A DNA stretch of 30,749 bases, from the IMG/VR virus record IMGVR_UViG_3300032265_001880, positions 1-30,749 of that record; one strand, written 5' to 3'. Position 1 is the stretch's first letter. Each line of letters begins with the position of its first letter. The notes beneath the pieces were generated by a model. It worked only from the letters and a program-made list of their open reading frames with translations, had not been told where the DNA came from and searched no databases. This document shows, piece after piece, positions 1-30,749 of the stretch. Position numbers and translations under genes: made by a program. This stretch comes from a virus.

Positions 1-123
1 AGAAACCAAAGTTCCTTTAGTTGCTGATGTTGCAGTTGGTCTAGAAACCAAAGTTCCTTTAGTTGCTGATGTTGCAGTTGGTCTAGAAACCAAAGTTCCT
101 TTAGTTGCTGATGTTGCAGTTGG
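1..123 (-). repeat. Perfect 42-bp tandem repeat inside a coding region
   Basis: Copies of a 42-base unit lie at 1-42, 43-84 and 85-123 (the last ends about 3 bases short), and the array may continue left of the window. The copies are identical at DNA level, including silent positions, and encode PTATSATKGTLVSR in frame (42 bases = 14 codons). Identity at wobble positions points to recent expansion by slippage or recombination rather than old protein-level conservation. Confidence 0.95.
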
Positions 124-477
124 ATTTATTACTATCGTTTGATTTGATGTTTCGTCTGTTGGTGGTATATCATCCAATTTTAATTTACTTCTATTTCTTT
201 CGTAACCACCAAAATAACCAATAGATTCATCACTTCTACCCATTAAACGACCAGCTAAAGTTGTTGCAATTTTTCCAAATGTGCTTTTACCTGTTAATGC
301 ACGAACAAAATTTAACGGGTCTAAACTTTCTTGTATTCCTATTGCTTTTGCTTTAAATTTATCTGATATGGCTCCACCAATAGAAGAACCAATTCCTTGA
401 TTTTCTTCAAATTTTTTCTCAGCAATAAGAGATAATAAACTCTTTCTTCTAATGTTCGAGGCTTTTTGATAATCCAT
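1..477 (-). CDS. Unrecognised phage structural protein, N-terminal part (runs off left edge)
   Basis: The first 159 codons of a minus-strand gene whose 3' end lies outside the window. The frame is open from ATG (475-477) to base 1. It begins MDYQKASNIRRKSLLSLIAEK and has a basic helical N-terminus, a glycine-rich patch (GIGSSIGGAISDKFKAKA) and a stretch around SDESIGYFGGYERNRSK. It then enters a Thr/Ala/Pro/Ser-rich region of at least three copies of PTATSATKGTLVSR. The start follows the stop of the upstream hydrolase gene (479-481) by one base, so the two are probably co-translated. I do not recognise the family. Position next to gp26 and a tail hydrolase suggests a tail or hub protein, and a tape-measure or hydrolase-associated protein is possible but not shown. 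That it is a real gene is well supported by the open frame and the tight junction. Confidence 0.75.
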   Translation of the reverse strand, partial: MDYQKASNIRRKSLLSLIAEKKFEENQGIGSSIGGAISDKFKAKAIGIQESLDPLNFVRALTGKSTFGKIATTLAGRLMGRSDESIGYFGGYERNRSKLKLDDIPPTDETSNQTIVINPTATSATKGTLVSRPTATSATKGTLVSRPTATSATKGTLVS

Positions 478-478
478 C

Positions 479-1978
479 TTAAGCTATTCCGTATTGTATG
501 TCCATGATTGCTGGTCTATTGCTTTTAGGTATAATATTTTGAGCAACAGTAATTGAACCATGTTGTATATTTGTTGTTGAAACATTAATTGGTTGACCTG
601 ATTTTTGTGTGGTTTTAGACACTTTCTGCATTTCAGGTACGGGCTTTAATATATCTTCTGGATTTTCTACATATGATAACTTACCAGAAGAATCTTTTTG
701 TAACACTTCAAAATGAAGATGTGGTCCGGTTGAACGACCTGTAGAGCCTACCTCACCAATTACTTGACCTGCTTCCACTCTACCTTCAGGAACTTGTATT
801 TTGTTTAAATGAAAATATTTTGTTACAGTACCATCATCACCAGTAATTTCAACAAAGTTACCTCTTTCAGAATCACTACCTGATTTTACTGTACCCGAAT
901 TGGCTGCCATGACTGGCGTACCAGTTGCTGCAACAATATCAATACCTTTGTGATGTTGAACTTTTCCTGTGACAGGATTAACTCTTTCACCTGTACCAGA
1001 ACTTATGTTTGGAGAACCTTTAATAGGAGAAACTAAATTTGGTGTTACTGGTTCACCTTTTATAGATTTTTCAATATTTGGTATGTTTGCGACTCGTTTT
1101 TCTGCTTGAGCTTCAGGTTCTTTAGGTCTTTCAAATTTTCTAGTAAATTCTTTAGTTGCTTCTTCAGAAGATTTATATGTTTTACCAGTATATTCTTTGC
1201 CTTCTTTTTCTTGTAACGCAAAATCTATTTGTTTTTTCCAATCTGTTTGCCAATCTTTACCAACAAACTTTTTCATTTCTTCAAATCGTTCATTATGATG
1301 TTGAAATAAACCACCAGATGTACCATCATCACCAATAACTCCTGGCATAAAACTAGATTCTGCTTGAATGTTGGCCAATATACCAATAGACTGTTCGTGT
1401 GACAGACCTTTTTCTTTAGTTAGATAGTCATACATTTCTTTTGATTTAACTGTATCTAATCTTCCTGCTTTATCGCTGCCGGTGGTAAAAATTGAATCTA
1501 AATTAAATTTAGCAAAAACATCTTTAGATAACAAAACGCCACCTAAAGCTAAAGCGCTTAAGGCGGCCATTTTTGATTTACTACCAAATTTAGATTTTTT
1601 TCCTTCTGGTGCTTTTCCATCTAAAGCACTAATGAGTTCATCTAATTGTCTATCTTTTCTTTCTGTAAATTCTTTTCTATATTTGACATCTTTTTTATTT
1701 TCTATTTCTGTGTATTCTTCCAATAATGACATGAAATTATACATTTTACCCAAAAGGTCAGCAGTAGAATCACCTCTTCTGGTTTGGCGAAAAACTTTAG
1801 GTCCAATATTTGTATGTTGTGAATTTTGTTTTCTTCTAGGATTAGGTTTAAATGCAGAAGTTAAACCTCCTAAAATGGAAGATTGCATAAAGTCTTGATA
1901 AGATGGCATAGCATTAATTTGCTGACCTTTTTCCTCAGCAAGAGTAAGTGCTTTAGGAGTTAATTCGTAATCTTCCAT
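479..1978 (-). CDS. Tail-associated peptidoglycan hydrolase: lysozyme-like domain plus M23 endopeptidase
   Basis: A 499-residue protein with two predicted cell-wall domains. Residues about 180-300 resemble phage tail lysozymes (Phage_lysozyme2 type): GLSHEQSIGILANIQAESSF puts a likely catalytic Glu at E207, followed by SGGLFQHH and a helical tail. Residues about 318-440 are an M23 (LytM-like) metallopeptidase: H343 and D347 (HKGID) with H420 and H422 (GPHLHFE) form the HxxxD...HxH zinc site, and H390 (YFHL) is also typical. Together they would cut glycan and peptide during penetration. Residues 1-130 are charged and helical, followed by a short hydrophobic segment (about 137-152) that may be membrane-active or packed in the tail. 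There is no signal peptide. The ATG (1976-1978) directly follows the stop of the gp26 -1-frame extension (TAAATG). This gene probably replaces the lysozyme domain of T4 gp5, which is missing from the spike genes on the other strand. Confidence 0.88.
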   Translation of the reverse strand: MEDYELTPKALTLAEEKGQQINAMPSYQDFMQSSILGGLTSAFKPNPRRKQNSQHTNIGPKVFRQTRRGDSTADLLGKMYNFMSLLEEYTEIENKKDVKYRKEFTERKDRQLDELISALDGKAPEGKKSKFGSKSKMAALSALALGGVLLSKDVFAKFNLDSIFTTGSDKAGRLDTVKSKEMYDYLTKEKGLSHEQSIGILANIQAESSFMPGVIGDDGTSGGLFQHHNERFEEMKKFVGKDWQTDWKKQIDFALQEKEGKEYTGKTYKSSEEATKEFTRKFERPKEPEAQAEKRVANIPNIEKSIKGEPVTPNLVSPIKGSPNISSGTGERVNPVTGKVQHHKGIDIVAATGTPVMAANSGTVKSGSDSERGNFVEITGDDGTVTKYFHLNKIQVPEGRVEAGQVIGEVGSTGRSTGPHLHFEVLQKDSSGKLSYVENPEDILKPVPEMQKVSKTTQKSGQPINVSTTNIQHGSITVAQNIIPKSNRPAIMDIQYGIA

Positions 1979-2182
1979 TTATCGTTTTCTTGATGCCTGT
2001 TGTTGTTTTATCTTCTCGTTTTCTTCCTCAATATACTGTATTAACATATTCACATAGATATCTCTCTCCCACGGTATCATATTTTCAAGTTCCGTGAGAG
2101 AATACTTATGGTGTTGCATCAAAGAGAAATTAGTTGTATAGTAATTTCTCAAATTGTCATGACGAAATGTTACTCGAAAAAA
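1979..2182 (-). CDS. -1 frame extension of gp26 (candidate programmed-frameshift product)
   Basis: The frame one base back from gp26 is open from the slippery run at 2182-2176 to a TAA at 1981-1979. A -1 slip would replace the last gp26 residue (E241) with 65 new residues, giving a product of about 305 residues. The extension reads as real protein: RVTFRHDNLRNYYTTNF, then LMQHHKYSLTELENM, IPWERDIYVNMLIQY and a Lys/Glu/Gln-rich tail. The HHKYSLTELENM...WERDIYV pattern recalls the C-terminal halves of tail-assembly chaperone frameshift products. The only good internal ATG (in SLMQHH) lacks a clear Shine-Dalgarno and would drop about 20 protein-like residues. Its stop touches the hydrolase start codon. 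The protein may correspond functionally to T4 gp51, but I cannot show homology. Alternatives are a separate short gene or a sequencing undercall in the T run. Confidence 0.72.
   Translation of the reverse strand, partial: FFRVTFRHDNLRNYYTTNFSLMQHHKYSLTELENMIPWERDIYVNMLIQYIEEENEKIKQQQASRKR
2124..2150 (-). other. 9-bp perfect stem-loop downstream of the slippery site
   Basis: The mRNA from the minus strand contains GAGAAATTA, a 9-base loop and TAATTTCTC, a perfect 9-bp stem. It starts about 25 bases after the slippery heptamer, inside the extension. That spacer is longer than the 5-9 bases usual for a frameshift stimulator, so its role is uncertain; it could also form part of a larger fold. 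The pairing itself is plain in the sequence. Confidence 0.5.
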
Positions 2183-2895
2183 CTTTCGAGGCCTTCCAAC
2201 TCAATATTGTGGTCAAATCCACATTTACTACATTTAATTTCAACATTTTTTTTAAGTTTTGGAAGATTATCAAAAAATACTTCCAACTTTGAAAACTGTT
2301 CTTGTTGTAGTGATTCAATCCATTTCATTAGTTCTTCTCTTGGTTCTTCACTAGCATAATAATATTGTTCACCATCAAAAACATATTCAATACTGTCAGC
2401 AACTATTTCAAATGCAACTTCTGCTGCTGTTTGTTTTTTATTCAGTTTTTCTACCAATGAAAATTCTGGATATTTTAGCTTGACACTAATTTTGTCCGTT
2501 AATTCAATAATATCATTGGATTTATTATTCTGTTCTACTTGAATGTCCAATAAATTAAAACTTACTTCCATTTTATTTTTACATTCTTTATCATCTACAA
2601 TATGATTACAAATGTATTTGTTTTCTACCAATTCACCTACAGACCTTGCACGAAGGTTGATGAAATAGTATTCAACATCTACAACAGGCAAAGTATTAAC
2701 ATCAATACCTTCTGTAATAGTACAATTTGTTAATACCTGTTTAATGTTTCTTTCAATGGTTTCTTTATCATCAGCTTCCATCGCCATTAACAAATTTTTC
2801 TGTTCTTTAACTAAGAAAGGTCTAAATCTAATATGTTTCTTAGATAATGGTAAATTCAGTTCGTAGACTGGTGTATCAATTTTTGGCAAAGCCAT
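2170..2895 (-). CDS. 26: Baseplate hub subunit / tail assembly protein, T4 gp26-like
   Basis: A 241-residue protein of the T4 gp26-type baseplate family (T4 gp26 is 208 residues). It opens with MALPKIDTPVYELNLPLSKK followed by RFRPFLVKEQKNLLMAME, the typical start of this family. Four cysteines in two groups, C96/C105 and C222/C225 (KCSKCGFDHN), look like a zinc-ribbon pair. In T4, gp26 acts in assembly of the central hub of the baseplate. The start has a strong Shine-Dalgarno (AGGAG on the minus strand at 2903-2907). The gene lies between the tail-tube-family gene and the hydrolase, in a leftward operon. Its 3' end carries a slippery heptamer and an overlapping -1 frame, so a long form is likely. 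The family call is confident; the exact T4 counterpart is less so. Confidence 0.85.
   Translation of the reverse strand: MALPKIDTPVYELNLPLSKKHIRFRPFLVKEQKNLLMAMEADDKETIERNIKQVLTNCTITEGIDVNTLPVVDVEYYFINLRARSVGELVENKYICNHIVDDKECKNKMEVSFNLLDIQVEQNNKSNDIIELTDKISVKLKYPEFSLVEKLNKKQTAAEVAFEIVADSIEYVFDGEQYYYASEEPREELMKWIESLQQEQFSKLEVFFDNLPKLKKNVEIKCSKCGFDHNIELEGLESFFE
2176..2182 (-). promoter_or_regulatory. Candidate -1 ribosomal slippery heptamer T TTT TTC
   Basis: On the minus strand the last gp26 codons read AGT TTT TTC GAG TAA. The heptamer T TTT TTC fits X XXY YYZ in the gp26 frame, so both P- and A-site Phe tRNAs can re-pair after a -1 slip. It sits two codons before the gp26 stop, a usual place for such sites. 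It also lies in the second half of a small inverted repeat, CTCGAAA/TTTCGAG (2184-2190 and 2173-2179). Confidence 0.65.
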
Positions 2896-2915
2896 TTTAC
2901 ATCTCCTTTTTCAAA

Positions 2916-3494
2916 TCAAAATAGAGCACTATTAATAACCTGTGTTCCAATATTTTTAACAATATCTTTCAATGTTGTTGTTGTCCAGTTGGTGTATGCA
3001 AATACTACTGCCAACTTATGGTGACCATCAGTTGACCAATCTAAATCTAATTGGTTAACTGCAATAGGGAAAGCGTCAATTAATTGAGCCTGATAACTTA
3101 AATTATTATTCACATCATATTGATTAACCAAAATGCTGGTAACATAATTTGATTTATAATTAAAATTATAGTTTGAAGTTGGGTTGATAGATTCTATCCA
3201 TCCTTCAAATAAAATCTTTTCTGCCATGTCATCTGATACAATGAATATAAATGTTGATTCATTATATTGTGTACGATATGGTACTTTTTGTGTTGGTGCA
3301 GAACCAATTTTTCTTTCTGTTGTTTCTAAAGAACGACCTGGCATATCAGCTGCTTCACAACGGAAAGAAAGCTGTCTGGAATCTTTTACATAAGGTAAAA
3401 GAATTAAAGGAATATTAATGGTAACATCAAACCTATTCGGTCTGGCAACATCTTTATTAAAACTACTTTTAAAATTTGCAATGGAACCTGCCAT
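2916..3494 (-). CDS. Tail tube family protein (T4 gp19/gp54-like)
   Basis: A 192-residue protein with the T4 gp19 tail-tube pattern: DVARPNRFDVTI near the N-terminus, LSFRCEAADMPGRSLETTER after it, a central DDMAEKILFEGWIESINP, then NYVTSILVNQYD and a C-terminal FPIAVNQLDLDWSTDG followed by AVVFAYTNW. T4 gp19 (163 residues) forms the inner tube; gp54 is a related, longer protein that starts the tube on the baseplate. Length and motifs fit gp19, but gp19 usually sits near gp18 and gp20, whereas this copy lies among hub genes, so a specialised tube-initiator or second tube paralogue is possible. The TGA stop lies 20 bases before gp26, and the ATG directly follows the stop of the upstream gene (TAAATG), which suggests coupled translation. 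Confidence 0.82.
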   Translation of the reverse strand: MAGSIANFKSSFNKDVARPNRFDVTINIPLILLPYVKDSRQLSFRCEAADMPGRSLETTERKIGSAPTQKVPYRTQYNESTFIFIVSDDMAEKILFEGWIESINPTSNYNFNYKSNYVTSILVNQYDVNNNLSYQAQLIDAFPIAVNQLDLDWSTDGHHKLAVVFAYTNWTTTTLKDIVKNIGTQVINSALF

Positions 3495-4091
3495 TTAGTT
3501 TTTCCTTATTTCTTCTAGTGATTCATTCCACACTTCTTGTGCTGATGCTTTCCTAAACTGTTGGACTGGCAAGAAAGCTGCCACATCCCATTCATTTGGT
3601 TGAACGGCAATTATCCTTGACTGGACATGACCATTCAAATACTTTTTAATACATGGCCTAAACTCTTTATAACGCTTGGAGGCACTTAAAATGTCGTAAG
3701 TTACTCTCATTCTATTGATGTCATTTTCTTTGTTCAAGGACGCATAATCCATCAATTTATCCAAAAATATAAACCTATAGTTAAGTGGCAAATAATGAAG
3801 GTTTAAACCTAAAAAGCCATCAGAATATTTCTCCAATACCAATACCAAAGGGAATCTATCATAATATGGTAATTCCGATTTAGTCTTTGGATCATAATAA
3901 AAGAAAAACAGTCCACCAACATCAAAACGGTTATATTGTCCGCTTCTTTCTCTAACAATAGAAGATGCTATAGAAGATACATTTCCTAATTGATTAATCT
4001 TCTTTTTTAACCAATCAAAAGATTGGCGACTCATCGTCTGTAAATCAGATGCCGACTTTTGTTTTGCTAATTGTGTTAATTTTGAGCTCAT
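3495..4091 (-). CDS. Probable DNA end protector (T4 gp2-like), tentative
   Basis: A 198-residue soluble protein. It has a helical basic N-terminus (residues 1-45), a core with FFFYYDPKTKSELPYYDRFP (about 62-81), then LVLVLEKYSDGFLGLNLHYLP, and a C-terminal part ending FLPVQQFRKASAQEVW. This YDPKTK...YYDRFP...GLNLHYLP pattern is a conserved T4-like phage family that I associate, without certainty, with gp2, which protects DNA ends in filled heads. Adjacency to gp4 supports this, because genes 2 and 4 are neighbours in T4. T4 gp2 is longer (about 274 residues). The ATG overlaps the gp4 stop by one base (TAATG). The gene is certain; the function is a moderate-confidence guess. Confidence 0.6.
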   Translation of the reverse strand: MSSKLTQLAKQKSASDLQTMSRQSFDWLKKKINQLGNVSSIASSIVRERSGQYNRFDVGGLFFFYYDPKTKSELPYYDRFPLVLVLEKYSDGFLGLNLHYLPLNYRFIFLDKLMDYASLNKENDINRMRVTYDILSASKRYKEFRPCIKKYLNGHVQSRIIAVQPNEWDVAAFLPVQQFRKASAQEVWNESLEEIRKN

Positions 4092-4525
4092 TAGATATTT
4101 AGTTCTTGTTCCGTCAATATTTTAAATTCCCAACCTTTGTCCAAACAATACTCATTGGCTGCCTGCCATTTGGCACAGTTTACACCCCAAGTAACAACTT
4201 CATTGATATATTGTTTGGTTTTTCTTTTTTGTGGTTCTGGAGGTAAAGTTTGTTTCTTGGGTTTAATTTCAATCAACATTGTTTTTAATTTACCGTCTTT
4301 TGTTCTAGATTTTACAATAAAATCAGTAAAATAACGATGAAATTTACCATCCACAGGAGATTTGTATGGTATCACAACTTCTTCTGAACCCCAAGCAACT
4401 ACATGAGGTGCTGTGTCTAGATAGGCCATAAATTTACATTCCCAACTAGACCGATAGATAATATTATTGTGGTCACCAATGTATTTTTGTGGATTTTGAG
4501 GTTTGTATTTTCCAGAGTAAGCCAT
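4091..4525 (-). CDS. 4: Head completion nuclease-like protein gp4
   Basis: A 144-residue protein matching T4 gp4 (gp50, about 150 residues), which is needed to complete filled heads before tail joining and has a TnsA-like nuclease fold. Visible features are the start YSGKYKPQNPQKYIGD, SSWECKFMAYLD (E29), YFTDFIVK (D68) and MLIEIKPKKQ (E86, K88), which together fit a PD-(D/E)xK active site. The C-terminus (KWQAANEYCLDKGWEFKILT) is also typical. It is first in the leftward operon, preceded on the minus strand by AAGG about 10 bases upstream and by the divergent region at 4526-4589. Its 3' end overlaps the next gene by one base. Confidence 0.88.
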   Translation of the reverse strand: MAYSGKYKPQNPQKYIGDHNNIIYRSSWECKFMAYLDTAPHVVAWGSEEVVIPYKSPVDGKFHRYFTDFIVKSRTKDGKLKTMLIEIKPKKQTLPPEPQKRKTKQYINEVVTWGVNCAKWQAANEYCLDKGWEFKILTEQELNI

Positions 4526-4551
4526 TATATTGAAAAACCTTAAAATAAGAG

Positions 4552-4560
4552 TAATAAATA
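4552..4560 (+). promoter_or_regulatory. Candidate T4-type late promoter for the gp48 operon
   Basis: TAATAAATA lies 29 bases before the gp48 ATG and resembles the T4 late -10 box TATAAATA. Transcription starting about 6-8 bases later would leave a short leader containing CTGGAAC just before the ATG. ATAAATA is common by chance in DNA this AT-rich, so the intergenic position carries most of the weight. Confidence 0.45.
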
Positions 4561-4561
4561 G

Positions 4562-4569
4562 TATGTATA
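4562..4569 (-). promoter_or_regulatory. Candidate late promoter for the leftward gp4 operon
   Basis: On the minus strand TATACATA differs by one base from the T4 late box TATAAATA. It lies about 37 bases upstream of the gp4 ATG, leaving room for a leader with AAGG as a weak ribosome site. This call is weaker than the plus-strand site. Confidence 0.3.
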
Positions 4570-4589
4570 TTCTTTTTCTGGAACACTAA

Positions 4590-5936
4590 ATGGCTATAAT
4601 TAATATTACTCCATTATCTTTTGGTGGAGTTCAAGCCCCAACGAATCTGTTGGCGGAATTATTAGGCGGACCAATAAACCCACAAAATTTACTGTATCCT
4701 ATAGATTTGGCAACAAATCCGACCTACGGCCATGCGGTTCAATTCACAATTTTTGATTATGAATCTAGTCTTCCTGGTGTTTTAGGTGAAGCTGCTGGAT
4801 TATTTAATGGTGTTAAAGATATATTTTCAAGTGTTTCTAGTGGAAATTATACTAAAGCTTTTACAGATGGTGCAAATTTTCTTGGTGGTGGATTTTTAGG
4901 TAATCAGTTAGGATTATTTGGTGATAATAATGGTGGAGGTGGTGGAGGAGGTACAGGTAGTTCTCCTGCCAATTTATTACAAACAGCAACATCTTTGACT
5001 CAAGCTAGTACATATAGATTGACAAAAGGTGCACCTTTAGCAACAATATCTTTGTATATGCCAGATACAGTTAATACAACATATAATTCTAATTACACCG
5101 AAATGAGTTTAACTTCAGCATTAGGTGCAAAAGGTTTAATATCAAATGCTATCGCTGATAAGAAATTTATGGGAAGTGTTGGTAAAGGTGATGTTGCTCA
5201 AATATTACAATCACCACAAGCTAAAGCGTTAGGTTCATATGCAATTGGTGCTGCAACAGGTTTAGGTTCAGGTGTTGTTGGCCAAGCTCTTGGTCAAGTT
5301 GTTAATCCTCAAATGCAATTAATTTATCAAGGTATTGGATTAAGAGATTTTCAATTGGAATTTATTTTTACTCCCGTATCTTCACAAGAAGCAAAAACCG
5401 TAGAAAAAATTGTAGATGCTTTTGTTTATTATTCTGTACCTGATTATGTTGCGGATACAAAAGGACAATATTTAAAACCCCCACAAATATTCAACATGAA
5501 TTTTGTATTTACTGGTCAACCAAGTGTGTTAGGTGCGATTACCAATGTTTTAACAAGTACATTGACAAATGTTCTAGGTTCACAACTTACTTCTGCATTG
5601 ATTGGTGGTGATGCTTCAACTATTACAAATGCACCAAAAGCTAAAACTTTTCAAGTAGGTGATTGTGTATTAAAAAATGTCAATGTGGACTATGCACCTA
5701 ACGGATGGGCAGCATACAACGATGGTTATCCAATTCAAACAAGATTGACACTACAGTTCCAAGAAATGGACATTGTAACAAAAACAACAATGAATTCTCA
5801 AGGAAAAGGATTTAGTAATTTTAATTTTGGTTCTAGTGGACTCACCGATGGTTTAATAAACGGAGAGGTTCTTCCAGGTGGAACAGGAGAAGTTGCTACT
5901 GGTGTCAATGATATAAGTACGGCGGATCGATCATGA
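4590..5936 (+). CDS. 48: Baseplate tail-tube cap protein gp48
   Basis: A 448-residue protein resembling T4 gp48 (364 residues), which sits on the hub and, with gp54, starts the tail tube. The N-terminus MAIINITPLSFGGVQAPTN and the C-terminal domain, with MQLIYQGIGLRDFQLEFIFT, VYYSVPDYV and VGDCVLKNVNVDYAPNGW, then RLTLQFQEMDIVTK, are typical of gp48 in T4-like phages. Between them are hydrophobic, glycine-rich stretches and a run of seven glycines (about 115-121), probably a flexible loop; these account for the extra length. The gene opens the rightward operon and its TGA overlaps the gp53 start (ATGA). Confidence 0.82.
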   Translation: MAIINITPLSFGGVQAPTNLLAELLGGPINPQNLLYPIDLATNPTYGHAVQFTIFDYESSLPGVLGEAAGLFNGVKDIFSSVSSGNYTKAFTDGANFLGGGFLGNQLGLFGDNNGGGGGGGTGSSPANLLQTATSLTQASTYRLTKGAPLATISLYMPDTVNTTYNSNYTEMSLTSALGAKGLISNAIADKKFMGSVGKGDVAQILQSPQAKALGSYAIGAATGLGSGVVGQALGQVVNPQMQLIYQGIGLRDFQLEFIFTPVSSQEAKTVEKIVDAFVYYSVPDYVADTKGQYLKPPQIFNMNFVFTGQPSVLGAITNVLTSTLTNVLGSQLTSALIGGDASTITNAPKAKTFQVGDCVLKNVNVDYAPNGWAAYNDGYPIQTRLTLQFQEMDIVTKTTMNSQGKGFSNFNFGSSGLTDGLINGEVLPGGTGEVATGVNDISTADRS

Positions 5937-6562
5937 AATATTTTAGAACATTACCTCTAGTATCACAACCAGATTTTAATGGCAATAATGTTGTTGTTAA
6001 TAATCTAATGGCTCGTGGAAAACTCGTATCATCATTGTCTACAAATCTGATGTTATTTTATCAATATGATATAAAAGAAGGTGATACACCAGAAAATATT
6101 GCATATCGTTATTATAATGATATGAATCGTTATTGGATGATAATGTATGCCAACAATATTATTGATCCACAATGGTCTTGGCCACTAAACAATAATCAAT
6201 TTTTATTGTATTTAAAAAACAAATATGCTGAAGTTGCTGGCGGACAAGATTTGGCAATTGCTTATGCTTTGTCTACAGTAGACCATTATGAAAAGATAAT
6301 CTCAACATCGGATACTAATAATTTACAAAAACAAACTATTAGAGTACAAATTGATGAAGATACCTACAATAGTTTAATGACTGGTACACAAGAATTAACT
6401 TTTGATAACGGTGTGGTTGTGACTGAAACAATCGATAAAGCAGCTATTTCTATATACGACAACGAAGTTGAATTAAATGAAAATAAAAGAAAAATTAATT
6501 TAATAAAAGCTCAATATGTTGACCAAATGGAAATTCAACTAAAAGCAATAATGAAGTTATAA
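5933..6562 (+). CDS. 53: Baseplate wedge subunit gp53
   Basis: A 209-residue protein of the gp53 family (T4: 196 residues), which joins wedges to one another in the baseplate. The diagnostic part is IKEGDTPENIAYRYYNDMNR with YWMIMYANNIIDPQWSWPL (residues about 48-85), a LysM-like segment shared by gp53 proteins. The C-terminal half (DNEVELNENKRKINLIKAQY, then VDQMEIQLKAIM) is helical, as in T4 gp53. The start overlaps the gp48 stop by four bases, so translation is probably coupled. Only one base separates its stop from the next gene. Confidence 0.88.
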   Translation: MKYFRTLPLVSQPDFNGNNVVVNNLMARGKLVSSLSTNLMLFYQYDIKEGDTPENIAYRYYNDMNRYWMIMYANNIIDPQWSWPLNNNQFLLYLKNKYAEVAGGQDLAIAYALSTVDHYEKIISTSDTNNLQKQTIRVQIDEDTYNSLMTGTQELTFDNGVVVTETIDKAAISIYDNEVELNENKRKINLIKAQYVDQMEIQLKAIMKL

Positions 6563-6563
6563 C

Positions 6564-7991
6564 ATGGCAAATCCTTTAGTTTCAAACCCTAATGCTTTAG
6601 TCTACGGAACAGACTATGTATTGGAAGATATACTATTATATACTCCTACTTTAGAAGGAAGTTTGTCCATCAAAGATAAAATGGTGGAATTAAACTATTT
6701 TGAAGATATCTACAATAATACAATTTCAGGACAAGTTGTTATATCTGATGCTATTGGTTTAATTAATGCAGGTTCTTTAAATGGTAACGAATTTATACAC
6801 ATCACCATTAAGAAAACTGGAGAAGATGAAGCAGTTATTAATAAAAACTTTAGAATTTTTTCCATTACAAATAGAAATGTTAGTGTAAATAACACTTTTG
6901 AAAATTATACTATTAATTTTTGTTCTGAAGAATTTTTATTATCAGAACAATATAGAATAAGTAAAGGTTACACTGCACAACCTATTTCTGATATTGTACA
7001 AGATATTTTTGATACATTTTTACAACCACAAAAAAGTATTAATATTGATCCTACAGATGGTCTATATGATTTTGTTTTACCCAATAAAAAAATATTTGAA
7101 ACAATTAACTGGTTGTCCACTTATGCACAACCTTTGAGTGGAGGTACTGGTACAGGTAAAGGTACTGGTGCAGATATGATATTTTTTGAGAATTCGTTAG
7201 GTTATTTCTTTACGTCTTTGCAAAATTTATATTCACAAAATAGTTGGGCTTCTTTTAGTTATAATCCTAAAAATATTAATATAGGAAAAAATTCAAGTGG
7301 TACACTGCAACAAGAAGTGTATAACGTATTGAAGTTTGAAATATTAGACCAATTTGATACTTTAAGTGCAATATCAAAAGGTACTTTTTCTAATAAATTA
7401 ATATCAGTTGACCCATTATTAAGAATAAAACGAGTAACAAATTTTAATTATAATAAGTATTTTGATTCTTCTACAAAAATGAATTCTGAAGCACTTGTAA
7501 ATAATTATCAAAATAGATATGGTAAATATTTGTTTGATGCTCCACCAGATGACATGGAATCTGGTGTGTTAAGGTTGGCTTCTTCTAATAGTGACCAGTA
7601 TAATCGAGCACCAGCAATTAAAAATAATCCTGATGCTGTTGCACACGATATATACATTGAAAATTATGTGCCAAATCGTGTAGCACAAATTGCTTTAGCA
7701 AACTATCAAAGAATAAAGATAACTGTTCCCGGTATACCTACAGCAACAGTTGGTGTTCCGATTGATTTTAATGCTTATGGTATTTCTGTAAATATCAATA
7801 AAGATACACAAAGAACTCCAGACCCATTATTGTCTGGTAAATACTTAATTACTGCTGTGCGACATATCGTTACAAATACAGACTATATAACTGTGATGGA
7901 ATTAGCCAAAGAAAGTAATGTTGGTAGATTTTCTGGTGTTGATAATTCAGATAATTCTTGGAGTGATGTTATTAAGGGAAGTGACGCATAA
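6564..7991 (+). CDS. Baseplate hub protein, gp27-like
   Basis: A 475-residue protein read as the hub ring on which the spike sits, equivalent to T4 gp27 (391 residues). Supporting features are an N-terminal beta region with LSIKDKMVELNYFEDIYN, TISGQVVISDAIGLI and FRIFSITNRNVSVNNTFENY, then YTAQPISDIVQDIFDTFL and FVLPNKKIFETINWLSTYAQ, a pattern common in hub proteins. A glycine/threonine-rich loop (GGTGTGKGTG) follows. The C-terminal part ends LLSGKYLITAVRHIV, typical of hub beta-barrels. Context agrees: the next gene is the gp5-type OB-fold protein, overlapping by one base (TAATG). The assignment rests on pattern and position rather than close similarity to T4. Confidence 0.75.
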   Translation: MANPLVSNPNALVYGTDYVLEDILLYTPTLEGSLSIKDKMVELNYFEDIYNNTISGQVVISDAIGLINAGSLNGNEFIHITIKKTGEDEAVINKNFRIFSITNRNVSVNNTFENYTINFCSEEFLLSEQYRISKGYTAQPISDIVQDIFDTFLQPQKSINIDPTDGLYDFVLPNKKIFETINWLSTYAQPLSGGTGTGKGTGADMIFFENSLGYFFTSLQNLYSQNSWASFSYNPKNINIGKNSSGTLQQEVYNVLKFEILDQFDTLSAISKGTFSNKLISVDPLLRIKRVTNFNYNKYFDSSTKMNSEALVNNYQNRYGKYLFDAPPDDMESGVLRLASSNSDQYNRAPAIKNNPDAVAHDIYIENYVPNRVAQIALANYQRIKITVPGIPTATVGVPIDFNAYGISVNINKDTQRTPDPLLSGKYLITAVRHIVTNTDYITVMELAKESNVGRFSGVDNSDNSWSDVIKGSDA

Positions 7992-8362
7992 TGGAAAGAA
8001 ATAATTTTTTTGGTTTAGATAAGTTTGTATGGTGGGTTGGAGTTATTGAAAACCGTATAGACCCTTTAGCCGTTGGTAGATGTCAAGTAAGAATATTTGG
8101 CTGGCATACAGAAAATGTAAGCCTGTTACCTACATCTCAATTACCTTGGGCTCTTCCTGTATATCCATTAAATAATTCAAAATCATTTTCAGCACCAAGA
8201 CTTGGTGATTGGGTAATAGGTTTTTTTATGGATGGTGAATCGGCACAAATGCCAATCATGCTTGGTGTAATGCCAAACATTGTAACGGTAGATCCAACTC
8301 CAACTCCAAGTACATATTACAACCCAATACCTGAAGTTCCAGCAACACCAAATACTGATTAA
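7991..8362 (+). CDS. Spike base: gp5 N-terminal OB-fold protein
   Basis: A 123-residue protein corresponding to the N-terminal OB-fold domain of T4 gp5, which docks the spike onto the hub. Seen are FVWWVGVIENRIDPLAVGRC, VRIFGWHT, LPWALPVYPLNN and APRLGDWVIGFFMDGESAQM, then PIMLGVMP, the typical OB strand pattern of this family. The protein ends in a proline/threonine-rich tail (about 100-123) and has no lysozyme or beta-helix part. T4 gp5 carries all three domains in one chain of 575 residues. Here the beta-helix is a separate gene (9186-10010) and the lysozyme activity probably comes from the hydrolase at 479-1978. The start overlaps the preceding hub stop. Confidence 0.85.
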   Translation: MERNNFFGLDKFVWWVGVIENRIDPLAVGRCQVRIFGWHTENVSLLPTSQLPWALPVYPLNNSKSFSAPRLGDWVIGFFMDGESAQMPIMLGVMPNIVTVDPTPTPSTYYNPIPEVPATPNTD

Positions 8363-8373
8363 TAGAGGTAGAA

Positions 8374-9177
8374 ATGTCTGAACCAATAGATCCTGTATTA
8401 GCTGACACAACTGAAGTCAATAATACTATTGTTGAAACTAATCCACCAGTACCACTCAATAAAGATGATGGTTTGGTGATTAATCAATCATCAATTAATT
8501 CTTTATCAACAGGTATAGCTACAAGTAATACTGCTAATACAAGTATTACAGTTTCAAATAATAACAGAAAACATAGATGTGATGCTGTTGTATATGCTCA
8601 ACAAGCACTTTATAAAGCTGGTGCTATGGGTGGCCAAATTGTAATGGCTATTAGACAGGCAATTAAAGCAATTTTAAAAACTTTTGGTGTTTCACCAGGA
8701 ACTAGTAGTATTACCAGTTATTTTAAAAAAATTGCTAATTATTTACAAGATATTGCTAAATGGATGAGAGATGTTAATACATTTTTGCAAGGTTTTTTAT
8801 TATATGCTGCTAAAATTCAACAAATTATTGCATATATTTTGAGTTTACCTAAAAAATTGGCTAAAATGTTTATTCAATGTTTGAAAGAAGCTTATGCTGA
8901 ACTTAAAGCAGGATATTTGTCGGCCGTAAGTGACACAACTACACAAGATGCAACATCGTCTGGTTTAACCGATACATTAAAAGAAGTACAAACTCAAGCA
9001 AAAGCTGTTTTGGCACAAACATCAACAGCAATCAGCCAATTAACTAAAATAGCAGCAATTCCTGCCGCTTTAGTTTCAGGTAAAACAACAACTCTTACCG
9101 CTGCACAAGAAAAACAATTGAATCAGAGTGCATTTGCTGATTATGTACCAGACCCTAACAAATATAAAATGGCTTAA
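8374..9177 (+). CDS. Unrecognised helical protein within the spike gene block
   Basis: A 267-residue protein of unknown function, preceded by a good ribosome site (AGAGG). Residues 1-65 are Ser/Thr/Asn/Pro-rich and probably disordered. Residues about 70-185 are predicted helical and strongly amphipathic: a basic stretch (MAIRQAIKAILKTFG), then FFLUENT-free hydrophobic helices such as FLLYAAKIQQIIAYILSLPK and KLAKMFIQCLKEAYAELKAG. The C-terminal part (about 190-267) is Ala/Thr/Gln-rich with a helical repeat-like character. It lies between the spike base and needle genes, so it probably belongs to the same sub-assembly or is delivered with it. Possible roles include a hub plug, a chaperone or a membrane-active protein; none is demonstrated. 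Similarly placed genes are, as I recall, present in related aquatic phages. Confidence 0.8.
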   Translation: MSEPIDPVLADTTEVNNTIVETNPPVPLNKDDGLVINQSSINSLSTGIATSNTANTSITVSNNNRKHRCDAVVYAQQALYKAGAMGGQIVMAIRQAIKAILKTFGVSPGTSSITSYFKKIANYLQDIAKWMRDVNTFLQGFLLYAAKIQQIIAYILSLPKKLAKMFIQCLKEAYAELKAGYLSAVSDTTTQDATSSGLTDTLKEVQTQAKAVLAQTSTAISQLTKIAAIPAALVSGKTTTLTAAQEKQLNQSAFADYVPDPNKYKMA

Positions 9178-9185
9178 AGGATAAA

Positions 9186-10010
9186 ATGGCATCTTCAGAT
9201 TATTCATGGACTGAGCCGGAATCGGCATATAATACACAATATCCATACAATTCAGCAACTGTTACGGAATCTGGTCATTCCTTTGAAATGGACGACACTC
9301 CAGGTGCTGAACGAGTAAGAATACAGCATAGAACAGGCACGTTCACGGAAATTCATCCTGACGGCTCGGAGGTACACAAAATTGTTGGTATCGGATATGA
9401 AATTACCGCTAGTGATAGGAATGTTTCCATTGGTGGAAACTGTGTGGTAACTATTGATGGTGATGCTGTGATGGAAGTAAAAGGCAATTATACACAACGG
9501 ATTCATGGTAACTATGATTTGGTTGTTGATGGTAGGTCTAGAACATTGACTAAAGGTGAAACCACAATAAATTCCGGTTCAGATTTAAATATATCAACAT
9601 TAAATCAAGCAGTAGGTAAAGTATATCTTACTGCAGCCAATGCTTTGGTGTTGAATAGCGATTTAATTGTACATGGCCAAGTTTTGGCCGATTCTATTGC
9701 ATCAGAAAACGAAGTTACTGCTGGAACCGGTATTCATGCTGGTGTTCCAGGTTCTTCTAATCCTTTTGCCGGTATTTCAACAATTGGTGGTATTAATGTT
9801 GGTTTTCCTGGACCTACTGTTCCTGGTGTTCTTTCTGCTTTAGAATTGATAACAGCACCAACCGTAATAGGTACTGTAATGACTTATGGTGGAATATTAT
9901 TGGATCCTGTTGGTGGTGCTCCAACAATTAGAAGTATATACGATGGTCATATACATCCTACACCAAAAGGTCCATCAGGTACACCAATTCCATTAATGCC
10001 TTTACCTTAA
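9186..10010 (+). CDS. Spike needle: gp5 C-terminal / VgrG-like beta-helix with HxH tip
   Basis: A 274-residue protein matching the gp5 beta-helix and VgrG-like spikes. The start (SGHSFEMDDTPGAERVRIQH) and the following RTGTFTEIHPDGSEVHKIVG are the hallmark entry into the triple-stranded beta-helix. Then come short alternating repeats such as SIGGNCVVTIDGDAVMEVKG and NYTQRIHGNYDLVVDG. The C-terminus reads DGHIHPTPKGPSGTPIPL: the H255-I256-H257 pair followed by a Gly/Pro-rich end resembles the iron-binding HxH tip of P2 gpV and phi92 gp138. It would form the trimeric membrane-piercing tip of the tail. A ribosome site (AAGGAT) lies just upstream. There is no lysozyme domain. Confidence 0.87.
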   Translation: MASSDYSWTEPESAYNTQYPYNSATVTESGHSFEMDDTPGAERVRIQHRTGTFTEIHPDGSEVHKIVGIGYEITASDRNVSIGGNCVVTIDGDAVMEVKGNYTQRIHGNYDLVVDGRSRTLTKGETTINSGSDLNISTLNQAVGKVYLTAANALVLNSDLIVHGQVLADSIASENEVTAGTGIHAGVPGSSNPFAGISTIGGINVGFPGPTVPGVLSALELITAPTVIGTVMTYGGILLDPVGGAPTIRSIYDGHIHPTPKGPSGTPIPLMPLP

Positions 10011-10024
10011 AATGAGAAAATGAC

Positions 10025-10837
10025 ATGAGCACAGTATTTGACAGACTAGGTTACAATTTTGAAACATCTAGATTTGGTGAAGCTGCGGTTTTGCAACCAG
10101 CAGCTGCAAACACATTAAATGTAATTGTACAAAATACCCCTGGATTTCCACAATGGCAAAAAAATGACTTAATCAACAATAATGTAAGCACTGCAGGTTA
10201 TTTTAAAAATCCGACAACCAGCTTAAACACTACAATCTTTAATGCGGCTAATTTAATTTATACAAGTGCTAATACAGCTTTACCTGATTTGGCATTGGCT
10301 GCCAGCAATTTAATAATTGCAATCAATAATTTTCAATCACATACGGATAATATATCTGGTGTAACTTTGGTTCAAGATATTGGAATACCGTCTTATGATA
10401 CTGCTTCTGGTATTGGCCAATTAAATATGATGAACATATCAAAAACTGATGGTGTTCCATCAGATACCGTTGGAATTTTAGGTAGTTTTACAAGTTTATT
10501 CATTGATGATATTTTGACAGCTAATGGTATTCAATTAACCACTTACGCTAATGAAGTTGCTAATAGTATAACAATTACTATGGATGAAGAAATGGGAAAT
10601 ACAGCAAGTTCAAATTTATCACCAACTGAGATAACAATTATTACAAATTACACCAATTCTACTGCTAATGTGTTAATAAACAGAAGAACTTCCGATTGGT
10701 CATTTTATCAAAATTCTCGTAAATTGGCACAAGATTGTGGTCGGTTAGCACAATTCAACAGTATGGGTATAACTAACACATATTTGGTAAATAATGTTAT
10801 TGGTACGGATGAGTTAAAACAGAAATTGAACTCATAA
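10025..10837 (+). CDS. Unrecognised probable structural protein
   Basis: A 270-residue protein that I do not recognise. It begins MSTVFDRLGYNFETSRFGEA, is rich in Asn, Thr, Ala and Ile without a signal peptide or clear membrane segment, and has predicted helices in the middle (FNAANLIYTSANTALPDLAL) and at the C-terminus (SRKLAQDCGRLAQFNSMG). Base and codon use match its neighbours. Position between the spike needle and gp25 in the same direction makes a baseplate or spike-associated role likely. An accessory protein binding the needle is an inference from location only. Confidence 0.78.
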   Translation: MSTVFDRLGYNFETSRFGEAAVLQPAAANTLNVIVQNTPGFPQWQKNDLINNNVSTAGYFKNPTTSLNTTIFNAANLIYTSANTALPDLALAASNLIIAINNFQSHTDNISGVTLVQDIGIPSYDTASGIGQLNMMNISKTDGVPSDTVGILGSFTSLFIDDILTANGIQLTTYANEVANSITITMDEEMGNTASSNLSPTEITIITNYTNSTANVLINRRTSDWSFYQNSRKLAQDCGRLAQFNSMGITNTYLVNNVIGTDELKQKLNS

Positions 10838-10856
10838 AAATGGAAAATTCATTTTT
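10836..10856 (+). terminator. Weak AT-only inverted repeat with T tract after the unknown gene
   Basis: AAAAATG, a 7-base loop and CATTTTT form a 7-bp stem that runs into further T residues (to 10858), directly after the stop at 10835-10837. The stem has only one G-C pair, so it would be a weak terminator at best. It overlaps the start of the tiny ORF at 10840. Chance pairing in AT-rich DNA is a serious alternative. Confidence 0.2.
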
Positions 10857-10920
10857 TTCGTTCCGGCCACAAAATTTTTCGGACACAAGTTGGGATTCCA
10901 AAAAAGCGTTCCACTTCTAG
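10840..10920 (+). CDS. Candidate 26-residue microprotein between the unknown gene and gp25
   Basis: This short frame fills the largest gap in the rightward operon. Its ATG comes two bases after the preceding stop and its TAG ends 13 bases before the gp25 ATG. It starts MENSFFSFRPQNFSD and ends in aromatic residues (KKAFHF), with six Phe and one Trp in 26 residues. It lacks a clear Shine-Dalgarno, so expression would depend on coupling to the upstream stop. Composition is slightly more GC-rich than its neighbours. It could be a real small peptide, the relic of a larger gene, or a chance frame; I cannot decide. Confidence 0.35.
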   Translation: MENSFFSFRPQNFSDTSWDSKKAFHF

Positions 10921-10933
10921 ACATAAATAAAGA

Positions 10934-11326
10934 ATGGCAATCAAACAACACATCTACTCCGATTTGGATTTAAGATTCTTACGTCAACCTGTAAGTGGAG
11001 ATGTATCTTTTAGTTATGACGAACAAGCGGTTACAAGGTCAATAAAGAATTTACTATCAAGTAAACCATACGACAGATTATGGCAACCTACTTTAGGTTC
11101 GGTAATAGACAATATTTTGTTTGAGCCAATTACACAGTTAAATGCAAACCTAATTAAAGATGAAGTTGTTCGAGTAATCAACAACTTTGAACCACGAGCT
11201 ACAATTGCAACAATAGATGTATCTGCCTATCCTGACCAAAATGGATATTCAGTAAATTTATTTTTTTATGTTGGAAACAATACATCTCCTACAGCAATTA
11301 ATATTATATTACAGAGGGCAAGATAA
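10934..11326 (+). CDS. 25: Baseplate wedge subunit gp25
   Basis: A 130-residue protein of the gp25/gpW family (T4 gp25: 132 residues). It links wedge to sheath and nucleates sheath polymerisation; bacterial T6SS and contractile pyocins have relatives. The family signatures are present: YSDLDLRF at the start, YDEQAVTRSIKNLL, a central RLWQPTLGSVIDNILFEPIT, and the conserved EPR motif at residues 86-88 (INNFEPRATI). The TAA overlaps the gp6 start codon by one base (TAATG), so the two wedge proteins are probably translated together, fitting their tight association in the baseplate. Confidence 0.93.
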   Translation: MAIKQHIYSDLDLRFLRQPVSGDVSFSYDEQAVTRSIKNLLSSKPYDRLWQPTLGSVIDNILFEPITQLNANLIKDEVVRVINNFEPRATIATIDVSAYPDQNGYSVNLFFYVGNNTSPTAINIILQRAR

Positions 11327-13398
11327 TGGCTGCAGCCAATTCAAATATTCAGTTAGCTGGATTAGATTTTAATGATATTAAAAACAATTTCATCACATAT
11401 CTAAGTGGCCAAGATACATTCAAAGACTATAACTTTGAAGGTTCTGGTATGCAAGTACTGTTAGATGTTCTTGCTTATAACACACAGTATAATGCTTTCT
11501 ATTTGAATATGGTTGCAAATGAAATGTTTTTGGATACGGCAGTTCAAAGAAGTTCTGTTGTTTCTCATGCAAAAGTGTTGAATTATACTCCCAAATCTGC
11601 TGCAGCTCCTACAGCAACTATTAATCTTAGATTGACAAATGTTACTGCCAATTCTTTAACTTTACCGGCATATACAACGTTTTTATCAGAATCGGTTAAC
11701 GGAGTAAACTACAAATTTGCAACCACCACAGCACAAACAATAAGTGTTAATAATGGAACAGCAACCTTTAATAATGTACAAATTAAACAAGGTATTCCAA
11801 CAACTTATGCATATACTGTTAATTCAACAAGTAATCCAAATTATGTTTTTCAGGTTCCAGACAACAATATTGATACATCAACATTAGTTGTTACAGTACG
11901 TCAATCATCATCAAATTCTTATTATGAAGTATATAATAATGCAACAGATTATTTGACGTTAGATAGTAACAGTCTTGTTTATTTTGTAAACGAAGCACTC
12001 AATGGAAATTATGAAGTTAGTTTTGGTGATGGAATTTTGGGTAAAAAATTATCTGATGGTAACATTGTTATTCTTTCTTATTTGGTTACTCAAGGCACCG
12101 CTGCAGCCGGTGCTAACAACTTTGTGTTGACCAGTAATGTCTTTGGTGGTAGTTCTGCCTTCATTACAGGTGTAATTCCTGCTACTCAAGGTGGTGAAAA
12201 AGAATCTATTAATTCTATTAAATATCAAGCACCTAAATCATATGCGGCTCAAGGTCGTGCAGTTACAAAAGAAGATTACATTACAGCAATACAACAAAAT
12301 AAATTAGGTTATGATTTTGATGCTGTTAATGTTTGGGGTGGAGAACAAAATGATCCACCAGTATATGGACAAGTGTTTATTGCTTTAAAGCCTAAAAATT
12401 CATATACTCTAACGACTATACAGAAAAATCAATTAATAAAAAATGTAATTAAGCCTATTTCTGTAATGACGGTTGAACCTACTATTGTTGATACCGATTA
12501 CACATATCTTAAATTAAATATCAATGTTGTATATGATTCTAAAAAAACAACTTTAACTTCTGGTAACATTTCCACATTAGTTAAATCGGCAGTCACTACG
12601 TTTACAACAAATACATTAAATACATTTAATTCAACATTTTCTGTATCTGATTTGTCTGCTGCCATTTCAAGTGCTAATCCATCGATTATTGCAAATGAAA
12701 TTTCTGTACAGTTACAGAAAAAGATTTATCCAACCTTTAATGCTCCAAATACATACAAACTATATTATGGTGCACCTATCAAAAAAGGTACATTCTTGAA
12801 TGGTGTAAGTAGTTCACCTTCATTTACAATTTCCAGTACTTTAAGTTCAACTGGTTCTGTAAGTGGTGTTTATTTTGAAGAAATTCCTACTGACGCTGGT
12901 GGTATTACAGGAATTAGTGTATTAAATCCTGGTTTTGGTTATCAGTCTGCACCTTCAGTAACCATTGTTGGTGATGGTACTGGTGCAACAGCTGAAGCTA
13001 TGATTGTTAATGGTTCAATACAACAAATTAATATGTTGACTACTGGTTCAGGATATACCAGTGCTTATGTTGTCATCACTCCTGCTCAATATGATACTTC
13101 AGGACAAGGTGCAGCAGCAAATCCAATATTAACTGGTAATTTGGGTAAATTGAGAACATATTATAATGATGCAAATAGAGTTAAAACTATTATCAATTCA
13201 AATGCTGGAACAATCGATTATACAAACGGTATAGTTACGTTGACTGCGTTCACACCAACACAAATTGATAATAGTCAAGGACAATTAACCGTTTCTGCTT
13301 ATCCACAATCAACTATAATTTCTTCTCAGTATAATAGAATTATTACATTGGATAATTTTGATCCAAATGCCATAACAGTTACCGTTTCAGCTAAGTAA
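11326..13398 (+). CDS. 6: Baseplate wedge subunit gp6 (baseplate J-like)
   Basis: A 690-residue protein matching T4 gp6 (660 residues), which forms the continuous ring of the inner baseplate. Characteristic segments are FITYLSGQDTFKDYNFEGSG with MQVLLDVLAYNTQYNAFYLN and MVANEMFLDTAVQRSSVVSH near the N-terminus, the J-like core with YEVSFGDGILGKKLSDGNIV, and YAAQGRAVTKEDYITAIQQN. Residues about 526-587 hold an inserted beta module (ISVLNPGFGYQSAPSVTIVG then a second half with TTGSGYTSAYVVIT) not found in coliphage T4 gp6 as I know it; the same kind of module occurs in the next three large proteins. The gene overlaps both neighbours by one base, forming a gp25-gp6-gp7 translational chain. Confidence 0.9.
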   Translation: MAAANSNIQLAGLDFNDIKNNFITYLSGQDTFKDYNFEGSGMQVLLDVLAYNTQYNAFYLNMVANEMFLDTAVQRSSVVSHAKVLNYTPKSAAAPTATINLRLTNVTANSLTLPAYTTFLSESVNGVNYKFATTTAQTISVNNGTATFNNVQIKQGIPTTYAYTVNSTSNPNYVFQVPDNNIDTSTLVVTVRQSSSNSYYEVYNNATDYLTLDSNSLVYFVNEALNGNYEVSFGDGILGKKLSDGNIVILSYLVTQGTAAAGANNFVLTSNVFGGSSAFITGVIPATQGGEKESINSIKYQAPKSYAAQGRAVTKEDYITAIQQNKLGYDFDAVNVWGGEQNDPPVYGQVFIALKPKNSYTLTTIQKNQLIKNVIKPISVMTVEPTIVDTDYTYLKLNINVVYDSKKTTLTSGNISTLVKSAVTTFTTNTLNTFNSTFSVSDLSAAISSANPSIIANEISVQLQKKIYPTFNAPNTYKLYYGAPIKKGTFLNGVSSSPSFTISSTLSSTGSVSGVYFEEIPTDAGGITGISVLNPGFGYQSAPSVTIVGDGTGATAEAMIVNGSIQQINMLTTGSGYTSAYVVITPAQYDTSGQGAAANPILTGNLGKLRTYYNDANRVKTIINSNAGTIDYTNGIVTLTAFTPTQIDNSQGQLTVSAYPQSTIISSQYNRIITLDNFDPNAITVTVSAK

Positions 13399-16181
13399 TG
13401 ATACCAAATAATTATAAAACATCACTATTAGTACCATCACAACTTCCTGAGTATGTTCGGGATGACCCAAGTTATGCCAACTTTGTGGCATTTCTACAGG
13501 CATATTACGAATGGATGGAGCAAGAAGGTAATGTCATTGATGCAACCAAAAATTTATTAAACTATGATGACATTGACCACACAACTGAACAATTTTTACA
13601 ATACTTTGTAAATGATTTTCTACCTTACTTTCCAGATGATGCACTTTTAAGTAAAGAAAAAGCCGTCAAGATTGCTAGACAATTGTATCATTCAAAAGGT
13701 ACTCCAGCATCGTATCAATTCTTATTTAAAATATTATATAATTCCGATTTTGATTTATTTTATACCAAAGACCAAGTTTTAAGAGCTTCTGCTGGTTCAT
13801 GGTATGTGGCTAAAAATTTAAATATTGATAGCCTTGATCCTAATTGGAAAAAAACTAATGGTTATAAAATTTTTGGTGAAACATCAAAATCGTTTGCAAC
13901 AATTATTAATACAGTAAACACAGGTACAAAAACTGAAATTTATCTTTCTGATATTAATAGAGTATTTCAATCTGGTGAATATATTCGTGTAGTTGATAGT
14001 AACAATCAAGATGTATTATTTAACAATCAACCTCTAAGAGCAAAAGTTGTTGGTCAAGTCACTTCAATTACTATTGATCCATTAAATAAAGGTTCTTTAT
14101 ATCAAATTGGTGACCCAGCAATTGTATATGGTGGACTAAATTCTACTGCCGGTATTGGTGCTACAGCACAAGTTAGTGATACAACAAAAGGTTCAATACT
14201 TTCAATTCAAGTTACAAATGGTGGTTATGGTTATTCTATATCACCTAATACAACTGTTGCAATACAAAATGGTGGTGGTGCAACAGCAACGGTTGTATCT
14301 GTGGATCCTAATGCTAAAAAATCTGCTAACGTAACTGTACCAAATGATTTAATACAACCTTATGCAAATACTGCATTAAATTCCAGCAATTTAAATTTTC
14401 AAACGTTATTCGTAACAACTGCAAATAGCACTTTAGCTAATGCGCTTCATTTTTCCACATATGAATTGAATCCAATTAGTTCTTTGTCAATAACTGGTGG
14501 TGGAACAAATGTATTACAACAACCAACTATTGTTGCAAGTTCATTATATAAAACTGGACCAACCATTTATTCTAGAATAGATAGTTTGGGTGTATTATCT
14601 CCAATACAAATATTAAATGGTGGTATAGGTTATGAAGCTAATGATACCATTGTGTTTACTGGGGGTTCTGGCTTTGGAGCTTTTGCCAACATCTCTACTG
14701 TTGATTCCAATGGATCTATAACAAGTATTAACTATGTGTCTGATCCAAATTCAGTCGAGTTAACGTATCCATTGGGTGGTTTAGGATATAGAAGTGATGA
14801 TTTACCAACAATAACAATTAGTTCTGCAAACACTAATGCTTATGGATCATCTCTTAGTTTACCTGGTATATTAGGAACAGGTGCAACATTTACTTCAACA
14901 TTAGATTCTGTAGGTGTAATCAAATCAATTAAAGTTATTTCTCCAGGACAAGATTATATTGCTACACCTAATGTTTCTTTAAAAGTACAAGATATTGTTG
15001 TTTCTAACGTAAGTATATTAAATCTTCCAACAAAATCTTATATTGCTTATCAAGGTTCAAGTTCTCAAGAAGCAATTTATTATTCTATTGTAGATTCAAT
15101 AACTGAGTTACAAACAAATATAAACCCAACAGAATCTTTATGGAATTTAAGAGTTTATAATTATAATAAACAGCCTGATTCAAATTTACCAATTAAGTTT
15201 GATGAACAAGAGGACATTTATACTCAAATTTCAGAAAACGAAGAACAGAATTATCCTATTTTAACAATGGCTAATACAGCCTTTAATGTTAATTACAATT
15301 CAAATGGTGTTAGAAATTATGGCGATGGAAAAGCAAAAGCAACTGCAACCTTTTTGTCTGGATTAATTTCTAGTGGTGGGCAATTTATAGATTTGAGGGG
15401 TCAACCAAGTGGTTCAGATGTATTACAAAGTGAAATTTATAATAACTTTACTTATGAAATTTCTGTGGAAAAAGAAATTGCCAAATATAGAGATGTGTTA
15501 TTAAATTTATTACATCCTACTGGCATGAAAGCTATTGGAAGATATAGACTTGGTGAGACCACAAATTTTAATTTCAATGTGACAGACGGAGAATTTATTG
15601 GTCACAGTTTATCTTATTATACAGGAAATACAGAATCATCTGCATATATGACAGCAGATTTTGTAAATAAAAGTAACAATATTGTATTGTTGAATAATTT
15701 GAATGGTGCAAATATTGCAGAATTTATTACCTCAAATAGTACTATTGAAGTGGTTTCACTTAACGGACCACAAATTAAATCTAAAGTTGTTAATGTGGAT
15801 CATGCCAATAATAAACTTATCATAGAACAAAATCCATGGTTAACTTTTTCAAACGTGGCAACTATTACAGCAAACTCTGGATCAAACACCATAAATATAG
15901 TATCATTTACTGGTTATTATAATATCATTAACGATAACAATTATAGTGATCCAAACAATCCATTACAAGATATTGTTTTTGCAGGCGACAAAATATTAAT
16001 TGCAAATAATGATATTCAGACCGTTTTGGAAGTGAATTACGCAAACAACATTATTATTTTGAAAAATAATTTAACTAATAACGCAGCATCATTAATGTCG
16101 GTTAATAGAACAATCAATTCAAATAATGTTAAAATATATAATATTATTAGTCCAGAATATGGAAACATCATTATTTCTTAA
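13398..16181 (+). CDS. 7: Baseplate wedge protein, gp7-like
   Basis: A 927-residue protein in the position and size of T4 gp7 (1032 residues), the long wedge protein that nucleates wedge assembly. The N-terminal 200 residues are characteristic: VPSQLPEYVRDDPSYANFVA, FLQAYYEWMEQEGNVIDATK, KGTPASYQFLFKILYNSDFD and KTEIYLSDINRVFQSGEYIR. The middle (about 220-530) has several GxGY beta modules (TNGGYGYSISP, LNGGIGYEAND, PLGGLGYRSDD). Near residue 700 a conserved EKEIAKYRDVLLNLLHPTGM helix follows. The C-terminal region is Asn/Ile-rich beta. The start overlaps gp6 by one base. The call rests mainly on synteny and family pattern; related entries are sometimes left as hypothetical. Confidence 0.75.
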   Translation: MIPNNYKTSLLVPSQLPEYVRDDPSYANFVAFLQAYYEWMEQEGNVIDATKNLLNYDDIDHTTEQFLQYFVNDFLPYFPDDALLSKEKAVKIARQLYHSKGTPASYQFLFKILYNSDFDLFYTKDQVLRASAGSWYVAKNLNIDSLDPNWKKTNGYKIFGETSKSFATIINTVNTGTKTEIYLSDINRVFQSGEYIRVVDSNNQDVLFNNQPLRAKVVGQVTSITIDPLNKGSLYQIGDPAIVYGGLNSTAGIGATAQVSDTTKGSILSIQVTNGGYGYSISPNTTVAIQNGGGATATVVSVDPNAKKSANVTVPNDLIQPYANTALNSSNLNFQTLFVTTANSTLANALHFSTYELNPISSLSITGGGTNVLQQPTIVASSLYKTGPTIYSRIDSLGVLSPIQILNGGIGYEANDTIVFTGGSGFGAFANISTVDSNGSITSINYVSDPNSVELTYPLGGLGYRSDDLPTITISSANTNAYGSSLSLPGILGTGATFTSTLDSVGVIKSIKVISPGQDYIATPNVSLKVQDIVVSNVSILNLPTKSYIAYQGSSSQEAIYYSIVDSITELQTNINPTESLWNLRVYNYNKQPDSNLPIKFDEQEDIYTQISENEEQNYPILTMANTAFNVNYNSNGVRNYGDGKAKATATFLSGLISSGGQFIDLRGQPSGSDVLQSEIYNNFTYEISVEKEIAKYRDVLLNLLHPTGMKAIGRYRLGETTNFNFNVTDGEFIGHSLSYYTGNTESSAYMTADFVNKSNNIVLLNNLNGANIAEFITSNSTIEVVSLNGPQIKSKVVNVDHANNKLIIEQNPWLTFSNVATITANSGSNTINIVSFTGYYNIINDNNYSDPNNPLQDIVFAGDKILIANNDIQTVLEVNYANNIIILKNNLTNNAASLMSVNRTINSNNVKIYNIISPEYGNIIIS

Positions 16182-16194
16182 TAAATAATTTACT

Positions 16195-17568
16195 ATGGCA
16201 AATCAAAATCTTCTCACCTACGGTGCAAAAATAGCTTCGGTTGAACAGACCTATTATTCTCCTGTAACCGTTGTACCCCCAAATTATAATATTTTTTTGG
16301 GTACCACTTATTGTTTTATATCTAAAGTTAATCCTTGGACAGATGAAGAAAATCCTCCTGTACCAACACAAGACCAACAAGCCATTAAAACAATATTTAA
16401 AAATATGTTTGTGGCCAAAAAAATAAATGTTGTAGATATTTCACCAGTCATACAAAGAATTGATTGGACTGAAGGCGAAACATATTTTGCCTATAGTGAT
16501 ACTGTTGATTTATTTGAACAAGATGTGGATGGTAATCTAGTTAATAGATTTTATGTTAAAAATAAGTATGACCAAGTTTTTAAATGTTTATGGAACAATA
16601 ACGGTGGGGTTTCTTTAAATGAACCTTATTTTGAACCAGGTTTCTATGGTACAAATAACATTTATACTGGTCAAGATGGTTACAAATGGAAATATATGTA
16701 CACCATCGATACAGGTTCAAGATTAAAGTTTATGGATAATAAATGGATGCCTATTCCTGTTGGGGCTAACACGCCAAATCCAACAATCACATCAGCTGGT
16801 GCTGGTGATATTGAAGTAATCAATGTTGTCCAAGGTGGTTCAGGTTACGATGCGGTGAATACAAATATTATTGTTACCATTACAGGTGACGGTACTGGTG
16901 CAGTAGGATATGCTACCGTCAATACACAAGCAAACGGAGCAATTTCTGATATCTATGTAACAAATGCTGGAACAAACTACACATATTCATCAGTTTCAAT
17001 TTCAGCACCTTTGGGATCAAATGCTATAGTAATTGGACCTACTTCTCCAGTTGGTGGCCACGGATATGATCCGGTTTCTGAGTTGGGTAGTAGTCGTGTT
17101 ATGTTGGTCTCTAAATTTAATGGTTCTGAAGGTGGTTTGATACCAACAGATATTGATTATCGTCAGATAGGATTATTAATTAATCCAAGTGATTCGTTAT
17201 CAAATCCGTACCCTGCAAATAATTCAATATATAAATTGAGTACAGATATTGTGGTGGTTTCTGGTTTTGGTTCATATCAACCAGATGAAAAGGTGTATCA
17301 AGGTAACATAGATAGTCCATCATTTTCTGCCACAGTATTAAGTTTTGATGCAGCAAACAACGTGGTAAAGACAATAAATACAATAGGAACACCATCAACA
17401 AGTACTGCATTATACGGACAAACATCTCTTACTACTAGAACCGTATTATCATATAGTGTTCCAGATTTTATTATATTTTCAGGTTATTTGTCTTATGTTG
17501 AAAATAGAAAAAGTATTCAAAGAAGCCCTGACGGCATAGAACAATTTAAATTTGTATTAGGATATTAA
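16195..17568 (+). CDS. 8: Baseplate wedge subunit gp8
   Basis: A 457-residue protein of the gp8 family (T4 gp8: 334 residues), a dimeric wedge component bridging gp7 and outer baseplate parts. Recognisable are NYNIFLGTTYCFISKVNPWT, IQRIDWTEGETYFAYSDTVD, NRFYVKNKYDQVFKCLWNNN and DGYKWKYMYTIDTGSRLKFM, followed by DNKWMPIPVG. The extra length is mostly an insertion at about 206-270 carrying the GSGY beta module (VQGGSGYDAVNTN and a second half). The C-terminal part after it (GSSRVMLVSKFNGSEGG, IDYRQIGLLINP) returns to gp8-like sequence and ends in a short beta tail. An ATAAATA sequence lies just upstream but too close to the ATG to serve as its promoter. Confidence 0.85.
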   Translation: MANQNLLTYGAKIASVEQTYYSPVTVVPPNYNIFLGTTYCFISKVNPWTDEENPPVPTQDQQAIKTIFKNMFVAKKINVVDISPVIQRIDWTEGETYFAYSDTVDLFEQDVDGNLVNRFYVKNKYDQVFKCLWNNNGGVSLNEPYFEPGFYGTNNIYTGQDGYKWKYMYTIDTGSRLKFMDNKWMPIPVGANTPNPTITSAGAGDIEVINVVQGGSGYDAVNTNIIVTITGDGTGAVGYATVNTQANGAISDIYVTNAGTNYTYSSVSISAPLGSNAIVIGPTSPVGGHGYDPVSELGSSRVMLVSKFNGSEGGLIPTDIDYRQIGLLINPSDSLSNPYPANNSIYKLSTDIVVVSGFGSYQPDEKVYQGNIDSPSFSATVLSFDAANNVVKTINTIGTPSTSTALYGQTSLTTRTVLSYSVPDFIIFSGYLSYVENRKSIQRSPDGIEQFKFVLGY

Positions 17569-17577
17569 AGGAAAAAA

Positions 17578-20500
17578 ATGGCTCTGGATTTTAATGTTGA
17601 CCCTTATTACGATGACTTTGACACATCAAAAAATTTCCATCGTATCCTTTTTAAACCTGGTTATGCTGTACAAGCAAGAGAATTAACACAATCTCAAACT
17701 ATTCTCCAAGACCAAGTTTCTAAATTTGCTGCAAATATTTTTACACAAAATACTCCTGTAACTGGAGGAAAAGTAACTACAAATTTGGCGTCATCATATG
17801 TTAAATTAAATTCAACATATCTTGGTTCAGATATTGATGTCAATTTATTTTTAAATAAAACTATTACCAATGCTACTGGTACTGTTACAGCAAAAGTATT
17901 AAAGGTGGTACAAGGTACCGGCACCAATGTTACCGTTGGTGATCCTCCTACTTTGATTGTAAGTTATTTTTCTGGTGTTAAATTTACGGATGCTGAAATT
18001 ATTGGTACGGTTGATACTGGAGTTTCTGCCACCACCATTGGTACAGCTGGCGGCACAAGTTGTACAGGATATGCTTCAATTGCTTCTATCTCTGAAGGTG
18101 TATTCTATGTTGTTAACGGTTTCAAAACATCCACCGTACAAAACGAAGATGGAACATATTCAAAATTCTCAGTAGGCAATTTCGTTTCCGTTCAACCACA
18201 AACTGTTGTATTGGACAAATATGGTATTAGACCATCTGTTCGTGTGGGTTTAAATATTGTTGAATCTATTGTTAATTATACTTCAGATGCTTCTTTGTTA
18301 GACCAAGCAGTTGGTGCTTCAAACTATCAAGCACCTGGTGCCGACAGATATAAAATTTCTTTAAACTTAACTACACTACCATTAACTCCAGGAAGTGATT
18401 CTGAATTTATAGAGTTGGTTAGAATTGAAAATGGCCAAATTACCAAACAAGTAGACGGTACAGTTTATTCATCAATCGATGATTATTTTGCAAAACGTGA
18501 TTTTGAAACAAATGGTAATTATGTTGTTAATGATTTTAAATTAACTCCCGAAACTGATACAGGCAATTCAGACTACTACAATATAAAGATTAGTAAAGGT
18601 GTTGCTTATGTTGGTGGTTATAGAATTGAAAATCAATCTGATTTAACTTTAAGAAATAGTAGAGCTAGAACTACAGACACGGTTATTGGCAACGACATCT
18701 ATATTGATTATGGTAACTATTTCTTTGTTGATACCGTTAATGGTTTATTTGATGTAACAACAATTCCTTCTGTAGATTTGCATTGTGTTCCAACAGCCAA
18801 TATTAATTCTGCAAATTCAGCAACTTATAATTCAACATTAGTTGGTACAGGTATTATTAAAAATCTATCTTATGTTTCAGATAGTGGTAGTACTATTACT
18901 ACTTCATATGTTTTTAAATCTTATGTTTCAGATATTAATAATCATTCATTAAGTGCTTCTGCAACATCCGGTTCAACATCAACACAAATTCATTTTAATC
19001 CTGGTCAAGGAGAATTTTCAGCATGTAATACTGCTTATGTTGGTGCTACCATTGCCATTACTGGTGGAACAAGTTCAGGAGATATTAGAAAGATTACTGC
19101 ATATAATGGTGTTACAAAAGTGGCAACCGTTGATTCTGCATTTACAGTAACACCAGATGCAACTTCAATATTCTCAATACTATTTGGTACAAACAATGTA
19201 GGATCGGTTGTTCAAAAAACATCATCTTCAAATTATACATTAGTTTCTTCTTCTAATATTAATACTGCTCAAGGAAGAGTTAATGGATTATCAACAGGTG
19301 ATAGTATTTACAATATTGGAACTGATGCTGAATTAATTTTTAAACTTGGTTCTCCATATATTTCAAATCTAACTAATACAACATATCGTAGTACCAAAGT
19401 TTTTAGAAATAAAACATTTACTAACCTTGGCGGTTCTTCTTCTTTAACAATTTCGATGCCTTCAGGCAATTCGTTGAAGTTTGCTGGTACAGGTACATTA
19501 AGTGGTGATGCAGTAAAACAATTATTTACTGTAGTTGATTCAAGTAACGGAAAAATATTAAATTTTGCAACATCTGGTAACACAGTATCGATTGTTTCTG
19601 GAACTAGTGCAACATTTACTTCTGCTCAAGCTGCAGGTAAAACAGTCAATATTATTGTTAATGATGTTGATGTTGCTGATGCACAAAATTCCAACTATGT
19701 ATTAAAAAGCAAAAATTTTGTTAACGGAAATACATCTGTTGTAAGCACTTTTGGTCCAGACGGAAATATTAATTCAAATACATTTATAGATTTAACTAAA
19801 GGCCAAGTGTATATTAAAAATGCAGTATTAAATTCTACAACATCTTTATATGTTTCTGATGTTAAATCAATTATAAAAATTATTGATACTAAAGATTCTA
19901 GTGTTGTTCCAACAACAGATATGTTGTCATCTCCAGCATATGATGTTACAAATCTATTCACATTAGATAATGGACAAAGAGATACTTATTATGACCATGC
20001 TTCAATTTCATTAATACCTGGCGCAAACAAACCAAAAGGTAACATTTTAGTTATTTTCAATTTCTATACTCATAGTGGTGGAGATGGTTACTTTAGTGTA
20101 AATTCTTATTTGCCGGTTAGTAAAGGTGGTATATCAACTTCACCAGAAAATTATGCAGAGATTGGTACATATACTGCCAAAAACGGTGACATATATGACT
20201 TAACAAATAGTGTTGATTTTAGACCAAGTGTAAAGAATGCTCAAGCTAATTTTGTATTTGAGTATACAGGTAATCCTTCTTCTGATGATACTGGTGTATT
20301 AATTCCAAATAATCTTTCTGATTTTATTGGTGATTATTCTTATTACTTAGCTAGAAAAGACAAACTTGTATTAACAAAAGATAAACAATTTTTAATTATT
20401 AATGGTAGTCCTGCAATTGTTCCTACTTTCCCGGTTGAACCTGATGGAGCATTAGTTTTAGCAGAACTAAATCATGATCCATATACAGCTTATATTCCAG

Positions 20501-23500
20501 GTGAAACACCCAAAGGAGTTACTCCAAATTTATCCATCAATAAGATTACAAACAAACGATGGACAATGGCTGATATTACAGATTTAGAAACAAGAGTTAA
20601 TAATCTTGAATACTATACCTCTTTGAGTTTGTTAGAACAAAAAACACAAACACTACAAATACCAGATTCTAATGGTTTAAACCGTTTCAAAAATGGTATT
20701 TTGGTCGATAGCTTCTCCGATTATTCAACAGCCGATACATACAATAATGATTTTAGTGCTAATATCAATGTTAGAAAGAATCAATTATTACCATTAAACA
20801 ATATTCAAAATTATCAATTACAAAATCCTGTTGTATTGAATAGTTTGGGAACAGTTAAATCAGTTAATAACTACCAAATTAATACAGTTAATGGTAATCA
20901 AACAAACATATTTACTTTGCCATACACAACAAGTACTATGGTTTCTCAACCATTGGCCAGTAATGTTTTAAGTGTTAATCCTTTTGCTTTAATCAATCAA
21001 CAAGGTATTTTGTCATTAAATCCTCCAATGGATAATTGGGTTGATACCAATTCACCTCCTTCAATTTTAACAAATAGTCCAGCTTTCCAAATTAGCGGAT
21101 TAAATTTTGTTCGTGTAGGAGATTTTGCAAGTATTATTGGTACACCACTAACATCATCTGTGGCTAATGCTCTTAGTGGATCAAATCAGACATCAACATA
21201 CATTCTATCTTTAAGTAATGGTTATGTTATAAACAATTCAGTATTGCCTTATGTTAGACAACAACAAACTATTGTTAAGGCAAAAGGATTATTAACAAAT
21301 ACTCCTATTTCTGTTTGGTTTGATGGTAAAAACGTTAATCAATATATGACAACACCAAATACCATTGAATTAAATGGTGTTACTGGAACATTTAATGAAA
21401 ATGATATTATTGGATTCTATTACGATAATAGATTTCATCCAATTGGTATGGTTATTTCCGTACAAACATATGCTGTTTCAATTACTCAACAAATTACTAA
21501 TGCTTACATTGAATATTTGGGTAGAACACCAGATGCTTCGGGCTTAGCGTTTTGGGTATCTGCAGTTTCAAGGTCATCAATTTCACAAGTAATCTATGCA
21601 ATTGAAAATTCTGATGAATCTAAAAATTATGCAAAAACTGGCATTCCAACTTTACCGGCCGGTTCTACTGCTGCACCTTTGTCTGACGTTGTTAAACCTG
21701 TTAGATTATATGTTGCAACAATATCAGGTTACATAGCAGCACCTGCCGACACCAACTTACAAAATGCAATTTTTGATACTAATGGAAATTATGCAAGTTC
21801 GACAGCAAACGGTGTTATTACTGGTAAAGTATTAAATTTACATACATCAGGAACAATTTCTGGTGTTGGTGGTAGTGCAAACACTCAAATTTATAAAACA
21901 ATGGATCCTAATAATTGGGGTACATTCTTAAATCAATATGGTGTTTGGGGTGATGTGGTATTTGATACCAACGGAAATTCTACAAATGATTATAACGATT
22001 CATTCTCTGTAACTTTCCCAAGTAATGATGTTTACACATTTACTGCCGCTGCAAGTGGTAGTGCTACAATAAGTTTGAATAGTTCTCCTATTTTAACATC
22101 AACATCACCAACAACCACATCTGTAGCCACAGCAAGTATTACTTTCGGTGTAAGTACAGTTTCAATTGCTGCAACCAATTCTTCTCGTTCAGCTGGTGTT
22201 GGTTTAATTATTACCAATTCAAGTGGTGCTGTGATTTTTGATTCTACAAATCCACAAAATGCCCACTATAGTAATATTGGTTCTAGTTCAACATTTAATG
22301 GTGGTGGTACTTGGTTTACAGGTGTTACTCAATTAAAATTAGATCCAAATGCTTCGGCTAATAATGATTTTTATGTTGGCGGCCAAATTTCAATAACATC
22401 TTCATATGTACAAGAAGATAAAGTTTATGCTACAACTACTGGTTATAAGACAGAAACACAATACCAAACAGTAACAAATACTGTTCCTGTTGAACACAGA
22501 ACTGGTTATAGTTTGTGGGATTATAAAAATGATACGGCAGTTTATAATGTAACATATGATATTCCTGCAAACAAACAAGGCGATTATGATTTTAGAGTTT
22601 CAACAATTGGTTATTATATCGAATGGGTTGCTGCAGAATATAGAACACATTTAGGTAGATTGCCTGAAACTGGTGGATTACATTATTGGACACAAGAGTT
22701 AATTAATAATGGTGGAAATTATTCACAAACTCAAGCTAATATTATTGCTGCGGCTCAAGGTGATGGTGAACCAGTTGTTGTATTCCCTGGAACAGCACCT
22801 TCTGTAAACAGAAACGGTGTTATTGCTGGAGATATTTGGGATGTTCCTGATACAGTAACATATACATACACTTCAAGTACATCTTCTGTACCTGTTTCAG
22901 TACAAATACCATACACATACAATTATGATACAGGTAATGTAAACCTTTCAACCAAAACTTATACATATACAGCAAATGTTGTATCATATAATGGAACAAC
23001 TAAAGTTGCAACATTGGATAATCCTGTTAATATTTCTTTTGGTCAAAATAGTCGTTTAGGAAATATAACATCAACATACAATATTAATGGTACAGAATTA
23101 AATGTTTCTTCTGCTCTACAAACTGGAGCTGGAGTTCCAAAATTATCTACTGATGAAACCGGAACATATATTGGTATTTTTAATATTCCTGGTGGAAAAA
23201 TTCCTGTAGGACAAAAAACATTCAGAGTAGATAATAGAACAAATTATAGTTTACCAACTTCAGCAACAACTTTTGCTGAAGGAACATTCTTTGCTTCAAG
23301 TTTATCTGATAAAATTTCTCAATCGGAATATTCTTCTTCTTTTGATTCCGCAAGTACAGTATTTACTGAAGTAAGTAAACAAAACAATCAAAGTACAAAA
23401 CCTTTGTCTGTTTATTCTTCACATGATCCACTTGCACAAACATTTATTATTTCAAAAGAAAATTATCCAAATGGTGCTTTCATTAGTTCATTAAAATTGT

Positions 23501-25101
23501 TCTTTGCAAACAAACCATCACAAAATATACCTGTGGCAGTTTCTATTGTTGGAACATTAAATGGTTCACCTAATGGTAATGTATTGGACCATTCTACTGT
23601 TATTTTAGATTCAAATAAAGTGAATGTTTCTAGCACTCCACACTATTTAGATTCTACAACTTATACGGAATTTATGTTTGATGCTCCAGTTTATATTAAA
23701 TCTGGAACAATGTATGCAATTTTGGTTGAATCAAATTCTTCTGAATATCAATTATATGTTGCTAGACAAAATGAACTTGCTTTAACTTCAACATCAAAAG
23801 CACTTCCAACAGATACCAATCCAACAACATCATCTAAGATTGGTAACATTCCTTATGTTGGTAACATTTTTGAATCTCAAAACTCTATCACTTGGGTTCC
23901 AAATGTTGCTGCATCAATGATGTTTGTTATTGATAGATGTGTATTTGATACACAAATTGTGAACAATAGTGTTCCGTTTACTTTACCTAAAAATAGTTTA
24001 TCAAGAAAACTTACAGGTAAAGAAGTACAATACAAGTTGAATTCAAATACAGTATCGGGATTATTTGGTAGTCTTTTAGTTCCACAAGAATCTCATGAAT
24101 ACAACATAACTACAACCGATTTTGTACCTACAGGAACTACATTATCATACACATATCAATCATTGTATGAAAATGGTGGAACACCAACTTTAACTAATGC
24201 AGTTGGAGTTACTCCAGGTAAATATGGTTGCCCAAATCCAGAAAATATTTCATTAAATGATGGATTAGGACCAAGAGTAATTGATCCATATTCAAATGAT
24301 TCATTTACATTGTATGCAAATATGTCTACAATAGATGATGCAGTTTCACCAATCATTTCTGATGATGGAACTTCTGTTTACAATGTTCAATATTTAATTA
24401 ATGATTTGGGTATTGGAAACAATGTTATCACTTTAACAAATGGTGGTTCAGGATATAATGTGGCATGCACTTACGCAACAATTAGTTCACCAGAATATGG
24501 TACTGCACCAAGCATTGGTCTAAGTATTGTTGATGGTGTTGTGAAAAATGTATTTGTTGAAGGTGGATTTACTGGTTCAGGATACATTACTACACCAACA
24601 ATTAGTATTGTTGACGCTAACTCATCACCTGGTACTGGTGCTACTGTTGTTGTTTCGGGAGAAACTTCACAAAAAGGCGGTAATGCACTCGCTAAATACA
24701 TTACCAAAAAGGTTACTTTAACACCACAGAATGACTCTGGTGATTTAAGAGTATTTACTACAGCATACTATCCATTCCATTCCAACATTCTTGTATACTA
24801 TAAGATTTTGAATAGAAATGATACACAGAATTTTGATGATGGTAATTGGCAATTAATGACACAGGTAACCAATGTCAACGCTTATTCAAAAACAAATAAT
24901 GATTTGTTAGAATTGGAGTTTGCTCCTGGTACAAACAATATGGCGGATAATTCCATATCTTATGTTGGTTTAAATGGCCAAACATATAACAACTTCAGTC
25001 AGTTTGCTATTAAGGTTGTATTTGCTACAAATGATAATACAGCTATTCCATATTTGACTGACCTCCGTGTATTGGCATTACCTTCTGGAACAGGAATCTA
25101 A
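17578..25101 (+). CDS. Giant DUF4815-type peripheral baseplate / tail fibre protein
   Basis: At 2507 residues this takes about a quarter of the window. The N-terminus (DFNVDPYYDDFDTSKNFHRI, then LFKPGYAVQARELTQSQTIL) is the DUF4815 start found in large proteins after gp8 in aquatic T4-like phages; it may play the part of T4 gp10 and carry the fibres. A coiled-coil-like segment lies at about 1002-1025 (DLETRVNNLEYYTSLSLLEQ). Two DUF4214-like modules appear at about 1301-1352 (AYIEYLGRTPDASGLAFW) and 1679-1731 (EYRTHLGRLPETGGLHYW), with a beta-sandwich-like stretch between. From about 1950 (DPLAQTFIISKENYPNG) a conserved beta domain follows, then GSGY modules (2281-2361) and a C-terminal domain. 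There is a good ribosome site (AAGGAAA) just upstream. The exact role is unproven. Confidence 0.82.
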   Translation: MALDFNVDPYYDDFDTSKNFHRILFKPGYAVQARELTQSQTILQDQVSKFAANIFTQNTPVTGGKVTTNLASSYVKLNSTYLGSDIDVNLFLNKTITNATGTVTAKVLKVVQGTGTNVTVGDPPTLIVSYFSGVKFTDAEIIGTVDTGVSATTIGTAGGTSCTGYASIASISEGVFYVVNGFKTSTVQNEDGTYSKFSVGNFVSVQPQTVVLDKYGIRPSVRVGLNIVESIVNYTSDASLLDQAVGASNYQAPGADRYKISLNLTTLPLTPGSDSEFIELVRIENGQITKQVDGTVYSSIDDYFAKRDFETNGNYVVNDFKLTPETDTGNSDYYNIKISKGVAYVGGYRIENQSDLTLRNSRARTTDTVIGNDIYIDYGNYFFVDTVNGLFDVTTIPSVDLHCVPTANINSANSATYNSTLVGTGIIKNLSYVSDSGSTITTSYVFKSYVSDINNHSLSASATSGSTSTQIHFNPGQGEFSACNTAYVGATIAITGGTSSGDIRKITAYNGVTKVATVDSAFTVTPDATSIFSILFGTNNVGSVVQKTSSSNYTLVSSSNINTAQGRVNGLSTGDSIYNIGTDAELIFKLGSPYISNLTNTTYRSTKVFRNKTFTNLGGSSSLTISMPSGNSLKFAGTGTLSGDAVKQLFTVVDSSNGKILNFATSGNTVSIVSGTSATFTSAQAAGKTVNIIVNDVDVADAQNSNYVLKSKNFVNGNTSVVSTFGPDGNINSNTFIDLTKGQVYIKNAVLNSTTSLYVSDVKSIIKIIDTKDSSVVPTTDMLSSPAYDVTNLFTLDNGQRDTYYDHASISLIPGANKPKGNILVIFNFYTHSGGDGYFSVNSYLPVSKGGISTSPENYAEIGTYTAKNGDIYDLTNSVDFRPSVKNAQANFVFEYTGNPSSDDTGVLIPNNLSDFIGDYSYYLARKDKLVLTKDKQFLIINGSPAIVPTFPVEPDGALVLAELNHDPYTAYIPGETPKGVTPNLSINKITNKRWTMADITDLETRVNNLEYYTSLSLLEQKTQTLQIPDSNGLNRFKNGILVDSFSDYSTADTYNNDFSANINVRKNQLLPLNNIQNYQLQNPVVLNSLGTVKSVNNYQINTVNGNQTNIFTLPYTTSTMVSQPLASNVLSVNPFALINQQGILSLNPPMDNWVDTNSPPSILTNSPAFQISGLNFVRVGDFASIIGTPLTSSVANALSGSNQTSTYILSLSNGYVINNSVLPYVRQQQTIVKAKGLLTNTPISVWFDGKNVNQYMTTPNTIELNGVTGTFNENDIIGFYYDNRFHPIGMVISVQTYAVSITQQITNAYIEYLGRTPDASGLAFWVSAVSRSSISQVIYAIENSDESKNYAKTGIPTLPAGSTAAPLSDVVKPVRLYVATISGYIAAPADTNLQNAIFDTNGNYASSTANGVITGKVLNLHTSGTISGVGGSANTQIYKTMDPNNWGTFLNQYGVWGDVVFDTNGNSTNDYNDSFSVTFPSNDVYTFTAAASGSATISLNSSPILTSTSPTTTSVATASITFGVSTVSIAATNSSRSAGVGLIITNSSGAVIFDSTNPQNAHYSNIGSSSTFNGGGTWFTGVTQLKLDPNASANNDFYVGGQISITSSYVQEDKVYATTTGYKTETQYQTVTNTVPVEHRTGYSLWDYKNDTAVYNVTYDIPANKQGDYDFRVSTIGYYIEWVAAEYRTHLGRLPETGGLHYWTQELINNGGNYSQTQANIIAAAQGDGEPVVVFPGTAPSVNRNGVIAGDIWDVPDTVTYTYTSSTSSVPVSVQIPYTYNYDTGNVNLSTKTYTYTANVVSYNGTTKVATLDNPVNISFGQNSRLGNITSTYNINGTELNVSSALQTGAGVPKLSTDETGTYIGIFNIPGGKIPVGQKTFRVDNRTNYSLPTSATTFAEGTFFASSLSDKISQSEYSSSFDSASTVFTEVSKQNNQSTKPLSVYSSHDPLAQTFIISKENYPNGAFISSLKLFFANKPSQNIPVAVSIVGTLNGSPNGNVLDHSTVILDSNKVNVSSTPHYLDSTTYTEFMFDAPVYIKSGTMYAILVESNSSEYQLYVARQNELALTSTSKALPTDTNPTTSSKIGNIPYVGNIFESQNSITWVPNVAASMMFVIDRCVFDTQIVNNSVPFTLPKNSLSRKLTGKEVQYKLNSNTVSGLFGSLLVPQESHEYNITTTDFVPTGTTLSYTYQSLYENGGTPTLTNAVGVTPGKYGCPNPENISLNDGLGPRVIDPYSNDSFTLYANMSTIDDAVSPIISDDGTSVYNVQYLINDLGIGNNVITLTNGGSGYNVACTYATISSPEYGTAPSIGLSIVDGVVKNVFVEGGFTGSGYITTPTISIVDANSSPGTGATVVVSGETSQKGGNALAKYITKKVTLTPQNDSGDLRVFTTAYYPFHSNILVYYKILNRNDTQNFDDGNWQLMTQVTNVNAYSKTNNDLLELEFAPGTNNMADNSISYVGLNGQTYNNFSQFAIKVVFATNDNTAIPYLTDLRVLALPSGTGI

Positions 25102-25103
25102 AC

Positions 25104-25325
25104 ATGAATTTAGTTAAAATACCAGACACCAATTTTGTTCGTGATATTAATAGTATGGCCATCATTAATCATAATGAAACCGAAAGAAATGATTATAACA
25201 CAAAAGTTCAAATGATGAGGGCCACAAAAGAAGAAATAAATAAAGTTAAGTCGGAAATTAATGGTATTAAAGACGACATGGCCGAAATCAAGCAATTGAT
25301 GCTTAAACTATTGGATAAAAATTAA
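25104..25325 (+). CDS. Small coiled-coil protein between the giant baseplate protein and the fibres
   Basis: A 73-residue protein: the N-terminus NLVKIPDTNFVRDINSMAII is followed by a heptad-patterned helix (ATKEEINKVKSEINGIKDDM, AEIKQLMLKLLDKN) that should form a coiled coil. Similar short proteins with the IPDTNFVRD...SMA start and a terminal coiled coil occur in related phages after the DUF4815 gene, to my recollection without an assigned function. It starts two bases after the giant gene and ends two bases before the S74 fibre gene, so it is clearly in the operon. A trimerising or linking role between baseplate and fibre is an inference. Confidence 0.82.
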   Translation: MNLVKIPDTNFVRDINSMAIINHNETERNDYNTKVQMMRATKEEINKVKSEINGIKDDMAEIKQLMLKLLDKN

Positions 25326-25327
25326 AG

Positions 25328-26236
25328 ATGGCTAATAAAGTTAATAATTTAAATTATGCTAACACTTTTGGTGATTGGCTAATTTCAACAAATCAATTGG
25401 TTGGTGAAGTAAATGCTCTTGGTTTTAGCACATACACTAAGCCTACAGGAACAATTTATCTTAATGACCCAACATTGGGTTTACAAGTTACTAGTAATGC
25501 AATTGTATCTGGTGCATTGTTTGTTCAAGGTGTAGGTTCTTATGCAACTGTACAAAATAATTTGAATGTTGGTGGTACAATTTCTGGTAATGTTAATGGT
25601 AATTTGATTGCAGCCAATACAACTGTTACAGGTAACTTAATTGTTACAGGTAGTATTGTTGGTAATGTTGCTGCAGCCGATTTACCGGCCACGGGTGTAG
25701 TTGCAAAAACATATGGTGATGCTTCTAATATTCCTGTTATTAATGTTGGTGCCGATGGTAGATTATATTCTGTATCAAATACAAATGTGTATATTCCACC
25801 ATCTACACCTATCTCAAATGATACGGCCAATAATGCAACAAGATATATTACATTTACAGATTCTATTACAGGAAATTTAACTTCAATTTATACATCAAGT
25901 ACAAATTTAGGTTATAACCCATCTACCGGTGCAATAACAGCTGGTTCTTTTTCAGCCACTTCTGACCAAAGATTAAAAGAAAATGTTGAAACAATTTATA
26001 ATGCTTTAAATACTGTTGAACAACTCCGTGGTGTTACATTTACATGGAAAAGTAATCAAATAAATAGTCTAGGAGTAATAGCTCAAGAGGTAGAAAAAGT
26101 TCTTCCAGAGGTTATTACGGAAGCTGATGGTTTAAAACATGTTTCTTATGGTAATATTGTAGGAGTTCTAATTGAAGCAATTAAAGAACTCAATCAAAAA
26201 GTTCAACAATTAGAAAATCACATAAATAAAGAGTAA
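25328..26236 (+). CDS. Tail fibre with C-terminal S74 intramolecular chaperone
   Basis: A 302-residue fibre. The N-terminus NTFGDWLISTNQLVGEVNAL followed by TGTIYLNDPTLGLQV is a common attachment domain in aquatic T4-like fibres. Residues 60-205 are Gly/Asn/Thr/Val-rich beta repeats (NLNVGGTISGNVNGNL). From about 210 the peptidase S74 chaperone begins: SATSDQRLKENV, with S212-D213 as the probable self-cleavage site and K217 nearby, then LRGVTFTWKSNQINSLGVIA, QEVEKVLPEV and a C-terminal coiled coil (IKELNQKVQQLENHI). In this family the domain guides trimer folding and then cuts itself off. The stop codon is followed by a likely late promoter overlap (CATAAATA at 26221-26228). Confidence 0.88.
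   Translation: MANKVNNLNYANTFGDWLISTNQLVGEVNALGFSTYTKPTGTIYLNDPTLGLQVTSNAIVSGALFVQGVGSYATVQNNLNVGGTISGNVNGNLIAANTTVTGNLIVTGSIVGNVAAADLPATGVVAKTYGDASNIPVINVGADGRLYSVSNTNVYIPPSTPISNDTANNATRYITFTDSITGNLTSIYTSSTNLGYNPSTGAITAGSFSATSDQRLKENVETIYNALNTVEQLRGVTFTWKSNQINSLGVIAQEVEKVLPEVITEADGLKHVSYGNIVGVLIEAIKELNQKVQQLENHINKE
26221..26228 (+). promoter_or_regulatory. Candidate late promoter before the short fibre genes
   Basis: CATAAATA lies in the last codons of the S74 gene, 23 bases before the next ATG (26252). The predicted start of transcription would leave a leader of roughly 15-18 bases containing the purine-rich ribosome site AAAGAGAG. It matches seven of eight positions of the T4 late box. 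Confidence 0.4.
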
Positions 26237-26251
26237 TAAAGAGAGAAAAAA

Positions 26252-26482
26252 ATGACTACTCAAGTAACAACCACAGGTATAACCTTTCCCGATAGTACTA
26301 CACAAACGACTGCTTCAGCAAGTGCATTAGTAGCCAATAATACATTATTTGTGGCAGGTAATACCATTAATACTTCTTATACAGTAGGTACAGGTTATAA
26401 TGCGTTAGCCATTGGACCAATTACAATTACAAATGGTAATTCATTAACTGTGAATTCTGGTTCACGCTTAGTAGTTCTATAA
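26252..26482 (+). CDS. Short tail-fibre module protein (76 residues)
   Basis: Only 76 residues: TTTGITFPDSTTQTTASASA at the start is the fibre motif usually written GxxFxDxTxQTTA, and the end (GPITITNGNSLTVNSGSRLV) is a compact beta segment often found as the C-terminus of short fibre-like proteins in aquatic phages. There is no membrane or catalytic feature. It has a strong purine-rich ribosome site and stands nine bases before the next fibre gene. It may be a free-standing adaptor or one part of a multi-chain fibre; it could also be a remnant of a longer fibre, although its own start and stop are clean. Confidence 0.75.
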   Translation: MTTQVTTTGITFPDSTTQTTASASALVANNTLFVAGNTINTSYTVGTGYNALAIGPITITNGNSLTVNSGSRLVVL

Positions 26483-26491
26483 GGATAAAAG

Positions 26492-27067
26492 ATGAGTATA
26501 ATTACATCAGCAAACACAGTAAACGCAGCCTTTAATGTTACTTCGGACACCACAGGAAACTTAAGCTTTCAAGTTGGCAGTTCAACTACAGCATTAACAA
26601 TCAACCAACAAGGTGCTATTGGTCCAGTTACAGGTGGCACTCCAAATTATGGAACATCTGGCCAATTATTAATATCTTCTGGACCTAATGCTGTTCCTTC
26701 ATGGGGGAATTTATCAATTCCTACAAGCACCACAATAACAACTCCAGTATTAACTGGTTCTAAAGAAACTCAAGTTGCAATCGTTGCATCTGATATTAAT
26801 TTAAATCTTGGAAATTATTTTACCAAAACTATTAGCACAACCACAACATTTACTGTGTCAAATACAGCATCAAGTGGAACAGTAAGTAGTTTTATACTTG
26901 ATTTAACAAATGGTGGTGCATCAACAGTAAACTGGTTTTCAGGAGTTAAATGGGCTGGCGGAACTGCACCCACACTCACTACAGCAGGTCGTGATGTATT
27001 AGGATTTTTTACAGAAGATGGCGGCACTACTTGGAATAGTTTTGTTTTAGGTAAGGATATGAAATAA
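26492..27067 (+). CDS. Tail fibre-like protein with GTSGQ adaptor motif
   Basis: A 191-residue protein. The N-terminal half has VTSDTTGNLSFQVGSSTTAL and YGTSGQLLISSGPNAVPSWG, the latter being the 'GTxGQxLxSxGxxxxPxW' motif of phage fibres, also present in the protein at 29594. The C-terminal half (NYFTKTISTTTTFTVSNTAS, ILDLTNGGASTVNWFSGVKW, then GRDVLGFFTEDGGTTWNSFV) is a common beta-structured receptor-side domain in uncultured aquatic phages. The protein has an adequate AAGGA ribosome site. Its stop overlaps the LamG gene start by one base (TAATG), so the two are likely made in fixed ratio and may form one fibre. Confidence 0.8.
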   Translation: MSIITSANTVNAAFNVTSDTTGNLSFQVGSSTTALTINQQGAIGPVTGGTPNYGTSGQLLISSGPNAVPSWGNLSIPTSTTITTPVLTGSKETQVAIVASDINLNLGNYFTKTISTTTTFTVSNTASSGTVSSFILDLTNGGASTVNWFSGVKWAGGTAPTLTTAGRDVLGFFTEDGGTTWNSFVLGKDMK

Positions 27068-29055
27068 TGCCAGTTCGTGACCTATTAAATGCGGCTAGTG
27101 GTGCTGGTGGCCCTACAGACCCATATTTCTATGATGTTTCATTGCTCCTTAATGGCGATGGGACTAATGGCGCACAGAACAATACATTCCTAGATAGCTC
27201 TACTAATAACTTTACGATTACTCGCAACGGCAATACTACACAAGGTTCATTTAGCCCTTATGGTAGTTTGTGGAGTAATTATTTTGGAACTAGCAATTAC
27301 TTTACGGTAGCCAATAATTCTGCAATTTTATTTGGTTCTAGTAATTGGACAGTAGAGTTTTGGATTAATCCATCTAGTATATCTGGCCAACAGTTTCTTT
27401 TTTGCTTAGGGTATGGATATTCAAATAATTATAGGTCTTTAATTATTTATAACAATAGCGGTGATTTACGAATGGCACAATCGCCAGATGGTAGCACAAA
27501 CTATGACGTATCTTTAGGATTGCCTACATTACCTGCAAATGTTTGGACACATATTGCGGTAGTTCGTAATGGTTCTACTGTTACTCCATATTTTAATGGA
27601 ATTGCTGGCACACCACAAACTGCACAAAATTTATATGCTACACCACAACCACTTTATATTAATAATCAAGATGGTCAATCTTCTTGGCTTAGTGGTTATT
27701 TAAGTAATTATCGTGTGGTTAAAGGTACTGCTGTATACACAAGTAATTTTACACCGCCTACAACACCTTTAACAACAATAACAAATACATCTTTACTTAT
27801 TTGTAATTCCAATCGTTTTGTAGATACAAGCGGCAATAACTTATCTTTTACAGTAAACGGCTCACCATCTGTTCAACGCTTCTCACCATTTAACCCAACA
27901 GCAACTTATGACCCAGCAGTTATTGGTGGAAGTGGATATTTTGATGGTAGTAGTAATTTATCTTTTTCTTCATCAGTTTATAATTTTGGCTCATCCACAG
28001 ATTATTCAGTTGAGTTTTTTATTTACTTTAATTCACAATCAACCAACATGGGTTTAACTGGTGGTTATGCAAGTGGAACTTTTACTTTTAATTATCAAAG
28101 TGGTGTTTTGGGAATAGGTAAACATTTTGTTGGCAATCAAATTACCGCATCTTATGCGTTTACAAATGGTCAATGGTATCATGTTGTCGGTTGTAGACAA
28201 TCAGGAACATTAAGTTTGTTTGTAAATGGTACAAGAGTAGCCACAACAAGCGATACTACTTCTTATAATGCCACTACTGGTTATATTGGATATGATGGTT
28301 ACTTTAATCAAATAAATGGTTATATGTCTAATGTTAGAGTTTTAAGTGGAGCAAGTGCTTATAACCCATCAAGCACAACACTTACTGTACCTACAGCACC
28401 ATTAACAGCAATAAGCGGTACACAGCTTTTAACTAACATGACCAACGCTGGCATCCCTGACCTTGCTATGCAAAACAACCTACAAACAATAGGTTCTGCA
28501 CAAGTAAGCACAAGTGTTAAGAAGTATGGGACAGGAAGTTTAAAGTTTGATGGTTCTGTTGCTTATTTAAATAGTAATCCACCATCAACGGCAATTTATA
28601 CTTTTGGTACTGGTGATTTTACTATTGAATATTGGTTAAATATTACTAACTATCAAGGAAGTAATAGTATTATTTTTGGTATGCGACCAGCAAATACAAA
28701 TGGAGCATATCCATCAATGTATTTTAATTCTTCTGGTGTTATTTATTATTATGTAAATGGTTCTGACGCTGTTACAGGCTCTACTTTATCTACTGGAACT
28801 TGGTATCACATAGCTGTTTGTCGCTCTGCAACAAGCACTAAAATGTTTATTAATGGAACGCAATCTGGTTCTACTTTTAGTGATTCAACTAATTATGGTT
28901 GTGGCGCACAAAGACCAATAATTGGTGGAAGCGATTACTATACTGGTAGCCAAGCAAATTTAGTTGGATATATAGATGATTTCCGTATCACCAAAGGATA
29001 TGCTCGTTATACAAGCAACTTCACAGCACCTACAGCAGCTTTACCGACTTATTAA
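27067..29055 (+). CDS. Triple LamG-domain tail fibre (carbohydrate-binding)
   Basis: A 662-residue protein with three concanavalin A-like/LamG modules. Each holds a 'WT..FW/VEFF/IEYW' strand, a 'W.H.AV.R' strand and a 'Y.SNFR' end: module 1 about 24-240 (WTVEFWINPS, VWTHIAVVRNG, GYLSNYRVVKGTAVYTSNFT), module 2 about 280-445 (YSVEFFIYFN, WYHVVGCRQSG, GYMSNVRVLSG), module 3 about 490-655 (FTIEYWLNI, WYHIAVCRSAT, GYIDDFRITKGYARYTSNFT). LamG folds often bind surface sugars, so this is the best receptor-binding candidate. The opening SLLLNGDGTNGAQNNTFLDS is shared with the partial gene at 30221. Composition is a little more GC-rich than the baseplate genes, hinting at exchange. The start overlaps the preceding gene by one base. 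Confidence 0.87.
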   Translation: MPVRDLLNAASGAGGPTDPYFYDVSLLLNGDGTNGAQNNTFLDSSTNNFTITRNGNTTQGSFSPYGSLWSNYFGTSNYFTVANNSAILFGSSNWTVEFWINPSSISGQQFLFCLGYGYSNNYRSLIIYNNSGDLRMAQSPDGSTNYDVSLGLPTLPANVWTHIAVVRNGSTVTPYFNGIAGTPQTAQNLYATPQPLYINNQDGQSSWLSGYLSNYRVVKGTAVYTSNFTPPTTPLTTITNTSLLICNSNRFVDTSGNNLSFTVNGSPSVQRFSPFNPTATYDPAVIGGSGYFDGSSNLSFSSSVYNFGSSTDYSVEFFIYFNSQSTNMGLTGGYASGTFTFNYQSGVLGIGKHFVGNQITASYAFTNGQWYHVVGCRQSGTLSLFVNGTRVATTSDTTSYNATTGYIGYDGYFNQINGYMSNVRVLSGASAYNPSSTTLTVPTAPLTAISGTQLLTNMTNAGIPDLAMQNNLQTIGSAQVSTSVKKYGTGSLKFDGSVAYLNSNPPSTAIYTFGTGDFTIEYWLNITNYQGSNSIIFGMRPANTNGAYPSMYFNSSGVIYYYVNGSDAVTGSTLSTGTWYHIAVCRSATSTKMFINGTQSGSTFSDSTNYGCGAQRPIIGGSDYYTGSQANLVGYIDDFRITKGYARYTSNFTAPTAALPTY

Positions 29056-29064
29056 GGAATAATT

Positions 29065-29541
29065 ATGTTAATCGCAATCGTTAATGGACAAACAGTAGAA
29101 CAAGTTGGTGATTACCAAGTTCTGTTTCCTAATACTTCTTTTCCATCTTCAGGCCCTACACCAGAATGGATGGCTGAAAACTCATGCCTTCCTGTAACTG
29201 TTTATCTGCCTTATGACCCTGCTACTCAATATCTTGAGTCTGTAGCTCCATATATTAATGGCGAGTATGTGTATACAGTGCAAGTAGCGCAAATGAGTCC
29301 TGAGCAATTGGCTCAGTATCAGGCTTCTGTAGCTGCTCAGATTGGCTATCAAGCTCAACAATTACTATCTGCAACTGATTGGACAACCATTCCTAGCGTG
29401 GCTGACCCAGCACAATCTAACCCTTATTTGACTAATCAAGCTAAGTTTATCGCTTGGCGCAGTCAAGTTCGAGCTATTGCAGTTAATCCTACATGGGATG
29501 CAGTATTTCCTGAAGTACCTACAGAGCAATGGAGTAACTAA
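29065..29541 (+). CDS. Tail fibre assembly chaperone-like protein
   Basis: A 158-residue protein with a pattern seen in phage tail-fibre assembly proteins: an N-terminal domain (IVNGQTVEQVGDYQVLFPNT, then TPEWMAENSCLPVT) and a C-terminal LLSATDWTTIPSVADPAQSN, PYLTNQAKFIAWRSQVRAIA, ending NPTWDAVFPEVPTEQW. Such proteins help fold or attach the fibre encoded just before them, here the LamG protein. Base composition is closer to balanced than most of the window, like its LamG partner, consistent with the two travelling as a cassette. A ribosome site (AAGGAAT) lies just upstream. A minor structural role instead of a chaperone role cannot be excluded. Confidence 0.78.
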   Translation: MLIAIVNGQTVEQVGDYQVLFPNTSFPSSGPTPEWMAENSCLPVTVYLPYDPATQYLESVAPYINGEYVYTVQVAQMSPEQLAQYQASVAAQIGYQAQQLLSATDWTTIPSVADPAQSNPYLTNQAKFIAWRSQVRAIAVNPTWDAVFPEVPTEQWSN

Positions 29542-29555
29542 GAATTAAATTCTTA
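29539..29555 (+). other. Perfect 7-bp inverted repeat over the stop codon of the assembly gene
   Basis: TAAGAAT, a 3-base loop and ATTCTTA pair perfectly, beginning at the TAA stop. There is no T tract long enough for a typical terminator. A late-promoter-like box follows four bases later, so the element may mark a transcription boundary; chance is also possible. Confidence 0.3.
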
Positions 29556-29558
29556 TTA

Positions 29559-29566
29559 GATAAATA
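29559..29566 (+). promoter_or_regulatory. Candidate late promoter before the last fibre cassette
   Basis: GATAAATA matches seven of eight positions of the T4 late box and stands in the 52-base gap before the next ATG (29594). A transcript starting about six bases later would carry a leader with a good ribosome site (CGGAG at 29582-29586). This is the best-placed late promoter candidate in the fibre region. Confidence 0.5.
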
Positions 29567-29593
29567 TAAAAATAATAATAACGGAGTAATTAA

Positions 29594-30208
29594 ATGTCAT
29601 TAACACTACAAGGAAGTAATACACCAACGGCCGGCGGCGTATCATATGGTGACGGTGCCAATGTGGCATTTACTACTGCTGGTACTACAGGTCAAGTGTT
29701 GACTTCAGCAGGTTCTGCAACACCAACATGGTCAACCCCTATATCAACTTCTACAACACAAACATTTACCGCCACACAGACATTTAATGGTTCTTCTACA
29801 ACAGAAGCAATAAAAATATTGAATGGTGCTGAATCAGCAAACATTATTAATTTTGCTCCTCCAGGTAATACAACTATTTGGGTAGCAAATGGAGCAGTTC
29901 AATATTATACAGCAAATTCTACGGCAAACTGGAATGTTAATATTACTTTTGCTAGCACTACAACTATGGCTAGTGCAATGTCTGTAGGAGATTCTATTTC
30001 AATTGCAATGTTAACTTCTCAAGGATCATCAGCATATTATCCAACTACTGTTAAAGTAGATGGTAACTCTATTGCTAATACTTATTGGCAAGGTGGTACG
30101 GCACCATCAGGTGGTAATGCCAGTGGTATAGACGTATACATCTTTACTGTACTTAAAACAAGTGCAACTCCAACTTATACAGTATTAGCTTCTCAAACTC
30201 AATTTTAA
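29594..30208 (+). CDS. Tail fibre-like module protein with GTTGQ motif
   Basis: A 204-residue protein. It starts SLTLQGSNTPTAGGVSYGDG, then FTTAGTTGQVLTSAGSATPT with W following, the same 'GTxGQ' adaptor motif as the protein at 26492. A Thr-rich linker (TSTTQTFTATQTFNGSSTTE) leads into a beta-rich C-terminal domain (ANWNVNITFASTTTMASAMS, DSISIAMLTSQGSSAYYPTT), a type often found at receptor ends of aquatic phage fibres. It lies directly before a second LamG gene, mirroring the pair at 26492 and 27067. Its start is supported by GGAG eight bases upstream. Confidence 0.8.
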   Translation: MSLTLQGSNTPTAGGVSYGDGANVAFTTAGTTGQVLTSAGSATPTWSTPISTSTTQTFTATQTFNGSSTTEAIKILNGAESANIINFAPPGNTTIWVANGAVQYYTANSTANWNVNITFASTTTMASAMSVGDSISIAMLTSQGSSAYYPTTVKVDGNSIANTYWQGGTAPSGGNASGIDVYIFTVLKTSATPTYTVLASQTQF

Positions 30209-30220
30209 GAATTAATTAAT

Positions 30221-30749
30221 ATGCCATTTTTATCGACACTTGGTGCAGCTACTTCTAAGGCTTGGGGCTTTACTGAAAACATTCTTACAAAAATAGACGC
30301 ATATGCTAAATACAATACACTTCTTTTAAATGGTGATGGTGTTAATGGCGCACAAAATAATACTTTTATAGATTCATCTAGTAATAATATTTCACTCACT
30401 AGAAATGGAAATTTAACACAAGGTAGTTTTAATCCTTATGGTAATTTGTGGAGTAGCTATTCACCTTCTGGTGGAAGTTATTTTACAGCCCCTAATAATG
30501 CTGCGTTTGACTTTGGTTCAGGTAATTTTACTATTGAAGGCTGGGTTAATCCACCAGATAGCAGCCAAAGAAATATTGTTGCTAGAGATTACACAGCTGG
30601 CGATGGTTTTATTTTATCCAGCACTAATTTTTTGGCAGCTATTACAACTACTTGGGATGTAAATATTACATTTAGTAGCGGATTTACAGGCGGTCAATGG
30701 TCACATTTTGCTGTAGTTCGCAATGGAAATGTCTGGACTTGTTACATTA
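30221..30749 (+). CDS. Second LamG-type tail fibre, N-terminal part (runs off right edge)
   Basis: An open frame from ATG 30221 to the window end, 176 codons. After a different first 30 residues (PFLSTLGAATSKAWGFTENI) it aligns closely with the LamG gene at 27067: LLLNGDGVNGAQNNTFIDSS, LTRNGNLTQGSFNPYGNLWS, GNFTIEGWVNPP and GGQWSHFAVVRNG. It is therefore a paralogue with a LamG-like first module; further modules probably lie outside the window. It follows the fibre gene at 29594 by 12 bases, with only AAGAATTAA-like purines as a ribosome site. It probably also binds a surface sugar, perhaps of different specificity. Confidence 0.85.
   Translation, partial: MPFLSTLGAATSKAWGFTENILTKIDAYAKYNTLLLNGDGVNGAQNNTFIDSSSNNISLTRNGNLTQGSFNPYGNLWSSYSPSGGSYFTAPNNAAFDFGSGNFTIEGWVNPPDSSQRNIVARDYTAGDGFILSSTNFLAAITTTWDVNITFSSGFTGGQWSHFAVVRNGNVWTCYI

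Follow-up and report, generated by a model that had tools for sequence, protein, structure and literature searches.

A predicted −1 ribosomal frameshift joins gp26 to a gp51-family tail in a T4-like tail assembly chaperone gene

The gp26 locus and its open −1 frame

The DNA analysed here, called the window in the following, is a stretch of 30,749 nucleotides from a virus (IMG/VR record IMGVR_UViG_3300032265_001880, positions 1 to 30,749). It contains a gp26-like open reading frame between two other tail genes, all of them on the minus strand. The features of this locus are given below in the direction of transcription.

2916..3494, minus strand: tail tube protein gene, directly upstream (phrog_45 tail tube, E 2.1e-35)
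2170..2895, minus strand: gp26-like ORF, predicted short form of the tail assembly chaperone (TAC-N), 241 aa (PF12322 T4_baseplate, E 3e-59; phrog_150, E 6.6e-65)
2188..2198, minus strand: Shine-Dalgarno-like purine stretch (GGAAGG and neighbours), candidate stimulator of the shift (from anti-SD duplex energy)
2176..2182, minus strand: slippery heptamer T TTT TTC, predicted −1 frameshift site (invariant in scorable relatives; zero synonymous diversity)
1979..2176, minus strand: −1 frame tail, assigned to the gp51 family, 65 codons plus TAA (phrog_634, E 3.5e-31; dN/dS 0.06)
479..1978, minus strand: tail lysozyme and M23 peptidase gene, directly downstream (PF18013, E 1.7e-19; PF01551, E 4.3e-27)

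The PF12322 match spans residues 9-241 of the window gp26, and the ORF has its own Shine-Dalgarno sequence, AAGGAG, upstream. Its 3' end reads GAA AGT TTT TTC GAG TAA, with the TAA at 2172-2170. Within this end, T TTT TTC (plus-strand coordinates 2182..2176) lies two codons ahead of the stop in a codon phase that fits the pattern X XXY YYZ. Past the heptamer, reading in the −1 frame yields 65 further residues (RVTFRHDNL...QQQASRKR) up to a stop at 1981-1979 that adjoins the ATG of the next gene at 1978. The predicted long form (TAC-NC) has 305 aa. The original prediction had described a gp26 frame ending AGT TTT TTC GAG TAA around this heptamer, followed by a 65-codon open −1 frame whose stop abuts the next ATG; the sequence is as described and the coordinates bear it out.

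The combination of heptamer and open −1 frame is more than chance. A scan of the 24 ORFs of the window for in-frame XXXYYYZ heptamers, with X being A, T or G and Y being A or T, finds 67 of them. Only at the heptamer of gp26 does the −1 frame run past the 0-frame stop without closing, and only this heptamer sits 60 nt or less from a stop.

Two further observations concern the surroundings of the locus. The lysozyme/M23 gene at 479..1978 occupies the usual place of a tape measure gene and shows only partial tape-measure matches; in HTVC008M, a tape-measure-like gene is located one small ORF further downstream. At the contig end, positions 1-130 of the window hold roughly three copies of a ~45-base direct repeat unit (AGAAACCAAAGTTCCTTTAGTTGCTGATGTTGCAGTTGGTCT).

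Selection at the junction and alternative readings

Selection on the heptamer site is strong. We compared 80 viral contigs with gp26 relatives, 79 of which are scorable; the remaining one (L044) ends before the gp26 stop. Each of these 79 close relatives (61-100% identical) has TTTTTTC at position −10 relative to the stop and in an unchanged phase, and their −1 frame stays open for about 60 codons save where the contig ends. A separate set of cyanophage-type loci has the heptamer in 80/80, with a −1 frame open for 54-61 codons in all but two, one of which (L129) ends 39 bases past the gp26 stop, so that its tail is cut off. The terminal Phe-Phe pair is coded TTT TTC in 53 of 53 distinct relatives, compared to 6 of 54 for the other Phe-Phe pairs of the same genes. 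Among 148 testable columns in the 53 distinct relatives, near-zero synonymous diversity is observed at E-S-F-F (GAA AGT TTT TTC) only; outside it, no two-column window of the gene falls below 0.39. The 0-frame stop is retained one codon after the Phe-Phe pair, its sequence varying between TAA and TAG. Conservation of the heptamer and of both frames, which the original prediction had proposed to examine in related phages, extends to every scorable relative.

Only the −1 frame of the tail shows the substitution pattern of an evolving protein. In this frame dN/dS is 0.06 and there are no stops, compared to 1.4 and 2.9 for the other two frames. The first alternative to be weighed is the one found in most public records, where the tail stands as an independent small gene, gp51, that has its own start. 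Such a separate gp51 is given for P-SSM2, S-PM2, KVP40, phiM12 and others, and the gp26 stop shares bases with an ATG in KVP40, Moby, Cr30, RHph_Y68 and phiM12. However, the annotated starts differ from phage to phage, down to a gp51 of only 31 aa in ACG-2014a, and elsewhere the tail is absent from the record; no joined gp26-gp51 CDS is found among the public records examined. In the clade of the window, the −1 frame has its first ATG 18, 19 or 32 codons downstream of the heptamer, within a conserved block, and the sequence before it is conserved as protein. There is no Shine-Dalgarno sequence ahead of these first tail ATGs, where mean anti-SD pairing is +0.3 kcal/mol versus −7.4 kcal/mol at the gp26 start. 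In this clade, the −1 tail lacks a usable start codon. In several distant relatives the overlap takes the form TAATG or TGATG and coupled initiation could take place there, yet the slippery site is kept. A separate gene also leaves the invariant TTTTTTC and the stop-free −1 frame up to the shift site unexplained, and we consider it improbable. A tail gene that starts on its own and lacks a slippery site, the arrangement named in the original prediction as contradicting a frameshift, occurs neither here nor in close relatives.

A shade less probable still is transcriptional slippage, in which RNA polymerase would add or drop a base on the T run and thereby create fused-frame mRNAs. The T run comprises six bases (seven in Melnitz, HTVC008M, phiM12 and Cr30), and slippage of this kind would give the same protein as a ribosomal shift. 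Efficient transcriptional slippage in bacteria usually needs a run of at least eight bases, for which six is short. Furthermore, what selection maintains is a heptamer suited to tandem slippage and locked to the codon phase, whose seventh base may be C, G, T or A; it does not lengthen the run. That a sequencing or assembly error broke up a single fused gene is barely credible: homopolymer runs are error-prone, but the six-T site recurs in the 79 scorable contigs from many metagenomes, in the 80 cyanophage-type loci and in isolated phages, and the 0-frame stop is maintained despite its varying sequence, so that the seventh T considered in the original prediction is excluded in practice.

The gp51 tail, the chaperone fold and their spread

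Profile comparisons place the tail in the gp51 family. The phrog_634 family that it matches is annotated as 'baseplate hub assembly catalyst' (gp51). In one pairwise hhalign comparison, the tail profile aligns to residues 200-245 of the T4 gp51 family (probability 92%, E 7.6e-7), and the T4 gp26 family, used as a control against the tail profile, gives no match. T4 gp51 (249 aa) consists of the PF12322 T4_baseplate domain at residues 1-201, followed by the same tail. Since T4 gp51 is made up of a gp26-like domain and this tail, T4 has the short form (gene 26) and the long form (gene 51) encoded separately. The proposal that one gene merges the roles of gp26 and gp51 gains support both from the phrog_634 assignment and from the alignment of the tail with the T4 gp51 C-terminus behind the gp26-like domain. 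No second PF12322 match is present in the ten proteins scanned on this 30.7-kb fragment of the genome. One of the loci collected (L205:2001-2746) holds a T4-type gp51 gene with a frame break in the middle of the gene, probably a sequencing indel.

The N-terminal domain of gp26 models like the tail assembly chaperone of HK97. In the AlphaFold model of gp26 (pLDDT 88), residues 1-95 match 3fgx (Z 7.8), YqbN 3klu (7.4), HK97 2ob9 (7.1) and 5ir0 (5.7) in VIA-align, the next match having a Z of 2.8; Z values under 8 can reflect a common arrangement and are not conclusive alone. For the HK97 chaperone 2ob9, the rmsd is 4.1 over 84 aligned residues. The chaperone fold is seen by VIA-align only: Foldseek of the gp26 model against the PDB gives no significant match, and a sequence search of the PDB returns chance matches only. 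The model of the T4 gp51-like long form, from an alignment of only 8 sequences, has no clear structural match. Read together with the predicted frameshift and with a tail tube gene lying just upstream, these Z values support a G/GT-like tail assembly chaperone.

Equivalent heptamers (TTTTTTC/T/G/A) end gp26 in P-SSM2, S-PM2, P-TIM40, KVP40, PX29, Moby, phiM12, Cr30 and RHph_Y68, and also in Melnitz, HTVC008M, D490, S-N03, ACG-2014a, ACG-2014j, S-MbCM6 and XG4. Kyanoviridae are among the groups with the heptamer at this place. In T4 and Kimel, short and long forms lie in separate genes. Two phages show variants of the junction. The Pseudoalteromonas phage XG4 (L095) has the shift site T TTT TTA, and an ATG overlaps its stop. 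In the Synechococcus phage S-N03 (L211, 1484-1510) the stop follows directly after the heptamer, GATTTTTTC TAG, so that it comes one codon sooner than in other cyanophages.

Ackermannviridae (L180-L194, L092, L098) carry a 53-codon −1 tail of the gp51 family after gp26, which is unannotated in S115 and K751. Their gp26-tail junction has neither a slippery heptamer nor a nearby ATG. The junction sequence GA[AG]ATTTTCATTTAATTTTTG is invariant in 15 loci. When two loci with ~71% identity between their gp26 proteins are compared, no identical stretch is longer than the 32 nt at the junction. A candidate non-canonical site lies within the invariant GA[AG] ATT TTC ATT TAA TTT TTG; if true, such a −1 site would not be of a standard kind for tail chaperones. 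We regard it as possible, but rather doubtful, that the frameshift dates back to the ancestor of the T4-like supergroup and occurs in nearly all of it, that T4 and its closest kin lost it when the two forms were split into separate genes, and that Ackermannviridae retained the −1 tail but swapped the heptamer for a non-canonical site; the short/long-form tree, which is midpoint-rooted with long branches, does not settle which arrangement is older.

Proposed mechanism and comparison with known systems

We conclude that the locus very probably encodes a chaperone pair of the lambda G/GT type from one gene via −1 ribosomal frameshifting. Most ribosomes would terminate after SFFE and release the 241-aa short form, gp26. 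A fraction would slip back by one base on T TTT TTC, where tRNA-Phe in the P and A sites would re-pair from TTT TTC to TTT TTT. The slipped ribosomes would then read CGA GTA and onwards through the gp51 tail, producing the long form of 305 aa. With lambda G/GT as the model, the short form may coat the tape measure protein via its N-terminal chaperone fold, while the minor long form may recruit tail tube subunits through its helical tail. What we infer here is that ribosomes slip, how often they do so and how the two forms share the work, the last of these being carried over from lambda.

Possible stimulators of the shift were considered on both sides of the heptamer. For consistent RNA structure downstream, there is no clear signal in 53 sequences: the mean z is ~0 in the first 47 nt and about −1 in longer windows, versus −0.5 further downstream. 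Upstream of the heptamer, the mean anti-SD duplex energy is −6.3 kcal/mol versus −1.0 kcal/mol at control positions. It is possible, and we suggest this tentatively, that the GGAAGG stretch stimulates the shift; synonymous sites of its Glu-Gly codons are unconstrained, and the Glu-Gly-Leu motif is conserved at the protein level too.

A frameshift at this junction would resolve the repeated mis-annotation of gp51 in the T4-like records examined, where it appears as a stump, with inconsistent starts, or is missed. It would link T4 gp51, the 'hub assembly catalyst', to the tail assembly chaperone family, and it points to the cultured phages S-PM2, P-SSM2 and KVP40 as carriers of the candidate shift.

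The likeness to lambda G/GT is that one gene gives a short and a long form by a −1 shift at a heptamer near the short-form stop, and that this gene follows the tail tube gene. The systems differ in the slippery site, which is G GGA AAG in lambda and T TTT TTC here. They differ also in the protein, which belongs here to the PF12322 family with an added Cys-rich region and is larger than lambda G. The T4 hub assembly chaperones gp26 and gp51 are of one family with the window protein, T4 gp26 corresponding to the short form and T4 gp51 to the gp26-like domain with the same tail. In contrast to the window, the two T4 genes are separate, have diverged and lie on opposite strands, and the end of T4 gp26 lacks a slippery site.

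T4 gp51 is essential and its role has long been unclear (PMC3004832). Cyanophage and vibriophage gp51 is reported to be without the first ~200 N-terminal residues (Sullivan et al. 2010, PMC3037559). The same tail sequence at the same place is read there as a reduced stand-alone gene, whereas a frameshift onto the gp51 tail would supply the missing N-terminus and explain the ~200 residues that cyanophage and vibriophage gp51 lack.

Frameshifting in tail assembly chaperone genes is general in long-tailed phages (Xu, Hendrix and Duda 2004, as cited in PMC9024508 and PMC10885494). The original prediction had been uncertain of a precedent in T4-like phages. This doubt is answered in part: Vladimirov, Gautam and Davidson (2022, Virology 566:9-15) reportedly identifies the tail assembly chaperone genes of T4-like phages, and it is cited for separate short and long genes in some of them (PMC10885494) and for poly-T frameshift signals within their TAC-N genes (PMC12846349). 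For a published gp26/gp51 frameshift, searches of the open literature found only citations. A −1 frameshift with a conserved GTTTTT, argued from alignment alone, is described for the chaperone locus of Pseudomonas phage Adele (PMC12846349). Adele belongs to another phage family, Vandenendeviridae, and the comparison with it concerns the −1 shift. Frameshifting of T4-like chaperones is already known in kind, and the window locus adds a case that sequence comparison supports strongly.
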